This document shows, piece by piece, positions 1 through 64,000 of a stretch of DNA of 64,000 bases (the first letter of the stretch is position 1; every line of letters begins with the position of its first letter). The stretch is from Candidatus Avelusimicrobium pullicaecorum (GTDB lineage: Bacteria; Elusimicrobiota; Elusimicrobia; Elusimicrobiales; Elusimicrobiaceae). The position numbers and the translations under genes were made by a program. Under the pieces are notes generated by a model. That model did no database searches and was not told the origin of the DNA. It worked only from the letters and a program-made list of their open reading frames with translations. Location of the stretch: contig CALUQD010000004.1 of NCBI GenBank assembly GCA_944322825.1, forward strand, positions 1 to 64,000, written 5' to 3'.

Positions 1-37
1 CTGCGCCGTTGCCGTCCATAGCAACTAGTTTAGCCAT
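1..37 (-). CDS. nifJ: Start of a probable pyruvate:ferredoxin oxidoreductase (partial)
   Basis: Only the first 12 codons are in the window, read on the minus strand as MAKLVAMDGNGA. The MDGN motif at this position is typical of the N-terminus of pyruvate:ferredoxin (flavodoxin) oxidoreductase, which decarboxylates pyruvate to acetyl-CoA in anaerobes. An AAGGAGA ribosome site lies about 10 nt before the ATG, and a good promoter (128-156) and a palindrome (161-182) lie further upstream. Acetate kinase elsewhere in the window would fit the same fermentation route. Twelve residues are a thin basis, so the name is tentative. Confidence 0.45.
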   Translation of the reverse strand, partial: MAKLVAMDGNGA

Positions 38-127
38 AATAGAGAAGTCTCCTTTTGCGTAAATTAAAACGGTCTTTCTGCGTGCGTAAAAACACGCCAG
101 CCCGGAGGGATACTCCGGCCTGTATAT

Positions 128-156
128 ATTGTATAACTTTGGGGGGTGTTTGGCAA
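128..156 (-). promoter_or_regulatory. Promoter for the left-edge gene
   Basis: On the minus strand TTGCCA (156-151) and TACAAT (133-128) are separated by exactly 17 bp, a good sigma-70-like arrangement. The resulting leader of about 85 nt contains a small hairpin (CCGGAG/CTCCGG, 102-118) before the ribosome site. Confidence 0.6.
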
Positions 157-160
157 ACCG

Positions 161-182
161 TTATTTACCGAGCGGTAAATAA
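161..182. promoter_or_regulatory. Perfect 9-bp dyad, probable operator
   Basis: TTATTTACC and GGTAAATAA form perfect 9-bp arms around GAGC. The dyad sits 4 bp upstream of the -35 of the minus-strand promoter and about 70 bp upstream of the plus-strand promoter. It is not followed by a T-run, so an operator for a dimeric regulator is more likely than a terminator. Confidence 0.45.
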
Positions 183-249
183 AATTTTCCCTACAAATTA
201 TTCTTTTTTGCCTTACTGGCGGCCCGCGGGCGGGCGGCGGAAATTTTGC

Positions 250-280
250 TTGACTTGGAGTTCGCTCCAGTTGCTACAAT
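250..280 (+). promoter_or_regulatory. Promoter of the DUF362 gene
   Basis: TTGACT (250-255) and TACAAT (275-280) have a long 19-bp spacer. The -10 is extended (TGC before TACAAT), which may compensate. Confidence 0.5.
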
Positions 281-323
281 ACTACTATGTCCTTCCGAAC
301 GGAGCGGACAAAAGGAGAACAGA

Positions 324-1283
324 ATGAAACACGTAAAATTGACGCTTTTGGCTTGTTTGAGCCTTTGTGTGGCGGCGTGTGCGGCCCATAAAGAAGCCAA
401 GCAGCCGCAGGAACCGGCTAAATCCGTGGTGTATTTTACCTCGGATATCAGCCCCGAAGGGTTAGTAAAAATTTACGATAAAATTTCCCAAAACGTGCAG
501 GGAAAAGTGGCCATTAAGGTGCACACCGGCGAACCGCACGGCCCCAATATCATCCCGCGGGATATGGTCAAAGCCCTCCAGCAGCATATTCCTAACAGCA
601 ACCTCGTGGAAACCAACACGCTCTACGAAGGCGGACGCCACACCACCGAGCTGCACCGCCAAACGATTAAAACCAATGGCTGGGATTTTTGCGAAGTGGA
701 TATTATGGACGCGGACGGCGCCGTGATGCTGCCCATTAAAGGCGGCAAGCACTTTAAAGAAATGTCCGTTGGCAAGAACTTGCTTAATTACGACTCTATG
801 GTCGTGCTGACCCACTTTAAAGGTCACACGATGGGCGGCTTTGGCGGTTCGCTTAAAAACATCGCCATCGGCTGTGCCGACGCCAAAGTAGGCAAAGCCA
901 TGCAGCACGGCAGCCAAGGCAGCGATTTGTGGCGCGCCAATAAGGAACAGTTTATGGAACAAATGGTGGAAGGCGGCAAAGCCGTCACCGACCATTTTGG
1001 CAAGAACATTGTGTATATCAATGTTCTTCGCAATATGTCCGTGGACTGCGATTGCGCCGGCACTTCTGCCGCGGCGCCCAAAACACGCAACATCGGCATT
1101 TTGGCTTCCACCGATATTTTAGCGGTGGACCAAGCGTCCGTGGATATGGTATACGCCTTGCCGGATGAAGAATCGCACGATTTAAAAGAACGCATTGAAT
1201 CGCGCAAGGGGCTTAGGCAGCTTTCGTATATGAAAGAAATGAAAATGGGAAATGACGAATACGAATTGGTAAATTTGGACTAA
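324..1283 (+). CDS. DUF362-domain lipoprotein
   Basis: A 319-aa protein starting at the ATG preceded by AAAGGAGAA. The N-terminus is a lipoprotein signal peptide with the lipobox VAAC (Cys19), so the protein is probably anchored in the envelope. The rest resembles the DUF362 family, with the typical IKVHTGE segment near residue 70 and a close Cys pair (VDCDC) around residues 241-243. DUF362 proteins are often linked to iron-sulfur or redox functions, but no reaction is established, and no ferredoxin domain is fused here. It is a single-gene unit between its own promoter and a strong terminator. Confidence 0.7.
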   Translation: MKHVKLTLLACLSLCVAACAAHKEAKQPQEPAKSVVYFTSDISPEGLVKIYDKISQNVQGKVAIKVHTGEPHGPNIIPRDMVKALQQHIPNSNLVETNTLYEGGRHTTELHRQTIKTNGWDFCEVDIMDADGAVMLPIKGGKHFKEMSVGKNLLNYDSMVVLTHFKGHTMGGFGGSLKNIAIGCADAKVGKAMQHGSQGSDLWRANKEQFMEQMVEGGKAVTDHFGKNIVYINVLRNMSVDCDCAGTSAAAPKTRNIGILASTDILAVDQASVDMVYALPDEESHDLKERIESRKGLRQLSYMKEMKMGNDEYELVNLD

Positions 1284-1306
1284 TTTCTTTTCCTTGCCCT
1301 TTACCG

Positions 1307-1338
1307 CTCCGCCTGCCGCCCGCAGGCGGAGTTTTTGT
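1307..1338 (+). terminator. Rho-independent terminator
   Basis: A 10-bp perfect stem (CTCCGCCTGC/GCAGGCGGAG) with a 5-nt loop is followed by TTTTTGTTT. It closes the DUF362 gene. Confidence 0.85.
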
Positions 1339-1444
1339 TTGTTGTAAAAACCCCAGCTAGGCTGGGGGCGGTAAAGGGTGTAGCGTGGCCCAAAATTGGT
1401 ACGCGTCCTTCCGGCCAAAAATGGCTTTGCCCCGCGTGAATTTA

Positions 1445-1450
1445 TATAAT
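1445..1450 (+). promoter_or_regulatory. -10 box of a leaderless transcript
   Basis: TATAAT ends 6 nt before the ATG at 1457, and no ribosome site precedes that ATG. Transcription would start at or next to the start codon. Confidence 0.5.
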
Positions 1451-1456
1451 CTACTT

Positions 1457-2662
1457 ATGCACTTAAACCAATGGATTTATTCTTCCCGCCCGCTCTGCGT
1501 TGCTTACGAAACGCTGCGCTGGCTGTGGCGCAAAATTTTCTTTTTTGTTCATACCCATACCCCCGTTTGGTACCGCTTTGATAAAAAGCACCAGCCGGGC
1601 GAACCCGTGCAGGAAACCCTGCCCCTGGATAAAAACTGGTACCGTATTTCCCGCCCGCTTTACCGCCACGAGCACGTCTATTACGATTTATCCAAAGCCA
1701 TCCAGGCAAACCCGCAGGTAAAGGGCGTGGCGCTTATCTTTTTTATGGGCATTGGCGACTATCTCTATACTACGCCGATGTTGGCCGCGCTGAAAGCCCA
1801 ATATAAGGATTTGCCGTTTTACGCCTATGTCGGCGCCCAGTTCGACCGCAACAACTCGCCCTTGGTGGGCAAACTCCTGGACGAAAATCCACATTTTGAA
1901 AAAGTGTTTTATTTTAATGGTGCCCGCCACCCGCTGATTTGGAAAAATTACAATTATGCGGACGCTTTCAAAAATATCCCCGAAGGCTTTTTGGCCGTGC
2001 CCGTGTATTACGATTATGGGGTGAATGTAAAACACCGCGTGACAAGCCTGTTTGAAACCTTCTCCCTGCCGGTGCCGGAGGAAATCCCCGCCCCGGTGAT
2101 GTATTTCCCGCAGACGGCGGCCCCGGCGGTGGAGGAATACCTCGCCCAGGCGCGCCGCGCCGCCCAAGGCAAAAAAGGCATTGTGTTTTTGCAGCTGGAC
2201 TCACGTGGCTCTAATTATGTGTATCCGCATATGAAAGCGCTTAGCGAAGGGCTGATACAAGAAGGCTACTTGGTGATGAGCGTGACCAAAGGCGGACCCG
2301 TGGAAAACCCGGACTATTTGGAAATTGACATCAAAAAATTGGCTATCAACCAAACGTGGCAGCTCTTGGCTATTTTAAAACAAGAGTTCCCGCTGTATGT
2401 GATAGCGGTCAACTCGGTTTTCTGGGCGGCTTCGGCGGGGCTGGGCTTGCCCAATTTGGGGCTCCAGCATTGGATTGACAAAAAAGTGCACAATTTGTGG
2501 TACCCCAATATCGAAGTGGTGACGGATTATATTTATCCGCTCCTGCCGCGGGAAAAACAAATCCACGCGCCGGCCGAAAGCTATACGCGCCATAACAAAA
2601 AAATCATCGATTACAAACCCGACTGGGTGATTAAATGGTTTAAAGAAAAGTTCGAAAAATAA
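1457..2662 (+). CDS. Glycosyltransferase family 9-like protein
   Basis: A 401-aa protein. The start MHLNQWIYSS was chosen because TATAAT lies 6 nt upstream; an in-frame ATG at 1385 would add 24 residues upstream of that box. A central segment near residues 95-110 (FFMGIGDYLYTTPML) resembles the GxGD...P motif of heptosyltransferase-type GT9 enzymes, and a second Rossmann-like half follows (KKGIVFLQLDSRGSN). The C-terminal part keeps the pattern in which GT9 enzymes bind nucleotide sugar. It probably acts in lipopolysaccharide or glycan synthesis at the inner membrane. The substrate cannot be read from the sequence, and no other LPS-core gene is adjacent. Confidence 0.5.
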   Translation: MHLNQWIYSSRPLCVAYETLRWLWRKIFFFVHTHTPVWYRFDKKHQPGEPVQETLPLDKNWYRISRPLYRHEHVYYDLSKAIQANPQVKGVALIFFMGIGDYLYTTPMLAALKAQYKDLPFYAYVGAQFDRNNSPLVGKLLDENPHFEKVFYFNGARHPLIWKNYNYADAFKNIPEGFLAVPVYYDYGVNVKHRVTSLFETFSLPVPEEIPAPVMYFPQTAAPAVEEYLAQARRAAQGKKGIVFLQLDSRGSNYVYPHMKALSEGLIQEGYLVMSVTKGGPVENPDYLEIDIKKLAINQTWQLLAILKQEFPLYVIAVNSVFWAASAGLGLPNLGLQHWIDKKVHNLWYPNIEVVTDYIYPLLPREKQIHAPAESYTRHNKKIIDYKPDWVIKWFKEKFEK

Positions 2663-2664
2663 AA

Positions 2665-2690
2665 AGGCCCCGGTTCTTCCGGGGTTTTTT
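2665..2690 (+). terminator. Terminator after the GT9-like gene
   Basis: CCCCGG/CCGGGG stem with loop TTCTT and six T residues. Confidence 0.8.
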
Positions 2691-2695
2691 ACAAT

Positions 2696-2723
2696 AAAAA
2701 GCTCCGCATTTGCGGAGCTTTTT
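2696..2723. terminator. Bidirectional terminator between convergent genes
   Basis: A symmetric AAAAAGCTCCGCA/TGCGGAGCTTTTT hairpin has a T-run in both directions. It serves the minus-strand nitroreductase and backs up the previous terminator. Confidence 0.8.
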
Positions 2724-2743
2724 GTTGGCAAAGCAAGGGAACG

Positions 2744-3289
2744 TTATTTTTTATATTCGTTGTAGCTGACGATTTCTTCCAGCGTTTGGCGCGGGCGCGG
2801 GGCGGGTTCTTCGGCCGGGTAGCCCAGCGCAATTAAATGTTCAATCTTTTTGCTTTTGGGCAGGCGGAAAAATTTTTCGGCCTTGTCCGAATTTAGCCAC
2901 CCAATCCAGCAGGTTCCTAAACCCAAGTCGTGCGCACGCAGCACCAAATGTTCGCCGGAAATACCTTGGTCCACCAAGTAAAATTCCGTCCGGCGGAAAA
3001 AGTTGCCAATGCGGCTGGTAAAATTGCCCCGGTCCGACACGGCGGCAATCAGCACGGGGGCTTTTTCGGCAAATTTCGTCATATTATACACGCCGGAAAA
3101 CGCCTCTTTGCAGAAAGCCTCTTTTACTTTCGGGTCGTCAATCACAATGTAATGCCACGGCTGGGAATTGCACGCCGAAGGCGCCAGGCGCGCCGCTTCC
3201 AGGCAGGCGTTTATTTTCTCCCGCTCTACGGGTTTATCCTGGTATTTGCGGATGCTGCGGCGGGATTTAATTACGTCTATTAATTCCAT
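2744..3289 (-). CDS. Nitroreductase family flavoprotein
   Basis: A 181-aa protein, the usual length for small FMN-dependent nitroreductases. The N-terminus RRSIRKYQDKPV and the following LAPSACNSQPWHY are the typical FMN-binding motifs, and GLGTCWIGW in the C-terminal half is also characteristic. These enzymes reduce nitro groups, quinones or flavins with NAD(P)H in the cytoplasm. The physiological substrate cannot be inferred. It is a monocistronic gene between converging and diverging neighbours. Confidence 0.85.
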   Translation of the reverse strand: MELIDVIKSRRSIRKYQDKPVEREKINACLEAARLAPSACNSQPWHYIVIDDPKVKEAFCKEAFSGVYNMTKFAEKAPVLIAAVSDRGNFTSRIGNFFRRTEFYLVDQGISGEHLVLRAHDLGLGTCWIGWLNSDKAEKFFRLPKSKKIEHLIALGYPAEEPAPRPRQTLEEIVSYNEYKK

Positions 3290-3363
3290 AAAATATACCC
3301 CTGTTTGTTAAAGATAAAAATATCTTACCAAATTGACCGTTTGTTTTTATAAAATAACTTCAT

Positions 3364-4200
3364 ATGCAATTTACAAAATACACAGGACTCGGAAATGATT
3401 TCGTCATACTGGACGGAAAGACCGCGCGCAACGTGCAGGACCCGTGCGCGCTGGCCCAAAAAATCTGCGACCGGCACTTTGGCGTTGGGGCGGATGGTTT
3501 GGTGCTGCTGCTCCCATCGGAAAAAGCCGATATGCGTATGCAAATTATCAATTCCGACGGCAGCGAAGCCGAAATGTGCGGCAATGCTACCCGCTGTGTA
3601 GCCCTGCACCTGTATCGGCGGGGGATTGTACTAAAAAAACAGATTTCACTGGAAACGTTGGCGGGTATTATCCATACCGATATTATAGACGACGTAACCG
3701 GAATGGTGCGCGTGGATATGGGCGCGCCGCGCTTGAAGCGGGGGGAAATACCAATGACGGGTATCGCCAGCGAACGCGCCGTAAACGTGCCTTTGCGGGC
3801 GTGCGGAACGGAATTTTGCGGGACGGCGGTTTCGATGGGCAATCCGCACTTTGTGGTGTTTGTGCCCAATGCCGAAAAAGCCCCGGTGGAAACGTGGGGC
3901 CCCGCCTTGGAAACGCACGAAGCTTTCCCGCGCAAGACGAATGTGGAGTTCGTCCACGTTATTAACGACCGCACCGTGCGGATGCGCGTGTGGGAGCGCG
4001 GTGCCGGCATTACCAAAGCTTGCGGCACCGGTGCGTGCGCTACTGCGGTGGCGTGTGTGTTAAACCGCAAAACCATCGAACAAGTGACGGTAAAATTGGA
4101 CGGCGGCGATTTATTGATTGAATGGCCGGCGGGAAAACCCAACATTTTTATGACTGGCCCCGCCGCCGAAGTTTTTACCGGCGATTACAAGGGGGCTTAA
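3364..4200 (+). CDS. dapF: Diaminopimelate epimerase
   Basis: A 278-aa protein of standard length. It converts LL-diaminopimelate to the meso form for peptidoglycan and lysine. Both catalytic cysteines are visible: Cys72 in MCGNATRC and Cys220 in [16 protein letters not shown] near the N-terminus is the family signature. There is no clear ribosome site; TAAAAT at 3350-3355 lies 8 nt before the ATG, so the message may be leaderless. The stop overlaps the next start by one base (TAATG), coupling it to dapL, the preceding enzyme of the pathway. Confidence 0.95.
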
Positions 4201-5429
4201 TGACTATTTTAAACGAAAACTATTTAAAACTGCCGGGCAGCTATTTATTTTCCACCATCGCCAAACGCGTGGCCGCTTATAAGGAAGGCCACCCCGGAGC
4301 CCAGGTGATTAGTTTGGGCATTGGCGATGTTTCCCGCCCGTTGGTGCCGGCTGTGGTGGAAGCGCTGCATAAAGCGTCGGACGAAATGGGCCGCGCGGAA
4401 ACCTTCCGCGGCTACGGGCCGGAACAAGGCTACGCTTTCCTGCGCGAAGCCATTTTGAAGCACGATTATTTGGACCGCGGCATTACGCTGGCCGCCGATG
4501 AAATTTTCGTCAGCGACGGCGCCAAAAGCGATGTGGCCAATTTCCAGGAACTGTTTGACGTTTCCAGCCAAGTGGCCCTGCAGGACCCGGTATATCCCGT
4601 CTATTTGGATACCAACGTGATGGCCGGGCGTACCGGTGCGTTTGAAAACGGACGCTTTGGCGGTATTGTCTATTTGCCGTGTACGGAAGAAAACCAGTTT
4701 ACGCCCCAGCTGCCGGCCCAGCGGGCGGATTTGGTTTACTTGTGCTCGCCCAATAACCCGACCGGCTCGGCAATGACCCGCGCCGAACTAAAAAAATGGG
4801 TGGATTGGGCCGCCGCTAACCGCAGCGTCATTCTGTACGATTCCGCCTACGAGGCGTTCATTACCCAAGCGGATGTGCCGCATTCTATTTACGAAATTCC
4901 GGGCGCGGAAAAAGTAGCGGTGGAGTTTCGTTCGTTTTCCAAAACGGCCGGATTTACCGGCACGCGCTGTGCGTATACCGTCGTTCCAAAAGCCTTGCAG
5001 GTATACGATAAATCCGGCGCCGCGCACGCATTAAATGCGCTGTGGCTGCGCCGCCAAACCACCAAATTTAACGGCGTGCCGTATGTGGTGCAGCGCGCGG
5101 CGGAAGCTGTTTTCTCGCCTGAAGGGCAGGCCCAAATCCGCGAAGTGATTGCCGGTTACCAACAGAATGCGCAAGTCATTCTAAAAGCCCTCCAATCCGC
5201 CGGACTGACGGCTTTTGGCGGCGTGAATGCGCCGTACATCTGGCTCAAAACTCCCCAAGGGGTGGATTCGTGGGCGTTTTTTGACCAACTGCTCACCCGC
5301 GCCCAAGTGGTGGGTACGCCCGGCGTAGGGTTCGGTTCGTGCGGGGAAGGCTACTTCCGCTTGACGGCATTTAACACGCCGCAGCTCACGCAGGAAGCCG
5401 CCCGCCGCCTTGCCGAAATGACGTTTTAA
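4200..5429 (+). CDS. dapL: LL-diaminopimelate aminotransferase
   Basis: A 409-aa class I PLP aminotransferase. The start ATG shares its A with the dapF stop, and the first residues ([17 protein letters not shown]) match the usual DapL N-terminus. The PLP lysine is Lys248 in [13 protein letters not shown], and the SPNNPTGS motif is present. DapL makes LL-diaminopimelate directly from tetrahydrodipicolinate, bypassing the succinyl or acetyl intermediates. Pairing with dapF gives the last two steps to meso-DAP in one operon. Confidence 0.93.
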
Positions 5430-5437
5430 GCGGATTT

Positions 5438-5446
5438 TGCTACAAT
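5438..5446 (+). promoter_or_regulatory. Extended -10 promoter of the first pilin-like gene
   Basis: TGC-TACAAT lies 24 nt before the pilin ATG. A GGAGG ribosome site (5456-5460) lies between, so this transcript has a short normal leader. Confidence 0.5.
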
Positions 5447-5470
5447 ACTTCCAATGGAGGATATATAAAT

Positions 5471-5989
5471 ATGCAAAAGTTTTTCTGTTCCAAAAAAGGT
5501 TTTACCTTGATTGAGTTATTGACGGTAGTGCTTATTATCGGGGTGCTTTCTGCTCTTGCCTTGCCCAACTATACCCGTTCCATTGAACGTTCCCGTGCGG
5601 TGGAAGCAATGACCGGGCTGAAAACTTTAAACGATGCCGTTTATTCTTATTCCGCTGGACGCAGCGGCAGCAATGTGTGCCCGGATTCGTTTACGAAATT
5701 GATTGTTTCGTATCCCGGAACACTCAGTTCCGATAAGCGCACCTTATCGACTAAAAATTTTGAGTTTAAACTCAACTCGGCCACAAATGCTTATATCCCC
5801 GGTACGGACTGCCCGGGCATAACGGCCAAACGCTTGGGCGGCACCAAGTACGATTATGTGCTGTGGAACCCTTACGTACGCGGTACAGCGGGGGAAGGCG
5901 CCTCGCTGGCGTGCACCGGCACGACTGAAGCCAGTATTGCTGTTTGTGAGTCGTTGGGCCTGTATAAACAGGGCTCTACCCCCTATTGA
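5471..5989 (+). CDS. Type IV pilin-like protein
   Basis: A 172-aa protein with a prepilin leader MQKFFCSKKG followed by FTLIELLTVVLIIGVL, so prepilin peptidase would cut after Gly10 and Glu5 of the mature protein is conserved. The hydrophobic N-terminal helix is followed by a variable C-terminal domain with several Cys residues. It is a major or minor pilin or a pseudopilin. No assembly gene is nearby; it stands alone with its own promoter and terminator, like the other three pilin-like genes of this window. Confidence 0.85.
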   Translation: MQKFFCSKKGFTLIELLTVVLIIGVLSALALPNYTRSIERSRAVEAMTGLKTLNDAVYSYSAGRSGSNVCPDSFTKLIVSYPGTLSSDKRTLSTKNFEFKLNSATNAYIPGTDCPGITAKRLGGTKYDYVLWNPYVRGTAGEGASLACTGTTEASIAVCESLGLYKQGSTPY

Positions 5990-6012
5990 AATGTGCGTTT
6001 TGTCGACACGGT

Positions 6013-6046
6013 ATTCCGGCAGCATAAAAACTGCCGGAATTTTTTA
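6013..6046 (+). terminator. Terminator of the pilin-like gene
   Basis: A perfect 10-bp stem ATTCCGGCAG/CTGCCGGAAT is followed by TTTTTTA. Confidence 0.88.
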
Positions 6047-6400
6047 CGTTTCGAAACCCCCAGCCAGGCCTGGATATTCGTTTGTGTTTAAGACGAAAGA
6101 ACGCTTCCGGTAAGTGATGCGGAGCGTTTGCTAGAAACGGGAGTCTGTCCAGGCGTTTGGGTATATGAAGAGCGGTGGGTTGAGCGCGGCATACCAAGGG
6201 GAAAAGGAAGTCCCTATGGGTGAAAAGACTTGCGGAATGACCCAACGGGGCTGTGTTGGCTATGGATTTCCAGCGAACAGAGAAACTCTTTCCGAATAAC
6301 TTGCGGGGCCGACATCGGCGCGGAAAATTTCGGTACGGAAAGGAAACCTTTCCCGAATAATCAAGCGCAGCGGTTCGCATTTTCCCGGCAAAATTTTCCA
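6047..6400. other. Intergenic region rich in hairpins, possible structured RNA
   Basis: About 350 bp without a credible gene. Several pairings are visible: GCCTGGA (6068-6074) with TCCAGGC (6148-6154), enclosing AACGCT/AGCGTT (6100-6128); AAGTC/GACTT around 6208-6231; and a perfect GGAAAGG-AAA-CCTTTCC hairpin (6337-6353). A CTTTCCGAATAA-like word occurs twice. No match to RNase P RNA, tmRNA, SRP RNA or tRNA was recognised, and the strand is unknown. Confidence 0.3.
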
Positions 6401-6430
6401 ATAAAAACCCCCGAGTTCATCACCCGGGGG
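6401..6430 (-). terminator. Terminator of the stomatin-like operon
   Basis: CCCCCG/CGGGGG stem, read on the minus strand into TTTTTAT. Confidence 0.75.
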
Positions 6431-6449
6431 CAGGATAAAAAGCCTGATT

Positions 6450-7460
6450 TTATTTGCTGGCAGCCGGGGTGCCGCCGGTTAAATCTTTAATGGCGGCCAC
6501 GGCGCCCAGCACGTTGCTGGCTTCGTAGGGCATATAGATAATTTTGTTGTCTTTGCCTTCGGTCATTTTGGTCAGCGCTTCAATGTATTTGAGCGAAATC
6601 ATATAGCTGGCCGGGTTGGACGACTGCGAAACGGTAGACGACACAATTTTGACGGCTTCCGCTTCCGCCTGCGCTACTTTGATTTTCGCTTCCGAGATAC
6701 CTTCCGCCTGCAAAATGGCGGCCTGCTTCATACCTTCGGCCTTTTTAATTTCCGATTCGCGCACGGCTTCGGCCTTTAAAATCTGGGCCGTTTTAGTACC
6801 TTCCGCTTCCGTCACCATAGCGCGGCGGTCGCGTTCCGCTTTCATTTGTTTTTCCATTGCTTCGCGGATGGCGGCCGGGGGGATAATGTCCTGCAGTTCC
6901 ACGCGGTTCACTTTCACGCCCCATTTGTTGGTGGCTTCGTCCAAAATCACCTGCAGTTTGCTTTTGATGATTTCGCGCGAGGTAAGCGTTTGGTCCAGGT
7001 CCATTTCGCCGATGATGTTTCTTAAGGTGGTTTGAGTCAGTTTTTCAATGGCGGTCGGCAGGGATTCCACTTTATAGGCGGCGTTTACCGGGTCGGTAAT
7101 TTGGAAATACAGCAGCGCGTTAATTTCAATGCCGACGTTATCCTTGGTGATAACGCTCTGGCGCGGCAGGTCGTACACGGTTTCGCGCATATCAATCACG
7201 TCGCGCATTTCCGTATACGGCACGGAGCGCACGCGGCCGTCGCCGTCCATATAATCGCGGTTATCGCGCCATTCCATTAGGTGCGGTTTATCCATAATGG
7301 GGATAATCCAGTTGATGCCCGGCGTAAGCGTTTCCACATATTTGCCGAAGCGTTCAATAATCACCACCTGCGCTTGTTTGACGATGATAATCCCCTTGGC
7401 GATGATAACGATGACAAAAACAAAAAAGGCTGTCAAAAAAGTAAGGCTCAGTTCCGTCAT
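6450..7460 (-). CDS. qmcA: SPFH/stomatin-like membrane protease regulator (QmcA-like)
   Basis: A 336-aa protein with one N-terminal membrane helix (about residues 5-27), an SPFH/band 7 domain beginning at VKQAQVVIIERFGKY, and a long charged Ala/Glu-rich helical region (about 205-270) for oligomerisation. Length and order match the paraslipin/QmcA group. It follows an NfeD gene by 24 bp, the classic stomatin-NfeD pair thought to organise membrane microdomains and modulate proteolysis. It is the last gene of a three-gene minus-strand operon. Confidence 0.85.
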   Translation of the reverse strand: MTELSLTFLTAFFVFVIVIIAKGIIIVKQAQVVIIERFGKYVETLTPGINWIIPIMDKPHLMEWRDNRDYMDGDGRVRSVPYTEMRDVIDMRETVYDLPRQSVITKDNVGIEINALLYFQITDPVNAAYKVESLPTAIEKLTQTTLRNIIGEMDLDQTLTSREIIKSKLQVILDEATNKWGVKVNRVELQDIIPPAAIREAMEKQMKAERDRRAMVTEAEGTKTAQILKAEAVRESEIKKAEGMKQAAILQAEGISEAKIKVAQAEAEAVKIVSSTVSQSSNPASYMISLKYIEALTKMTEGKDNKIIYMPYEASNVLGAVAAIKDLTGGTPAASK

Positions 7461-7484
7461 TTTTTTCTCCTTATATACAGTTGG

Positions 7485-7910
7485 TTATTTGGCGCGGACC
7501 GTTAACGTCACGCCTTCTAATTTTTCTACGATGCACTCCGTCCCGGCCGCCAGCGGCGTTTGAGAAGTAGCTTTCCAGCTTTCGCCTTCCACTTTTACGC
7601 GGCCGTTGTTTTCCAGCGGGCCGAGGGCCGTTTCGGCCACGGCCGTTTTGCCAATGACTTCTTCTGCCGGCGTTTTAACGTGTTTGGCTTTGGCGTATAA
7701 GTGGCGTTTGGCAAACGGACGAATGCCTACCCACGCGGCTGATGCCACGATGGCAAAAGCCAGCACTTGCAGCCAAAGGTTCAGCCCCAGCCACGACGCC
7801 AGCGACGCCCCCAACAGGCCAAGGCCCAAACACGTGAGCGAAAACTCCATACTAAATAATTCGCCCACAAAACAACATACGGCAAGAATCAGCCAAATGT
7901 AGTAATTCAT
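7485..7910 (-). CDS. NfeD family membrane protein
   Basis: A 141-aa short-form NfeD without the protease domain. Two or three N-terminal membrane helices (about residues 3-70) are followed by a soluble OB-fold domain (about 85-140) with the typical VIGKTAVAETALGP start. It partners the stomatin-like protein directly downstream. It lies 18 bp after the SirB1-like gene, so the three are probably co-transcribed. Confidence 0.8.
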   Translation of the reverse strand: MNYYIWLILAVCCFVGELFSMEFSLTCLGLGLLGASLASWLGLNLWLQVLAFAIVASAAWVGIRPFAKRHLYAKAKHVKTPAEEVIGKTAVAETALGPLENNGRVKVEGESWKATSQTPLAAGTECIVEKLEGVTLTVRAK

Positions 7911-7928
7911 TTTGCCTCCCGTAAAAGA

Positions 7929-8774
7929 TTATCCTTTGATAATTTCCAAATAGTGGCGCAGGTAGCGCAAGCGTCTTTCGTCGCGTACTTTGTTAAGTAC
8001 GTAAATCATATTGGCGATGAAACGCCGTACGATGGTGCGGGAAGAAAGCGGAGCCAAAAACTCGTCGTTCCATTCAATATGACGGGCGTGAATGTAGCGG
8101 CGGCAGTCCTCTTCGGTTAGGATTTTGCCGTTATCCAGCGGATCGATAAACAGCGATTCCGGGCGGGTATAGCCGCGCAAATGCACTAAAATCCGTCCGG
8201 CCAAATCAATGATGGAGGCATCAATGCCATAGCGTTGCCCAAAGCATACATATAAGCAGGCCACGCACAGGCTCGAGCCGCGTTTTTTATGCAAAAAGCG
8301 GGCAAAAGAAGTGTCTTTTATATCCAAATTGGTTTGCAGCGCGGCGATGTGCTGGATATGAAAAAAGTAATGGCCCAGCACGGCCGCAATTTCGGTATAG
8401 TTATTGGCATTAATCAATACGGGCCGCAAGTCGGCCGCCATTTGGTCCAGCGGGGCGGCAATATCGCCGCGGGCGGTGACGGGGCTGGTAAATTTAGAAA
8501 GCAGCGTCAGGCCTTCTTCCAAATCCGGGTTAATCTTGGCCGAAAAACGCGCCAGGGCTTTGGCCAAATCCTCCCAGCAGATTTCTTCCAACGTGTTTAA
8601 GACGGCGTGCGGCGCGGAAGTTTGGAATTCTTCTTCCATTACGCGCTGCACTTGGCTGGGGTTGTTTTTTATTGCGTCAGCCAAGGCTTTTTTCAGCACC
8701 GGACCGTAATTATCCGATTCCGTTTCCAACAGTTTGATTAATGCTTTTAAGCCGTTTTTTCCTAAAGTCTGCAT
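7929..8774 (-). CDS. SirB1/transglutaminase-like family protein
   Basis: A 281-aa protein. The signature region KRGSSLCVACLYVCFGQRYG, then GRILVHLR and FIDPLDNGKILTEEDC, matches the SirB1/UPF0162 transglutaminase-like fold. The N-terminal 120 residues are helical and lack a recognised motif. The biochemical function of this family is not established. I prefer the ATG at 8774 (MQTLGKNG) over an upstream GTG at 8810 because an extended -10 (TGC-TATCTT, 8781-8786 on the minus strand) ends 6 nt before it, which suggests a leaderless message. It leads the operon with nfeD and the stomatin gene. Confidence 0.7.
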   Translation of the reverse strand: MQTLGKNGLKALIKLLETESDNYGPVLKKALADAIKNNPSQVQRVMEEEFQTSAPHAVLNTLEEICWEDLAKALARFSAKINPDLEEGLTLLSKFTSPVTARGDIAAPLDQMAADLRPVLINANNYTEIAAVLGHYFFHIQHIAALQTNLDIKDTSFARFLHKKRGSSLCVACLYVCFGQRYGIDASIIDLAGRILVHLRGYTRPESLFIDPLDNGKILTEEDCRRYIHARHIEWNDEFLAPLSSRTIVRRFIANMIYVLNKVRDERRLRYLRHYLEIIKG

Positions 8775-8780
8775 ATAATA

Positions 8781-8789
8781 AAGATAGCA
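8781..8789 (-). promoter_or_regulatory. Extended -10, leaderless start of the SirB1-like operon
   Basis: On the minus strand TGC-TATCTT is followed after 6 nt by the ATG at 8774. Confidence 0.4.
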
Positions 8790-8867
8790 AATTGCCGTTA
8801 TTTTTACCACAGATTTTTGACGAACTTTTTTGGACGGTGAAAAGTGTTTAAAAAATGTGTTTTTTTA

Positions 8868-8900
8868 TACAAAAAGGCCCGCTGTAAAGCGGGCCTTTTG
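8868..8900 (-). terminator. Terminator of the OmpA lipoprotein gene
   Basis: A symmetric AAAAGGCCCGCT/AGCGGGCCTTTT hairpin with loop GTAA. The minus strand continues into further T residues. Confidence 0.85.
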
Positions 8901-8917
8901 TTGCATAGGAAAAAGGT

Positions 8918-9553
8918 TTATTGCAAATCTTTTTCGTTTGCGGTAATTTGCAGTACCACGCGGCGGTTCTGCGCGCGGCCTTCTGCGGTGGAGTTGGTGG
9001 CAATCGGGTTAGAGGAGCCATACCCCACATAGGTGATGCTCATCGTTTTCAAACCGCTGCCCAGCAAAAAGTCGTACACGGCTTTGGCGCGCTGGGTGGA
9101 GAGTTTGTTGTTGATGGCATCGGAACCGGTAGAGTCGGTATATCCCTGTACAACGATGCGGTTTTTAGGATATTTTTTAAGTACTCTGTTTAGGTCGGAA
9201 AGCGTCTGCATAGAAGCAGGAGTCAGTTCCGAACTGCCGGTGGCAAACAAGATATCGTTTTTCAAATAGACCTGGATACCGCTGTCGGATTTGACGACTT
9301 CGGCAATAGCGGCCAACTCTTTGGCTTGCTTGTCGTAGTAGTTGCCCAACAAACCGCCCGCGGCCAAGCCCGCCAGCGCGCCGTAAATGGCGCCGGTTTC
9401 GCTCTTGCCGCCGGTATTGTTGGCAATGATAGCGCCAGCAGCTGCGCCTACGGCAGCGCCGCCAGCCGCGCCCCAAGCGGTTCTTTTACCGGGGGTGGTG
9501 CAGGCAGTACCTAGCAAAGATACAGCCATACAAAGCAGAATTACTTTTTTCAT
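8918..9553 (-). CDS. OmpA-family lipoprotein with glycine zipper (YiaD-like)
   Basis: A 211-aa protein. The lipoprotein signal ends in LGTAC (Cys18). Residues about 26-72 are a Gly/Ala-rich glycine-zipper segment (GAAGGAAVGAAAGA and a second run), and residues about 95-205 are an OmpA C-terminal peptidoglycan-binding domain with GYTDSTG and AQNRRV. This order matches YiaD/Pal-related proteins that link outer membrane and cell wall. It is monocistronic, with a separate promoter region and terminator. Confidence 0.85.
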   Translation of the reverse strand: MKKVILLCMAVSLLGTACTTPGKRTAWGAAGGAAVGAAAGAIIANNTGGKSETGAIYGALAGLAAGGLLGNYYDKQAKELAAIAEVVKSDSGIQVYLKNDILFATGSSELTPASMQTLSDLNRVLKKYPKNRIVVQGYTDSTGSDAINNKLSTQRAKAVYDFLLGSGLKTMSITYVGYGSSNPIATNSTAEGRAQNRRVVLQITANEKDLQ

Positions 9554-9623
9554 TCGGTTTGCATCTCCTTGTTTAAAATAGATATCTACATTCTACTTTT
9601 TTCCCTAACAAAAAGAAACCGAA

Positions 9624-9655
9624 TTTTAAAAAAATCCCCGTCAAATACGGGGACG
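9624..9655 (-). terminator. Terminator of the queuosine/folate operon
   Basis: TCCCCG/CGGGGA stem, read on the minus strand into TTTTTTT. Confidence 0.8.
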
Positions 9656-9670
9656 TCACAAAAATTGTTT

Positions 9671-10168
9671 TTACAGAATGTGGCACTCGGGTTTGCCTTT
9701 CTTTTTCATCAGTTCGCGGTAGAGGCGGTAGACGGGTTTGCCCAGCTTGGGGTGTACGTAATCGGGCAAAATATAGGAGAGCGGCTTTAACACAAATTCC
9801 CGTTCGTGCAGGCGTGGGTGCGGAATAAAAAGAGGGAACTGGTCATCGTCTGCAAAGAGGACTTGGTCATCATAGAACAAAATGTCCAAATCAATCACGC
9901 GCGGTCCGTTTCTAAAAGTAGGCGTGCGGCCTAATTGCGTTTCCAAGGCTTTTAATTTTTTTAAAAGCGGCATCGGTTCGTAGGGCGTGCTTAGAATGAG
10001 CACCGTGTTGACAAAATCCGGCTGGTCGGAAAATCCTTCCGGCTTGGAAACAATATACGGCGCCACTTCTTTAACGGTTCCCAGGTCCGACAGCGCGCCG
10101 ATGGCGCGGTCGATATTTTCTTTTTCGGGGGATATATTGCTCCCCAAGGCAAGCACGGCTTGCGGCAT
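9671..10168 (-). CDS. folK: 6-hydroxymethyl-7,8-dihydropterin pyrophosphokinase
   Basis: A 165-aa protein, normal HPPK length. ALGSNISPEKENI is the N-terminal signature and FRNGPRVIDLDILFYDD is the ATP/pterin-binding motif. The ATG shares one base with the stop of the upstream PTPS-like gene (TAATG); an upstream in-frame start would overlap that gene by 150 bp and is unlikely. It activates hydroxymethyl-dihydropterin for FolP, whose gene lies one position upstream. Last gene of the operon. Confidence 0.93.
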   Translation of the reverse strand: MPQAVLALGSNISPEKENIDRAIGALSDLGTVKEVAPYIVSKPEGFSDQPDFVNTVLILSTPYEPMPLLKKLKALETQLGRTPTFRNGPRVIDLDILFYDDQVLFADDDQFPLFIPHPRLHEREFVLKPLSYILPDYVHPKLGKPVYRLYRELMKKKGKPECHIL

Positions 10169-10518
10169 TATTCTTCCCCTCGGTATTCCACCCAGCGGTC
10201 GGGTTCTTCGGCCACCTTTACGGAATATAAGTGCGGCAGGCGCTCCTTTAGGCGGTTGTACATCCACACGCACAAGGCTTCTGTGGTGGGCTGCGGCAGG
10301 AAAGTGCCCAAGTCGCATCCTTCCAGGCGGGCTTCCAGTTCTTTTTTGAAGGTGTCCGCCAGCTGGCGGAAATCAATCAAGTAGCCTTCGGCATTCACGG
10401 GGCCGTAAAACGTTACTTCGTAGTGAAACGTATGTTCGTGTACGGCTTCGCTCAAGGTGCCGCCGTGGCCGTGGCGGGCGGTAAAACAGCCGCATTGGGT
10501 GAGGTAAACTTGAGTCAT
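10168..10518 (-). CDS. PTPS paralog lacking the catalytic Cys, candidate FolB replacement
   Basis: A 116-aa 6-pyruvoyl-tetrahydropterin synthase family protein. The zinc-binding histidines are recognisable as His16, His27 and His29 (VHEHTFHYEV). The position four residues before the HxH pair, Cys in QueD, is Ser23, followed by Glu24. A canonical QueD with Cys is present in the same operon (12448-12792), so this copy is the divergent one. It lies between folP and folK, where folB is normally found, and no folB is visible. This fits the PTPS-III type, in which a Glu replaces Cys and the enzyme makes 6-hydroxymethyl-dihydropterin directly. The function is inferred from context and residues. Confidence 0.65.
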   Translation of the reverse strand: MTQVYLTQCGCFTARHGHGGTLSEAVHEHTFHYEVTFYGPVNAEGYLIDFRQLADTFKKELEARLEGCDLGTFLPQPTTEALCVWMYNRLKERLPHLYSVKVAEEPDRWVEYRGEE

Positions 10519-11312
10519 TGGGCAGCCTCCAATTCTTGATAGAAATCCATTACTTTGCGGGTATCTCTTACGTCGTGCACGCGCAAAATGTCGGCTCCGT
10601 TTTGCAGGGCCACCAACTGGGCAGCCAGCGTTTGCGCTTTGCGTTTGGGGGGGAGTTCCCGCTTTTGGCTTAAAAATGTTTTGCGCGATAATCCCACCAA
10701 CAGCCGCACGCCCAAGTCTTTAAAAAACGCCAAATGCTTTAACAGTTCGTAATTTTGTGCGCGCGTTTTGGCAAACCCAAAGCCGACGTCTATAATGACG
10801 TTTTCTTTCGGCACGCCGCAGGAAACGGCTTCGTCTATTTTGCGGGACAAAAAATCTTTTATTTCTGGGAGCAAATGGTCGTAATGGGTTTGTTCCAGCA
10901 TTGTTTGCGGCGTGCCGCGCGTATGCATAATGACGATTTGCGCCTTAAAATCCCGCACGAGGCGGAACATTTCCGGGTCCGGCGTGCCGCTTACGTCGTT
11001 AATAATAGCCGCGCCCGCTTTTAGCCCTTCCAAGGCTACTGGTATTTTGACGGTGTCGAGCGAAACGGGAATTTTGGGCCATTTTTGGCGTACCGCTTGG
11101 ATAAGGGGCAACACGCGGCGGAGTTCTTCCTCCGCCGGTACCGGCGTTGCATTGGGGCGGGTGGATTCGCCTCCGATGTCAAAAATATCCGCGCCGGCCT
11201 CGGCGTACTCTTGGCATTTGGCCAGGAGCGCCGGCAGATTGTTTTGCGGGTTGCCGTCGTAGAAAGAATCCGGTGTGGCATTCACAATGCCCATTAAAAG
11301 CGGTTTTGACAT
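10515..11312 (-). CDS. folP: Dihydropteroate synthase
   Basis: A 265-aa protein of usual length. MGIVNATPDSFYDG, DIGGESTRPNA, INDVSG and VGLSRKTFL are the conserved pterin and phosphate-binding motifs. It condenses hydroxymethyl-dihydropterin pyrophosphate with p-aminobenzoate. It overlaps the following PTPS-like gene by ATGA (4 nt) and lies 22 bp behind folE, so the folate genes form one transcript. Confidence 0.95.
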   Translation of the reverse strand: MSKPLLMGIVNATPDSFYDGNPQNNLPALLAKCQEYAEAGADIFDIGGESTRPNATPVPAEEELRRVLPLIQAVRQKWPKIPVSLDTVKIPVALEGLKAGAAIINDVSGTPDPEMFRLVRDFKAQIVIMHTRGTPQTMLEQTHYDHLLPEIKDFLSRKIDEAVSCGVPKENVIIDVGFGFAKTRAQNYELLKHLAFFKDLGVRLLVGLSRKTFLSQKRELPPKRKAQTLAAQLVALQNGADILRVHDVRDTRKVMDFYQELEAAQ

Positions 11313-11334
11313 AACGTGTTTTGCCGCGGGTGCG

Positions 11335-11955
11335 CTATTTAATCATTTCCAAAAATTCGTTGCGCACTTCCATTTTTTTGAACGCGCCGCGGATGGCGCT
11401 GGTGACCATTACGGCGTTGTGTTTTTCGATCCCGCGCGAGCTGATGCACATATGTTTGGCTTTGCACACCACCATCACGCCGTGGGGTTGGAGGGTTTCC
11501 ATTAAACTGTCGGCAATTTGCGCCACCAGTTTTTCCTGGATTTGCAGGCGGCGGGCAAACACTTCCACCAAGCGCGCCAGTTTGGAAATGCCCAACACGC
11601 GCCCTTTGGGCAGATAGCCGATGCTGATCGTGCCGAAGAACGGCTGCAAATGGTGCTCGCAGGTGGAATAAAATTCGATGTCTTTTAAGACGACCATTTC
11701 TTCGCAGGAGCCTTCGGTGAATGTTTTTAACACGTCCTGCGGCTTCATCTGATATCCGCCAAAGAGTTTCTTCCAGCTGCGCACAATGCGGCCGGGGGTT
11801 TCCAACAAGCCTTCGCGGGACGGGTCGTCGCCGATATAGGCCAGAATTTCGCGCAGATTGTTTAAGATTTTTTCTTCGCTTAGCGTATGTTTGCCAGCTT
11901 GTGCATTTGCAGGCTTAGCCGCGCGGCGGGATGATTTTTGAGCAGTTTTACGCAT
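11335..11955 (-). CDS. folE: GTP cyclohydrolase I
   Basis: A 206-aa protein. Zinc ligands Cys99 and His102 (STCEHH) and Cys170 are present. It makes 7,8-dihydroneopterin triphosphate from GTP, the common precursor for both the folate genes downstream and queD/queE upstream. The only suitable start is the ATG at 11955, which has AGGAGA about 10 nt upstream. This makes the first 76 nt overlap the end of queE in another frame. The first about 20 residues are Lys/Ala-rich and outside the conserved fold. Confidence 0.93.
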   Translation of the reverse strand: MRKTAQKSSRRAAKPANAQAGKHTLSEEKILNNLREILAYIGDDPSREGLLETPGRIVRSWKKLFGGYQMKPQDVLKTFTEGSCEEMVVLKDIEFYSTCEHHLQPFFGTISIGYLPKGRVLGISKLARLVEVFARRLQIQEKLVAQIADSLMETLQPHGVMVVCKAKHMCISSRGIEKHNAVMVTSAIRGAFKKMEVRNEFLEMIK

Positions 11956-12473
11956 AGGTCGATGTTCTCCTGTTTGTTGCTTTCGGGTTGCAGATAAATT
12001 TGCGTGTGGGCGTTTTCATACGCATAGTATTTTTGCAAATCGTCCAAATCGGTATCTTGGCCGACGACGATTTTAATTACGTCGGCTTTTTTCAGCATTT
12101 CCGCGCTGACGTATTTTTTGGGGGAAACGCATACAAAATCCGCTTGGCTGACGTCGGTATCTTTTGCGCCGTTCGTTTCCAGGTGCACTTGATAGCCGGC
12201 TTGTTTTAGGACATCAATCAAAGCGGGCAAATCCTGTTCGGTAGGTTCGCCGCCGGTGATGATGGCCGCCTTGGCCGGCCAAGCCGAAAGGGCGGCTAAA
12301 AGTTCAGGCGCGGACATTGTTTTCCCGTCGCGGGCGGCGTATTTGGTATCGCAAAACGGGCAATTCATCGAACAACCCGCCAGCCGCACGAAAACGGCGG
12401 GCATACCGGTATGGCGGCCTTCCCCTTGGATGGAATAAAAAATTTCGTTAACCTTCCACGATGGCTGCGGCAT
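11880..12473 (-). CDS. queE: 7-carboxy-7-deazaguanine synthase
   Basis: A 197-aa radical SAM enzyme. The cluster motif is CSMNCPFC (Cys34, Cys38, Cys41), and IITGGEPTEQD follows. The C-terminus RLSLQMHKLANIR is the usual QueE end, so the long 76-nt overlap with folE is real and not a readthrough. It converts the QueD product to 7-carboxy-7-deazaguanine on the way to queuosine. It overlaps queD by 26 nt. No queC is present in the window. Confidence 0.92.
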   Translation of the reverse strand: MPQPSWKVNEIFYSIQGEGRHTGMPAVFVRLAGCSMNCPFCDTKYAARDGKTMSAPELLAALSAWPAKAAIITGGEPTEQDLPALIDVLKQAGYQVHLETNGAKDTDVSQADFVCVSPKKYVSAEMLKKADVIKIVVGQDTDLDDLQKYYAYENAHTQIYLQPESNKQENIDLCVKLLKNHPAARLSLQMHKLANIR

Positions 12474-12792
12474 TGTCGCTCTCCCAGATTTCCAGCGTTT
12501 TTAGTTTCAGGCCTTGCTGGGCCAGCGCGGCGCCCGTTTTTTGGAACAGGAACTGAGCCAAATTTTCGGCGGTGGGGTTTTCCACCTGGTCGTTTAAAAA
12601 CTGGTGGTCGGGCAAATTATCGTCCAACAGTTTTTTGATCACTTTAAAATCGCAAACCATACCGTCGGGGCGGACGGGGCCTTCTATCACAAAAACGGCC
12701 TTCCACGTATGGCCGTGCAACTGATGGCAGGGGCCGTCGTAATGCGGCAGGCGGTGGGCGGAGCTGAACGAGCGGATGAGTTTGATAAACAT
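12448..12792 (-). CDS. queD: 6-carboxy-5,6,7,8-tetrahydropterin synthase
   Basis: A 114-aa PTPS-family protein with the full canonical motif: Cys22-x3-His26-x-His28 (CHQLHGH) and the N-terminal FSSAHRL. It turns the FolE product into 6-carboxy-tetrahydropterin, the first committed step of 7-deazaguanine synthesis. The start shares one base with the stop of the upstream membrane-protein gene (TAATG), so translation is probably coupled. Confidence 0.92.
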   Translation of the reverse strand: MFIKLIRSFSSAHRLPHYDGPCHQLHGHTWKAVFVIEGPVRPDGMVCDFKVIKKLLDDNLPDHQFLNDQVENPTAENLAQFLFQKTGAALAQQGLKLKTLEIWESDNAAAIVEG

Positions 12793-13532
12793 TATTTTAC
12801 CTCGGGCAATGTATTAAAAATTTGCTGCATATAGATAACGCATAAAATCAGCTGTGCAAACGTAAAAAGCGGAATAGGGTACCACAGCCGGATATACCAC
12901 AGCGCACTGAGCGGGCCCAGCATAAAGAACGCCCATTTGAGTACCAGTCCCCGCGGGACGGGGGATCGGTAGAAAAGTTTAAAAAACAAGCCGGTGGCCC
13001 CTGCCAAACAAAAGCCAAACAATAGCATAAAAGGCAAGACCAACAGCGAAGTTAAAAAGGCCACTGCGCTTAACGCGGCTGATAGCGTGTCTTGCGCTTT
13101 TGCCAAGTTTTCCTGCGAGGTGACGAACGAAAAAGTATTCGGCATTTCTTGGGTTTGCAAGCCGCCGCTTCCTGCCATATAGAGCTTGTTGCCGCTGATT
13201 AGCATCAGCGTGTTGGAGCGGAGCATTTCTTCAGCCGACGGGGGCGTTTTTAAGGAGGCGTCAAACGTAATTTTAAAATCACTTTGCGGCACCGAAACGG
13301 ACACCGGGGTTTGCGGCTGGGTGAGGACGCCTTTTTCAAAGGTTACCTGGGGAAAATTCTTCAGCAGGATCGGCAAGTTTTTTTCTATATAGCCGTTGCT
13401 GAAAAAATAGAACACAATAGACGACAGAAAGAATAAATATATGCCAAATCCAACCATAAACCGGCGCGAAGCAAACGCCAAAATATGGTAAAAACGGAAC
13501 GAAAAAATGGTTTTTAGATGGGTCCAAATCAT
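12792..13532 (-). CDS. Membrane protein of unknown function (DUF1189-like layout)
   Basis: A 246-aa protein. One membrane helix lies near residues 25-48 and three more in the C-terminal half (about 145-240), with about 95 extracytoplasmic residues between. This layout is reminiscent of DUF1189 proteins, but I saw no diagnostic motif. It is the first gene of the queuosine/folate operon and is coupled to queD by a one-base overlap; a role in precursor uptake or in the envelope cannot be decided. TATAAT on the minus strand ends 6 nt before the ATG, so the whole operon may begin with a leaderless gene. Confidence 0.55.
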   Translation of the reverse strand: MIWTHLKTIFSFRFYHILAFASRRFMVGFGIYLFFLSSIVFYFFSNGYIEKNLPILLKNFPQVTFEKGVLTQPQTPVSVSVPQSDFKITFDASLKTPPSAEEMLRSNTLMLISGNKLYMAGSGGLQTQEMPNTFSFVTSQENLAKAQDTLSAALSAVAFLTSLLVLPFMLLFGFCLAGATGLFFKLFYRSPVPRGLVLKWAFFMLGPLSALWYIRLWYPIPLFTFAQLILCVIYMQQIFNTLPEVK

Positions 13533-13538
13533 ATTTTC

Positions 13539-13547
13539 ATTATACCA
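13539..13547 (-). promoter_or_regulatory. Extended -10 promoter of the queuosine/folate operon
   Basis: On the minus strand TGG-TATAAT is followed by GAAAAT and then the ATG. There is no good -35, consistent with an extended -10 promoter. Confidence 0.5.
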
Positions 13548-13574
13548 ATTTGGGCTGCCTTACGCCGGATTGGG

Positions 13575-14165
13575 TTACTTGGCGGGCGCGGCGTTTTTAT
13601 CCTGGCAGGACAGTTCGGCCCCCAAAAAGAAAATCTGGTTTTTCTTAAACACGCAGGAAAGTTTTTCGGAGCGGTTGGAACCATCCTCGGCCGGCGCCAA
13701 CGGGCGCAGGCACGCAATGCGCGTGCAGGAATAGGTTTCCCCGCATTGCGGAAACGAGGACGAAGGAAAATTGGAAATAAACCACGAAAAATCCAAATTG
13801 TAATTAAGGGCGGCTAAAAAATTGTCGCAGGTCATTTTGCCCTCAAAGGTGCAAAGCGGTTCGGCGGAGGAATTTTCAATCGTTATGGTTTGGTCCAGCA
13901 GGGTGTAGCGTTCGGCGGCGATGGGATCCCCTTGCACCATATAGACGTCGTAGCAGGAATACCCGGGCGCCTGGCTTTTGGTGCAGGTAAAGCGTTTTAG
14001 AATATCGTGGCCGGGGCAGGTGTCCTCCACCAGCGCCGGGTCCGTCGTTAGGTATTGGGGCGTTTGGCGCACGGTTTGGGGTTTATAGACGGCATCTGCC
14101 GCGTGTAAAAGCGTTAGTACTCCGGCAAAAAAGAATACCGCAAACAGGATATATAAGCGTTTCAT
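13575..14165 (-). CDS. Secreted Cys-rich hypothetical protein
   Basis: A 196-aa protein with a signal peptide (MKRLYILFAVFFFAGVLTLL, then HAADA). The start is fixed by GGAGG 9 nt before the ATG at 14165; an upstream in-frame ATG has no ribosome site. The mature part has about ten Cys residues (for example CTKSQAPGYSCYD and CGETYSCTRIAC), suggesting a disulfide-bonded exported domain. I do not recognise a family. It is divergent from the giant PAS gene, about 190 bp away. Confidence 0.6.
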   Translation of the reverse strand: MKRLYILFAVFFFAGVLTLLHAADAVYKPQTVRQTPQYLTTDPALVEDTCPGHDILKRFTCTKSQAPGYSCYDVYMVQGDPIAAERYTLLDQTITIENSSAEPLCTFEGKMTCDNFLAALNYNLDFSWFISNFPSSSFPQCGETYSCTRIACLRPLAPAEDGSNRSEKLSCVFKKNQIFFLGAELSCQDKNAAPAK

Positions 14166-14287
14166 CGTAAAATCCTCCGTTGTTTTATCGTAGCAAATTT
14201 TCCGAAAGTTGCCGCTGTTTGGGTGCGGCAAAAAAAGGTTAGACGGTTTTTCCGTACGCACGCGGCCGTGCGCGTGTACTTATTATG

Positions 14288-14316
14288 TTGCAACAGCGGG
14301 TGGAATTTATTAAGAT
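14288..14316 (+). promoter_or_regulatory. Promoter of the multi-PAS gene
   Basis: TTGCAA (14288-14293), a 17-bp spacer and TAAGAT (14311-14316), about 40 bp upstream of the start. Confidence 0.45.
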
Positions 14317-14354
14317 ATATCCGTGCCGTTCTATTTTACGCCAAAAGAGGGCTT

Positions 14355-17300
14355 ATGTCCAATAACATTTTTTCATTTTTCTCTAAAAAAGATACTCCCG
14401 CGCCGCAAGTAATCAAAACGCTCACGCCGGAAATGCTGGCTTTTTTGCAGCAGTTCCCTACCGCTTTGCTGCTGTTAGATGCCACCGGCAAAATTATTTT
14501 TGCTAATGAAAGCGCCGCCGCCGTGTTGCATACGGAAGTTTCGTCTTTAAACGGCACCCACGTGGACCGCCTGGGCCTTACGATGCCCCAGGTGCGTGCC
14601 ATGGCGGAGGACAAAACCGCCCGCAACACCGTCATTCGGCTGGTCAACCGCAACGCCGATGAAGTATACGTCAGCGCCGGCGCCGGTATTTTGGCCTCCA
14701 CGCCGTTTATTATGCTTACGCTCGAGCCGGTGCCGCTGTTTAAGCAAATGAACATTGAAAAAAACTTTTTGCGCGCCGTGTTTGACGGCTATCCCGTGCC
14801 CGTAACGGTGCAGAACTTGGCCGGCGTTTGCACCTTATGGAACACCCAGGCGGAAAAAATGTTCGGTTTTAAAGCGAACGATACGCAAGGAAAAAGCGTA
14901 TATGATTTTTTGCCCAAGGCCATTGTCCCTTCCGTACAGCGGTTGGACAGTGAAGTGCGCGAAAAACATCATCCGCGGGAAAATGTGCTGTTGTCGTATA
15001 AAAACGCCAAAGGCGAAGAACGCACCTTAAACGTTACCAAGGTGCTTGCCCCCGGCGAAAAGGGGCACGGCCAGTCCATTTTGACGGTGTATGTGGACGT
15101 AACCGCCCGCCAACAGTACGAACAGGACTTGCTGCAAAACCGCACCTTGCTGCGCGCCGTATTGGATAACGTACCGCTGGGGCTGTATACCCGCGACTGC
15201 GACCACAAAATGACTTTCTTTAATCGTCAAAGTATGGCGGTGCTGGGAGAAACGGACATAAAATGCGTCAATACGCCGCACCCGCATCAAGATCCGCACG
15301 TGGTGGAAAATAACCGCCTGCGCGAAGAAATGGTGCTGAAAGAAGGAAAAATCAAGGATTATCCCGAAGAAGTGTACGTGGACCACGACGGAAATGAGAA
15401 AATTTTGCACTTGATTAAAGTGCCTTTGATGGATGCCGGACCTAAGCCGTTGGTGCTTTCCATCGTGGAAGATATTACCGACCGCCGTCGGCAGGAAAAA
15501 GAAATCGCCCGTGCCAACAGTTTTTTAACGGCTATCGTGCAAAATGCGCCTATCGGCCTGTATGCCCGCGCGGCGGACGGCCGGATGCTGCTGCGCAATA
15601 AGCAGTGTGAAGAAATTTTTGGCGAAGTGTCGGACAAAGCCTTCGACGCTACCGGTGCCTTACCGCACGAAACGCCCGAACAAGTGCACGAGTATATTAT
15701 GCGCGAGCGCGCCCTTTTGGACAGCGGCAAAACGCTGGATATCCCGGAGGAAGAATATATCACCGGTTCCGGCCAAAAGAAACTGCTGCATATGGTAAAA
15801 GTGCCGGTGCGCGGCGAAAACGGCGAACCGCAGTTTGTTGTAACTTTGGTGGAAGATATTACCGAAAAGAAAGCCCAGGAACGCGCCTTAATTGAAACCA
15901 AAAATTTCTTGCAAACCTTGCTGGACCAAGTGCCGGTGGCCATTTATGCACGCGGGCAGGATGATAAACTTTCGTTTATCAACCGCCGTGCGCACGAATT
16001 ATTCCCGGATGAACGGGAATATCAGGCCAAGGACGATTTTTACGGCCAACGCGAAAAAGCCATCTTCCGCGATGGGAAAATTGTGGAATTCCCCGAAGAA
16101 TGGTACACTACCTTGCGCGGAGATAAAATTTTGCTTCACCTCATCAAAGCCCCCGTGTTCGACAAAGAAGGCAAGCCCTTTATGGTGCTGACGGTGGCGG
16201 AGGACATCACCGAAAAGAAAGCCCAGGAAAAAGCCGTTATGGATGCCAAAAACTTCCTGCAGACGGTTATCAACAACCTGCCGGTTTCGCTTTCGGTAAA
16301 AGATTACGACGGTAAATATATCCTGTGGAATAAAAAGAGCGAAGAAGTGTTTGGCGTAATGGCCGATTCCGTCATCGGGCGCACTTCCTACCGGGCGGAT
16401 ATCAACAAGGACCAAGCCGAGTTCCTGCGTGAGGCGGACTTGCGCGTGTTTGAAAGCAAAAAGGAACAAGATATCCCGCAGGAACTGATTTCCACCGCCA
16501 GCGAAGGCGTGAAAATTATGCACACGGTCAAAACGCCGGTGTTTAATATGGACGGCACGCCCAATTGTCTGTTGGTCGTGTCGGAAGATATTACCGCCAA
16601 AACCAAGATGGAAAAACAAATCCGCGAAGCCAGCGACAAAAACACCTTGCTCGTGGAGAATGCCCGCGAAGGCATCGTCATCCTGGAAGACGCCAAAGTG
16701 ATTTATGCCAACAACGCCTTATGCCAGTTATTAGGGTATGAGGAGGTGAAAGACGTAAAAGGCAAGAGCCTTTCCGAACTGGTAACGGAAGACCACCGGA
16801 TGTTCTTAAAAGATAAATACGATGCCGTTTCGGCCGGTTCGGATGACGCTTCCAGTGCCATAGATGTGCGTTTCCTCAAACAAAACGGACAGGAAGTGGA
16901 AACCGAATTTGCGGCGGTGGCTTCGCGCTATTTGGGGCGGCGCATTGTGCTGTGCTTCGTGCGCGACGTAACCGCCTCCAACCGAATGCTGCGCGACGTA
17001 AAAACCGAACGGGAATGTTTCCGCTCGGCGTTTGAAAAGAGCGTTACGCCGGCGTTTATTATGACACATAAAGGCTACATCAGCGTGATGAACGAAGCCT
17101 GCCGTACGATGTTCCATTTTACGGAAGCGGATAAGAACTTCTACCGCAATGTGTATATGAAACCGGCCATTTCACTGGCGGCGCGCCGGCAGCTTAAAGC
17201 GGGCAAACCGGCCCATATGGATTATATGTTCGATTTCGACCGCGCGGTCAAAATGTTCCCTGGCCGTATAGAAGGCTCCGGCAAAATTCCGCTTTCGGTC

Positions 17301-19433
17301 AGCTTTGTGCCGATTAACAAACGCGACGCTAAAGACGGTACCGTAGAAGCCGATTACGTGGTGTTTTTGGAACGCAAAGGAAATTCTTGCCCGCCGCCTC
17401 CGCCGGCTGTTCCGGCGGCGTCGGTTGTAGTGTTGGCCCCGCGTGCGCCGCAGCCGCCGGCTGCGCCCAGCTGGGTAATCAGCAAATCGGCTAGCGAAAT
17501 GCTGGTGCTTCCCAACAGCGAGCCGTATGTGCTGTGCGGAAAAGAATGGCAAATTGAAGTCTGCAACGATTTGTTCTGCTCACTGTGCCAATTAAGCGAA
17601 CAGGAACTGCTTGGGCAGGATTTGCGGTGTTTGTTTGAGGCTGAATCGCTCCCGCGCCTGGAAGAAGATTTGAAATCCTTGGCGAAGGACGGTTCTCTGG
17701 TCAACCGGGAATATCGCATCAATCTGGCCAGCGGGCTGGAACATACGACGGTGCGCGTAACGGCTATCAAGGAAGCGGACGGACGGTATCTGTTTGTGCT
17801 GCGCAATATGGCGTTTCACCGGCAGATTATGAAGATTTTGGAAGAACGTTCCGCCCAGCTCAATGCCTTGTTGGAAGCTACGGATGGCATCGTCTTTGGC
17901 GTTTTGTTTGAAAACGGACGCTTTGGCCATATTGAACAATCCAATAAGTTCCTTTCGCGCAAGTTGGGTTTCTCGCACGACGAATTGGTGCATATGCCAT
18001 TTAAAGATTTGTTCTTCGACAAAGGGCACAATTCGGCCCGCTGCAGCGAAGTCCTCTCCCGCGCCCAGGAAGAAGTGGCCACTCAGGGCAAAACTTCTTT
18101 CAAACTGTCTGTACGCAAGAAGGACGGATCTTCGTTTGAGGCGCAAGTGGTCGTCACGGCGATGGATTTGCCGACGCAGGATGAAGTGTTGGTGGTGTTG
18201 CGGGATCTGACGGATGAAATTAAGGAAGTGGCCCACGATTCCCAGGAAGCGCAGGAACTTAAAAGCGTCCGGCAGGCGCTGCCCGGATTGTACTTAAAAA
18301 CCGACAGCGACGGCCGCGTACTGGAAGTATATTCCAATCTTTCTTACCTGGATAACACCCGCGCCGTGCAGACGTTTTTGGATAAAAAACCCGGCGTTTA
18401 TTGGCCGCAGGAAGCCGCTTCCCGCGCGTTGTTTGCCATCAAAGAGGCATTGTCTATTAACGTAAGCACGCGTTTTGAATTTGAATGGAAAGTGGAGGGG
18501 CAGCTGCGCTATTTTGAAGCGATGGCTACGCCCATTACCGGCCGTGCCGAAACGGTGCTGTGGGTAAAAGATGTATCGGATAAGCACGCGTACGACGAAA
18601 AAATCCATCAGCTCTACCGCGTTGCCAGCGAGCCGGGGCTTTCGATTACCGAACAGGTGGATAAAATCCTGGCGTTTGGGCTGAAACATTTTTCGGCCGA
18701 TATTGGGCTGGTCATTCGCTTTGACAAAGGTCGCCTGGGGCTGGAAAGCCATATTGTATATACCACGCCGAACGAGTTGAATGTGGAACGGTATATGACA
18801 TTCCCGATAGAAGAATGCCTGGTAGACGTACCGGACGGCAATGTGGTGTTGTGGACGGATTTAGCCAACACCAACTGTACCCACTGTTTGCATAAGGAAA
18901 AAGGCTTCGGCGCTATGTTGGCGGCCCCGCTGTACGTAAACGGCAAGGCGCAGGGAGCGTTGTGTTTTGCCTCTTGCCAACCGCGCAGCAGCTTTGGGCA
19001 GGGAGCGGAAGAAATGATGGGTATTATGGCCCGCCTGCTGAGCCTGCGCATTGAGTTGCGCCAGACGGGCAAAATGCTCAGCGACGCTTCCCGTTCTCTG
19101 GCGCGGACACTGGAATATGTGGAAATGCCGGCCGTGATGATGGACTTGGATTACCAAGTAACCTTTGCCAACCGGCCGTTTTTGGAAGTGACCGGCTTGC
19201 GCACCAATAACATTTTAGGGCGCGATTTCTTCGGCGAAGTCATCCGCAACGAGGACCTTTCCAAACAGATGTTCAAAGCGGCCGAGAATTCCGCCGCCGG
19301 AAACGCTTTCCAGGTGCGGATGGACTTGCTGCACGAAAACGGCTTGTACGAAGATACCGGCTGGGACGTGTTCGCCTGCAAAGACGCCGACGGCAAGGTG
19401 GACGGCTACGCGCTGATAGCGTCTGAAGGCTGA
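14355..19433 (+). CDS. Giant multi-PAS/GAF protein without output domain
   Basis: A 1692-aa soluble protein; the ATG at 14355 follows AGAGGG, and upstream in-frame starts add a basic stretch without a ribosome site. About twelve PAS-like segments can be followed by the repeated F(L)xxxxxxxPV..Y and W/FN...E..FG pattern, starting near residues 35, 136, 259, 388, 516, 632, 763, 887, 1055, 1169, 1301 and 1582. PAS 3-6 end in near-identical EDIT(E/D/A)KK linkers. A proline-rich stretch (about 1011-1040) and a GAF domain (about 1429-1575, with a Cys pair in NTNCTHCLHK) interrupt the row. The last PAS runs to the stop. No histidine kinase, GGDEF, EAL, HTH or methyl-accepting domain and no membrane helix is visible. 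It may act in trans as a sensor or scaffold. Confidence 0.85.
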   Translation: MSNNIFSFFSKKDTPAPQVIKTLTPEMLAFLQQFPTALLLLDATGKIIFANESAAAVLHTEVSSLNGTHVDRLGLTMPQVRAMAEDKTARNTVIRLVNRNADEVYVSAGAGILASTPFIMLTLEPVPLFKQMNIEKNFLRAVFDGYPVPVTVQNLAGVCTLWNTQAEKMFGFKANDTQGKSVYDFLPKAIVPSVQRLDSEVREKHHPRENVLLSYKNAKGEERTLNVTKVLAPGEKGHGQSILTVYVDVTARQQYEQDLLQNRTLLRAVLDNVPLGLYTRDCDHKMTFFNRQSMAVLGETDIKCVNTPHPHQDPHVVENNRLREEMVLKEGKIKDYPEEVYVDHDGNEKILHLIKVPLMDAGPKPLVLSIVEDITDRRRQEKEIARANSFLTAIVQNAPIGLYARAADGRMLLRNKQCEEIFGEVSDKAFDATGALPHETPEQVHEYIMRERALLDSGKTLDIPEEEYITGSGQKKLLHMVKVPVRGENGEPQFVVTLVEDITEKKAQERALIETKNFLQTLLDQVPVAIYARGQDDKLSFINRRAHELFPDEREYQAKDDFYGQREKAIFRDGKIVEFPEEWYTTLRGDKILLHLIKAPVFDKEGKPFMVLTVAEDITEKKAQEKAVMDAKNFLQTVINNLPVSLSVKDYDGKYILWNKKSEEVFGVMADSVIGRTSYRADINKDQAEFLREADLRVFESKKEQDIPQELISTASEGVKIMHTVKTPVFNMDGTPNCLLVVSEDITAKTKMEKQIREASDKNTLLVENAREGIVILEDAKVIYANNALCQLLGYEEVKDVKGKSLSELVTEDHRMFLKDKYDAVSAGSDDASSAIDVRFLKQNGQEVETEFAAVASRYLGRRIVLCFVRDVTASNRMLRDVKTERECFRSAFEKSVTPAFIMTHKGYISVMNEACRTMFHFTEADKNFYRNVYMKPAISLAARRQLKAGKPAHMDYMFDFDRAVKMFPGRIEGSGKIPLSVSFVPINKRDAKDGTVEADYVVFLERKGNSCPPPPPAVPAASVVVLAPRAPQPPAAPSWVISKSASEMLVLPNSEPYVLCGKEWQIEVCNDLFCSLCQLSEQELLGQDLRCLFEAESLPRLEEDLKSLAKDGSLVNREYRINLASGLEHTTVRVTAIKEADGRYLFVLRNMAFHRQIMKILEERSAQLNALLEATDGIVFGVLFENGRFGHIEQSNKFLSRKLGFSHDELVHMPFKDLFFDKGHNSARCSEVLSRAQEEVATQGKTSFKLSVRKKDGSSFEAQVVVTAMDLPTQDEVLVVLRDLTDEIKEVAHDSQEAQELKSVRQALPGLYLKTDSDGRVLEVYSNLSYLDNTRAVQTFLDKKPGVYWPQEAASRALFAIKEALSINVSTRFEFEWKVEGQLRYFEAMATPITGRAETVLWVKDVSDKHAYDEKIHQLYRVASEPGLSITEQVDKILAFGLKHFSADIGLVIRFDKGRLGLESHIVYTTPNELNVERYMTFPIEECLVDVPDGNVVLWTDLANTNCTHCLHKEKGFGAMLAAPLYVNGKAQGALCFASCQPRSSFGQGAEEMMGIMARLLSLRIELRQTGKMLSDASRSLARTLEYVEMPAVMMDLDYQVTFANRPFLEVTGLRTNNILGRDFFGEVIRNEDLSKQMFKAAENSAAGNAFQVRMDLLHENGLYEDTGWDVFACKDADGKVDGYALIASEG

Positions 19434-19446
19434 CGGGTTTGTTTGC

Positions 19447-19475
19447 TCCCCGGCTTTGCGGCCGGGGAATTTTTG
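19447..19475 (+). terminator. Terminator of the multi-PAS gene
   Basis: TCCCCGGC/GCCGGGGA stem with a 6-nt loop and ATTTTTG. Confidence 0.85.
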
Positions 19476-19560
19476 TGTATCAACCGGCGGGGGAACTTGT
19501 ATTGCCCGGCGGGTATTTTATACTATAACAGAAGGGATTTCCCTGGTAAGGAGGAACGGA

Positions 19561-20016
19561 ATGGAAAAAGGTTTTACTTTGGTTGAATTGTTGGTTGTGG
19601 TGTTGATTATCGGCATCTTGGCGGCGATAGCGTTGCCGCAGTACGAAACAGCGGTGGAAAAATCCCGCGCGGCGGAGGCCTTTATCAATGCAAAAACCAT
19701 TGTGGATGCAATGAACCGCGCCTTGGCGGAACGGCCTAACGAAGCTCCTTCCTCGAGGGCTTCTTTGGATGTCCGCCCGAATGGGGGAACCTGGAACGAT
19801 GCCGGAACGCAATTTACTACGGAGTCGTTTGTGTATAATTTATCCGGGGGGGACCGGCTGGAAGTGACCCGCAATTTAAACGACGGAAGCAAATATGTAC
19901 TTACGTTTTTTAATAATTTGAGTGCAACCCCCGATGCCAAAACTTGTACCGGTACAGGCACCAAAGGCGCCAAACTTTGCCGGGTGTTTACAACTTCCGG
20001 GTTTGAAACAAAATAA
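19561..20016 (+). CDS. Type IV pilin-like protein
   Basis: A 151-aa protein starting [20 protein letters not shown], with cleavage after Gly4. The ATG is preceded by AAGGAGGAA; a longer upstream reading frame lacks this support. The mature N-terminal helix ends in ALPQYETAVEKSRAAEA, very close to the pilin-like genes at 25087 and 40878, while the C-terminal domain differs and has two Cys (CTGTGTKGAKLC) as a possible disulfide loop. It is a stand-alone gene. Confidence 0.87.
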   Translation: MEKGFTLVELLVVVLIIGILAAIALPQYETAVEKSRAAEAFINAKTIVDAMNRALAERPNEAPSSRASLDVRPNGGTWNDAGTQFTTESFVYNLSGGDRLEVTRNLNDGSKYVLTFFNNLSATPDAKTCTGTGTKGAKLCRVFTTSGFETK

Positions 20017-20032
20017 AAATACTTTCAAAAAA

Positions 20033-20060
20033 ATACCGGGCTTAGAAAGCCCGGTATTTT
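20033..20060 (+). terminator. Terminator of the second pilin-like gene
   Basis: ATACCGGGCTT/AAGCCCGGTAT stem with a 3-nt loop and TTTTTATG. It faces the convergent dut gene and may work both ways. Confidence 0.8.
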
Positions 20061-20068
20061 TATGCAAA

Positions 20069-20500
20069 TTATTTGCTCCCTGTACTGCCAAACCCGCCGC
20101 TGCCGCGGGCGGTGCCGGACAATTCTTCCGCTTCTACAAAAGCCGGATACAGGGTGGGTAGCACCACCAGCTGCGCCACTTTTTGACCGGCTTCAAAGAC
20201 AAAGTCCGTGTCATTTAAATTGTACATACATACCAGCAGTTCTCCGCGGTAAGGGGCATCCACCAGCCCGGCCATTGCCTTGATGCCTTTGCTTTCCACC
20301 GAGCTCTTACCCCAAATAATGCCCGAAGTGTTTTCCGGCAATTCAACGGCAATTCCCGTGCGTACTTTCACTACCGTGCGTGCCGGCAGAACGGTGTGTT
20401 CCAAGGCAAACAAATCGGCGCCTGAATCGGTCGGGTGGGCGCGCAGGGGCAATTTGGCGCGCGGGTCCAGCTTTTTTACTTTCATTACAGGTGTATTCAT
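20069..20500 (-). CDS. dut: dUTP diphosphatase
   Basis: A 143-aa protein, standard length of trimeric dUTPase. The conserved motifs are present in order: HPTDSGADLFA, GKSSVESKGI, GLVDAPYRGEL and a C-terminal RGSGGFGSTG. It hydrolyses dUTP to dUMP, keeping uracil out of DNA. It starts one nucleotide after the stop of the HEAT-repeat gene, so it is co-transcribed with it. Confidence 0.95.
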   Translation of the reverse strand: MNTPVMKVKKLDPRAKLPLRAHPTDSGADLFALEHTVLPARTVVKVRTGIAVELPENTSGIIWGKSSVESKGIKAMAGLVDAPYRGELLVCMYNLNDTDFVFEAGQKVAQLVVLPTLYPAFVEAEELSGTARGSGGFGSTGSK

Positions 20501-20501
20501 A

Positions 20502-21539
20502 TTAAATCATCAGTTTTTCAATTTGCCGCAAGGCATTTTCGGCATAGACCTTTACGGTGTCGTTTTCCGTTTGGGCCAATACTTTCAATTGCGGAATTAA
20601 ACTTTTTAAAAGTCCGATGTCAAAAGTTCTGTCCGAGGTAAAATGGAATGCGTCCGGGTTGGATAATACGCCGGCCATATAGGCGGCGGCGCGTGCGGCG
20701 TTGATGCGTTCGTTTTGGTTAGAGCTGGCCAGTGCCTGGCGGATGGGTTCCACGGCGTTGCCCGTCATAAATCCCAACGCAAGCGCATAGGTGTTGGCGG
20801 CGGCGGTTTTGTAATTTTGCCGCAAGCCTTTAACGAGGGTTTGGTGGGTATTGGCCGCGTTGGCCGCCAACGCGGTGGCCAGCTGGGCTTGCACGTTGGT
20901 ATTTTCTTCGGATTTGGCCATTTTTAGCAATTGTTTGGCGGCTTCCTCGCTGTGCAGGGTGCCCAGCCAAGAGGCAGCCGCGGCGCGCGTTTGCGGATCT
21001 GTGCTGGCGGAGGCTTGTTTGAGGTATTTAAACAAGGCCTTGGAATCATCGGCCAGCAAATTCATCGCCCGTACGGCGAAAGCCGGGTCGTAGATATAGA
21101 GCAGGACGACGTCTTGCACGTAGGATTTGTCGGCGGGGGTAATAATGCCGTAAGCGCCGGCCGCGTAGGAGCGCAGCACATCGTTTTTGCCGTTTAGCGT
21201 TTCTTGCAGGATGGGGATGAGTTCTTCGTGCGAGGAACCCATTGCGGTCACAATCACAGCGGAAAAGGCCTGTTTCAGCGGGTCGTCGCTCTTTAAAATC
21301 AAATTAAATAAAGCGGGTTCCAGGGTTTTGGCCGGCGGGATTTTAACCAGGCTGGCGCCGGCGGCAAAGACGGTGTCGGGGTCTTTGGACGAGCGGAACA
21401 ATTGCAGCACTTGCTGGGTTTGTTCGGCCGAGCGTGTATTTTGCTGTAAAAGGGGCAGGGCCTGTTGCAGCGTGGTTTGCGCCGAAAGCGGCAAAGCCGC
21501 CAACAAGGCGGTAAAGAGTAAAAGGGTTGTTTTTTTCAT
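20502..21539 (-). CDS. Exported HEAT-repeat-like protein
   Basis: A 345-aa protein with a signal peptide (MKKTTLLLFTALLAALPLSA|Q). The remainder is built of helical, Ala/Leu-rich repeats of about 35-40 residues resembling HEAT/PBS-type scaffolds (for example NDVLRSYAAGAYGIITPADK and NERINAARAAAYMAG). It is probably a periplasmic protein-binding scaffold. The partner is unknown; the link to dut seems only transcriptional. An upstream ribosome site GGAGG supports the start. Confidence 0.65.
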   Translation of the reverse strand: MKKTTLLLFTALLAALPLSAQTTLQQALPLLQQNTRSAEQTQQVLQLFRSSKDPDTVFAAGASLVKIPPAKTLEPALFNLILKSDDPLKQAFSAVIVTAMGSSHEELIPILQETLNGKNDVLRSYAAGAYGIITPADKSYVQDVVLLYIYDPAFAVRAMNLLADDSKALFKYLKQASASTDPQTRAAAASWLGTLHSEEAAKQLLKMAKSEENTNVQAQLATALAANAANTHQTLVKGLRQNYKTAAANTYALALGFMTGNAVEPIRQALASSNQNERINAARAAAYMAGVLSNPDAFHFTSDRTFDIGLLKSLIPQLKVLAQTENDTVKVYAENALRQIEKLMI

Positions 21540-21602
21540 ATAAAAATCCTCCGTTTACATTATACCATTAATACGGGGCAGGTCCGCGTGGAGGGAAATA
21601 AA

Positions 21603-21629
21603 AAACTCCGCCCGCATCCGGCGGAGTTG
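21603..21629 (-). terminator. Terminator of the 54-aa ORF
   Basis: AACTCCGCC/GGCGGAGTT stem, read on the minus strand into TTTTTTATTT. Confidence 0.8.
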
Positions 21630-21644
21630 GTAAAAGGGGAAATT

Positions 21645-21809
21645 TTATCGTACCGACAAAGCGTCCGTAAGCCGTTCGGCGGCGACGGTATTTTTTAGGC
21701 GTTTATTCGGGGAATTGGTATAGACGTGCAAATCGTCCTTGTCTTTTAGCACGACGATTTTTGTGTTGCCTAGCGCCAGTAAAAAGCGTAAATTGGTTTT
21801 GTTTTTCAT
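21645..21809 (-). CDS. Small hypothetical protein, 54 aa
   Basis: It reads MKNKTNLRFLLALGNTKIVV, then a charged middle and the end ALSVR. An AGGAG ribosome site (21816-21820) is well spaced from the ATG, TTGCAG/TAAAGT with a 17-bp spacer lies upstream, and a terminator follows within 20 bp. Gene-like signals on both sides therefore support it although it is short. The protein is basic and soluble; no family is recognised. Confidence 0.6.
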   Translation of the reverse strand: MKNKTNLRFLLALGNTKIVVLKDKDDLHVYTNSPNKRLKNTVAAERLTDALSVR

Positions 21810-21846
21810 AAACGGCTCCTGGACAATGTTTCCTTTTCCATACTTT

Positions 21847-21875
21847 AACTGTTTGGAGGAAAAACTGCAAGGGCC
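21847..21875 (-). promoter_or_regulatory. Promoter of the 54-aa ORF
   Basis: On the minus strand TTGCAG, a 17-bp spacer and TAAAGT, about 35 nt before the ATG. Confidence 0.4.
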
Positions 21876-21904
21876 TTTGGACCCAGGCTTTTGCTAGGCC
21901 CTTG
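21868..21904. other. Inverted repeat between divergent genes
   Basis: CAAGGGCCT and AGGCCCTTG form a perfect 9-bp stem around a 19-nt loop. It lies between the divergent promoters of the 54-aa ORF and the esterase gene, overlapping the -35 of the former; an operator is possible. Confidence 0.4.
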
Positions 21905-21927
21905 CCGGACGGCGCAAAAGGGGAATA

Positions 21928-21936
21928 TGATACAAT
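21928..21936 (+). promoter_or_regulatory. Extended -10, leaderless start of the esterase-like gene
   Basis: TGA-TACAAT ends 7 nt before the ATG at 21944; no ribosome site is present. Confidence 0.45.
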
Positions 21937-21943
21937 AAACTAT

Positions 21944-22915
21944 ATGAAAAAATTATACCTTCTTATCGCTTTTTTAGGGCTGGCCTGCGGCTCATTTGCA
22001 CAGGAAGACAGCCGACTAATTATCAACCCCGGACGGGAAACATTCATACATTTTCCATCCGCCGTGTTGGGGGACCAGTACACCTTGACAGTTTTTTTGC
22101 CGGAAGAAGCGGTTCCTCTTTCGCGCCGGTATCCGGTGGTATATTTGCTGGGGGCCGGGCCAAAACAGGCCGAGCAAGCCAAACAATTTTTAGAACGGTA
22201 TAAAGCGTTGGTGGTGGGAGTGAATTTTCAAGAGGCCGATTACCAAAACCGGGCTAAAATAGTGGAATTTATTTCCCGCGAACTAATGCCTTATATTGAT
22301 ACGAATTATCTGACCTTCACCGATCCTTCCCGGCGGGTGATTGCGGCCCGCGGTAAAAGTGCGGCGCTGACGGCGATGGAATTATTCGCCAAACCGAATT
22401 TATTTGGCCAGCTGGCGCTGGCCTTCCCGGCGGATGCGGTGCAGCAGCTGGTGCTGCCTGCGGCGGGTACGCCGCGGGTGTTTGTGGCCGGAACCCAGGC
22501 GGAACTGGCGCTGGCCCAGCAGAAGCTGGAATCGTTGGGGCTGGCGTATGGGGAAGGTTTTGCGTTGGCTTATGCGCAACAGACGGCTTCTTTATTTGAG
22601 GGAGTGGATTACGGATATTTATCGGCTCCGGCTGAAAAAGTGACGCTTAAACGTTTAAAAGGCCGCGTGAGCGCCTCTTCATTGACTTTAGAAAGTGATA
22701 CGCCGGTAAAGCTCGAGGTTTCGGCGCGTTTAAAAAACGGGCGTGAATATGCGTATGTGCCGGTTTCCTTGCGCATAAGCCCGCCTTATTTTGTTTGGAA
22801 TGCGCGGCGGGGGGAACTATCCTTGCTGGCTGGCGCGGAAGCGGGAAAGGTCAAAATCAGCGGGGGTGTGGATAAAAAGACCTTTAGCGTGAAAATTAGG
22901 CTTAAAAAACAATAA
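21944..22915 (+). CDS. Exported esterase-like alpha/beta hydrolase, degenerate nucleophile motif
   Basis: A 323-aa protein with a signal peptide ending near GSFAQ. The layout resembles the Fes/EstD-type putative esterase family: FLPEEAVPLSRRYPVVYLLGAG, then ALVVGVNF and ELMPYIDTNY. Where the family has GxSxG the sequence reads ARGKSAALTAM, so Ser is kept but the second Gly is Ala. No clear His/Asp pair was identified. The last 80 residues look like a beta-rich appendage. Enzyme activity is therefore doubtful. Confidence 0.55.
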   Translation: MKKLYLLIAFLGLACGSFAQEDSRLIINPGRETFIHFPSAVLGDQYTLTVFLPEEAVPLSRRYPVVYLLGAGPKQAEQAKQFLERYKALVVGVNFQEADYQNRAKIVEFISRELMPYIDTNYLTFTDPSRRVIAARGKSAALTAMELFAKPNLFGQLALAFPADAVQQLVLPAAGTPRVFVAGTQAELALAQQKLESLGLAYGEGFALAYAQQTASLFEGVDYGYLSAPAEKVTLKRLKGRVSASSLTLESDTPVKLEVSARLKNGREYAYVPVSLRISPPYFVWNARRGELSLLAGAEAGKVKISGGVDKKTFSVKIRLKKQ

Positions 22916-22919
22916 AAAT

Positions 22920-23210
22920 ACCCCAAAAAAGCCGTTTTATGCAAAAAAAACGCAACTTGTCAACAGTTTTTTTGAAAATTGTTTAAAACCGTTCCCAAAA
23001 AGAAAACTAAAAAATCTCCGACGGGAAAAAGAAGAAAGAAAGATTTATCCCCCTATACAAGGGGGTGAGTTGTCCACAAAAAAACGGGGTTATCCACAGG
23101 GCAGCCCAAAAATGCTGTTTGTTGCGCTTGTTTGAACCCCTTTTCTGTGGGCAAGTGTAGAGTAAGAGGGGAATTATCCACAGGTTATCAACAGCGTGTT
23201 GATAACCGGG
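22920..23210. other. oriC: Candidate chromosomal replication origin (DnaA-box cluster)
   Basis: Two exact TTATCCACA boxes (23090-23098, 23174-23182) and one-mismatch or near boxes TTGTCCACA (23070-23078), TTGTCAACA (22957-22965), TTATCAACA (23185-23193; inverted copy 23197-23205), inverted TTGCCCACA (23146-23154) and TTATCCCCC (23045-23053) lie in under 250 bp. The last pair forms an 11-bp-arm palindrome (23183-23207). An A/T-rich stretch (about 22910-23000) on one side could be the unwinding element. Gene orientation switches from mostly minus on the left to mostly plus on the right. No dnaA or dnaN is adjacent. Confidence 0.65.
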
Positions 23211-23223
23211 AAAAGAGGAAAAT

Positions 23224-23254
23224 TTGACTGCTTTTCCCGCTCTTTTGCTATAAT
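23224..23254 (+). promoter_or_regulatory. Promoter of the Pal-like lipoprotein
   Basis: TTGACT (23224-23229) and extended -10 TGC-TATAAT (23246-23254), spacer 19 bp as at 250-280. Confidence 0.55.
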
Positions 23255-23272
23255 GGGAACAGGAGGAATTAT

Positions 23273-23806
23273 ATGAATTTGAAAACCGTTTTGCTGTTGA
23301 TTTGCACTGCAGGATTATTTGCCTGTTCTTCGGCGCAGGAAAAGGACTATGACGAAATTCCCCGTCCTACCAAGCGCGATCCCATCATCGAGGAACAAGC
23401 CCAGAAAAATGCCAAACTCTATAACCAGAGCGAAGCCCGTATGGCCAAAACCTTGCGCCTGCCGGCCATTACCTACGAGTTTGACTCTATCCGTCCGCCG
23501 GAATATGCCTACCCCTTCTTGGACAAGGTGGCCAATGTAATGAAATCGCACCCTTCCTTGCACCTTATTATCGAAGGGCACACAGATGTACTGGGTTCGA
23601 AAGAATACAACTATTGGCTGGGGGCTTCCCGTGCGGCGGCGATGAAATCCTATCTGGTTAGCCGCGGCATCAATGCCGAACGCATCCGCATCCATTCCCA
23701 CGGCAAAGACCGCCCGCTGACGTTGGATAACTCCAGCGACGGCCGCCGTACCAACCGCCGGGTGGAATTTTCGTTCACTACGCGGGAATGGCGCGCTATT
23801 TATTAA
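23273..23806 (+). CDS. Pal-like OmpA-family lipoprotein
   Basis: A 177-aa protein. The lipobox LFAC gives Cys18. An Asp/Glu/Lys-rich linker is followed by an OmpA C-terminal domain (about residues 65-172) with EGHTDVLGS and RRTNRRVEF, which bind peptidoglycan. Size and layout resemble Pal, but no tol genes are near. It starts after AGGAGG. Its promoter lies directly next to the DnaA-box cluster, so its expression could respond to events there. Confidence 0.85.
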   Translation: MNLKTVLLLICTAGLFACSSAQEKDYDEIPRPTKRDPIIEEQAQKNAKLYNQSEARMAKTLRLPAITYEFDSIRPPEYAYPFLDKVANVMKSHPSLHLIIEGHTDVLGSKEYNYWLGASRAAAMKSYLVSRGINAERIRIHSHGKDRPLTLDNSSDGRRTNRRVEFSFTTREWRAIY

Positions 23807-23833
23807 GACGTTTTTCCCTATGTTGGTTTTGCA

Positions 23834-23866
23834 AAACCCCGGAGCAAACTCCGGGGTTTCTTTTTG
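23834..23866 (+). terminator. Terminator of the Pal-like gene
   Basis: A perfect 11-bp stem AAACCCCGGAG/CTCCGGGGTTT with loop CAAA and CTTTTTG. Confidence 0.88.
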
Positions 23867-24198
23867 TGTACGGGAGCGCCATATGCCGGAAATTCTATGT
23901 TCGTTTAGGTGTGAGCGGGCCCAATGTTGGGCGGCCCGCCGCGGGCCGCTGCACTGCGTGTGCATTCTAACGGGTGGTTCCCTTTTTGCGTAAGCCACCG
24001 TATTAGGCAAAACCCTGTCCGAGGCAGAGCTTCCGGGCCTGGAAGGCCGTTGCGTAAGGGTGCGACATTCCAAAAACAGTGTGGCCCAGCTAGTCGTGTT
24101 AACGGGTATAGAGTGGGGAACCCCGGCTCGGGGTGCCCTTTTTCTGGCGCCAGAAAAAGGGCGAAAAAGAGCGCCGGCCCAGGGCCCCATAAAAATCA

Positions 24199-24276
24199 CT
24201 TCCCAGCGGGAAATTTTATAACTCGTGCAGGCTTTGCCCCGCACTCAAACAATAAAATTTCTAATCCGCTTGGAAG
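24199..24276. repeat. Large hairpin of the type B repeat
   Basis: CTTCCCAGCGG pairs with CCGCTTGGAAG (one mismatch), GAAATTTTAT with ATAAAATTTC (perfect), and GTGC with GCAC. The outer and inner stems differ from the copies at 39950 and 40391 mostly by compensatory changes. Confidence 0.7.
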
Positions 24277-24457
24277 GCTTTTTATAGGCGGGGCAAAAGG
24301 GCCGGATAAACGGCAACGGCAACAACGCAAGCGGAAAACAGCTTTCTTTTTGAAACAGCGCGACATTCCAAAAACAGTGTGCCCCCAGGAGTCGTGTTAG
24401 CGGGTAAAGGAAGTGGAGCCCAGCCTCTGGCTCTTTTGCGTAAACATTCCCAACGGG

Positions 24458-24980
24458 TTGTTCCCTATTGCGTAAGCACTGTATTGGGCGGAACCCTGTC
24501 CGAGGCAGCGCTCCGCGGCCTGGAAGGCCGTTGCGTAAGGGCGCGACAATGCGAAAATAGTGTGGCCCCACTAATCGTGTTAGCGGGCATAGAGTGGGGA
24601 GCCCAGGCTCTGGGCTCTTGCAAAAATATCCTCAACAATTTGTTCCCTATTGCGTCAGCACCGTACCTGACGCAACCCTGTCCGAGGCAGAGCTTCCGGG
24701 CCTGGAAGGCCGTTGCGTAAGGGCGCGACAATGCGAAAGTAGTGTGGCTCCACTAATCGTGTTAGCGGGCCAGGGAAGGGGAGCCCAGGCTCTGGGCTCT
24801 TGCAAAAATATCCTCAACAATTTGTTCCCTATTGTGTAAGCACCGTATTTTGCAAAACCCTGTCCGAGGCAGCGCTCCGCGGCCTGGAAGGCCGTTGCGT
24901 AAGAGCGCGACATTTCAAAAACAGTGTGGCCCAGCTAGTCGTGTTAACGGGTATAGAGTGGGGAACCCCGGCTCGGGGCC
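24458..24980. repeat. Tandem 182-bp type A units
   Basis: Three consecutive units begin with TTGTTCCCTATTG at 24458, 24640 and 24822, exactly 182 bp apart. The third runs into the promoter of the pilin-like gene. Each has a CGGCCT/AGGCCG hairpin and a GCT-loop hairpin. Confidence 0.8.
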
Positions 24981-25008
24981 TTGATTTGTTTTTTTTTTTT
25001 GATACACT
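24981..25008 (+). promoter_or_regulatory. Promoter-like element with T12 spacer
   Basis: TTGATT (24981-24986) and TACACT (25003-25008) are 16 bp apart, and 12 consecutive T residues (24989-25000) lie in the spacer. The same arrangement with T12 precedes the pilin-like gene at 40878. Slippage would change the spacer length, a known way of phase-varying fimbrial promoters. Confidence 0.5.
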
Positions 25009-25086
25009 GGCCCTAGCGTTGATTTTTGGGCTGTTAATTATTGGGCTGTAGTTAAGCACTAAAATCAACTTGCTAAGGAGTTTTTA

Positions 25087-25599
25087 ATGAAAAAAGGTTT
25101 TACTTTGATTGAACTGCTGGTTGTCGTCCTAATTATCGGCATTTTAGCGGCGGTTGCGTTGCCACAGTACCAAGTAGCGGTGCTTAAATCCCGTCTGTCT
25201 TCCACGATGTCGGGCGTAAAAGCCATTGCCGAGGCGGCGGAAGTGTACTACTTAGCCAACGGAGAATACCCTATCGACGATATAACCGTTTTGGATATTT
25301 CTGCTTTTTCCGGGTGCACGACCAAAGGGGAAGGCGAAATCAAGTGCGGGGACAAGCTCCGCTACAATTTAAATTCCGGTGGAAGCACCTGGGGAACGCA
25401 GGCCCGTGTAGATGGGGAAATTTTCGAGAACGGGAAAACGCTTATCCTCTATATTCAATACCTGGAGCATAGTTCCAAAAATCCGGGGGAACGGGTATGT
25501 GTGGCGGCGCGCGATTCCACGCTGGCGCAAAAAGTATGCAAAAGTATGGGGGGTGCTCCGCGGGAGGGAAGCTCATCTAACTATTATTATCTGCCGTAA
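25087..25599 (+). CDS. Type IV pilin-like protein
   Basis: A 170-aa protein, [20 protein letters not shown] with cleavage after Gly4, then a long helix ([13 protein letters not shown]). The ribosome site AAGGAG is 7 nt from the ATG. The C-terminal domain has four Cys, enough for two disulfides. It follows repeat array 1 and a promoter with a T12 spacer, so expression may be phase-variable. The leader and the first 35 residues are nearly the same as in the 40878 gene, whereas the C-terminal domains share little. Confidence 0.88.
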   Translation: MKKGFTLIELLVVVLIIGILAAVALPQYQVAVLKSRLSSTMSGVKAIAEAAEVYYLANGEYPIDDITVLDISAFSGCTTKGEGEIKCGDKLRYNLNSGGSTWGTQARVDGEIFENGKTLILYIQYLEHSSKNPGERVCVAARDSTLAQKVCKSMGGAPREGSSSNYYYLP

Positions 25600-25618
25600 A
25601 TGCGGCGAAATATATAAA

Positions 25619-25648
25619 ATGCCCGGGCATTGGTCCCGGGTATTTTTT
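25619..25648 (+). terminator. Terminator of the third pilin-like gene
   Basis: ATGCCCGGG/CCCGGGTAT stem followed by TTTTTTATG. Confidence 0.8.
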
Positions 25649-25658
25649 ATGCATAGAA

Positions 25659-25677
25659 CCCCCGGCAGTGCCGGGGG
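25659..25677. other. GC-rich hairpin between convergent genes
   Basis: CCCCCGGC/GCCGGGGG stem with a 3-nt loop. It is placed to end the minus-strand lipoprotein gene, but no strong T-run follows on that strand. Confidence 0.4.
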
Positions 25678-25700
25678 ATATTTATTTATGGAGAAAAAAT

Positions 25701-26591
25701 TTAATCATTTCCCATAATCTGGCGCGCTTTTTTATCGTAGGCTTGGACGGTGCCGTCTTCCAAACTCACCCGCCAGGTGCCGCACGAAAAGGTGGACGCT
25801 TTTAAATTTTTAATGTCCACCCCGGTGCGCGCCTGGGCGTGGCAGGTGACGGAATAGTCCCCTTGCGTATTCAGCGGGTCGGCCAGCAGGATGCGCTCGC
25901 TAAGTAAAAATATCGCGCCTTGTTTTTTATAGGTTTTATTCATCTGGTAAAAATAAGTGTCAATTTTAGCGCCGGCGCGGCGTAAAAGCAAGGTGCGGGC
26001 GGCGGCTTCTTGGGCGGCTTTTTTCCGGGCGGCCGCTTGGGCTTGTTCGGCGGCGGCTTGGCGCTGTTGTTGTTCAACCAAGTAAGCGTTGCGGCGCGTT
26101 TGCAGGCGGCGGGAGGCGGCCTCCAGCTGGGCTAGGCGGGTGGGGTTTTCGTACTCTTTATAAGAAAGTTTCAGCAACCCTTTGTTGTTGACGGCCCCCG
26201 AAGGCGATACGGTTACTTTGGTGGTATTAACTAAATTGGAGTGTGATACTTTAAACGTAATTTTGCCCGGCGAATACTTGCGGGCGCGGCCGTAGAAGGC
26301 GAGGTCCGTTTCAAAATTTTTATTAAAATCCAGGGTTACTTCCTCTTTGTCGCTTCGCCAGCAGCAATCCGATATGCAGGCCTGGGCTAAATCGATTTGC
26401 TCGGCGGCTTCCTGCGGCCAAAAGCGGATGTTGAACTGGTAGCAGGAATCGTATTGTTTGCCGTCAAAATCCAGTTTTTTGGCGGGAATTTCCAGCCACG
26501 GCTTGGTGGTGGCCACGCCGGAGTTGTTCAGCGGGGTATAGCACGCCCCTAAAAGCAGAGTAAGCATTGCGCCGCAGAGTAGTTTTTTCAT
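25701..26591 (-). CDS. Lipoprotein of unknown function
   Basis: A 296-aa protein. Lipobox LLGAC gives Cys17. Residues about 30-150 look beta-rich and contain five Cys, including an adjacent pair (ACISDCC). Residues about 160-215 are a Gln/Ala/Arg-rich coiled coil (for example QQQRQAAAEQAQAAARKKAA). The C-terminal part has two more Cys (SVTCHAQ and FSCGTW). The family is not recognised. An envelope location is likely. The gene is divergent from the MscS gene with 40 bp between them. Confidence 0.6.
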   Translation of the reverse strand: MKKLLCGAMLTLLLGACYTPLNNSGVATTKPWLEIPAKKLDFDGKQYDSCYQFNIRFWPQEAAEQIDLAQACISDCCWRSDKEEVTLDFNKNFETDLAFYGRARKYSPGKITFKVSHSNLVNTTKVTVSPSGAVNNKGLLKLSYKEYENPTRLAQLEAASRRLQTRRNAYLVEQQQRQAAAEQAQAAARKKAAQEAAARTLLLRRAGAKIDTYFYQMNKTYKKQGAIFLLSERILLADPLNTQGDYSVTCHAQARTGVDIKNLKASTFSCGTWRVSLEDGTVQAYDKKARQIMGND

Positions 26592-26631
26592 ACACTTATT
26601 ATAATAACTTTTTAAGCAAAGGGGAGCGTGT

Positions 26632-27912
26632 ATGAACTTTATTTTGTCCTGTGTGGAAAAAATGCCTTTAATCCCGGATCAGTACAACGTGCTGATTGCC
26701 CAGCTGATATCGGCTGTGGCATTTGTGTTGATTTTGTATGTGTTGGCGCGGTTTTCTTCGTGGTTTTTCAACCGGTATCTAGGCCGCTTGGTGGCGCGTT
26801 TAAATTCCGACAAATGGTTTAAAGCAATGTCGGAACACAGCCTGTTTACGGCCATTGGCGTGGTGGTGGCGGCCTTGGCGTCTATCAACCTGCACCCTGT
26901 TTTTATCACCAAAGATGTAGCTTGGGTAACCACGCTGATGGGGAAGCTGACCGGGCTGTTTGTGGTGTTGAGTTTTGCGTGGCTGTTTAATGCTATTTTA
27001 AACACGGTGAGCCGGCTGTACGGGCGTAACCCGAATATCCCCATCAAAGGGGTGGTGCAGGCCTTAAAAATTATTTTGTTTCTGCTTACATCGTTGTTTG
27101 TTCTTTCGTTGTTGTTGGGCCGACGGCCGATGTATATTATCACCGGTTTATCTGCTTTGGCGGCGGTCTTCTCCTTGATTTTCAAAGACCCCATCCTCGG
27201 GTTTGCTGCCAGCATCCAGCTGACGACCAACAAGCTCATTAAAATAGGCGACTGGATTACCGTCGATTCCGCCGGGGCTGACGGAAACATCATTGATATT
27301 TCGCTCACCAGCGTGCGCGTACAGAATTTTGATATGACCATCGTCAGCGTGCCGACCTATGATATGATTTCCAAGCCGTTCAAAAACTGGAACGGAATGT
27401 ATGCGGCCAAGGCGCGGCGCATTCAGCGCAGTATTTTGATTGATGTGGATACGGTTAAATTTTTGGACCGCCCGATGTTGGACCGCCTTAAAAAAATTGC
27501 ACTTTTAAAAGATTACCTGGAACAAAAAGAAAAAGAGATTACGGAATTTAATGCGGAACGCAACGTAAAAGAAAACTTCTTAAACGGACGCCATTTGACC
27601 AACATTGGCACCTTCCGCCACTATGCGGAACTGTACTTGGCTTCGCGCCCGTATGTAGTGGCCAACGACCCGAACTTTACGCTGATGGTGCGCCAGCTGC
27701 CGCAAAATGCCCAGGGGCTGCCGCTGGAAGTGTATTGCTTTTTGAACACGACCGTATGGACCGATTACGAAGCGCTGCAAAGTGATATTTTCGACCACCT
27801 TTTCTCGGTGCTGCCGGAATTTGGCCTGTACGCCTACCAGCAGCCCAGCGGACGCAATATAGCCAAAGGCGTGGAGCTGTTTGTCCGCCCGCAGGACCAG
27901 GCCAAAGCCTAA
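26632..27912 (+). CDS. MscS-type mechanosensitive channel (YbdG-like)
   Basis: A 426-aa protein with about five membrane helices up to residue 190, then the MscS beta domain (KDPILGFAASIQLTTNKLIKIGDWITV) and a C-terminal cytoplasmic part of about 170 residues. Length and the insertion-rich C-terminus resemble the YbdG/MscM group rather than the short MscS. It would release solutes on hypo-osmotic shock. The start follows AGGGGAG; TATAATAA lies about 35 nt upstream. Single gene with a bidirectional terminator. Confidence 0.85.
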   Translation: MNFILSCVEKMPLIPDQYNVLIAQLISAVAFVLILYVLARFSSWFFNRYLGRLVARLNSDKWFKAMSEHSLFTAIGVVVAALASINLHPVFITKDVAWVTTLMGKLTGLFVVLSFAWLFNAILNTVSRLYGRNPNIPIKGVVQALKIILFLLTSLFVLSLLLGRRPMYIITGLSALAAVFSLIFKDPILGFAASIQLTTNKLIKIGDWITVDSAGADGNIIDISLTSVRVQNFDMTIVSVPTYDMISKPFKNWNGMYAAKARRIQRSILIDVDTVKFLDRPMLDRLKKIALLKDYLEQKEKEITEFNAERNVKENFLNGRHLTNIGTFRHYAELYLASRPYVVANDPNFTLMVRQLPQNAQGLPLEVYCFLNTTVWTDYEALQSDIFDHLFSVLPEFGLYAYQQPSGRNIAKGVELFVRPQDQAKA

Positions 27913-27933
27913 AAACAATCCTATATGGGCAAT

Positions 27934-27963
27934 AAAAACCCCCGCTCAAAAGCGGGGGTTTTT
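27934..27963. terminator. Bidirectional terminator
   Basis: A symmetric AAAAACCCCCGCT/AGCGGGGGTTTTT hairpin between convergent genes. Confidence 0.88.
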
Positions 27964-27965
27964 AT

Positions 27966-29468
27966 TTAGGAATTGGTTTCTGTTTTGGGTTGTTTGCCTA
28001 CGATGTTTTTGATGTTCTTGCGGGTGGTTTTGATAATCACCTTGCGGAAGCACCACAAGGCCCAAATGTTGGGCACGGTCATCATCGTCATCGTAAAAAT
28101 AGCCAAAGCCCACATAAAACGGGTAGAATTGTTGGCTTCAGCCGTGCGCAAGAGCGAGTCGGCAATGGTAAAATCCCACGAGAAGCTCGTCCCAATCCAG
28201 CCGCCGATAAACACCAGCAGAATAAACAAAATCCGCGAAGGTTTAATCAAAACATTGGAACCTTTACAGAGGAACTGGAGGGATTTTTCCATATAATATC
28301 CCCAGCCGATGATGGTGGTAAACGAGAAAATCACCAGCGAGAAAATTAAAATGGGCGTTCCGATATACGGCACCGTTTTAAACGCGCTGTTGCACAAGTT
28401 GGCGGCGTAGACGTTGGGGTTCTGCCAATCGCCGGCCAGCACGATCACCATACCCGTCAGCGTGCAGATGAAAATGGCCCAAAACACGGACGTAGCCGAA
28501 ATGATGGCCATTTGCGTGGCGCTGCGGGTTTTGGCCGCGGCCGCGGCGATAGAGGCGCTTCCAAGGCCGGCTTCCGTTGCCAATACGGCACGGGTAACGC
28601 CTGCGCTGACGGCCGGAATCATCGCCTGCAAAATGCCCATAATTCCTACGCCAATGGCCCCGCCCACGGCGGCTTTGCCCGTGAAGGCGCTCTTTACCAC
28701 GATAGTTATCGCAGCCGGAATGTCTTTAAAGTTCATCAGCAGCACAATCAGCGCAATCAGCAAATACAAGCTGCCCATAATCGGCACCAGCCATTCGGAG
28801 TAAGCAGCAATGCGTTTCACCCCGCCGATAACCACCACCGCTGTAGCAATAGCCACAAACAGCCCCACATACCAGGGGTTTAAGTTGTAGCTTTCGCGCA
28901 ACGCATCGGCAATGGAGTTGGACTGCAACGCGCTGCCGGCGGTAAGGCCCATCAACAGCGTTCCCACGGCAAAGATAATGCCTAACCATTTAAATTTAAG
29001 AATGTTGGATAAGTAATACATCGGCCCGCCGACATATTCTCCATCGGGCAGTTTAACACGGTATTTAAACGCCACCATACATTCGCAGTATTTGATGGTA
29101 AAGTTGAAAAAACCCGCCACAATCATCCAAAAAAGCGCACCCGGCCCGCCTTCCGCCACGGCGGTGGTCACGCCGATAATGCTGCCGGTGCCCACGGTGG
29201 CGCCAATCATCACGGCCAGGGAGCCAAAGCTGCTTACCATTCCTTCGGATTCTACTTTGGTGACCGAAAGTTTCATTGCCGGCCAAGTATACTTTTGAAT
29301 AAAATGCAGCCGTATCGTAAAATAAATGCCTAAAAAGAGCAAGATGATAATCATCGGCGGGCCCCACACCAGGGTGTTAAGCCCGTTCATCAAGTCATAT
29401 GCGCTTTGCACGGACGGACCCGTTACAAATGCAACCAGCGCAAGCCATAACTGTTGGATAGTTTGCAT
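27966..29468 (-). CDS. Sodium:alanine symporter family protein (AGCS)
   Basis: A 500-aa polytopic protein with about eleven membrane helices. GATVGTGSIIGVTTAVAEGG and the following GGPGALFW and VGGPMYYL are characteristic of the AGCS (AlsT/DagA) family, which imports alanine or glycine with sodium. I place the start at MQTIQQLWLA, where AGGAGG lies 13 nt upstream, a little far. Alternative in-frame starts further up have no ribosome site. It is a single gene. Confidence 0.88.
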   Translation of the reverse strand: MQTIQQLWLALVAFVTGPSVQSAYDLMNGLNTLVWGPPMIIILLFLGIYFTIRLHFIQKYTWPAMKLSVTKVESEGMVSSFGSLAVMIGATVGTGSIIGVTTAVAEGGPGALFWMIVAGFFNFTIKYCECMVAFKYRVKLPDGEYVGGPMYYLSNILKFKWLGIIFAVGTLLMGLTAGSALQSNSIADALRESYNLNPWYVGLFVAIATAVVVIGGVKRIAAYSEWLVPIMGSLYLLIALIVLLMNFKDIPAAITIVVKSAFTGKAAVGGAIGVGIMGILQAMIPAVSAGVTRAVLATEAGLGSASIAAAAAKTRSATQMAIISATSVFWAIFICTLTGMVIVLAGDWQNPNVYAANLCNSAFKTVPYIGTPILIFSLVIFSFTTIIGWGYYMEKSLQFLCKGSNVLIKPSRILFILLVFIGGWIGTSFSWDFTIADSLLRTAEANNSTRFMWALAIFTMTMMTVPNIWALWCFRKVIIKTTRKNIKNIVGKQPKTETNS

Positions 29469-29645
29469 GAATGTTTTGATTCCTCCTAAACGGTACAACC
29501 TTTTTATTTTACTAAAAATAGACGTAGAAGAGCAGATAATTTTTAAAAAAATTACGTGGGAAAAAATCTTTCCAACCGTGCCCAATATGATATATAATGA
29601 AATAACGCGCGGGCCTTGCCCGCAAATACAAGGAGAAGACGGGTT

Positions 29646-30104
29646 ATGAAAAAACTTTTACTCGCGGCCTGTGTGGCTGCTTTGGGTGTATCCGCCTGTT
29701 CGTCGGGCAATTCCAATACCAAAACCGCTGACGGCAGAGCCTACTCTTCCAGCTCCAGCGACGCCAAATACCAGATCATCGACCAGGAATTTGACAATAT
29801 GCTTGCCCCGGAAACGGATTACGATTCCATCCCCGCGTACGAATTGCAAGCTTGCGGAGATTCGTACTTGCCCCCGGCCGATACGGTTTTGAAAGGCGCA
29901 GCCAAGCCTTCCGCCAAAAAAACGACGGGCAAGAAGTCTTCTAAGAAAACGACCAAGAAGTCCTCTTCCTCCACGGATGTGACGAAGAGCAAAAAGGTCA
30001 TCAACAATACCAACATCTATTATATTAACAGCGATTCGGCTGTTCCGGCCTCTTCCACCACTACGACCTACACCAGCGAAGAAGCCCTGCCGGATACGCT
30101 GTAA
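29646..30104 (+). CDS. Small Lys/Ser-rich lipoprotein
   Basis: A 152-aa protein. Lipobox VSAC gives Cys18; AAGGAGAAG precedes the ATG. After a Ser-rich stretch and an acidic middle, residues about 90-120 are a Lys/Ser/Thr-rich basic run (KKTTGKKSSKKTTKKSSSS) that could bind peptidoglycan, LPS or another polyanion. The C-terminus is Thr/Ser-rich. No family is recognised. nadA follows after 6 bp, so the two are likely co-transcribed without an evident functional link. Confidence 0.6.
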   Translation: MKKLLLAACVAALGVSACSSGNSNTKTADGRAYSSSSSDAKYQIIDQEFDNMLAPETDYDSIPAYELQACGDSYLPPADTVLKGAAKPSAKKTTGKKSSKKTTKKSSSSTDVTKSKKVINNTNIYYINSDSAVPASSTTTTYTSEEALPDTL

Positions 30105-30110
30105 TTTTTT

Positions 30111-31154
30111 ATGCTTCAGGCGTTAACAAAAGAAGCCCGGCTTACCGAAGAAGCCCATAGACTCTATGGGCTTCTTAAGTCTGTGTCTAAAGAAAACGGT
30201 TCCCGCTGGACCTACGAAGACTGCCTGGCCGCCGCCCCTTATACCCTTTCCATCAACCAATTTAAACAAGAAAAAAACGCCGTTATTTTGGCCCATTCTT
30301 ACACGACGCCTGATATCGTGTACGGCGTGGCCGACTACCGGGGCGACTCGTATGAACTGGCTATGAAAGCGCGCGACTCATCGGCGGATATCATCGTGTT
30401 TGCGGGCGTATGGTTTATGGCGGAAACTGCTAAGATTTTAAATCCACATAAAAAAGTGCTCATCCCGGCCGGTCCTGCGGGATGTTCGCTGGCGGACGCC
30501 ATCACGGCGGACGACGTAAAAAAGCTCCGCGCGCAGCATCCGGGCGTACCCGTCTTGTGCTATATCAACAGCGTGGCTGCAGTAAAAGCCCAGTGCGATG
30601 CGTGCGTAACCTCCGGCAACGTGTTTGATATCGCCCAAAAAATGCCGGGGGAGGAACTCATTTTTGTACCCGATTTGCTGATGGCCAAAAATTTGGAAGC
30701 CGAACTGGCCCTGCGCGGTACGCCTAAAAAAATTATTGCGGCGGGCGGTTCGTGCTGCGTGCACGATAAATACCAGCCGCAGGAGGTGGAAGCCCTCCGC
30801 GCGCAGCATCCGGGCATTAAAGTGGTGGCCCACCCGGAATGCCCGATAGAAGTCTGCCGGCTGTGCGATTACGTCGGGAGCACCAAAGGAATGACCGCCT
30901 ATGTGGCCGGTTCCGAAGCTAAAACCTTTGGAATGTTGACGGAATTTGGCCTGGTGAACCGGTTGGAGGCGGAATTTCCACAGAAAAAATTCATCTGGCC
31001 GTTTGGCGTATGCCGCTCAATGAAGCGCAATACGCTGGAAAATACGCTGGAGGCGTTGATTGACCCCCGCCCCGAACAGATAGTGGAAGTCGATCCGGCC
31101 CACGCCGCCGGCGCCAAAAAAGCGATTGATAAAATGTTTGAGTTAGCCCAATGA
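30111..31154 (+). CDS. nadA: Quinolinate synthase
   Basis: A 347-aa protein. The conserved iron-sulfur cysteines are visible in AGCSLAD (Cys125), HPECPIEVC (Cys244) and FGVCRSM. It condenses iminoaspartate with dihydroxyacetone phosphate to quinolinate for NAD synthesis. It overlaps nadC by ATGA (31151-31154). No nadB is present in the window, so the iminoaspartate source must be elsewhere. Confidence 0.94.
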   Translation: MLQALTKEARLTEEAHRLYGLLKSVSKENGSRWTYEDCLAAAPYTLSINQFKQEKNAVILAHSYTTPDIVYGVADYRGDSYELAMKARDSSADIIVFAGVWFMAETAKILNPHKKVLIPAGPAGCSLADAITADDVKKLRAQHPGVPVLCYINSVAAVKAQCDACVTSGNVFDIAQKMPGEELIFVPDLLMAKNLEAELALRGTPKKIIAAGGSCCVHDKYQPQEVEALRAQHPGIKVVAHPECPIEVCRLCDYVGSTKGMTAYVAGSEAKTFGMLTEFGLVNRLEAEFPQKKFIWPFGVCRSMKRNTLENTLEALIDPRPEQIVEVDPAHAAGAKKAIDKMFELAQ

Positions 31155-31984
31155 TACTGGATAAAATTATTGAACTTGCGCTCTTGGAAGATTTGAGCCT
31201 GGGGGATATTACCTCCGATACAATTTTTACGCAAGAAAACCGCGCCAAAGCGGCGGTTTTTGCAAAGGAAAATTTGGTCCTGTGCGGAATGGAAACCGCC
31301 CGCGAAGTGTTCCGCGCGGTGGACGAAGATATCGTTTTTACGCCTTTTAAAAAAGACGGCGATGAGGTGAAAAAAGGGGAAAAAGTGCTGGAACTGGAAG
31401 GACGCACCCTTTCTATTTTAAAAGCCGAACGCACGGCGCTTAATTTTATGCAGCGCCAAAGCGGCATTGCCACCGCGGCGCGTGAATATGCGGCCGTGGG
31501 CAAAAAATACGGCGTGATGATTGTGGATACGCGCAAAACGCAGCCCGGTTTGCGGCGGTTGGATAAATACGCCGTGCGGGTGGGCGGCGCGCGCAATCAC
31601 CGCATCAGCCTGGCCGACAGCGTGATGATTAAGGATAACCACATTGCGGCGGCCGGCTCCATTACGGCGGCCGTCAAAAAGATTAAAGACGTTATCGGCC
31701 ATACGCCCAAAGTGGAAGTGGAAACCACCACTTTGCAGGAAGTGAAAGAAGCCTTGGCCGCCGGGGCGGATATTATTATGCTGGATAATATGACGCCCGA
31801 GCAGGTGGCGGCGTGCAAAAAAGAAATCGCCGGCCGGGCCGTGATAGAAGTGTCCGGCGGGGTAAACAAAAATAACTTGGAGGCCTACTGCCAAGCTGGG
31901 CCGGATGTGATTTCTATGGGCGCGCTGACCCATTCGGTTCCCGCCAAAGATTTAAGCTTAAAAATAGTACAATATATCAGTTAA
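31151..31984 (+). CDS. nadC: Nicotinate-nucleotide pyrophosphorylase (quinolinate phosphoribosyltransferase)
   Basis: A 277-aa protein of normal length. DTRKTQPGLRRLDKYAV, VGGARNHR and MIKDNHI are the substrate-binding motifs. It uses PRPP to turn quinolinate into nicotinate mononucleotide, the step after NadA. The 4-nt overlap indicates translational coupling with nadA. Confidence 0.95.
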   Translation: MILDKIIELALLEDLSLGDITSDTIFTQENRAKAAVFAKENLVLCGMETAREVFRAVDEDIVFTPFKKDGDEVKKGEKVLELEGRTLSILKAERTALNFMQRQSGIATAAREYAAVGKKYGVMIVDTRKTQPGLRRLDKYAVRVGGARNHRISLADSVMIKDNHIAAAGSITAAVKKIKDVIGHTPKVEVETTTLQEVKEALAAGADIIMLDNMTPEQVAACKKEIAGRAVIEVSGGVNKNNLEAYCQAGPDVISMGALTHSVPAKDLSLKIVQYIS

Positions 31985-32011
31985 GAAAATTGAAGAATAG
32001 TGGAGCTGTAC

Positions 32012-33217
32012 ATGAATTACAATAAGTTATTTTCCCAGGTAGTCAGCCGCTCCAAAGCGTCCGCTATCAGAGAACTTTTAAAAGTTATTTCCCGCCCCGA
32101 AATTATTTCTTTTGCGGGGGGGCTGCCGGATCCTAACTTATTTCCGACGGCCGCTGTAGCCGATATTATGGGCAAAGTGGTGGCAAATTCGCCTAAAGAA
32201 GCACTCCAATATGGTACCACCGAAGGGCAAGAATGCCTGAAAAAAGAATTGGTTAAATTGCTCCGAGAAACCGAGAATATCGAGGTCCTCCCGGAACAGG
32301 TTTTGGTGGTGTCCGCTTCGCAGCAGGCGCTGGATATGACGGCGCGTTTGTTTGTGAACCCCGGCGATGCCATCATTACGGCCTGCCCGACTTATTTGGG
32401 CGCCTTGCAGGCTTTTAAAGTGGCCGGAGCGGATATTTTGGGCGCCGAAAGCGATGAATACGGCGTTTTGCCTGAAGATTTGGAGGCTAAATTAAAAATT
32501 TTACAGCAGCAGGGGCGTCCGTGCAAATTTGTGTATTTGGTGCCGGATTTTCAAAATCCGACGGGCACTACGATCCCGGAAGAACGCCGCCTAAAAATTT
32601 TGGATATTGTTAAAAAATACGAAACCTTGATTCTGGAAGATTCTCCTTACCGCCAGGTCCGGTTTGAAGGGGTTTCCCCGCGTACGTTTTACGCGTTGGA
32701 CAAAGACCACAGCCATGTGGTGACGCTGTTTACTTTTTCCAAGGTTTTTGTACCGGGTTTCCGCTTGGGGTATATCATCGGGCCGGAAGAAATCATTCGC
32801 AAGTACGTCATTTTGAAACAGGCGATGGATTTGTGCACGGCACCTATTTTGCAGCTGGCTACTGCGGAATACCTGCGCCGGGGGCTGCTCTTGGCGCACG
32901 TGGACCAGATTATCGCCGTTTACCGCGAAAAACGCGATTTAATGCTTAAAACGCTGGAAGAACTGATGCCCAAGTGCGTTGCGTGGACGCGCCCGGAAGG
33001 AGGGCTTTTCCTGTGGTTAACATTGCCCAAACATATGAATGCTACGCAATTGCTTCCGAAGGCGATTGAAAACAAGGTAGCGTATGTGGCGGGGGTGGAT
33101 TTTTACCCGGCGGGCAATGTGTTTAATGACATACGGCTGAATTTTTCTTATCCGTCCAAAGAGCAAATTGTGGAGGGCCTAAAACGCCTGGCACAGACGA
33201 TTAAGGATAATTTATAA
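32012..33217 (+). CDS. Class I PLP aminotransferase (2-aminoadipate/MocR-like fold)
   Basis: A 401-aa fold-type I aminotransferase. The start ATG follows GGAG; a GTG four codons earlier is less likely. SFAGGLPDPNLFP at the N-terminus, PDFQNPTG and the PLP lysine in FSKVFVPGFRLGYI are typical of the LysN/2-aminoadipate aminotransferase group. No GntR domain is attached. It starts 27 bp behind nadC and may be co-transcribed. The substrate is uncertain; a broad amino-acid transaminase is likely. Confidence 0.8.
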   Translation: MNYNKLFSQVVSRSKASAIRELLKVISRPEIISFAGGLPDPNLFPTAAVADIMGKVVANSPKEALQYGTTEGQECLKKELVKLLRETENIEVLPEQVLVVSASQQALDMTARLFVNPGDAIITACPTYLGALQAFKVAGADILGAESDEYGVLPEDLEAKLKILQQQGRPCKFVYLVPDFQNPTGTTIPEERRLKILDIVKKYETLILEDSPYRQVRFEGVSPRTFYALDKDHSHVVTLFTFSKVFVPGFRLGYIIGPEEIIRKYVILKQAMDLCTAPILQLATAEYLRRGLLLAHVDQIIAVYREKRDLMLKTLEELMPKCVAWTRPEGGLFLWLTLPKHMNATQLLPKAIENKVAYVAGVDFYPAGNVFNDIRLNFSYPSKEQIVEGLKRLAQTIKDNL

Positions 33218-33222
33218 ATTAA

Positions 33223-33252
33223 AATTCCAGGCTTGCAGCCTGGAATTTTTTT
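33223..33252 (+). terminator. Terminator of the nadA-nadC-aminotransferase unit
   Basis: A perfect 11-bp stem AATTCCAGGCT/AGCCTGGAATT with loop TGC and TTTTT. Confidence 0.88.
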
Positions 33253-33303
33253 GGGGCTTATTTTAGCTAATCGGCACGTCGTACAAAATCCGTTGGAGAA
33301 CCC

Positions 33304-33330
33304 CAAAAACGCCCGCCGAAGCGGGCGTTA
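33304..33330 (-). terminator. Terminator of the OsmC gene
   Basis: AACGCCCGC/GCGGGCGTT stem with loop CGAA, read on the minus strand into TTTTTGG. Confidence 0.75.
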
Positions 33331-33348
33331 AAAGCGGGGAGCCGGAGA

Positions 33349-33735
33349 TTAATTTTCATCCCGCACGACGGAAATCTCGTGCGTGATTTTGACGTGCCGT
33401 GCCACCAAACAGCGCTTGGCTACTTCTACGAGGGCATTTTCGTATTTTTGCGGGAAATCCGGCGGCACGTGGATGAAAACTTTAATTTTATCTATTACAT
33501 ATTCATTGATGTTCCATTCGGGTTCCAACGTTAGGTAGACGGTTTCGGGCAAGTTGTGCTGCTTTAAAAAGTTCAGCACAAACACGCCGCTGCAGCTGCC
33601 TAGCGAAGCTAAAAACAAATCAATCGGCGTGGGAGCGCTGGAATCCCCGCCGTGTTCTTTGCTTTGGTCGGTTAGAATGTCAAAATTTTTGACGTGAACA
33701 TTTACTTTTTTGTTTCCCGCAAAGGTGATTTTCAT
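33349..33735 (-). CDS. OsmC family protein
   Basis: A 128-aa protein. The two redox cysteines of the OsmC/Ohr superfamily are Cys48 (SLGSCSGVFVLNFL) and Cys109 (VAKRCLVARH). PTPIDLFLASLGSC is the usual motif. Such proteins reduce organic peroxides, or have an unknown role in the YhfA branch, to which this size fits. Monocistronic. Confidence 0.82.
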   Translation of the reverse strand: MKITFAGNKKVNVHVKNFDILTDQSKEHGGDSSAPTPIDLFLASLGSCSGVFVLNFLKQHNLPETVYLTLEPEWNINEYVIDKIKVFIHVPPDFPQKYENALVEVAKRCLVARHVKITHEISVVRDEN

Positions 33736-33915
33736 ACCACGGGCTCCTTGCTAATAAGATAACGGTGTGTAATAAGTATAATCGCCGACGGGAAAAATGT
33801 CAAGCCCCGGCGGAAAAAATATCTTTTTTTGTGGGTCAAAAGACCTGGTTTCATATGGGCCCAATGGCCCTGGCATATTAGGCGGTTATTTTGAACAATA
33901 TAGTAGGGATTTAAT

Positions 33916-34845
33916 ATGAAAAAACTAATTCTTTTCCTTTTACTAGGCAGTGTGTTTTCTCAGGCGGCTCTTGCCCAGTCTATAGGGGGAGCCTTTTTAA
34001 AGCGGGGCGGAAAAATGTTGCGGCCCCTTTCCAACGAGGCCATACAGTCCTTGGTGCGCCGCGGGCACGGCGGTTTGGTGCTGCGCCGCGCACTGGGGGT
34101 GAATGTTCAACACAACTATCCGGCGGCCGCTATCCTAAAGGACGGAGAACTTAACCGCGTGTTGCTGCGCCAAGCCTGGCGCCAGTCGGCTGTTACAAAA
34201 TACCGCTGGGAGGAAAGAAATATCCTGGGGTTGAATACCTGGCTGATGGTATTATCGCACCGCATACGGGAAAAAATTAAAGTAAATCCGGCGGTTTTAA
34301 CCGTACTGGAACAAGAATTGCTGCTTGCCCAGCGGGATGCGGAACAGGAATTTATCAAACGGTTTAAATACTCTCATTTTGCACCTGATTTTCAGCAAAA
34401 TCCGGCCTTTTTGGACCTGCTGGGCGAGTCGGTGGCGCAGCGGTTGGAAACCCACGTGCTGCCTTTGCTTAGCACTCCGGACCGGGTGCGCTTTTTGCAG
34501 GTGCTGATGCGGGGGGTATTTGCCGGGCCGGTGGACTGGCAGGAAGTGCATATTTCGTTTTTGAACCGGGAAATCCGCGAAACGCTAAACAACTGCGCGC
34601 CGCGTATGGAGCAAGTGGAGTGGTATGGCAAAATGAAAAACACGATGCGCGAGTGTGCCCGCCAAACCGCCCACGAAGCCGCCGAATTTAACATCACTTC
34701 CGTGGTGAAACTGCGGGAAATGTTTATTGAAGACCTGCAGGAAATTTCTTCCCGTTTTGATTTTGATGAAAATGTCGCCCGGGAATGGCAGATGCTTATT
34801 TCTTACTTGAAAGAAAAACAACGCACCCGCGCCGGGATAAGCTGA
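33916..34845 (+). CDS. Exported hypothetical protein
   Basis: A 309-aa protein with a signal peptide (MKKLILFLLLGSVFSQAALA|Q). The mature part is helical and rich in Arg, Leu and Glu (for example LRQAWRQSAVTKYRWEERN and NREIRETLNNCAPRMEQ), with three Cys in the last third. I do not recognise a family. The upstream region has a GGGCC-CAAT-GGCCC hairpin (33857-33870). Stand-alone gene. Confidence 0.55.
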   Translation: MKKLILFLLLGSVFSQAALAQSIGGAFLKRGGKMLRPLSNEAIQSLVRRGHGGLVLRRALGVNVQHNYPAAAILKDGELNRVLLRQAWRQSAVTKYRWEERNILGLNTWLMVLSHRIREKIKVNPAVLTVLEQELLLAQRDAEQEFIKRFKYSHFAPDFQQNPAFLDLLGESVAQRLETHVLPLLSTPDRVRFLQVLMRGVFAGPVDWQEVHISFLNREIRETLNNCAPRMEQVEWYGKMKNTMRECARQTAHEAAEFNITSVVKLREMFIEDLQEISSRFDFDENVAREWQMLISYLKEKQRTRAGIS

Positions 34846-34865
34846 GTCTTTTTGGTACAAATCAA

Positions 34866-34899
34866 AATCCTCCGCCTTGTCGGGCGGAGGATTTTTTTG
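34866..34899 (+). terminator. Terminator of the exported hypothetical gene
   Basis: AATCCTCCGCC/GGCGGAGGATT stem followed by TTTTTTG. Confidence 0.85.
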
Positions 34900-34959
34900 T
34901 CGCCTTGCCGATTGTAAAGGAAGCCGCCTTGCCCGCCAAGGGGCGGGGGAAAATAGAAT

Positions 34960-34989
34960 AAAAACCCCGGGCGGAACAGGCCCGGGGGA
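34960..34989 (-). terminator. Terminator of the pit operon
   Basis: CCCCGGGC/GCCCGGGG stem, read on the minus strand into TTTTATTC. A second inverted repeat AAGCCG/CGGCTT lies at the pit stop. Confidence 0.7.
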
Positions 34990-35011
34990 TAATAAAGCCG
35001 TTTTAAACGGC

Positions 35012-36058
35012 TTAAAAGAGCCAAGTTTTCAGCAGGTAGCTGGCGGCTGATATCACCGCCGCGGCGGGAATGGTGATAAACCAAGCCCACACAATGCGGT
35101 TGGCTACCCCCCAGCGCACGCAGGACAAGCGGCGCAGGGAGCCAATCCCTACAATAGCACCGGTGATGGTGTGGGTGGTGCTTACGGGCACGCCCATAAC
35201 CGAGGCAATAAAGAGCGAAATAGCCGAGCCCGATTCGGCGCAGAAGCCGTCCACCGGGCGCAGACGGGTGATTTTTTGGCCCATCGTTTTGACAATTCTC
35301 CATCCGCCCGACAAAGTGCCCAAGGCAATCGCTCCGTGGCACAAAAGCACCACGGAAAGAGGCACAATGAACGTCCCTTGCGCTACGGCGTGCATTTCTT
35401 CGTGGGTAAGCAGAAAATCGCGTATCGGGGCGACTTCGCTCCCAGCCAGGCCGCCCAACAGGAGCATACTGATAATACCCATCGTTTTTTGCGCGTCATT
35501 TCCGCCGTGTCCCAACGAATAGGCCGCCGCCGATAAAAGCTGCCCTTTGCGGAACCAATGGTCCACTTTGTAGGGGTTAAACGGACGGCAAATGTTAAAC
35601 ACGATAATTCCTATAATCGTGCTCAGCAGGAAGCCTAATAACGGAGAGAGAAAAATAAACAAGACCGTTTTCAGAATACCGCCTGCCATCAGCGCGTTTA
35701 CGCCGCCTTTTACAAAGCCGGCGCCAATCAGCCCGCCGATTAGGGCGTGGGACGAGCTGGACGGAAGCCCCCACCACCAGGTGAGGATATTCCACACGCA
35801 AGCGCCCATCAGCGCACCAAATACCAGGTTGGAGTCTACAATATGGATATCCACAATGCCCGCTCCAATGGTTTTGGCCACGCCGGTATGGAACACTAAA
35901 AACGCGACGAAGTTGAAAAACGCCGCCCACGCTACTGCTACTTTAGGCGATAATACCCGCGTGGAAACCACGGTGGCTACCGAGTTGGCTGCGTCGTGAA
36001 ATCCGTTTAAATAATCAAAAAACAACGCTAAAATGATTAAGAATAATATCCAAAGCAT
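35012..36058 (-). CDS. pit: Low-affinity inorganic phosphate transporter (PiT family)
   Basis: A 348-aa polytopic protein. NGFHDAANSVATVVSTR near the N-terminus, SSSSHALIGGLIGA and GHGGNDAQKTMG are the duplicated PiT signatures. It moves phosphate with a cation across the inner membrane. The gene follows a DUF47 gene after 14 bp, the common DUF47-pit pair. Confidence 0.92.
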   Translation of the reverse strand: MLWILFLIILALFFDYLNGFHDAANSVATVVSTRVLSPKVAVAWAAFFNFVAFLVFHTGVAKTIGAGIVDIHIVDSNLVFGALMGACVWNILTWWWGLPSSSSHALIGGLIGAGFVKGGVNALMAGGILKTVLFIFLSPLLGFLLSTIIGIIVFNICRPFNPYKVDHWFRKGQLLSAAAYSLGHGGNDAQKTMGIISMLLLGGLAGSEVAPIRDFLLTHEEMHAVAQGTFIVPLSVVLLCHGAIALGTLSGGWRIVKTMGQKITRLRPVDGFCAESGSAISLFIASVMGVPVSTTHTITGAIVGIGSLRRLSCVRWGVANRIVWAWFITIPAAAVISAASYLLKTWLF

Positions 36059-36072
36059 ATTTGGGCCCCGCC

Positions 36073-36690
36073 TTAGTTGTTCTTAACCAGAATAGATTCC
36101 ACCATATTGGCGGCGTGCTCGCAATTGTCCGTCACTTGTTCGGCCAGCTCATAAAGTTCTTTTTGTTTGATAACCATCAACGGGTCTTTTTCGTTTTCGA
36201 ACAAGGAGGAAATCGCCTCGTCGCGCAGGACATCGCCTTCGTTTTCCAAACGGTTGATTTCTACGCATTGCAGGAGGGTTTCTTTCATGTTTTTATTGCT
36301 GCGAAGCGACGCCAAGGCCTTTTGCAGCGCTTTGGCCGTGGATTCAATGGTGTCGGCCATCTTGCGGCTGAATTCCGTCGGTTTTTGGATTTTGTATAAG
36401 CAGAACCGATTGGTGATTAAATAAATCCCGTCTATAATATCGTCCAAGCGGTTGGCCAGGGCTAAAATATCTTCCCGGTCGAAGGGGGTGATAAATGTTT
36501 CGTTTAAGGTGTTAATAGTGGTGTGGGTCAGTTCATCGCCGTAGTGTTCCAGCTCGTGCATCTCGCGGACGTTTTCGGGCGTAAATTCCCCTTTGTCCAC
36601 GAGTTTTTTGTAAAACTCGGCGGCACGGACGATGTTTTCGGTTTGTTTGTCAAACAAGTCAAAGAATTTTACTTCTTTCGGTAAGAACAT
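36073..36690 (-). CDS. DUF47/PhoU-related phosphate transport regulator
   Basis: A 205-aa helical protein. The order MFLPKEVKFFDLFDKQ, the first PhoU-like bundle (MHELEHYGDELTHTTI) and the second (INRLENEGDVLRDEAI) is typical of the DUF47 family with Glu/Asp-rich metal-binding motifs. It is thought to control the neighbouring Pit transporter. First gene of the two-gene operon. Confidence 0.88.
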   Translation of the reverse strand: MFLPKEVKFFDLFDKQTENIVRAAEFYKKLVDKGEFTPENVREMHELEHYGDELTHTTINTLNETFITPFDREDILALANRLDDIIDGIYLITNRFCLYKIQKPTEFSRKMADTIESTAKALQKALASLRSNKNMKETLLQCVEINRLENEGDVLRDEAISSLFENEKDPLMVIKQKELYELAEQVTDNCEHAANMVESILVKNN

Positions 36691-36793
36691 AGGTTATTAC
36701 TCCATTTAGTATTAATTTTATTTTTCATCTTACTTCTTGCGGGCCCGGCGCGCCGTAGCGGCCGGGAGGGTACGGCATTTACTGCGAAATCGT

Positions 36794-36830
36794 ATTAAAA
36801 ACGCCCGTTTGCAAATGGCAAACGGGCGTA
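36794..36830 (-). terminator. Terminator of ackA
   Basis: A 12-bp perfect stem ACGCCCGTTTGC/GCAAACGGGCGT, read on the minus strand into TTTTAAT. Confidence 0.85.
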
Positions 36831-36838
36831 AACAAAAA

Positions 36839-38203
36839 CTAGTTTTTCAACTCCTGCTTAAGCTGCTCGGGCAAGTTAATAGCGGCTTTTAATAAGAAAG
36901 GACGCTTTTTAACTTCTTCTATAAAGGCTGCATCGCGCAGTTTGTTGCGGTAGTCTTTCTCCTGGAAGATGTAGCGGAACTTGGTATACACGTCGTATGT
37001 CCCGGCCAGGAGGGCCACAATATCTTGCACGCCCACGATTTCTTCGTCCGTGGGAATGACAAAGATTTTTACTTTAGAGTTGTCCGCCGAGATGCAGCAT
37101 TCGGCTTTGTTGGTATCGGCGGCGTTGTTGCGTTCTTCGTCGAGCACAATGCCGAAGTTTTCCAACCCTTTTAAAATCATTTCGCGGATATTGGTCGCGC
37201 GTTCGCCCACGCCGGCGGTGAATACGATGCTGTCCAACCGGCCCAGGGCGGCCATATAGGCGCCGATGTATTTTTTCACGCGGTAGCATTCCACTTCCAG
37301 CGCCAGTTTGCACAGTTCGTCGCCGTTGGCGGCGCCTTTGCGCACGTCGCGCTGGTCGGCAAAGCGGTCGCCGGTGAGGGCATACATACCACTTTTTTTG
37401 TTCAAAATTTTGTACATTTCGTCCGGGCTCATATTCAGCTTTTTCATCATATGGAAGCAGATGGACGGGTCCATATCGCCGGAGCGGGTGCCCATTACAA
37501 GCCCTTCTAACGGGGTGAGGCCCATGCTGGTGTCCAGGCACTGGCCGTTTTTCACGGCCGTCACGCTGGCGCCGGCGCCAATGTGGCAGACGATGGTGTT
37601 TACTTCGTCCACATTTTTGCCCAAAAGCACCGCGGCGCGGCGGGAGGTGTACAAAACGGAAGAACCGTGGAACCCGTAGCGGCGGATTTGATAATCGGTA
37701 TACCATTTGCGCGGCAACGCATACATATAAGAAGAAGCCGGCATGGTTTGGTGGAAAGCGGTGTCCATTACGCACACATGGGTGACGTTCGGTAGCAGCG
37801 CGCGGGCAGCTTCAATGCCCATAATATGGGCGGGGTTGTGCAGGGGGGCCAAGTCGGAAATATTTTTGAGTTCTTCCACGACTTTATCGTCCACGATAAC
37901 AGATTTGGCAAATTTCCCGCCGTGCACGATGCGGTGGCCTACGGCGCTTATGACGTTGATGTTTTCAATGACGCCGTGTTCCTTGTCGGTCAAGGTTTCA
38001 ATCACCAAGTTGATGGCGTCTTTATGGTCTTTGCAATTGCGTTTTAGTTCAAAGGTGGGGTACCCGTTGCGGTCCTGCGAAATGAAGGACCCTTCAATGC
38101 CGATGCGTTCCACCGCGCCGGCGCAGAGGCTTTTCTTCTGGTCCCAGTCGTATACGCTGTATTTGACCGAAGAACTGCCGCAGTTTAAAAATAATATAAT
38201 CAT
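36839..38203 (-). CDS. ackA: Acetate kinase with C-terminal extension
   Basis: A 454-aa protein, about 50 longer than the usual 400. All motifs are in place: NCGSSSVKY, GHRIVHGG, GFHGSSVLYTSR, HIGAGASVTAV, GTRSGDMDP and FTAGVGERA. It makes ATP and acetate from acetyl phosphate. The normal family end comes shortly after EEIVGVQDI; the extra tail (from about residue 405) is Lys/Arg-rich and helical. No pta is adjacent. AAAGGA precedes the start at 7-8 nt. Confidence 0.92.
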   Translation of the reverse strand: MIILFLNCGSSSVKYSVYDWDQKKSLCAGAVERIGIEGSFISQDRNGYPTFELKRNCKDHKDAINLVIETLTDKEHGVIENINVISAVGHRIVHGGKFAKSVIVDDKVVEELKNISDLAPLHNPAHIMGIEAARALLPNVTHVCVMDTAFHQTMPASSYMYALPRKWYTDYQIRRYGFHGSSVLYTSRRAAVLLGKNVDEVNTIVCHIGAGASVTAVKNGQCLDTSMGLTPLEGLVMGTRSGDMDPSICFHMMKKLNMSPDEMYKILNKKSGMYALTGDRFADQRDVRKGAANGDELCKLALEVECYRVKKYIGAYMAALGRLDSIVFTAGVGERATNIREMILKGLENFGIVLDEERNNAADTNKAECCISADNSKVKIFVIPTDEEIVGVQDIVALLAGTYDVYTKFRYIFQEKDYRNKLRDAAFIEEVKKRPFLLKAAINLPEQLKQELKN

Positions 38204-38361
38204 ATGGATAAATTCCTTTTTGCTCCCAGGCGGGAGCGGAAAATTTGCGGAGGAAAACCCTCCCTCATTATTATTGTAGCAAAAAGCCAGCCAGGCGTGA
38301 ACCGGATTTTTGGGCTTGCGCGTTTGACGGCAGTTTGTTAGTATGGCTATAAGGAGATTTT

Positions 38362-39582
38362 ATGCGTAAATGGCACCTTGTATGGATTAGTTTTATGTTA
38401 TGCGCCGCCGTAACGGCGGGCGCGGCGGGGATTTCGCGCCCCGGCCAGATTGACGATGTGGCCGGCATTCCCGGCAAGCGCGGGTATTCCGGCGACGGCG
38501 GAGATGCGCTGAAAGCCCGCCTGGGCAGCCCAATGGGCATTGCCGTAGACAGCCGCGGCAATTTGTATTTTTCCGATACCGCCAACCACCGCGTGCGCCG
38601 CATAGACGCCCGCACCGGTGAGGTGGAAACTTTCGCCGGCACCGGCAAGCGCGGTTTTGACAACGACGGCGGCAACGCCGATATGGCGGCTTTAAACGGC
38701 CCCACAGGCCTGGCGTTTGATACGCTGGGCAACCTGTATATTGCCGACACGGGCAACCACCGCATCCGTATGGTAACGCCCAAAGGCTATATGTACACGG
38801 TGGCGGGGGACGGCCGCCGGGATTATAACGGCAACGGCCTGCGCCCGGTATCGTCTAGTTTAAATAATCCGACGGGGGTAGCCGTCAGCCCGCAGGGGGA
38901 ACTTTATATCGCCGATACCGGCAACCATTTAATCCGCAAGATTGACCGCCACAGCGGTTTTTTGGTCAATGTGGTCGGCACGGGGGACCCGGGCAACAGC
39001 GGCGATTGGGAATTGGCGATGAACGCGGAACTGAATAAACCCTCGGCCATCGTGTTTGACAATAAAGGCAATTTATTTATTGCCGATACGGGCAACCACC
39101 AAGTGCGTTGGGTGGAGCCGAGAAAGCGCTTTATTTTTACGATTGCGGGCACCGGCAAGCGCGGTTTTTCCGGCGACGGGGACCGCAAATGCACCGACAG
39201 CGCGTTTAGCAACCCCACCGGCTTAGCGGTGGATAAGCGCGGGCGGCTGTATATTTCCGATACGGACAACCAGCGTATCCGCCGCCTGACGGTGGAAAGC
39301 CAAATGGACAGCAAGGTGGTGACGGTGGTCGGCAGCGGCGAACGCGGCTATAACGGCGACGGAATGGACGCGTGGGACGTGAAGCTGGCCTATCCGGGTG
39401 CGATGGTGATTACGCGGTTTGACCAGTTGTTCTTTGTGGATACGGGCAATAACGTCATCCGCCGCGTGTCGGGCATATCGCTGGTGGAGCCGCCCGTCAA
39501 ATACACGGGTTATGGCAAAGCGCCGGCCAAACAGCCCGATGAGCGGAATTTTATCCAAGTATTGTTTGGCGGAAAGAAGTAA
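38362..39582 (+). CDS. Exported NHL-repeat protein
   Basis: A 406-aa protein with a signal peptide (MRKWHLVWISFMLCAAVTAG). Six repeats follow the NHL pattern, each with a variant of GLAVDxxGNLYIADTGNHRIR, spaced about 55-60 residues, so a six-bladed beta-propeller is expected. Gly/Asp loops (GTGKRGFSGDGD and similar) link the blades. Such propellers bind proteins or glycans, and no catalytic residues are evident. Single gene with AAGGAG before the ATG. Confidence 0.82.
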   Translation: MRKWHLVWISFMLCAAVTAGAAGISRPGQIDDVAGIPGKRGYSGDGGDALKARLGSPMGIAVDSRGNLYFSDTANHRVRRIDARTGEVETFAGTGKRGFDNDGGNADMAALNGPTGLAFDTLGNLYIADTGNHRIRMVTPKGYMYTVAGDGRRDYNGNGLRPVSSSLNNPTGVAVSPQGELYIADTGNHLIRKIDRHSGFLVNVVGTGDPGNSGDWELAMNAELNKPSAIVFDNKGNLFIADTGNHQVRWVEPRKRFIFTIAGTGKRGFSGDGDRKCTDSAFSNPTGLAVDKRGRLYISDTDNQRIRRLTVESQMDSKVVTVVGSGERGYNGDGMDAWDVKLAYPGAMVITRFDQLFFVDTGNNVIRRVSGISLVEPPVKYTGYGKAPAKQPDERNFIQVLFGGKK

Positions 39583-39604
39583 GGTTTGGCAAACAGATTG
39601 GGAT

Positions 39605-39638
39605 AGCGCCCTTGCCGGATTGGCAGGGGCGCTTTTTT
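39605..39638 (+). terminator. Terminator of the NHL gene
   Basis: AGCGCCCTTGCC/GGCAGGGGCGCT stem (one wobble) followed by TTTTT. Confidence 0.8.
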
Positions 39639-39885
39639 GGGTATTTTTGGGGGCGCCAAAAAGTACCCCAAAATGCCCGCGAGCCGAAAGGCTGTGTTGG
39701 CCGCGAGCGGCCGCGCGGGAACCGTGTGGCCCCACTAATCGTGTCAGCGGGCCTAGAGAAGGGAGGCCAGGCTCTGGCCCGGCTCGCCTTTTGCGCGAGT
39801 ATCCTCAACTAGTTGTTCCCTAATTGCGTAAGCACCGTATTTTGCAAAACCCTGTCCGAGGCAGAGTGCCTGCCCCCGGCAAGGG

Positions 39886-39915
39886 GGTACTTTTTCTGGC
39901 AGCAGAAAAAGTACC
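39886..39915. repeat. Small hairpin of the type B repeat
   Basis: GGTACTTTTTCTG pairs perfectly with CAGAAAAAGTACC. In array 1 the outer bases of the same hairpin are GCCC/GGGC, so pairing is kept although bases changed. Confidence 0.7.
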
Positions 39916-39949
39916 AAAAAGACTGCGCCCCAGGGAGCCACAAAAATCA

Positions 39950-40024
39950 CTTTCAAACGGGAAATTTTATAACTCGCGCGGGTATCCCGCGCTCAAACAA
40001 TAAAATTTCTAATCCGTTTGAAAG
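39950..40024. repeat. Large hairpin of the type B repeat, copy 1 in array 2
   Basis: CTTTCAAACGG/CCGTTTGAAAG, GAAATTTTAT/ATAAAATTTC and GCGCGGG-TAT-CCCGCGC are all perfect stems, nested within 75 nt. Confidence 0.75.
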
Positions 40025-40390
40025 GCTTTTTGTAGACGGCTCTAAAGGGGCGGTTCAACGGCAACAACAACAGCCACGACTACGACAACGACAAAGGCCA
40101 TGACACAAGCGGAAACAACTTTCCTTTTGAAACGGCGCGGCCGCGCGGGAACCGTGTGGCTCCACTAGTCGTGTCAGCGGGCCTAGAGAAGGGAGGCCAG
40201 CCTCTGGCCCGGCTCGCCTTTTGCGCGAGTATCCTCAACTAGTTGTTCCCTAATTGCGTAAGCACCGTATTAGGCAACCCCTGTCCGAGGCAGAACGCTT
40301 GCCCCCGGCAAGGGGGTACTTTTTCTGGCAGCAGAAAAAGTACCAAAGAAGGGAGGCCAGGCTCTGGCCCCCAGGGAGCCACAAAAATCA

Positions 40391-40465
40391 CTTTCAAACG
40401 GGAAATTTTATAACTCGCGCGGGTATCCCGCGCTCAAACAATAAAATTTCTAATCCGTTTGAAAG
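40391..40465. repeat. Large hairpin of the type B repeat, copy 2 in array 2
   Basis: Sequence and pairing are identical to the copy at 39950-40024. Confidence 0.75.
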
Positions 40466-40843
40466 GCTTTTTGTAGACGGCTCTAAAGGGGCGGTTCAAC
40501 GGCAACAACAACAGCCACGACTACGACAACGACAACGGCCATGACACAAGCGGAAACAACTTTCCTTTTGAAACGGCGCGACAGCGCGGGAACCGTGTGG
40601 CCCCACTAATCGTGTCAGCGGGCCTAGAGAAGGGAGGCCAGGCTCTGGCCCGGCTCGCCTTTTGCGCGAGTATCCTCAACTAGTTGTTCCCTAATTGCGT
40701 AAGCACCGTATTTTGCAAAACCCTGTCCGAGGCAGAGCTCCGCGGCCTGGAAGGCTGTTGCGCAAGAGCGCGACAGTGCGGAAACAGTGTGGCTCAACCA
40801 GTCGTGTTAGCGGGCAAAGGAAAGGGAGCCCAGGCTCTGGGCC

Positions 40844-40871
40844 TTGATTTGTTTTTTTTTTTTGATAAATT
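40844..40871 (+). promoter_or_regulatory. Promoter-like element with T12 spacer
   Basis: TTGATT (40844-40849) and TAAATT (40866-40871) are 16 bp apart, and the spacer contains 12 T residues (40852-40863). It matches the element at 24981-25008. The -10 ends 6 nt before the first pilin ATG. Confidence 0.5.
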
Positions 40872-40877
40872 TTGGCT

Positions 40878-41387
40878 ATGAACAAAATTTATCAAAAAAC
40901 ATTCCCGGCAATGAAAAACGCCGGATTTACGCTAATAGAGCTATTAGTAGTGGTTTTAATCATTGGTATCTTGGCGGCGGTAGCGCTGCCGCAATATCAA
41001 GTGGCGGTAGCCAAAAGCCGCACGGCCGAAGCCATAACCATTTTAAAAGCCATTACGGACGCGCAGGAAGTTTATTATATGGCTAACGGAACCTATACCA
41101 ACGATTTGGCCGATTTGGATATTGCCGTGGAAGATACCAAAGCGTGGCGTTTTATGTGTTGGAGCAACCGCACCTGTGGGGCTTTCGCTAAAGTTCAAAA
41201 TATCCCTTCTGCTCTGGAATTTCATATGATAAATACGCCAGCTGGGTCCAATGCTACTTATAGCGGAAAGCATTGGTGCCGCGCCCATAAAACCAATACG
41301 ATAGGCATACAGATTTGTAAAACATATGGTCAGCTGGATACTACGGTTGGCTCCGCTTCAGATACCTCATATTATTTAATGAACTGA
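40878..41387 (+). CDS. Type IV pilin-like protein
   Basis: A 169-aa protein with leader [16 protein letters not shown] followed by [16 protein letters not shown], cleavage after Gly16. An internal ATG at 40911 would give a shorter leader (MKNAG); neither has a clear ribosome site, and the upstream -10 6 nt before 40878 favours the longer one as leaderless. The first 40 mature residues are almost those of the 25087 gene. The C-terminal domain with four Cys (CWSNRTC and others) differs. It follows repeat array 2 and the T12 promoter. Confidence 0.85.
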
Positions 41388-41401
41388 TTTTTGGCATATA
41401 A

Positions 41402-41436
41402 AAACGCCCCGGGGCGGTTGCTCCGGGGTGTTTTTA
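41402..41436. terminator. Terminator between convergent genes
   Basis: ACGCCCCGG/CCGGGGTGT stem followed by TTTTTATA; the upstream A-run makes it usable on the minus strand. Confidence 0.8.
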
Positions 41437-41446
41437 TATAGTTAAA

Positions 41447-41884
41447 TTATTCCGCTTTCAGTTTTTCCGCCGCCGCGGTGACGGCCTTTTTCAGCCGTTC
41501 GGCGGATTTTTCAAACGCGCGGCCCGAAAGGGAAATGGGGTCCTCCAAATCTTCTTCGCGGCCGAAGGCGTAGTCGTTTAGCAGCCACATTTTGTCCAAA
41601 TACTGGGCGCATCGGTCGGAAATTTTGTCCAGGTGCGCCTGCTCCATAAAAAAAATTACGTCGGCTTTTTCCAAATCTTCTTTCGTCAGCTGGGTGGACG
41701 TGTGCGGGGGGACAGCAATCCCGTTTTTTTGCAAAAAATCCGTCACCTTGGCGGGCACGCGGTAGGAAGCGTCCGCATACAGCCCGCGGGAAAATACTGT
41801 ATCGTCGGGCAACAGCGGGCGCAATAATTCTTCTGCCATAAAGCTGCGGCAGATGTTGGCGTGACAAATAAATAAGATATTCAT
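41447..41884 (-). CDS. Low-molecular-weight protein tyrosine phosphatase (Wzb-like)
   Basis: A 145-aa protein. The P-loop CHANICRS (Cys7 to Arg13, CX5R) sits at the N-terminus and a DPISLSG loop supplies the general acid near residue 115. Such enzymes dephosphorylate BY-kinases; the Wzc-like kinase lies 2.4 kb away in the polysaccharide locus, so a Wzb role is likely. It is transcribed away from that locus, only 37 bp from the divergent ligase-like gene, and the -10 TATAGT ends 7 nt before the ATG. Confidence 0.85.
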   Translation of the reverse strand: MNILFICHANICRSFMAEELLRPLLPDDTVFSRGLYADASYRVPAKVTDFLQKNGIAVPPHTSTQLTKEDLEKADVIFFMEQAHLDKISDRCAQYLDKMWLLNDYAFGREEDLEDPISLSGRAFEKSAERLKKAVTAAAEKLKAE

Positions 41885-41891
41885 CTATATC

Positions 41892-41913
41892 ACTATACCA
41901 AATTTTATACAAT
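41892..41913. promoter_or_regulatory. Overlapping divergent -10 boxes
   Basis: On the minus strand TGG-TATAGT (-10 at 41897-41892) serves the phosphatase, and on the plus strand TACAAT (41908-41913) serves the ligase-like gene. Both are 7-8 nt from their ATGs. The two promoters share a 37-bp gap, so the polymerases should exclude each other. Confidence 0.5.
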
Positions 41914-41921
41914 ACTCTATT

Positions 41922-43556
41922 ATGACCGTTTTTCTAAAAGCACTTTTGGGGGTTCTCCTTTTCTTTGCGCCCTTCAGTTTCGCCGCGGCGGAACCGTGGG
42001 CGTTTTCCGTGTTGCAGGGCGGTATTTTTGCGGGGTTGCTGCTCACGCTGTTTTCCCGCCGACAGATTGTCTACACCAAGCCGCTTAAGTGGCTGTTTTT
42101 TACGTTTGCTTTTTTGATTGGCTACACGCTCTTGCAGGCGCTTTTTACGCAAACCTTGCTCGACCCGCCCGCTTGGTACCCGGCTACGCTGATGCGGCTG
42201 TATACGCTGGAGCACGCCTCGTGGTTTGTAACGTATCTGGCTTTGCTCGTATGGGTGCCCAATGTGTGGGAATCGTTTAAATCCAACCGGATTTTGCTGT
42301 TTTTGATTGTATTGTGCGGGTTTGCCGTGGGGCTGTGTGCGCTGGGCTTGCAAAAAGGGCAGTATATCCAATTTTTTACCGGGGTAAAAGCCGGGTTCGG
42401 TCCGTTTTTAAACCGCAACCACGCGGGCGTATTTTTGGGGATGTGCGCGCTTATTACGCTGGGATATGCGGTTTCGTCCTGGACGGATTACGCACACTTC
42501 CGCGCCAACCGCCGCGGCAACGAGTTTATTTTGCGCCAGAGCTTTTTGGGGCTGGTGTTTGTGGGGTTGTGCGCGCTGGTAGTTGCTACGCGTTCGCGCG
42601 GGGGAATGCTCTCGTTGGGTGTGGGGATTTTCTTTTATAGCTTTTTGTGCTGTTTCTTCGTGCCGCAGGAAAAGAACACGCGCCTAAAAGGGGTGCTTCT
42701 CGTGGTGGTTTTGCTGGCGGCGGCGGCCGCGGTAGTGTGGTGGCAGGCGGACGCCATTAACGCGTACGCCCAGCGCGCGACGGGGGCGTCCGAAGAAACC
42801 CGCAAAATGCTCTACCGCACGGCGTGGGAGATGATTCAAATTTACCCTTGGTGGGGCATTGGCGTGGGTGCCATGCCGGTGGCTATCACGTCTTTTATGG
42901 AATACCCTTTAAATGCTTATGTGGAGCGGCTGCACAGCGACTGGCTGGAAATGCTGTTGGGGATGGGGTTTATCGGATATGTTTTTGTGCTGGCGTGCGC
43001 CGCAATTACGGCGTGGATACTAATTAAGCGCATTTCCCATCTGGAACGCAAAAAACAATTTCTGTACGCTTCTTTATTAAGCGCGCTAGTGGTGATGTGC
43101 GTGGGCAGTACGGTGGATTTCCACTTTTTTATCCCGGCCAATGCGTTCTTGTTTTTTGTGATTTTGGGGCTGGCGTGCAGTCCGTCGTATTATAAAGGGC
43201 ACGTGCATACGCTTTCCTGCGGCCCGGTGCTGACGGCGGCCGTTTGCCTGGCGATGGCGGCGGCTTTGTATTGGCCTACCCAACACACGGTGGCGTGGCG
43301 GTTGTTTGTATTTGGCAAAGGCTTAAAGCCCGAGTCCCAAATTGCGCTGTATCAGCAGGGGCTCGGCCATTATCCATCGCCCCGGTTTGCCCTGCGCCTG
43401 GGAAACGCTTTTTATAATTACAGCCGGCGAACAAAAGATGCGCAACAGGCCGTTGCCTTGCGCGGCCAAGCCCACCAGACGGCCGAAACCTATTTGGAAA
43501 AATATCCCAAAGAAAAGGAACTTTCCAAACTGTATATGATTTCCCTTCCTAACTAA
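41922..43556 (+). CDS. O-antigen ligase/polymerase-like membrane protein
   Basis: A 544-aa protein with about eleven membrane helices. The motifs ATRSRGGMLSLGVG, GIGVGAMPVAI and RLHSDWLEMLLGMGFIGY fit the Wzy_C (O-antigen ligase) family. The last 90 residues form a soluble helical, TPR-like tail. It could ligate or polymerise the surface glycan; a second Wzy-like protein is encoded at 53639. Probably leaderless (TACAAT 8 nt upstream). Confidence 0.75.
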   Translation: MTVFLKALLGVLLFFAPFSFAAAEPWAFSVLQGGIFAGLLLTLFSRRQIVYTKPLKWLFFTFAFLIGYTLLQALFTQTLLDPPAWYPATLMRLYTLEHASWFVTYLALLVWVPNVWESFKSNRILLFLIVLCGFAVGLCALGLQKGQYIQFFTGVKAGFGPFLNRNHAGVFLGMCALITLGYAVSSWTDYAHFRANRRGNEFILRQSFLGLVFVGLCALVVATRSRGGMLSLGVGIFFYSFLCCFFVPQEKNTRLKGVLLVVVLLAAAAAVVWWQADAINAYAQRATGASEETRKMLYRTAWEMIQIYPWWGIGVGAMPVAITSFMEYPLNAYVERLHSDWLEMLLGMGFIGYVFVLACAAITAWILIKRISHLERKKQFLYASLLSALVVMCVGSTVDFHFFIPANAFLFFVILGLACSPSYYKGHVHTLSCGPVLTAAVCLAMAAALYWPTQHTVAWRLFVFGKGLKPESQIALYQQGLGHYPSPRFALRLGNAFYNYSRRTKDAQQAVALRGQAHQTAETYLEKYPKEKELSKLYMISLPN

Positions 43557-43584
43557 AAAAGGACTATTTCATTAGGGCTAGATT

Positions 43585-43593
43585 TGGTAAAAT
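43585..43593 (+). promoter_or_regulatory. Extended -10 before wza
   Basis: TGG-TAAAAT ends 8 nt before the ATG at 43602, another candidate leaderless start. Confidence 0.35.
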
Positions 43594-43601
43594 ATACAAG
43601 T

Positions 43602-44252
43602 ATGAATAAAACCGTTTTGCTGTTCCTGTTGGGCGCGGTAGTTGCGCCCTTTTTAGCGGCGTGTTCCAGCGCGCCCGCCCGTGTACAGAACGGGCCCGAT
43701 GCTTCCGTTTCGCAGGAAGTTGTACAAGGGCTTGCACAAGTGCGTGCACCCAGTGCCTACCACTTGCAGCCCGGCGATTTGCTGGAAATCCAAGTGTTTA
43801 TGGAAGACAATATGGAACGCACCCTGCGCGTAAGCGGCGGGGGGAGCGTAACCTTCCCGCTGGTGGGCAATGTGCCCGTGGCTGGCTATACGGTGGCCGA
43901 GGCCGAAGAACAGCTGGCCAACGCCTTGAAAACCTATCTGAAAAATCCCCAAGTGTCTATCCTCATCAAAGAATACGGCAACAAAACGGTTTATGTGTTG
44001 GGGCAGGTATCCAAGCCGGCGGCTATCCAAATCCCGCCGGAAAAAGAACTGACCGTGCTGGAAGCCATCACCTCCGTGGGCGGATTTACCGATGTGGCCG
44101 CTACGTCCAAAGTGCGCGTGCTGCGTATGGAAGGCGGACGCCAAAAAACGCTGGACGTGGACGTGACCCAAATCACCAAGCAGGGCAACAAAGCAATGGA
44201 TATCCCGCTGATGCCCGGCGACGTGGTATTCGTGCCGCAGAGTATGTTCTAA
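43602..44252 (+). CDS. wza: Polysaccharide export lipoprotein (Wza-like)
   Basis: A 216-aa protein. Lipobox FLAAC gives Cys21. The Poly_export domain begins with YHLQPGDLLEIQVFMEDN and is followed by one SLBB domain (VYVLGQVSKPAAIQIPPEKE). It is shorter than E. coli Wza, lacking the C-terminal helix that crosses the outer membrane, as in many other phyla. It starts the wza-wzc pair, with 9 bp to wzc. Confidence 0.9.
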   Translation: MNKTVLLFLLGAVVAPFLAACSSAPARVQNGPDASVSQEVVQGLAQVRAPSAYHLQPGDLLEIQVFMEDNMERTLRVSGGGSVTFPLVGNVPVAGYTVAEAEEQLANALKTYLKNPQVSILIKEYGNKTVYVLGQVSKPAAIQIPPEKELTVLEAITSVGGFTDVAATSKVRVLRMEGGRQKTLDVDVTQITKQGNKAMDIPLMPGDVVFVPQSMF

Positions 44253-44261
44253 GGAAAAATT

Positions 44262-45986
44262 ATGGAAAATATCAATAACGTAACCAACGAAGAATTGGAT
44301 TTCAGCTATTACCTCAACATCATTTTCAAACGCTTTTGGCTGATTGTGGGAATGGTAGCCGTCGGATTGGTGGCGGCGGTGCTGGTCAACATTTTTATGC
44401 GCCCGGCCTATAAAGCCACCGTGCTGATGATGATTAACCAAGAAGACGCCGGCAAAATTGACGCTACGCCCTACGGGTCTTTCACCAGCGAGGAAGACTA
44501 CTACCGCACCCAATACCAGCTGCTCACCAGCCGCTCGCTGTTGGAAAAAGTCTACCGCGATATGGACCTGGGCCAGTATGAACAATTTGCCAATCCCTCC
44601 GGCGTGAAAAAGCTGGAAAAAGCCCTGTCCATTGAACCCATCACCCGCAGCCGCTTGGTCAATGTGTCCGCCACGACGTACGACCCGAAACTGTCGGCCG
44701 AAATCGCCAATAAACTGGCCAATACCTTCGTGGCCGAAAACATCAGCAACCGCATTTCCATGGGGCAGGACGTCATTGCCGCGCTGGAAAACACCGAACG
44801 CAGCCCCGAAGAACAGGAATTGCTCAATTCTATGCCGCAGGTGGTCAACAGCGATTTCATCAAATCGCTCAAACAGCAGGCCGCCCAGCTGGCCGGGCAG
44901 GAAGCACAGCTTTCGGCCAAATATACGGCCAAACACCCGGATTTGATTTCCGTACATAACCAGCTGGCTGCCATCAACCAGCAAATTAATACCGAAACGC
45001 GCCGCCTGGTGCAGAGTATTAAAATTGAACTTTCAGGCCAGTTCTCCGGCAACAACGTCCGCGTGGTGGACCCAGCCGTAACGCCCGAAAAACCCGTCCG
45101 TCCGCGCAAAATGCTCAACCTGGCGATCGGCTTATTGGCGGGGGGACTTTTAGGCTTGCTGATAGTGTTTGTGCTGGAATTTTTGGACCAGAGCGTGAAA
45201 TCTTCCGAAGATTTGGAAGAAAAACTCGGCCTGCCTTTCTTGGGGTTCGTCCCGTTTGAGAAAAAAGGCAAAAAGAAAGAAGCCGAATACGCCACGATGC
45301 TCAAAGAAGGCAACTTCCTTATGGCCGAAAACGTGCGCAACGTACGCACGATGCTGGATTTTGCACTGTCCGACAATCACAACGCGCCGATTTTGATTTC
45401 CAGCTCCTTGCAGGGCGAAGGCAAGAGCCACTTGTCCTCCAACTTGCTGGTGGCAATGGCTCAGGCCGGCAAAAAAGTGCTGTTGGTTGACGGCGATTTG
45501 CGCCGCGCCCGCGTGCATAAAGTGTTCCGCCTGTCCACCGAAAAGGGCCTGAGCAACATTTGGGACGCAGACCCGCAGAAAGCCGACTATGCTTATAATG
45601 TTCAGCCGGTGAAAGACGTGCCGAATTTGTTTGTGATGACGGCCGGACAGCGCCCGCCGAACCCGGCTGAACTGTTAAATACGCCCAAATTGGCCGATTT
45701 TATCGCCTGGGCCACCAAGAACTACGACCAAGTGGTCATTGACTGCCCCGCCATTCTGCCGGTTTCCGACACGCTGTTGTGGGGAAAATACATCCCGCGC
45801 TCCGTATTTGTGATTAAATACGGCAAAACGAACGCCAAATTGGCCAAAATCGCCCTGGATAAGCTGCAAAAGGCCGGCATTAAGGTGCTGGGCGCGGTGA
45901 TTGGCCATTACAAGCCGGAAGGCCTTTCCTACGGCAAATACGGCTATTACAAAAGTTACAGCTATTACAGCGAAGATAAGAAATAA
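44262..45986 (+). CDS. wzc: Polysaccharide co-polymerase/BY-kinase (Wzc-like)
   Basis: A 574-aa protein. An N-terminal Wzz domain (membrane helix near residues 25-45, long periplasmic coiled region, second helix near 290-310) is fused to a tyrosine kinase domain with Walker A GEGKSHLSSN (about residue 387) and Walker A' LLVDGDLRRARVH. The C-terminus SYGKYGYYKSYSYYSEDKK has seven Tyr, the autophosphorylation cluster. It controls chain length and export with Wza. AAGGAAAA precedes the ATG. Confidence 0.92.
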   Translation: MENINNVTNEELDFSYYLNIIFKRFWLIVGMVAVGLVAAVLVNIFMRPAYKATVLMMINQEDAGKIDATPYGSFTSEEDYYRTQYQLLTSRSLLEKVYRDMDLGQYEQFANPSGVKKLEKALSIEPITRSRLVNVSATTYDPKLSAEIANKLANTFVAENISNRISMGQDVIAALENTERSPEEQELLNSMPQVVNSDFIKSLKQQAAQLAGQEAQLSAKYTAKHPDLISVHNQLAAINQQINTETRRLVQSIKIELSGQFSGNNVRVVDPAVTPEKPVRPRKMLNLAIGLLAGGLLGLLIVFVLEFLDQSVKSSEDLEEKLGLPFLGFVPFEKKGKKKEAEYATMLKEGNFLMAENVRNVRTMLDFALSDNHNAPILISSSLQGEGKSHLSSNLLVAMAQAGKKVLLVDGDLRRARVHKVFRLSTEKGLSNIWDADPQKADYAYNVQPVKDVPNLFVMTAGQRPPNPAELLNTPKLADFIAWATKNYDQVVIDCPAILPVSDTLLWGKYIPRSVFVIKYGKTNAKLAKIALDKLQKAGIKVLGAVIGHYKPEGLSYGKYGYYKSYSYYSEDKK

Positions 45987-46014
45987 TAGACGTTGTTTAT
46001 TTGAAGGAATAAAA

Positions 46015-46042
46015 ATCCCGGAGTGAATGCTCCGGGGCTTTC
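46015..46042 (+). terminator. Weak terminator after wzc
   Basis: CCCGGAG/CTCCGGG stem, followed by only a short T stretch (CTTTCAT). GC-rich DNA ends here. Confidence 0.5.
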
Positions 46043-46381
46043 ATAAGTGCAGAAAGTTATTTTAGCGGTTTATGTTTGGTCGATTCTGTACATATTAAAT
46101 TTTATAATTAGCATAAATTAATAGGAATTTTTGATAAGATAAAAGTGTGTTCTAATTAAGAGAATTTTATTTTGAGGTGTGTTTTTACTCTAATTTTCAA
46201 TTTAGAAAAACTAGCAGTTGAAATACAAATTTTTAGAAAAGGAAGACATTCTGTATTTTTGCATAATATCTATATAATTTTCTCACTTGTTATAGGTTCT
46301 TTCCTAGAAAAAGAACAGAAATCGTAAAATGATTATGCTTGGATTATTTTTTTACATTAGAGAAGCATATTTTTGACTAAT
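46043..46381. other. AT-rich intergenic region at the cassette border
   Basis: About 340 bp with much lower GC than wzc. No gene, JUMPstart-like element or clear hairpin was seen. TATATAAT (46269-46276) could be a -10 for the cassette. Confidence 0.4.
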
Positions 46382-46963
46382 ATGAGAGAAAAACTACTTT
46401 TAGTGGGAGCAGGAGGGTTTGGCCGGTCGACGTTGGAGCATGCTAGCACAGTATATGAATGTTATTTCGTTGACGACTGTTATCCTCATAAAAAAGAAGT
46501 TTGTGGCATTCCTATTATTGCTTGTATTGAGGAAATACCTCAACTTTTTGCTGCATATACACAACTTGTTGTTACTATTGGGAATACGCATGTGCGAGAA
46601 AAGATATATGAGAAGGCAAAACGCATAGGATTTTCCTTTCCAAATATTATTGCCCAGAGTGCATATATTAGTCCGTTTTCTGCGCTTGGAAATGGGTGTG
46701 TAGTATTGAATAATGTAGTAGTGCAGGGGGGCGCTACTATAGGAAATGGTGTTTTGTTGAATCCTGGAGTGGAAATTCATCATGATAGTGTGGTAGGCGA
46801 TAATACTCTTATATATTCTAATTCAGTTGTACGGACCTATGCTCAAATTGGGAAAAGAGCCCAAATAGGTAGTACGGTGACGATTGCTACAAATGCTACG
46901 GTGCAAGATGATGGGATTGTTCCAGATGGCACAGTGTGGAAATATACAAACAATATTGAATAA
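46382..46963 (+). CDS. PglD/NeuD-type sugar O- or N-acetyltransferase
   Basis: A 193-aa protein. An N-terminal Rossmann-like part (LLLVGAGGFGRSTLEHA) is followed by a left-handed beta-helix of hexapeptide repeats (GNGCVVLNNVVVQGGATIGN) with the His-His motif EIHHDSVVGD, the order of PglD and NeuD. It would acetylate an amino-sugar nucleotide or a sugar unit of the surface glycan. A TTG three codons upstream is possible, but the ATG is preferred. First gene of the AT-rich cassette. Confidence 0.8.
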   Translation: MREKLLLVGAGGFGRSTLEHASTVYECYFVDDCYPHKKEVCGIPIIACIEEIPQLFAAYTQLVVTIGNTHVREKIYEKAKRIGFSFPNIIAQSAYISPFSALGNGCVVLNNVVVQGGATIGNGVLLNPGVEIHHDSVVGDNTLIYSNSVVRTYAQIGKRAQIGSTVTIATNATVQDDGIVPDGTVWKYTNNIE

Positions 46964-46978
46964 TTAGTGAGAAAATAA

Positions 46979-48202
46979 ATGAAAATCCTTCTTGTTTGTC
47001 AACATTATTATCCAGAGCATTTCCAAAATCAAGATATTTGCGAACAATTGGTACAAGATGGACATGATGTTACTGTGTTAACAGGGTTGCCTAATTATGA
47101 AGAAGGAGTTGTTAGAAAGGAATATAGAAAAGGAAAACTTCGGAAAGAAAAAATTAATGGGGTCCGAGTTTTTCGTACATTTGAAATAGGTCGTCGTAAA
47201 AATATCTTTTGGCGGGTGTTAAATTATTGTAGTTATATGCTATCAGCATCTTTTTGGGCGGTTAGGAGTAAATATAAATTTGACATTGTTTTTTCCTATC
47301 AGCTTTCGCCTATTTTAATGATGGTTCCTGCTGTGATTATGTCAAAAAAGCAACAAATTCCTTTGTATGTGTATTGTTGCGATTTATGGCCTGAATCTAT
47401 GAAGGCCATGCCTCTTGGAAAAAACCCTTTATTGTTTAATTTTATGTATTGGGTTAGTCGCTGGTTATATGGGTGTGCAGATGCAATTTCTGTCCAATCA
47501 AAGAGTTTTTTCCCTTATTTTGAAGAAGTACATCAAATTCCAGCAAAAAAATTATCTTTTATTCCCCATATGGCATCTTCTGAGTATTTGGTAATGGATT
47601 TTCGGCAGGATAATGGTTTAATTGATTTTGTTTTTTTGGGTAATATTGGAACTGCGCAAGATATTAACTTAATTATTAATGCTACTGAAAAAAATAAAGA
47701 GATGACAGGGTTTTGTGTTCATTTTGTAGGGGATGGCTCGTTCCTTTTGCAAGCGCAAAAACTGGTTCGTTTAAAGGGATTAGAAAAGCTGATAATATTT
47801 CATGGACGAAAATCTATAGAATGTATGCCAGATTATTATAAATTAGCTGATGTTTGCCTGGTTACCCTAAAAACGGGGAGTATCATTAGCAGGACAATAC
47901 CATCTAAAGTACAAGGATATATGGCAGCGGGAATTCCTATTCTAGGAGCTTTGGATGGATATGGAGCTGATGTTATTAATGAATCCGGAGCTGGGGTTTG
48001 CGTAGCAGCTGGGAATTTAGAGGCCTTTTCGCAGCGAATGAGAGATTTTATTCTACATTATGAAAATTATAAAGATTGCTCTATAAAGGCCCGAAACTAT
48101 TTTAGAAATAATTTTACAAAACGCATTGTAGTTGATGCAATAGAAGCCAAATTACAAAAGTTGATTGAAGATAAAAGGGGGCAGAATGAAAATGATGCTT
48201 AA
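46979..48202 (+). CDS. Glycosyltransferase family 4 (WbuB-like)
   Basis: A 407-aa GT4 enzyme. The start MKILLVCQHYYPEHF and the order of motifs resemble WbuB, an L-fucosamine or related transferase often found beside UDP-L-amino-sugar genes, exactly as here (next three genes). It ends 17 nt inside the following gene. Acts on the inner face of the cytoplasmic membrane. Confidence 0.75.
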   Translation: MKILLVCQHYYPEHFQNQDICEQLVQDGHDVTVLTGLPNYEEGVVRKEYRKGKLRKEKINGVRVFRTFEIGRRKNIFWRVLNYCSYMLSASFWAVRSKYKFDIVFSYQLSPILMMVPAVIMSKKQQIPLYVYCCDLWPESMKAMPLGKNPLLFNFMYWVSRWLYGCADAISVQSKSFFPYFEEVHQIPAKKLSFIPHMASSEYLVMDFRQDNGLIDFVFLGNIGTAQDINLIINATEKNKEMTGFCVHFVGDGSFLLQAQKLVRLKGLEKLIIFHGRKSIECMPDYYKLADVCLVTLKTGSIISRTIPSKVQGYMAAGIPILGALDGYGADVINESGAGVCVAAGNLEAFSQRMRDFILHYENYKDCSIKARNYFRNNFTKRIVVDAIEAKLQKLIEDKRGQNENDA

Positions 48203-49247
48203 TGATGCGACTTTGATGATTACTGGTGGCACTGGAAGCTTTGGTAATACTGTGCTTAAGCATTTTTTAAATAGTGATATTGGGCAGATTCGTATTTTTT
48301 CGCGTGATGAAAAAAAACAGGATGATATGCGGCATGAACTTCATATGAAATATCCTGAGATGGCTGGTAAGGTTAAGTTCTTTATAGGAGATGTACGTGA
48401 TCCTCAGAGCATTGCTGACGCTATGTGGGGCGTGGATTATGTCTTCCATGCTGCGGCATTAAAACAGGTCCCGTCTTGTGAATTTTTCCCCATGCAAGCA
48501 GTAAAAACAAATGTAGAGGGAACTGATAATGTTTTGCATGCTGCAATGGATGCGGGGGTCAAAAGAGTGGTATGTCTTTCTACGGATAAAGCAGCTTATC
48601 CGATTAATGCCATGGGAATTTCAAAGGCAATGATGGAACATGTCATATATGCTAATGCTAGGGTTTCTGCAGAAAGGGGTGGTACCGTGATTTGCTGTAC
48701 TCGCTATGGAAATGTGATGTGCTCTCGTGGTTCTGTCATTCCACTATTTATTGATCAAATTAGAGCCAAAGTCCCTATCACAATCACCAATCCAGAAATG
48801 ACTCGTTTTATGATGAATTTAGATGAAGCGGTTGATTTGGTGCAGTTTGCTTTTGAAAATGCCAATCCTGGAGATCTTTTTATTCAAAAGGCTGATGCCT
48901 CTACCATTGGAGATTTAGCCGAGGCAGTCCAGATTCTTTTTGGTAAAGCAAAAATAAAGACTATTGGCACTCGACACGGTGAGAAATTATATGAAACGCT
49001 TATGACTAGGGAAGAGCGTTTGCGTTCAGAAGATATGGGACGATATTTTAGGGTAGCGGCGGATAATCGTGATTTAAATTATGATAAATATTTTGTACAA
49101 GGAAAAATTCAAACGATGGCGGAGGAAGCGTATACAAGCCATAATACAAAGCGTTTGGATGTTGAGGGTACTGTACAGAAACTATTGACCACTTCTTATG
49201 TCCGTGAGTTGTTAGAAAAAGACAAGATAGAAAAAGGGATATTGTAA
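48186..49247 (+). CDS. UDP-GlcNAc 4,6-dehydratase/5-epimerase (FnlA/WbvB-like)
   Basis: A 353-aa SDR protein. TGGTGSFGNTV binds NAD(P), and STDKAAYPINAMGISK carries the active Lys of the CapD/FnlA group. Earlier in-frame ATGs lie deeper in the upstream gene; the one at 48186 follows AAAGGGGG. It makes the 4-keto-L-intermediate from UDP-GlcNAc for UDP-L-FucNAc or UDP-L-QuiNAc. First of three consecutive genes for that pathway. Confidence 0.85.
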   Translation: MKMMLNDATLMITGGTGSFGNTVLKHFLNSDIGQIRIFSRDEKKQDDMRHELHMKYPEMAGKVKFFIGDVRDPQSIADAMWGVDYVFHAAALKQVPSCEFFPMQAVKTNVEGTDNVLHAAMDAGVKRVVCLSTDKAAYPINAMGISKAMMEHVIYANARVSAERGGTVICCTRYGNVMCSRGSVIPLFIDQIRAKVPITITNPEMTRFMMNLDEAVDLVQFAFENANPGDLFIQKADASTIGDLAEAVQILFGKAKIKTIGTRHGEKLYETLMTREERLRSEDMGRYFRVAADNRDLNYDKYFVQGKIQTMAEEAYTSHNTKRLDVEGTVQKLLTTSYVRELLEKDKIEKGIL

Positions 49248-49249
49248 AT

Positions 49250-50104
49250 ATGAAGTTCCTCATATTTGGTTGTAATGGTATGGCTGGACATATGGTTAGC
49301 TCGTATTTACAGGTGCGAGGCCATGAGGTGATTGGTTTTGCTCGATCTCGTTCAAAATTAGTAAAAACCATTGTCGGAGATGTTTTTGATTGGAAGAAAG
49401 TTCAATCAGTTATTGAAGAAAATCATTTTGATGCATTAATTAATTGTGTGGGTATATTGAATCTATATGCTGAACAGAATAAAGATTTGGCCGTTTATTT
49501 AAATAGTTTTTTTCCTCACAGTTTGGCACGAATGACGCAAAGAAAGAATACCCAAGTTATTCATATTAGCACTGATTGTGTTTTTTCTGGGAAAAAAGGA
49601 CAGTATACTGAAAATGATTTTTGGGATGGAACCTCTTTTTATGATCGCTCGAAAGCTTTAGGAGAGCTAAATGATAACAAAAATTTAACGTTGCGCCAAT
49701 CTATTGTTGGTCCAGACCTAAAACCGGAAGGCATTGGTTTATTGAATTGGTTTATGCAGCAACAGGGAGAAGTATATGGTTATACTCAAGTATTTTGGAC
49801 AGGGGTAACGACATTACAATTAGCGAAGATCATAGAAGAAGCCTCAAATAAAAAAGCGTATGGCGTGTATAATATGGTACCTAGTTATGCTATTTCAAAG
49901 TATGACTTGCTGAGGCTATTTAATAAGTATTTGCGAGGAGAAAATATTCGAATTGTGCCTGATGATAAAATATGCATAAATAAATCTTTAAAACGTACTC
50001 GGTTTGATTTTGCACAACATATTCCCGATTACGAACAAATGATAGCTGAATTAGCAGACTGGATGTGCAAATACAGAGTTTTATATCCACATTATAAATT
50101 ATAG
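49250..50104 (+). CDS. 4-keto reductase, RmlD-like SDR (WbvR-like)
   Basis: A 284-aa protein. The start FLIFGCNGMAGHMVSSYL and the motif HISTDCVFSGKKGQY are RmlD-like, and YDRSK is the Tyr-x3-Lys pair. It has no C-terminal cupin, unlike CapF/WbjC/FnlB (about 370 aa). It should reduce the 4-keto intermediate made by the previous gene product, more like WbvR (L-QuiNAc route). Confidence 0.75.
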   Translation: MKFLIFGCNGMAGHMVSSYLQVRGHEVIGFARSRSKLVKTIVGDVFDWKKVQSVIEENHFDALINCVGILNLYAEQNKDLAVYLNSFFPHSLARMTQRKNTQVIHISTDCVFSGKKGQYTENDFWDGTSFYDRSKALGELNDNKNLTLRQSIVGPDLKPEGIGLLNWFMQQQGEVYGYTQVFWTGVTTLQLAKIIEEASNKKAYGVYNMVPSYAISKYDLLRLFNKYLRGENIRIVPDDKICINKSLKRTRFDFAQHIPDYEQMIAELADWMCKYRVLYPHYKL

Positions 50105-50131
50105 GAGTTCAACCAGTATAAGGAGCGCATT

Positions 50132-51268
50132 ATGAACCCTACCTGCAAAAAACTAAAACTAATGACTATTGTCGGTACTCGCCCAGAAATTATTAAAATG
50201 TCGGCTATTATAAAAAAATGCGACCAATATTTTGAGCATATTTTAGTACATAGCGGTCAGAATTATGATTATGAACTAAGTAAAGTGTTTTTTAAAGAAT
50301 TGGGATTACGGGAACCGGATTATTATTTGGGCGTTGTAGGAAGAAACTTAGGGCAAACTATGGGGAACATTATTGCCAAGTCGTATGAGTTAATGATGCA
50401 GGTAAAACCGGATGCCGTTATTGTACTAGGGGATACCAACTCGTGTCTATGTGTTTTATCGGCTAAGCGCCTTAAAATTCCTATTTTTCATATGGAAGCA
50501 GGAAACCGTTGCAAAGATGAAAATTTACCAGAAGAAGTTATTCGGCGCATTGTAGATGTGACGAGTGATGTTAACTTGTGTTATTCTGAACAGGCTCGCC
50601 ATTATATTTTAGAAAGTGGAGTGAAGGCGGAATATACGTATGTGGTTGGTTCTCCAATGGCTGAAGTGTTAGATACATATCATGAGGATATTTGTAAAAG
50701 TCAAATTCTAGATAAATTCCATCTGACTCCTCATAAATATATTTTACTTTCTGCCCATCGGGAAGAAAATATAGATATTCAAGAGAATTTTTTGTTATTA
50801 ATGAATGCAGTTAATGCTATGGCAGAGAAATATAATATGCCCATTTTATATTCTTGTCACCCTAGAAGTAAGAAACATATTGAAGCTTGCAGTTTCCAGT
50901 TTAATAAGCATATTATTCAACATAAGCCCTTAGGATTTTTTGACTATAATAAATTACAGCAAGAAGCTTTTTGCGTGGTTTCAGATAGTGGAACTTTAGC
51001 AGAAGAAAGTGCATTTTTTAAATTTCCTGCTGTTTCTCTACGTACCTCTACTGAGCGGCCGGAAGCCTTAGATAAAGGGATTTTTACTATTGGGGGTATT
51101 TCTGCAAAACAAGTATTACAAGCAATAGATTTGGCTACAAGTATATACAAACAAGAAGAAAAACCGGGCGAAGTGCCTGCCTATAAAGATACAAATATAA
51201 GCATAAAAGTGATTAAATTAATACAAAGTTATGTAGGCATTATTAATACGATGATTTGGCGAAAATGA
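50132..51268 (+). CDS. Non-hydrolysing UDP-sugar 2-epimerase (FnlC/WbvD-like)
   Basis: A 378-aa protein. TIVGTRPEIIKM, HSGQNYDYELS and the later SAHREEN are the family motifs of WecB-type 2-epimerases. In context it performs the last step from UDP-L-pneumosamine or -rhamnosamine to UDP-L-FucNAc or UDP-L-QuiNAc. AAGGAG lies 8 nt upstream. Confidence 0.85.
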   Translation: MNPTCKKLKLMTIVGTRPEIIKMSAIIKKCDQYFEHILVHSGQNYDYELSKVFFKELGLREPDYYLGVVGRNLGQTMGNIIAKSYELMMQVKPDAVIVLGDTNSCLCVLSAKRLKIPIFHMEAGNRCKDENLPEEVIRRIVDVTSDVNLCYSEQARHYILESGVKAEYTYVVGSPMAEVLDTYHEDICKSQILDKFHLTPHKYILLSAHREENIDIQENFLLLMNAVNAMAEKYNMPILYSCHPRSKKHIEACSFQFNKHIIQHKPLGFFDYNKLQQEAFCVVSDSGTLAEESAFFKFPAVSLRTSTERPEALDKGIFTIGGISAKQVLQAIDLATSIYKQEEKPGEVPAYKDTNISIKVIKLIQSYVGIINTMIWRK

Positions 51269-51287
51269 CTTTATAACGAGAAAAAAG

Positions 51288-52487
51288 ATGAATCTTCTAA
51301 TTGTTGCAGATGGACATTATTATATAGATAGGCAGAAAAAAGTATATGTGGAGTCTGTATTTGACTATTCTTTTTATGCCCGTTATTTATCTGTTTTTGA
51401 AAAGGTATATGCTATTGTGCGAGCAGAGCAAGTGGAAAAGGTACCTCAAAACTGTAAATTGGCTAGCGGACCGAATGTCTTTTTCTTTAAACTTCCACCT
51501 TCTCGGGGAATAACACAATTTATAAAAAACTATTTTATAAATTGCTGTCTCATTAAGAAATACATAAAGAAAGGTGATTGCGCTATTTTTCGTGTCCCTG
51601 GAGTAGTGGCGAATCTAGCTTTATCTTTGTTTGCCAAAACTCAAAGGCCTTATGCCATTGAAGTCGTGGTAGATCCTTGGGAATACTTTGCTAAAGGCAC
51701 TGTGCGCGGCATCATGCGGCCCATTGTTCGATATATATGGACTTATAGCTTAAAAAAGGTTTGTCGACAGGCAGTGGGCGTTTCGTATGTTACCCAGTTT
51801 TATTTGCAAAAAAAATATCCTTGCCAAGCTTTGCTGTCGACTCAGCCTCCGTATTTTACGGCCTCCTATTCATCAGTAGAATTACCCGATGAAGCGTTTG
51901 CTAAAGCAAGAGTTTATGAAAAAAAACATAAATTTCTTATTTCCCATGTTGCTAATGCATTTACAAGCTACGGAAAAGGACATGTTACTTTAATACAAGC
52001 GGCTAAAAAAGTTATAGAAGCGGGATATAATATTGATGTGTTCTTTATAGGGGATGGGGCGTTACGTCCGGAGTTTGAAAGATTGGCACGTAGTCTAAAT
52101 ATTGAAGAACATATTCATTTTTATGGTCGCCTAGGAAGCAGTGAAGAAGTGAGAAAAAAAATTCGATCTTCAGATCTTTTTGTGCTTCCGACTCGTGCGG
52201 AAGGGTTGCCTCGTGTTATTTTAGAAGCAATGGCAGAAGGAATTCCAGTAATATCTTCACCTGTTTGTGGTATTCCTGAAATTTTATCTTCAGAGTGTTT
52301 GGTGGATTATAATGATGTGAGCGGATATGCTGATGCCATTATTCGTATGATTACTCATCCTGATTTAATGTCGGAATATAGTAGACGAAATTTGAGCATA
52401 GCAAAACAGTATAGCAGCAGCATTTTAAAAAACAAAAGAAATCAATTCTATCAACAGTTGAAACTTTGTGTAAAAAATTATATGTGA
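51288..52487 (+). CDS. Glycosyltransferase family 4
   Basis: A 399-aa protein. The C-terminal GT-B half has GDGALRPEFERLARSLN and LPTRAEGLPRVILEAMA, the EX7E-type donor motif. The N-terminal half is unusual (ADGHYYIDRQKKVYVESVF). It adds one sugar of the repeat unit; donor unknown. Confidence 0.8.
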   Translation: MNLLIVADGHYYIDRQKKVYVESVFDYSFYARYLSVFEKVYAIVRAEQVEKVPQNCKLASGPNVFFFKLPPSRGITQFIKNYFINCCLIKKYIKKGDCAIFRVPGVVANLALSLFAKTQRPYAIEVVVDPWEYFAKGTVRGIMRPIVRYIWTYSLKKVCRQAVGVSYVTQFYLQKKYPCQALLSTQPPYFTASYSSVELPDEAFAKARVYEKKHKFLISHVANAFTSYGKGHVTLIQAAKKVIEAGYNIDVFFIGDGALRPEFERLARSLNIEEHIHFYGRLGSSEEVRKKIRSSDLFVLPTRAEGLPRVILEAMAEGIPVISSPVCGIPEILSSECLVDYNDVSGYADAIIRMITHPDLMSEYSRRNLSIAKQYSSSILKNKRNQFYQQLKLCVKNYM

Positions 52488-52532
52488 AAGAAAGTCGGCA
52501 TTTATTAGATCAAGACTCAATAAACTAACATA

Positions 52533-53642
52533 ATGAAAAATATTTTGTTTTTTATTCCAGCTTTAAATCCCGGTGGGGCTGAACGAGTAATCGTTTCTTT
52601 AGCCAATAGTTGGTGCAAAGAGAATCGAGTTTCTATTTTGACGCTTCAGAGCACTCCTTGCTTTTATCAACTAAATGACGAAGTAAAACATGTTAAGATG
52701 GGGTTATCTATTCCTAAAAGAGGAGTAAAGCGCGTGTTATTACTCCCTTGGATTGAATGGAAAAGATACTGTTATTTCTCACGTTATCTGAAAGAAAATG
52801 ACGTGGATTTTGTTTTGTCATTTACTAATACAACCAATTTGTTAGCTGCCTTGTGGAAATCCTTTCATAAAGTTCCAATAATTTTTCTCTCGGAACGCTC
52901 GGATCCAAACGCTCGTAATTTTTTCTTACAAAGGTTAATCTTATTTCTTTATCAATTTGCCAATGGTATTATTTGTCAAAATGAATACTCAAAAAAATAT
53001 TTTCTAAAACATCATTTCCGTATTCCATTACCAGTTTTGCCAAATCCGCTTAATTTTCAAGATATTCCGGTAGCCAGAGGCCTTCTGAAAAAACGCGAAA
53101 TTGTTACAGTTGGGCGTCTTTCACCACAAAAAAATCATATTTTATTAATAGAAGCTTTCAAAGATATTGCTCAAGATTATCCACAATATGTCTTAAAAAT
53201 CTATGGAGTAGGCCCAATGGAAGCTGTTTTAAAAAAAAGAATTGCTCTTTTAGGATTAACAGACAGAGTTTTTTTGATGGGGGCTAAAAAACGGGTAATG
53301 TTTGATGTGCAAAAGAGTGATTTTTTTGTGCTTTCATCTGATTTCGAAGGGTTTCCTAATGTCCTTATTGAGGCTATGGCCAGTGGCCTGCCTGTCATTT
53401 CTAGCAATTTCCCAACGGGTATTGCTCGCCAATTGATTGTGCCTGGTGAAAATGGTTTTTTATTCCCTGTGCAAGATAAACAGGCCTTAGTGCTGGCCTT
53501 AAAAGATATGTTAGGGTGTCGAAAAAATTGGAAAAAAATGGGTGAAAAAAATACTCAGATTGCTCAGTCATATTCTGTTAATAAAGTATCAGCATTGTGG
53601 TTTTCCACAATTGTTCGGATTATTGGAGAGAAAGATAAATGA
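52533..53642 (+). CDS. Glycosyltransferase family 4
   Basis: A 369-aa protein. The acceptor-side motif is PALNPGGAERVIVSLAN. Donor-side motifs are TVGRLSPQKNH and SSDFEGFPNVLIEAMASG. It overlaps the next gene by ATGA, so translation is coupled. Confidence 0.85.
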   Translation: MKNILFFIPALNPGGAERVIVSLANSWCKENRVSILTLQSTPCFYQLNDEVKHVKMGLSIPKRGVKRVLLLPWIEWKRYCYFSRYLKENDVDFVLSFTNTTNLLAALWKSFHKVPIIFLSERSDPNARNFFLQRLILFLYQFANGIICQNEYSKKYFLKHHFRIPLPVLPNPLNFQDIPVARGLLKKREIVTVGRLSPQKNHILLIEAFKDIAQDYPQYVLKIYGVGPMEAVLKKRIALLGLTDRVFLMGAKKRVMFDVQKSDFFVLSSDFEGFPNVLIEAMASGLPVISSNFPTGIARQLIVPGENGFLFPVQDKQALVLALKDMLGCRKNWKKMGEKNTQIAQSYSVNKVSALWFSTIVRIIGEKDK

Positions 53643-54871
53643 TCTATACTAAGTTGCTTGATATGTCGTTATGGTGGTTAATTACTCTGTTGCTATTATC
53701 TTTTTATATAACTGGTGGTGATTCAATTGGAAAATATATCCAATTGCTTTTAACTGCAGTAATGGCCGTTCTATGTGTATTACGTTATGGAAAAAATCTG
53801 CGGTTACATATTGCTCCCTTTCATATGTGTATGGGTTGTTTCTCTGTATTTTGTTTTCTATCGTATTTTTGGGCTGTTCTTCCTGAAGATTGTCTTCATT
53901 GGGCATTATTAGTGTCTCAAACATTAGTGTGCTTGTCTGTTGTGTATATTTATGCTGATCATCAAAATACGGTTCTTCCCTTGCTAGATAATATACGTTG
54001 GGCAGGATATTTGTTGACTTTTTATCTCTTTGGTATCTATGGTTGGTCGAATTTACATTATATGTTGCAAGAATCTATTCGTTTGGATAGCCAAGTATTA
54101 AATGCTAATGTTGTGGGAATGTTAGCTGCCTTTTCAGTTATTTTAACTTTATATAGATGGCTATTCTTTAAATTTTCGGTATGGTATATATTCGCTATTC
54201 CTACATTTCTTTTGTTGTCTATCTCTGCTAGTCGTAAAGCTTTCTTTATTCTCGCATTAGGAATTACTGCGATATTTGCGATTAAATATTTAAAACGAAA
54301 TATGATATTTAATTTGATTAATGGTTTTTTCTTCGCCATTTTCGGATGTTTAATTACTTACGTGTTATTATCTCTTCCTTTTTTTGAAGGAATTAAAGAG
54401 CGTCTAGCTGGATTTCTTGGTATATTTTCATCTCACCATATTTTGGATGAATCTACTTATTTAAGGAATATTATGTTAAATATAGGATTTGATCAATTTA
54501 TCAAGACACCTTTGTTAGGAATAGGGCTTGGCGGATCTTATGTATTGACAGAACAGAGTGTCGGTTGGCCTTGTTCTTTGCATAATAATTATATAGAGCT
54601 CTTAACTTGTGGAGGAATTATCGGTACAAGTATTTACTATGTAATGTACCTTCTTCCTGGGGTTCAGCTTTTTAAGCAACGCTACTGTTCAGATAAAAAC
54701 ACTTTGATATGTCTGGTTTTGCTAATTATATTCCTAATTTTAGGATGGGGATTTGTATCTTATGCAGCTAAAGAGTCTTATTTTTTTATTTTAATATTTT
54801 TTGTGCAAGTACAATTGAATCTGCGTCATTGCAAAGGTAAAAAATATGAAAATTGTTATAAAAATAATTAA
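53639..54871 (+). CDS. wzy: Polysaccharide polymerase (Wzy-like)
   Basis: A 410-aa membrane protein with about ten helices. A large loop before IKTPLLGIGLGGSYV and the following HNNYIELLTCGGIIG are typical of the O-antigen ligase/polymerase superfamily. Beside Wzx in the same cassette it is best read as the repeat-unit polymerase. The stop lies 26 nt inside the next gene. Confidence 0.75.
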   Translation: MIYTKLLDMSLWWLITLLLLSFYITGGDSIGKYIQLLLTAVMAVLCVLRYGKNLRLHIAPFHMCMGCFSVFCFLSYFWAVLPEDCLHWALLVSQTLVCLSVVYIYADHQNTVLPLLDNIRWAGYLLTFYLFGIYGWSNLHYMLQESIRLDSQVLNANVVGMLAAFSVILTLYRWLFFKFSVWYIFAIPTFLLLSISASRKAFFILALGITAIFAIKYLKRNMIFNLINGFFFAIFGCLITYVLLSLPFFEGIKERLAGFLGIFSSHHILDESTYLRNIMLNIGFDQFIKTPLLGIGLGGSYVLTEQSVGWPCSLHNNYIELLTCGGIIGTSIYYVMYLLPGVQLFKQRYCSDKNTLICLVLLIIFLILGWGFVSYAAKESYFFILIFFVQVQLNLRHCKGKKYENCYKNN

Positions 54872-55754
54872 ATTTTTAACAGATAAAACATATCGCTTTA
54901 ACGTATTAGCAGATCGTGGCTTTTTCAATCATTGGTCAGATGAAAAATTTTTAAGAAAAAAATTTAAACTCATTCTTGGATATGAATTGAACTTGCAAAA
55001 CCCTCAAACATTTAATGAAAAAATTCAATGGCTTAAATTGCATGACAGAAAACCTAATTATCTTTCAATGGTCGATAAATATGAAGCTAAAAAATATATT
55101 TCAAGCATAGTGGGTAAACAATATGTCATTCCATTATTAGGTGTATGGGGCAAATTTGAAGATATTGATTTTAAGCAATTGCCGCACCAGTTTGTGCTTA
55201 AAACAACACATGATTCCGGAGGAGTAGTGATTTGTCACAATAAAGAACTTTTTGATGTGGAAAACGCCCGAAAGGTATTAAGTAAATCCTTAAAATCTAA
55301 TTATTACTACCATGGCCGAGAATGGCCTTATAAACATATTACTCCTCGTATTATTGCAGAAGAATATATGCAAGATATCAAAACGCATACCTTGCGTGAT
55401 TATAAATTAATGTGTTTTAATGGTAAAGTAAAACTATCATTTGTATGCACTCAACGCTTTTCTAAAGAAGGGCTTCGAATTACTTTTTATGATAGAGAAT
55501 GGCAACCCCTCCCTTTTACGCGCAAATATCTGAGTGATCAATTGATTAAAGCTCCGATTACGTATAAGACTATGATAGCTTTGGCTGAAAAATTAGCACA
55601 AAATATTCCTTTCATTCGGGTTGATTTTTATGAAGTTAATCAAAGAGTATATATTGGGGAATTAACTTTATATCCGGGAAGCGGCTTGGAAGAATTCTCT
55701 CCAAATGATTGGGATAAAAAAATTGGAGATTTGCTAATATTACCTTCTAAATAA
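54846..55754 (+). CDS. TupA-like ATP-grasp protein
   Basis: A 302-aa protein. FNEKIQWLKLHDRKPNY, then DKYEAKKYI and FVLKTTHDSGG, match the ATPgrasp_TupA family, named for a teichuronopeptide gene of Bacillus. Metal and ATP ligands appear to be kept in RVDFYEVNQRVYIGELT. It could attach an amino acid or small acid to the glycan. The start overlaps wzy by 26 nt and is the only ATG in range. Confidence 0.75.
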   Translation: MKIVIKIIKFLTDKTYRFNVLADRGFFNHWSDEKFLRKKFKLILGYELNLQNPQTFNEKIQWLKLHDRKPNYLSMVDKYEAKKYISSIVGKQYVIPLLGVWGKFEDIDFKQLPHQFVLKTTHDSGGVVICHNKELFDVENARKVLSKSLKSNYYYHGREWPYKHITPRIIAEEYMQDIKTHTLRDYKLMCFNGKVKLSFVCTQRFSKEGLRITFYDREWQPLPFTRKYLSDQLIKAPITYKTMIALAEKLAQNIPFIRVDFYEVNQRVYIGELTLYPGSGLEEFSPNDWDKKIGDLLILPSK

Positions 55755-55756
55755 AT

Positions 55757-56902
55757 ATGACTATAAAAATTATTATTGGGGCAGATATTTGCCCGTCACA
55801 ATCTAATTATCAATTGTTTGCAGATGGAAATCTAAAGGATCTTGTTGGCGAAGAATTAGATATTTTGTTACAATCGGCCCAGTACACGGTTTTTAATTTA
55901 GAAACTCCATTAACGGATTATTCCTCTCCTCTTCCAAAACAAGGCCCTGCTTTGCGAGCCCCAACGGTAACAATTAATGGTTTGAAAGCTATTAATCCTC
56001 ACTTTTTTACGTTGGCTAACAATCACATATTAGACCAAGGAAAACAAGGGCTGCAGAGTACCATATCTCTACTTAAGCAGGCTGGAATTTCTTTTGCCGG
56101 AGCTGGCGAAACGTTGCCGTTGGCTGCACGTCCTCATATAGCCTATCTTAAAGGAATAAAAGTGGGAATTTATTGCTGTGCTGAACACGAATTTTCAATT
56201 GCGACTGAGAATACTCCTGGGGCCAACCCCTATGATCCCCTTGTTAGTTTTGATTCTGTACGTGAACTTAAAAAAAGAAGTGATATTGTTATTGTTCTAT
56301 ATCATGGAGGAAAAGAACATTTTCGTTATCCCTCACCTCAGTTGCAGCGCATATTCCATAAATTTGCTGATAGTGGAGCTAATCTTGTAATTGCTCAACA
56401 TACACATTGCATAGGCTGTTGGGAAGATTATCAAGGGGCTGCTCTTGTATATGGGCAGGGGAATTTTATATTTGATTCTAAGGATAATGAGTATTGGCAA
56501 ACTAATTTATTAGTCCAATTAAATATAGATGAAACTTCTAAACAAATTGATATTAAATGGATTCCTTGTATTAAACAAAAAAATACAGTTTGTTTAGCTA
56601 GTCCACGACAAGCCAAGGAAATTTTAGCAGCATTTTATAATCGTTCTCAACAAATTTTAAGAACGGGATTTATACAAGATAATTATCAACACTTTGCAGA
56701 CACTGCGTTGAATTCTTATTTGCGAGTTTGTTCCGGATATTGGGGGAGAACCTTGTGTGCGCGAATTTTGAATAAGATATTGAAAGACTCTTTATTTATA
56801 AGAATATATAAACAAAAAGATTTATTGCATATTCAGAATATTTTGGAATGTGAAGCACATAGAGAAACTTTTTTGCAGAGTATAAAAAGTCGGGAAAAAT
56901 AA
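55757..56902 (+). CDS. CapA family protein (poly-gamma-glutamate type)
   Basis: A 381-aa metallophosphatase-like protein. GADICPSQSNY, LANNHILDQGKQG and HYHGGKE-type motifs with QHTHCIG are the conserved CapA/PgsA segments. No N-terminal membrane anchor is visible, unlike Bacillus CapA. It follows the ATP-grasp gene by 2 bp, suggesting a joint role in an amino-acid-containing polymer. Confidence 0.8.
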   Translation: MTIKIIIGADICPSQSNYQLFADGNLKDLVGEELDILLQSAQYTVFNLETPLTDYSSPLPKQGPALRAPTVTINGLKAINPHFFTLANNHILDQGKQGLQSTISLLKQAGISFAGAGETLPLAARPHIAYLKGIKVGIYCCAEHEFSIATENTPGANPYDPLVSFDSVRELKKRSDIVIVLYHGGKEHFRYPSPQLQRIFHKFADSGANLVIAQHTHCIGCWEDYQGAALVYGQGNFIFDSKDNEYWQTNLLVQLNIDETSKQIDIKWIPCIKQKNTVCLASPRQAKEILAAFYNRSQQILRTGFIQDNYQHFADTALNSYLRVCSGYWGRTLCARILNKILKDSLFIRIYKQKDLLHIQNILECEAHRETFLQSIKSREK

Positions 56903-56903
56903 T

Positions 56904-57980
56904 ATGAAAAAAGTACTTTTAATTTCTTGCGAAGGGCTTGGCAATGGTGGAGTCCAACATGTGATGATGGATATCGTTCGTCATCTATCCACTGATTTCC
57001 ATTTTGACATTCTTCTTTTTACTGAGGAAGAACGTTATTTTGATAAAGAATTTAAACGTTATGGCAGCATATTTCGTTTGCCTCATTATAATGGATCCTC
57101 TTGGTTACGCTCACGTTTAGACTATTTTATTCGTTTCAAACGTCTTTATCGAGGTGTTAAAAAAGTTTTACAGCAAAACGGACCTTATGATGTAATTCAT
57201 TGTCATAATTATTTTGAAGCGGCACCTTGTTTATTAGCTGCCACTCATTGTGGTGTCCCGGTTCGTATTAGTCATGGACATAATGTTTATCCGCGTCGAA
57301 ACCTTCTTACCGAATTTTACTATTTCCTTTATCGAGTAATAATAAATCGCTATGCAACCACTAAAATTGCGTGTTCCCAAATAGCCGCCGATTATTTATT
57401 TGGAAAAGATAAAGGGTCTGCTTTGCCAAATGCTATTGACTTACATCGTTTTGATATTAAGCGCTACTCATTAGATAAGAAAAGACATAGTTTTATTCAT
57501 ATAGGGAGAATGTGTCAGCAAAAAAATCAGTTATTTGTTTTGGAAGTGTTTAGCAAGATACAGGCGAAATGGCCTGATGCTATTTTAACTTTTATTGGCA
57601 ATAAAAATGCAGAATATGAAAAAAAATTACAGCAACTCATTAAGAGGCTTCATCTGAACAATATATACTTTTTGCCTCATGATACAGATATTCCATCTGT
57701 GTTGGCGCAAAGCGAATATATGATATTTCCTTCCTTATTTGAAGGATTCGCTTTGGCTGTGGCTGAAGCCCAAGCGATGGGTGTTAAGTGCTTTGTGTCT
57801 GAAAAAATACCGCCCGAGGCAGATATTGGATTATGTCAGCATTTGACTTTGCAGCAATCTGCTGAGGTGTGGGCTGAAGCTGTTTTTAATGAGAACAAAG
57901 GGCAGCCTTTCTCTTGTCCTAATACCGAGAAATTGAGTTTAGAGTATTATCTATTGCAAATTCGTCGAATATATGGGTGA
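56904..57980 (+). CDS. Glycosyltransferase family 4 (EpsF-like)
   Basis: A 358-aa protein. EGLGNGGVQHVMMDIVRHL is the acceptor-side motif; HIGRMCQQKNQLFVLEVF and FPSLFEGFALAVAEAQAMG are the donor-side motifs. It starts 1 nt after the capA stop. Fourth GT4 of the cassette. Confidence 0.82.
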   Translation: MKKVLLISCEGLGNGGVQHVMMDIVRHLSTDFHFDILLFTEEERYFDKEFKRYGSIFRLPHYNGSSWLRSRLDYFIRFKRLYRGVKKVLQQNGPYDVIHCHNYFEAAPCLLAATHCGVPVRISHGHNVYPRRNLLTEFYYFLYRVIINRYATTKIACSQIAADYLFGKDKGSALPNAIDLHRFDIKRYSLDKKRHSFIHIGRMCQQKNQLFVLEVFSKIQAKWPDAILTFIGNKNAEYEKKLQQLIKRLHLNNIYFLPHDTDIPSVLAQSEYMIFPSLFEGFALAVAEAQAMGVKCFVSEKIPPEADIGLCQHLTLQQSAEVWAEAVFNENKGQPFSCPNTEKLSLEYYLLQIRRIYG

Positions 57981-58007
57981 AAAAATTGAAATAAAATTCT
58001 AACACAT

Positions 58008-59555
58008 ATGGAAAAATTTCTTAAGAACATTTTTTCTAGTTCTCTACCACAGATAGCAGGCATCATTACAAATTTTATTTTGCCTCCGCTAATTATTGCT
58101 CAATATGGCTCTGAAATTAATGGATTAATTTCTACATCAAGAGTCATTCTCGGCTATATTGCGTTGGTGGGAGCCGGGATATCAAGTGCAGTGACACAAT
58201 CGTTATATGCGCCTGTTTCTAAAGGAGATGATTGGACTGTTAAAGGCATGCTCCATGCTGCTTCTAATATGTTTAACAGGTATGGGCTGATTTATATTTT
58301 TATCATGTTGGTTGTTTCTGTGTTTTATCCATTGTTTATTAAAAATTTTAATCAACATTTTTTGGTAATGCTGTTGCTGATAGTGATGAGTTTATCTAGT
58401 ATCTCGGAATTTTTTGCCATTGGGCGTTGCCGGGCGTTGCTATATGCTCATCAAAAAGTATATATTACTTCTATCATTCAATCTCTAGGCACATTGGTGG
58501 GGCTACTTTTGGCATATATTTTATTGCAGCTTAAAGTTAATATTGTCATTGTGCAGTTTGCACTATCAATGGCCTATGTGAGCAGGGCTTTTTTATTGAT
58601 ATGGTATATTGATAAACACTATCCCCAGTATCATGATTTTAAGCAAGTACCTCCTATAAGCCAAGCTGTCCGTAAACGAAAAAATGCATTGGTTCATCAA
58701 TTAGCAGGGTTAGTTGTAATGGGAACTCAAACAGCTATTTTAACCTTTCTAATAGGTTTAGATGCTGCTAGTATTTATGCTGTTTATAATATAATATTTG
58801 CGGGTGTGCAATCTCTATGTAACAGCCTTAATACATCTATAACACCGTTTTTAGGAAAAGAATATGCTTTACATTCTATTGATAAACTTCGTGCAATGTA
58901 CAATTGTTTAGAGTATGTTTATTTCTGCTTGGTAGCCTTTACATATAGTGTAACGATGGTAATGTTATTACCCTTTATTTCGCTCTATACAAAAAAAGCA
59001 GACATTAACTATGAATATCCCATTTTTGCTGCATTGTTTACCTATGTATCTTCTTTCTATGTACTTAAAATTATTAGTAGCTCTCTTATAAATGCGGCTG
59101 GCTATTTTAAGGAAACTCAAGGGAGAGCCATTATAGAAGCTAGTGCAACATTGATTTTAAGTGTTTTGTTTACTCATTGCTTTGGATTAATCGGCGTATT
59201 GATCGGTACAGGAATAGCCTTGGGCTGGCGGTGTATAGATAGTATTTGGTATGCTAATAAATACATTTTAAAGCAACCAAACTTAAGATCATTTTTTCGT
59301 GCCAGTTTCGTATACTTTTCAATTACGTTAGCTTGCATTTTTGTACAGCGTAATATAATTACTTGTGATAGTTATTTAGCATGGGTAAAAACTTCTTGTC
59401 TAATTTCAATGGAGGTCTTAGCTTTTTTATTATTTATCAGTTTGCTGTTTGAATACAAGACATGGCGAGTTTTAGTATACTATGTGCGGTATCGGAAGTT
59501 GCTAAACAATGTGAAAACTGGGAATGACCCCGAGTTTGCTAATTCTGATAAATAA
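58008..59555 (+). CDS. wzx: Flippase (Wzx-like)
   Basis: A 515-aa protein with about fourteen membrane helices (MATE/polysaccharide transporter type). The N-terminus NIFSSSLPQIAGIITNFILP and the even helix spacing fit. It moves the lipid-linked repeat unit across the inner membrane to Wzy. Last membrane gene of the AT-rich cassette. Confidence 0.82.
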   Translation: MEKFLKNIFSSSLPQIAGIITNFILPPLIIAQYGSEINGLISTSRVILGYIALVGAGISSAVTQSLYAPVSKGDDWTVKGMLHAASNMFNRYGLIYIFIMLVVSVFYPLFIKNFNQHFLVMLLLIVMSLSSISEFFAIGRCRALLYAHQKVYITSIIQSLGTLVGLLLAYILLQLKVNIVIVQFALSMAYVSRAFLLIWYIDKHYPQYHDFKQVPPISQAVRKRKNALVHQLAGLVVMGTQTAILTFLIGLDAASIYAVYNIIFAGVQSLCNSLNTSITPFLGKEYALHSIDKLRAMYNCLEYVYFCLVAFTYSVTMVMLLPFISLYTKKADINYEYPIFAALFTYVSSFYVLKIISSSLINAAGYFKETQGRAIIEASATLILSVLFTHCFGLIGVLIGTGIALGWRCIDSIWYANKYILKQPNLRSFFRASFVYFSITLACIFVQRNIITCDSYLAWVKTSCLISMEVLAFLLFISLLFEYKTWRVLVYYVRYRKLLNNVKTGNDPEFANSDK

Positions 59556-59585
59556 AATATTATTTAAAATAAGAGAACAAACAAT

Positions 59586-60190
59586 ATGCTTCCTATAGAA
59601 AAAAGAATTTCAACTTATAAACAGCTTCAAGAGACGCTGAAATTAGAGCGTTCTAAATATAGGTGTAAATGGGGGGAATTAGCCTACTTCTTGCGTATTA
59701 GTGAAAAAGCTATTTTGTGGCATCATATGATATTATTAAGAAAGGCCGAGTATCATATAAATGCACATCATCAATTAAGGGGCATATTATATAGATTGTT
59801 GCTTAAACGTTTGCAGTTAAAATATTCATTATCTATTCCCCTAAATACCTGCGAAGCAGGTCTTAAAATTATGCATTTAGGTCCTTTTTAATTAATGGAA
59901 ATGCTCAGATAGGGAAAAATTGTGTTTTGCATGTGTATACGGCATTAGTTGCTAAAGGAATATCTAATCAAGCTCCCATTTTGGGCGATGGGGTGGTTGT
60001 CGGTGTGGGGGCAACAATAGTTGGTGGTGTACGAATCGCGAAGAATGTAGCCATTGGTGCTAATAGTGTTGTAGTGAAAGATGTATTAGAAGCAAATATT
60101 GCTGTGGCAGGCATTCCAGCCAAAAAAGTGAGTAATAGTGGGCGTTTGGCTTGGGAAATGTTACGTTCCCAAAAGAAACGGTCTTTATAA
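59586..60190 (+). pseudogene. Serine acetyltransferase-like gene with a one-base frameshift
   Basis: Two reading frames form one CysE/hexapeptide-type acetyltransferase. The first (59586-59891) ends IMHLGPF then stop; the second continues as LINGNAQIGKNCVLHVYTAL and covers the beta-helix to 60190. One extra T in the T5 run at 59885-59889 would join them exactly (GPF-LINGN). The N-terminal helical part and the C-terminal hexapeptide end (VVVGVGATIVGGVRIAKNV) are both intact. It is thus a recent inactivation, a slippage-controlled gene or a sequencing error. Confidence 0.75.
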
Positions 60191-60218
60191 AGGCGTAGAA
60201 AATAATGTGGGGATTTTT

Positions 60219-61301
60219 ATGGATATGCACACAAAGTTAAATTTAAAAAATAAAACGATTTTAGTCACTGGTGCTGCGGGATTTATTGGTGCAGCATTGG
60301 CAAAACGTATTGCTACAGATACTCACGATACTCATATTATTGGGTTAGATAATCTTAATGACTATTATGAGGTTTCCCTTAAAGAAAGTCGTTTAGTTGA
60401 ATTGTCTCATATGACTAATTTTACGTTTATTAAAGGAGACTTGGCAGATAAGAGTTTTATTAATGAAATTTTTGTTAAATATCACCCGCAAATTATAGTT
60501 AATTTAGCAGCACAGGCGGGGGTGCGTTATTCTATCATTAATCCTGATGCTTACATTCAATCTAATTTAATAGGTTTTTATAATATTTTAGAATGTTGTC
60601 GGCACTCGTACGATAATGGCGCTTCTGGAGTGGAACATCTAGTATATGCTTCATCTTCCTCTGTGTATGGTTCTAACAGTAAAGTGCCTTATTCCACAGA
60701 AGACAAAGTAGATAATCCAGTTTCTTTGTATGCGGCTACAAAAAAATCCAACGAGCTTTTTGCCCATGCTTATTCTAAACTTTATAATATCCCATGTACT
60801 GGATTGCGTTTTTTTACTGTTTATGGCCCAGCGGGAAGGCCCGATATGGCTTATTTTGGCTTTACAAATAAGTTAATCAGAGGGGAGAAAATTAAAATTT
60901 ATAATTATGGAAACTGTAAGCGTGATTTTACATATATTGATGATGTGATAGAAGGTATTATTCGTGTTATACAAAGGGCTCCTAGACGGCAAGAAGGGGA
61001 AGATGGCTTGCCTGTTCCTCCATATGTCATTTATAATATTGGGAATAACTCCCCAGAAAAGTTGTTAAATTTTGTGAGTATCTTACAAGAGGAATTAGTT
61101 CAAGAGGGTCTTTTGCCAAAAGATTATAATTTTCAAATTCATCAGGAACTTGTTGCTATGCAACCGGGAGATGTACCAGTCACTTATGCAGATACGTCTG
61201 CGTTAGAAAAGGATTTTGGTTTTAAACCGCACACTCCTTTACGTGAAGGATTGCGGAATTTTGTGCATTGGTATAAACAGTTTTATCAAAAGGAGAAGTA
61301 A
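60219..61301 (+). CDS. UDP-glucuronate 4-epimerase-like protein
   Basis: A 360-aa extended [17 protein letters not shown] binds [20 protein letters not shown] is the segment typical of UDP-GlcA epimerases; YAATKKS is the catalytic Tyr-x3-Lys. The start was placed after the preceding frame ends, with GGGGA upstream. Beside Ugd it would give UDP-galacturonate. It is 1 nt from ugd. Confidence 0.85.
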
Positions 61302-61302
61302 G

Positions 61303-62541
61303 ATGAAAATTGCAGTTGCTGGGACCGGATATGTAGGACTTTCTCTTGCTACATTATTAGCACAGCATAATGAGGTTGTTGCATTAGATATTTTGCCAGA
61401 GAAAGTAGATTTAATTAATGAAAAAAAATCACCGATTTCTGACAAGGAAATTGAGGATTTTTTAGCAAATAAATGCTTACATCTGAAGGCGACGACTGTT
61501 CCTAGAGTGGCTTATGAACAAGCCGAATGGGTTATTGTGGCTACTCCAACAAATTATGATCCGAAGCAGAACTATTTTAATACTGCGGCGGTTGAATCTG
61601 TTATAAAACAAGTCCAAATCTATAATCCAAGGGCCACAATAGTTATTAAATCCACAGTTCCAGTAGGTTATACCCAAAAAATCCGTTCAGAATTAGGAAT
61701 AACAAATCTCCTTTTCAGTCCAGAATTTTTGCGAGAAGGACATGCCTTATATGATAACCTCTATCCTTCACGTATTATTGTAGGAACGGATTTATCTGAT
61801 TCGTTTTTGTTGGAAAAAGCTCATCATTTCACCCAATTACTCCAGGATGGCGCTGCTAAGCAAAATATTTCTGTGTTATTTATGGGATATACTGAAGCAG
61901 AGGCAGTAAAACTTTTTGCCAATACTTATTTAGCTTTACGTGTAAGCTATTTTAATGAGTTGGATACTTATGCTGAAATCAAAGGTCTTGATACGCAGCA
62001 AATCATTGAAGGTGTGTGTTTAGATCCTCGCATTGGTAGCCAGTATAATAATCCGTCTTTTGGTTATGGTGGCTATTGTTTGCCTAAAGATTCCAAACAA
62101 CTGCTTGCTAACTATACGGATGTGCCACAAAATTTGATTCAAGCCATAGTAGCTTCTAACCGTACGAGAAAAGACTTTATTGCTGACCAAATTCTAAAAC
62201 AAGCTGGATATTATAATTATCAAGCAAATACCCAATATAACCCGAAACAAGAAAAGGATATGATTATTGGGGTTTATCGATTAACAATGAAAGAAGGTAG
62301 TGATAACTTTCGGCAGAGTTCTATACAGGGCATTATGAAACGTATTAAGGCTAAAGGTGCTACTGTTATTATTTATGAACCGACACTAGAAGATGGAGCA
62401 ACTTTTTTTGGTAGTGAGATAGTGAATGATTTGCAAGACTTTAAAAATCGATCTCATATTGTCATTGCTAACCGATATAATGAAGAATTGGATGATATAA
62501 GAAATAAAGTGTATACCCGTGATCTATTTAAAAGAGATTAG
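61303..62541 (+). CDS. ugd: UDP-glucose 6-dehydrogenase
   Basis: A 412-aa protein. [17 protein letters not shown] binds NAD, and [11 protein letters not shown] contains the catalytic Cys. AGGAGAAG 6 nt before the ATG fixes the start. It supplies UDP-glucuronate for the glycan and for the neighbouring 4-epimerase. Last gene of the AT-rich cassette. Confidence 0.88.
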
Positions 62542-62595
62542 TCCTGGTTGTACGGCCAGATGTTGCTGGGTGAAGTTTTAATTAAGGCTATTTTC

Positions 62596-62624
62596 TTGTT
62601 GGATTGCTTTCAAAACGGTATAAT
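62596..62624 (+). promoter_or_regulatory. Promoter at the right border of the cassette
   Basis: TTGTTG (62596-62601), a 17-bp spacer and TATAAT (62619-62624), in AT-rich DNA shortly before composition changes to GC-rich. Confidence 0.45.
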
Positions 62625-62666
62625 AGAACTAATAATTTATTTACATTATTTCATTTTTCCTGTTTT

Positions 62667-63608
62667 ATGCCAAAAGAACAATTTACTTGGGTGATTACTG
62701 GCGGGGCCGGTTTTATTGGGTCTCATTTGGCCAAAGAACTCGTCCGCAGCGGTCAGCGCGTGCGGGTGTTTGATAATTTTTCGGGCGGTTTCCGCGCCAA
62801 TTTGTCCGATATTGTGGACAAAATAGATATTATTGAAGGCGACATCCGCGATTGGCGCGCCGTCCAACAGGCGTTTGCCGGGGCGGATTATGTACTGCAT
62901 CACGCGGCGTTATCCTCTGTGGTGGAATCCATAGATAAGCCGCTGGTGACCGAAGAAATCAATGTCCGCGGGACGGGCAACGTGCTGGAAGCGGCCCGCC
63001 GGCAGGGCGTGCGCCGGGTGGTGTTTGCGTCCTCCAGCGCCGTGTATGGCAACCGGCCGGAATTGCCGTACCGGGAAGACACGCCGGAAGATTGCCAATC
63101 CCCGTATGCGTGGTCCAAACAGGCCGGTGCGCGGCTGTGCAACCTCTATACGGAAAATTATAAGCTGGAAACCGTTATTTTGCGCTATTTTAACGTGTTT
63201 GGCCCGGGGCAAAACCCGAATTCCGCCTATGCGGCGGTGATTGCCAAATTTATGCAACTGGCGGAGCAAAACCGTCCTTTGGGCATTGATTGGGACGGAC
63301 AGCAAAGCCGCGATTTTGTGAATGTGCGCGATGTGGTGCAGGCCAACCTGCTGGCGGCTTTAAAAGCGCAGCCGGGGGAAACGTACAACGTGGCCAGCGG
63401 GAAGACGACTTCGCTCTTAGAGCTGGCGGATTTAATAGAAGAAATTTCCGGGCGCAAACCGGGGCGCGTGTTTCGGCCCAAACGTCCGGGGGATGTTAAA
63501 TTGTCATCGGCGGATATTTCCAAAATTAAAAAAATCGGGTTTGTGCCGCGCATTTCCCTCAAAGAAGGACTGCTGGAAATGTGGCGCGAAAAAATGGAGT
63601 CTAAATGA
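62667..63608 (+). CDS. UDP-sugar 4-epimerase (WbpP/Gne-like)
   Basis: A 313-aa extended SDR. GGAGFIGSHLAKELV binds NAD, SSSAVYGN and SPYAWSKQAGARL (Tyr-x3-Lys) follow. It is like WbpP-type UDP-GlcNAc/GalNAc or UDP-GlcA epimerases. The start was placed at MPKEQFTW; the upstream in-frame ATG lies over the promoter. GC content returns to the level of the rest of the window within the first 25 bp. It overlaps the next gene by ATGA. Confidence 0.82.
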   Translation: MPKEQFTWVITGGAGFIGSHLAKELVRSGQRVRVFDNFSGGFRANLSDIVDKIDIIEGDIRDWRAVQQAFAGADYVLHHAALSSVVESIDKPLVTEEINVRGTGNVLEAARRQGVRRVVFASSSAVYGNRPELPYREDTPEDCQSPYAWSKQAGARLCNLYTENYKLETVILRYFNVFGPGQNPNSAYAAVIAKFMQLAEQNRPLGIDWDGQQSRDFVNVRDVVQANLLAALKAQPGETYNVASGKTTSLLELADLIEEISGRKPGRVFRPKRPGDVKLSSADISKIKKIGFVPRISLKEGLLEMWREKMESK

Positions 63609-64000
63609 AGTCAAAAAAATGGTTTGTGCTGTTGGATTGTTTTGCTTTTTTTGGCATTTTGTTCGGGGTGGTTGCGTTGCGTACCGCGCGCATTAGCCTG
63701 CCGCATTACCTGTACAACGTGGAAGTATTTTTTCCGATTTTCGTCCTCTGTGTATTTTTTCTGTGGATTTTTTCGTTTTACGACGTCCAATCTTTGCGCA
63801 AGCGTGCCGTGCACTATAAAATGCTGTTGGTGGCGTTTGTTTTAAGCGTGCTGGCTTCGGCGGCGGTGATTTATTTCATTACGCCTATTTATGCGGTCGC
63901 CACGCCCAAAACCGTGCTGGTGGCGGTCTTATTTTTGTTTTTCTGCTACATTTATTGGCAGCGCAAAACCTATTTTAAACTGGACTTTGCCAAAACTAAC
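63605..64000 (+). CDS. Membrane protein, probable start of a sugar-phosphate transferase (partial)
   Basis: 132 codons to the window end. Four membrane helices are visible (about residues 6-24, 40-58, 72-92 and 102-118) with a short FYDVQSLRKRA link between helices two and three. The layout resembles the N-terminal region of WbaP/WcaJ-type polyprenyl-phosphate sugar transferases, which would start the repeat unit. The catalytic part lies outside the window, so the assignment rests on layout and position. Confidence 0.45.
   Translation, partial: MKSKKWFVLLDCFAFFGILFGVVALRTARISLPHYLYNVEVFFPIFVLCVFFLWIFSFYDVQSLRKRAVHYKMLLVAFVLSVLASAAVIYFITPIYAVATPKTVLVAVLFLFFCYIYWQRKTYFKLDFAKTN

Follow-up and report, generated by a model that had tools for sequence, protein, structure and literature searches.

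Structured repeat arrays and homopolymer-spacer promoters suggest a large switchable pilin gene set in Candidatus Avelusimicrobium pullicaecorum

What role do two arrays of hairpin-forming repeats play in the genome of the Elusimicrobiota bacterium Candidatus Avelusimicrobium pullicaecorum? The arrays lie in a stretch of 64,000 nucleotides (assembly GCA_944322825.1, contig CALUQD010000004.1, positions 1 to 64,000; hereafter the window), and the first-pass annotation had presented them as structured repeats whose fold is selected. Its account of the sequence and the hairpins was accurate, but it did not mention a pilin promoter at the array ends. The arrays are not free-standing: each forms the 5' flank of a pilin gene, with a homopolymer-spaced promoter at its end. 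The hairpins that keep a GCT loop while the stem varies are present, as CCCCG-GCT-CGGGG at 24121 and 24966, GAGCCCAG-GCT-CTGGGCTC at 24599 and 24781, and GGCCAG-GCT-CTGGCC at 39765. The small hairpin of the second repeat type likewise varies as described, from GCCC...GGGC at 24136 to GTAC...GTAC at 39886.

A genome-wide profile search with nhmmer resolved both arrays, at 23969-24977 and at 39676-40840, into mosaics of the modules A1, A2, C and B (Table 1). In place of the two repeat types described earlier there are at least four modules, as A1 and A2 also occur singly and C and B have to be added. In a repeat search, a unit of about 182 nt in the first array recurred at 23952, 24433, 24615 and 24797 and was common to the array at 39677-40843; because this period is not divisible by 3, we rejected a reading of the array as a coding repeat. 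The 75-78-nt hairpin reported earlier is the inner portion of a fold of about 130 nt. In the genome (1.52 Mb in 80 contigs, about 87% complete), BLAST matched A 71 times and B 64 times, although the figure for B partly counts the palindrome twice. Many copies of A and B lie at contig ends, as expected from the tendency of repeats to break assemblies.

Table 1. Features of the two loci in the window; the limits of the array modules are approximate.
Feature	Positions	Strand	Basis
A1+A2 module, first unit of array 1	23969..24132	+	nhmmer genome-wide profile; repeat search
C hairpin GCCCTTTTTCTGGCGCCAGAAAAAGGGC of the C+B element	24132..24169	+	nhmmer profile; C-B spacing
B element: nested long hairpin, loop motif CTCG...CTCAAACA conserved	24178..24305	+	profile; structure test
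A2 module alone	24346..24430	+	profile search
A1+A2 module	24452..24613	+	repeat search; profile
A1+A2 module	24634..24795	+	repeat search; profile
A1+A2 module, terminal hairpin CCCCGGCTCGGGG adjoining promoter	24816..24977	+	repeat search; profile
Putative pilin promoter: -35 TTGATT 24981-24986; T12 24989-25000; extended -10 TGA-TACACT 25003-25008	24981..25008	+	sequence read directly
Putative 5' UTR: stem AGC-TTGATTTT / AAAATCAA-GCT from predicted +1, then AAGGAG	25015..25086	+	sequence
Pilin-like gene, 170 aa	25087..25599	+	Pfam N_methyl PF07963; TIGR02532
A2 module, start of array 2	39676..39777	+	repeat search; profile
A1 module	39807..39888	+	profile
C hairpin GGTACTTTTTCTGGCAGCAGAAAAAGTACC	39884..39921	+	profile; fold
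B element	39929..40053	+	profile; structure test; fold
A2 module	40123..40207	+	profile
A1 module	40237..40296	+	repeat search; BLAST
C hairpin	40313..40349	+	profile
B element	40370..40494	+	BLAST; profile
A2 module	40564..40648	+	profile
A1+A2 module, hairpin GCCCAGGCTCTGGGC adjoining promoter	40678..40840	+	profile
Putative pilin promoter: -35 TTGATT 40844-40849; T12 40852-40863; extended -10 TGA-TAAATT 40866-40871	40844..40871	+	sequence read directly
Palindrome GATAAATTTTG-8nt-CAAAATTTATC across -10 and start codon	40864..40893	.	sequence; retained at most class I sites
Pilin-like gene, predicted leaderless: ATG = predicted +1	40878..41387	+	Pfam N_methyl, Pilin_GH, ComP_DUS

The two genes downstream of the window arrays both carry the type IV pilin N-terminal motif (PF07963, TIGR02532), and the genome has about 65 pilin genes in all. 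Once flanks running off contigs were excluded, 57 of the 59 determinable A clusters in the genome had a T-tract promoter and/or a pilin gene directly downstream on the same strand, and no cluster was of mixed A orientation. An A1 or A2 module ends at most 40 nt from the -35 at 57 of the 61 promoters of this genome. L087 and L108 are the sole determinable A clusters with neither a pilin nor a T promoter next; that of L087 precedes an ORF starting MLNLTKAAKETVYM. Elsewhere in the window, a single ORF of 1736 codons occupies 14223-19433.

The pilin genes appear monocistronic, and their 3' flanks are unique, mostly opening with a terminator-like hairpin. These flanks bear on the possibility that the arrays are recombination substrates, supplying shared 5' homology or hairpin-induced breaks for pilin segment exchange, the process served by the guanine quadruplex of pilE in Neisseria. 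Long common 5' sequence and conserved pilin N-termini across the roughly 65 loci would suit such exchange, as would the apparent shuffling of modules between arrays; against it, we noticed no silent promoterless store, and with unique 3' flanks a two-sided cassette exchange lacks homology. Two-sided pilin cassettes were rejected for this reason, and we consider recombination a very improbable function of the arrays.

At the end of the arrays stands a stereotyped element, TTGAYTYG-T12-GA-TANNNT, and in the window every array is closed by TTGAYTYG-T12-GATANNNT. The reading of this element as a -35, a homopolymer spacer and an extended -10 is well supported by sequence. The pattern TTGAYTYG-Tn-GATA occurs at 63 sites in this genome; within the genus, 42 of 66 genomes contain it, and control patterns gave zero matches. 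At all 62 assessable sites of this genome a pilin ORF follows, its GFTLIE motif starting 55-100 nt downstream, and at the 63 sites the simple repeat sits inside the putative promoter, between -35 and -10. Downstream of the tract comes a TAnAnT hexamer (A in 28 and T in 32 of 33 distinct sites outside class I), with TG one base before it. The tract is T12 in 54 of 65 cases in this genome and T10, T11 or T13 in the remainder. Its length thus differs between loci, from T10 to T13 here and from T8 to T13 in other genomes, as seen in one draft genome per species, and the spacing between -35 and -10 is 16 bp at T12, 14 bp at T10 and 17 bp at T13. Runs of T or A of at least 9 occur only twice in the window, both in these promoters. 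A promoter consensus scan missed both window promoters, which scored 8/12 matches, under its threshold.

Two classes of pilin genes differ downstream of this element. In class II, the putative 5' UTR is conserved; its stem starts where transcription is predicted to begin and stops ahead of AAGGAG, which precedes the ATG. In class I, no Shine-Dalgarno sequence lies between tract and ATG, and the predicted start falls on the ATG, so that the transcripts would be leaderless. The palindrome GATAAATTTTG-8nt-CAAAATTTATC of class I sites may be an operator, because it persists, slightly altered, in genes whose ATG sits further down (L121, L202). One class I pilin of this genome, L065 (G000:C5:21000-25500), has lost the T tract and the usual -35 (CCCCTTGATAAATTTTG) and represents a natural promoter deletion.

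Relatives that lack the arrays retain the -35, the tract and the -10. Where the canonical motif is absent, the pilin promoters retain a homopolymer spacer: TTGACATCG-T11-GCTACATT in G004 (118 matches by a relaxed pattern), TTGACCCG-T12-GATACGAT in G054 and, with poly-A in place of poly-T, TTGACAAACC-A11-CAATAATA in G032 (53 matches), with related forms in G029 and G011. Relaxed patterns found the T form in 55 and the A form in 11 of the 66 genomes of the genus, where control patterns had zero matches. Among the determinable sites that we sampled, a pilin lay within 450 nt of 25 of 28 T sites and 21 of 25 A sites. In genus g5 of the same family, 9 of 18 genomes match the homopolymer promoter pattern; in the sister family none of 59 genomes does, and the control pattern matches 3 times there. 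Matches in GTDB r220 with a named group are uncultured Elusimicrobiales or Elusimicrobium assemblies. That different species use poly-T or poly-A while position and length stay the same is the best evidence that the homopolymer tract itself is the likely target of selection, as judged from these promoter comparisons.

A hairpin followed by T12 might also be read as a terminator and nothing else. We rejected this reading because array-less species retain the full promoter, many of them without a hairpin, and because poly-A substitutes for poly-T. In loci without A copies, a hairpin directly precedes the -35 at 38 of 66 promoters and is absent at 28, which indicates that this feature alone is not array-specific.

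The first-pass annotation had also held that covariation marks the fold as selected. Because the RNAalifold consensus was poor on the full B set, the structure of B (six helices, 47 pairs) was written by hand and then tested. In 24 diverse copies, 92.7% of the cells of the 47 pairs were paired, compared with 83.0 +/- 0.6% after shuffling and at most 55% when the structure was slid by moving partners one to three columns. Both sides had changed in 105 cells of these copies, against 31.5 in shuffled data. In a tree-aware simulation of our own, 4 of 46 B pairs were significant, as were 4 of 6 pairs of the A2 terminal hairpin, compared with 1 of 5 when the latter was slid by one. An unrestricted test of all pairs yielded one significant pair each in B, A2 and A1, the A1 pair being no base pair, so that A1 showed no significant covarying base pair in this test. 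With its one pair per element the all-pairs version was too stringent, and we relied on the test of proposed pairs and on orthologs.

Orthologous copies provide the cleanest test, since gene conversion can homogenise paralogs. B lies between glgP and trmL in six species, and its fold is kept there across a GC range of 27 to 46%: 91.8% of cells were paired in an alignment that was fitted to the B model and is hence biased towards it, whereas slid controls remained below 56%. At this site 22 pairs had changed on both sides, in 44 cells, compared with 11.7 and 14.5 after shuffling. C and B form one element of about 180 nt: C lies at most 60 nt 5' of B, mostly 8-9 nt, in 31 of the 41 full-length B copies that this genome holds, and the two modules also stay together at glgP-trmL in distant species. 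The predicted RNA fold of C+B has a free energy of -82.6 kcal/mol (z = -11). No Rfam family matched, the best scores being far under the gathering scores, and we accordingly rejected a known RNA family. These comparisons support selection on the B fold. The earlier claim therefore holds for B, in paralogs and orthologs, and for the A2 terminal hairpin, but found no support in A1. Template-switch correction of quasi-palindromes could yield compensatory pairs without selection; alone it is made an unlikely cause by the orthologs and by the CTCG / CTCAAACA loop, which is conserved and unpaired. The covariation of the C+B fold is well supported; the element has a loop motif that recurs, and Rfam does not contain it.

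The annotation had allowed for selection on either RNA or single-stranded DNA. G-U exceeds A-C in B weakly, with 64 versus 41 cells on the plus strand, while the occurrence of B in either orientation relative to pilin genes of other species speaks against a simple cis leader RNA. If the arrays were transcribed as structured leader or regulatory RNAs, attenuator or riboswitch-like, that control the downstream pilin, the covarying RNA-like folds, the stable C+B structure, the slight G-U excess and the attenuator-like succession of GC hairpin and T tract just before the gene would be accounted for. On the other hand, class I pilins lack a Shine-Dalgarno sequence between tract and ATG and are consistent with leaderless transcripts initiated at the T-tract promoter, promoters persist where arrays are missing, B is reversed in G004 and G025, and Rfam offers no match. 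We therefore regard a leader RNA as improbable.

When other Elusimicrobiota were searched for the same families, 35 of the genus's 66 genomes contained B, as did one other of 341 genomes of the phylum, a wider spread than that of A-type arrays. In species without A arrays, B lies 5' of pilin genes at 6 of 7 determinable sites in G004 and at 4 of 4 in G025, usually in reverse orientation. Some pilins of G004 (L346, L354, L357) have their leader-coding part lengthened by repeat-like insertions of the form CATTCCG...CGGAATG. At glgP-trmL, a non-pilin locus with no pilin adjoining, the gap measures mostly 102-120 nt without B and about 190-220 nt or more with it, which indicates that B comes and goes as a whole. 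In IMG/VR, 60 stretches (L272-L331) contain the loop core AACTCGCTTCGCTCARACA; L274, L277, L283 and L284 surround it with unrelated yet complementary stems, and L297 holds a full B (96.7 bits). The conserved loop motif, present also in these IMG/VR contigs, points to recognition by a protein or a mobility enzyme.

Much of this distribution could be expected if C+B above all, and also A1 and A2, were non-autonomous mobile or selfish repeats of REP or MITE type, spreading through copying, gathered at pilin promoters that tolerate them and useless to the pilins. Their fold would be retained for their own propagation, and pilin promoters are many, similar and tolerant; B is a discrete unit, present or absent in the orthologous gap, it lies either way round in different species, and its loop core recurs with unrelated stems as in a widespread element. 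However, the Y1 (RAYT) transposase PF01797 had no match in the assembly, about 87% complete, in a search whose control was positive in 5 of 14 known genomes. This extends to the whole assembly the earlier remark that no transposase is nearby, and on this ground a RAYT/REP identity was rejected. Nor did we see terminal inverted repeats accompanied by a duplicated target: the glgP-trmL gap occurs both filled and empty, yet inspection by eye revealed no target duplication. Moreover, position and orientation beside the pilin promoters are strict in this genome, and orthologous copies at one fixed site keep their fold, as a dead insertion would not. We judge the selfish reading possible, while leaning against it.

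Our preferred explanation, to which we give an even chance, is a contingency module of monocistronic pilins with slippage-prone promoters, in which the arrays serve as structured insulators. The sequence establishes the selection on the B fold, the position and orientation of the arrays, the anatomy of the promoter and the conserved T/A homopolymer in its spacer; promoter activity, slippage, phase variation and insulation are what we infer from these. The module, repeated about 65 times in this genome, would run from an upstream gene through a structured array and a promoter whose spacer is mostly T12 to a pilin that in most cases has a terminator of its own. If the homopolymer slipped in replication, the spacing between -35 and -10 would change, raising or lowering transcription of that pilin, and the population could combine its pilins into a large repertoire. 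The predominance of T12 could also reflect a fixed optimum. The covarying hairpins, several of which have the shape of a two-way terminator (A run, GC stem, T run), would most likely block read-through into pilins that are switched off.

Several observations bear on insulation. The inner B stems are flanked by AAAA in 63 and by TTTTT in 54 of 64 copies, and terminator-like sites number 6 against 2.3 +/- 1.5 expected and 7 against 3.0 +/- 1.6 expected. The site between upstream gene and promoter, the indifference to orientation and the order of A run, stem and T run fit insulating terminators that act both ways. The same features suit a selfish element tolerant of such sites almost equally well. 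Insulation explains neither the conserved B loop motif nor the array-free state of many species, and B at glgP-trmL counts against it.

A broader version of the contingency reading extends to both g1 and g5, genera of one Elusimicrobiales family. These bacteria would practise mass contingency, with up to more than 100 pilins per genome behind slippage-prone promoters, and some species would add a selected A1/A2/C+B insulator to each gene, C+B being an undescribed element whose loop motif recurs outside the lineage. We advance this version tentatively, as a plausible but somewhat doubtful generalisation.

Open-literature titles and abstracts gave nothing evident on phase variation or pilin promoters in Elusimicrobiota, and a literature search by sequence string returned nothing relevant. 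Judging from these searches, what is new is the scale, the gene family and the exchange between T and A, and together the loci suggest a large switchable set of surface-fibre genes that had not been described before. Most known cases of phase variation come from pathogens, whose switchable genes number between a few and some dozens. The gut bacteria of this group, known mostly through metagenome assemblies, carry dozens to more than 100 pilins on the same homopolymer-spacer promoter, which, if confirmed, would rank among the largest single-family contingency systems. Random switching of pilins in these lineages is a directly testable question through long-read metagenomes.

The arrays and the promoters each resemble known systems in part. 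REP/BIME, ERIC, RUP and Correia-type sequences are short structured intergenic repeats that occur in many palindromic, covarying copies and in mosaic arrays. The arrays described here share these properties, but they lie almost solely 5' of one gene family and in one orientation, evolve by compensatory change at a fixed orthologous site, and are accompanied by no RAYT transposase that we could find. Like bidirectional intrinsic terminators, the inner B and C hairpins are intergenic and are framed by an A run, a GC stem and a T run; unlike them, B has a much longer, nested fold with an asymmetric internal loop (CTCG / CTCAAACA) that terminators do not need. The pilE quadruplex of Neisseria also places folded DNA immediately ahead of a pilin gene, but here the structures are hairpins at dozens of expressed-type loci, and no silent cassettes were seen.

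The closest parallel to the putative promoter lies in phase-variable promoters, and among these, H. influenzae hif and Bordetella fim are switched by simple-sequence repeats. Transcription is set by the length of a promoter poly-A tract for Neisseria nspA (PMC6389960) and of a T tract for Helicobacter sabA (PMC4081817), so that the mechanism proposed here would be of a known kind. As in these four systems, a homopolymer or short repeat sits in the promoter of a surface-structure gene, its length differs among copies, here between loci, and that length would alter promoter geometry. In contrast to them, the Elusimicrobiales genomes, where switching is a prediction, place dozens to more than 100 pilin genes on one promoter design, in which the tract fills the spacer between -35 and -10 and consists of poly-T or poly-A according to the species.
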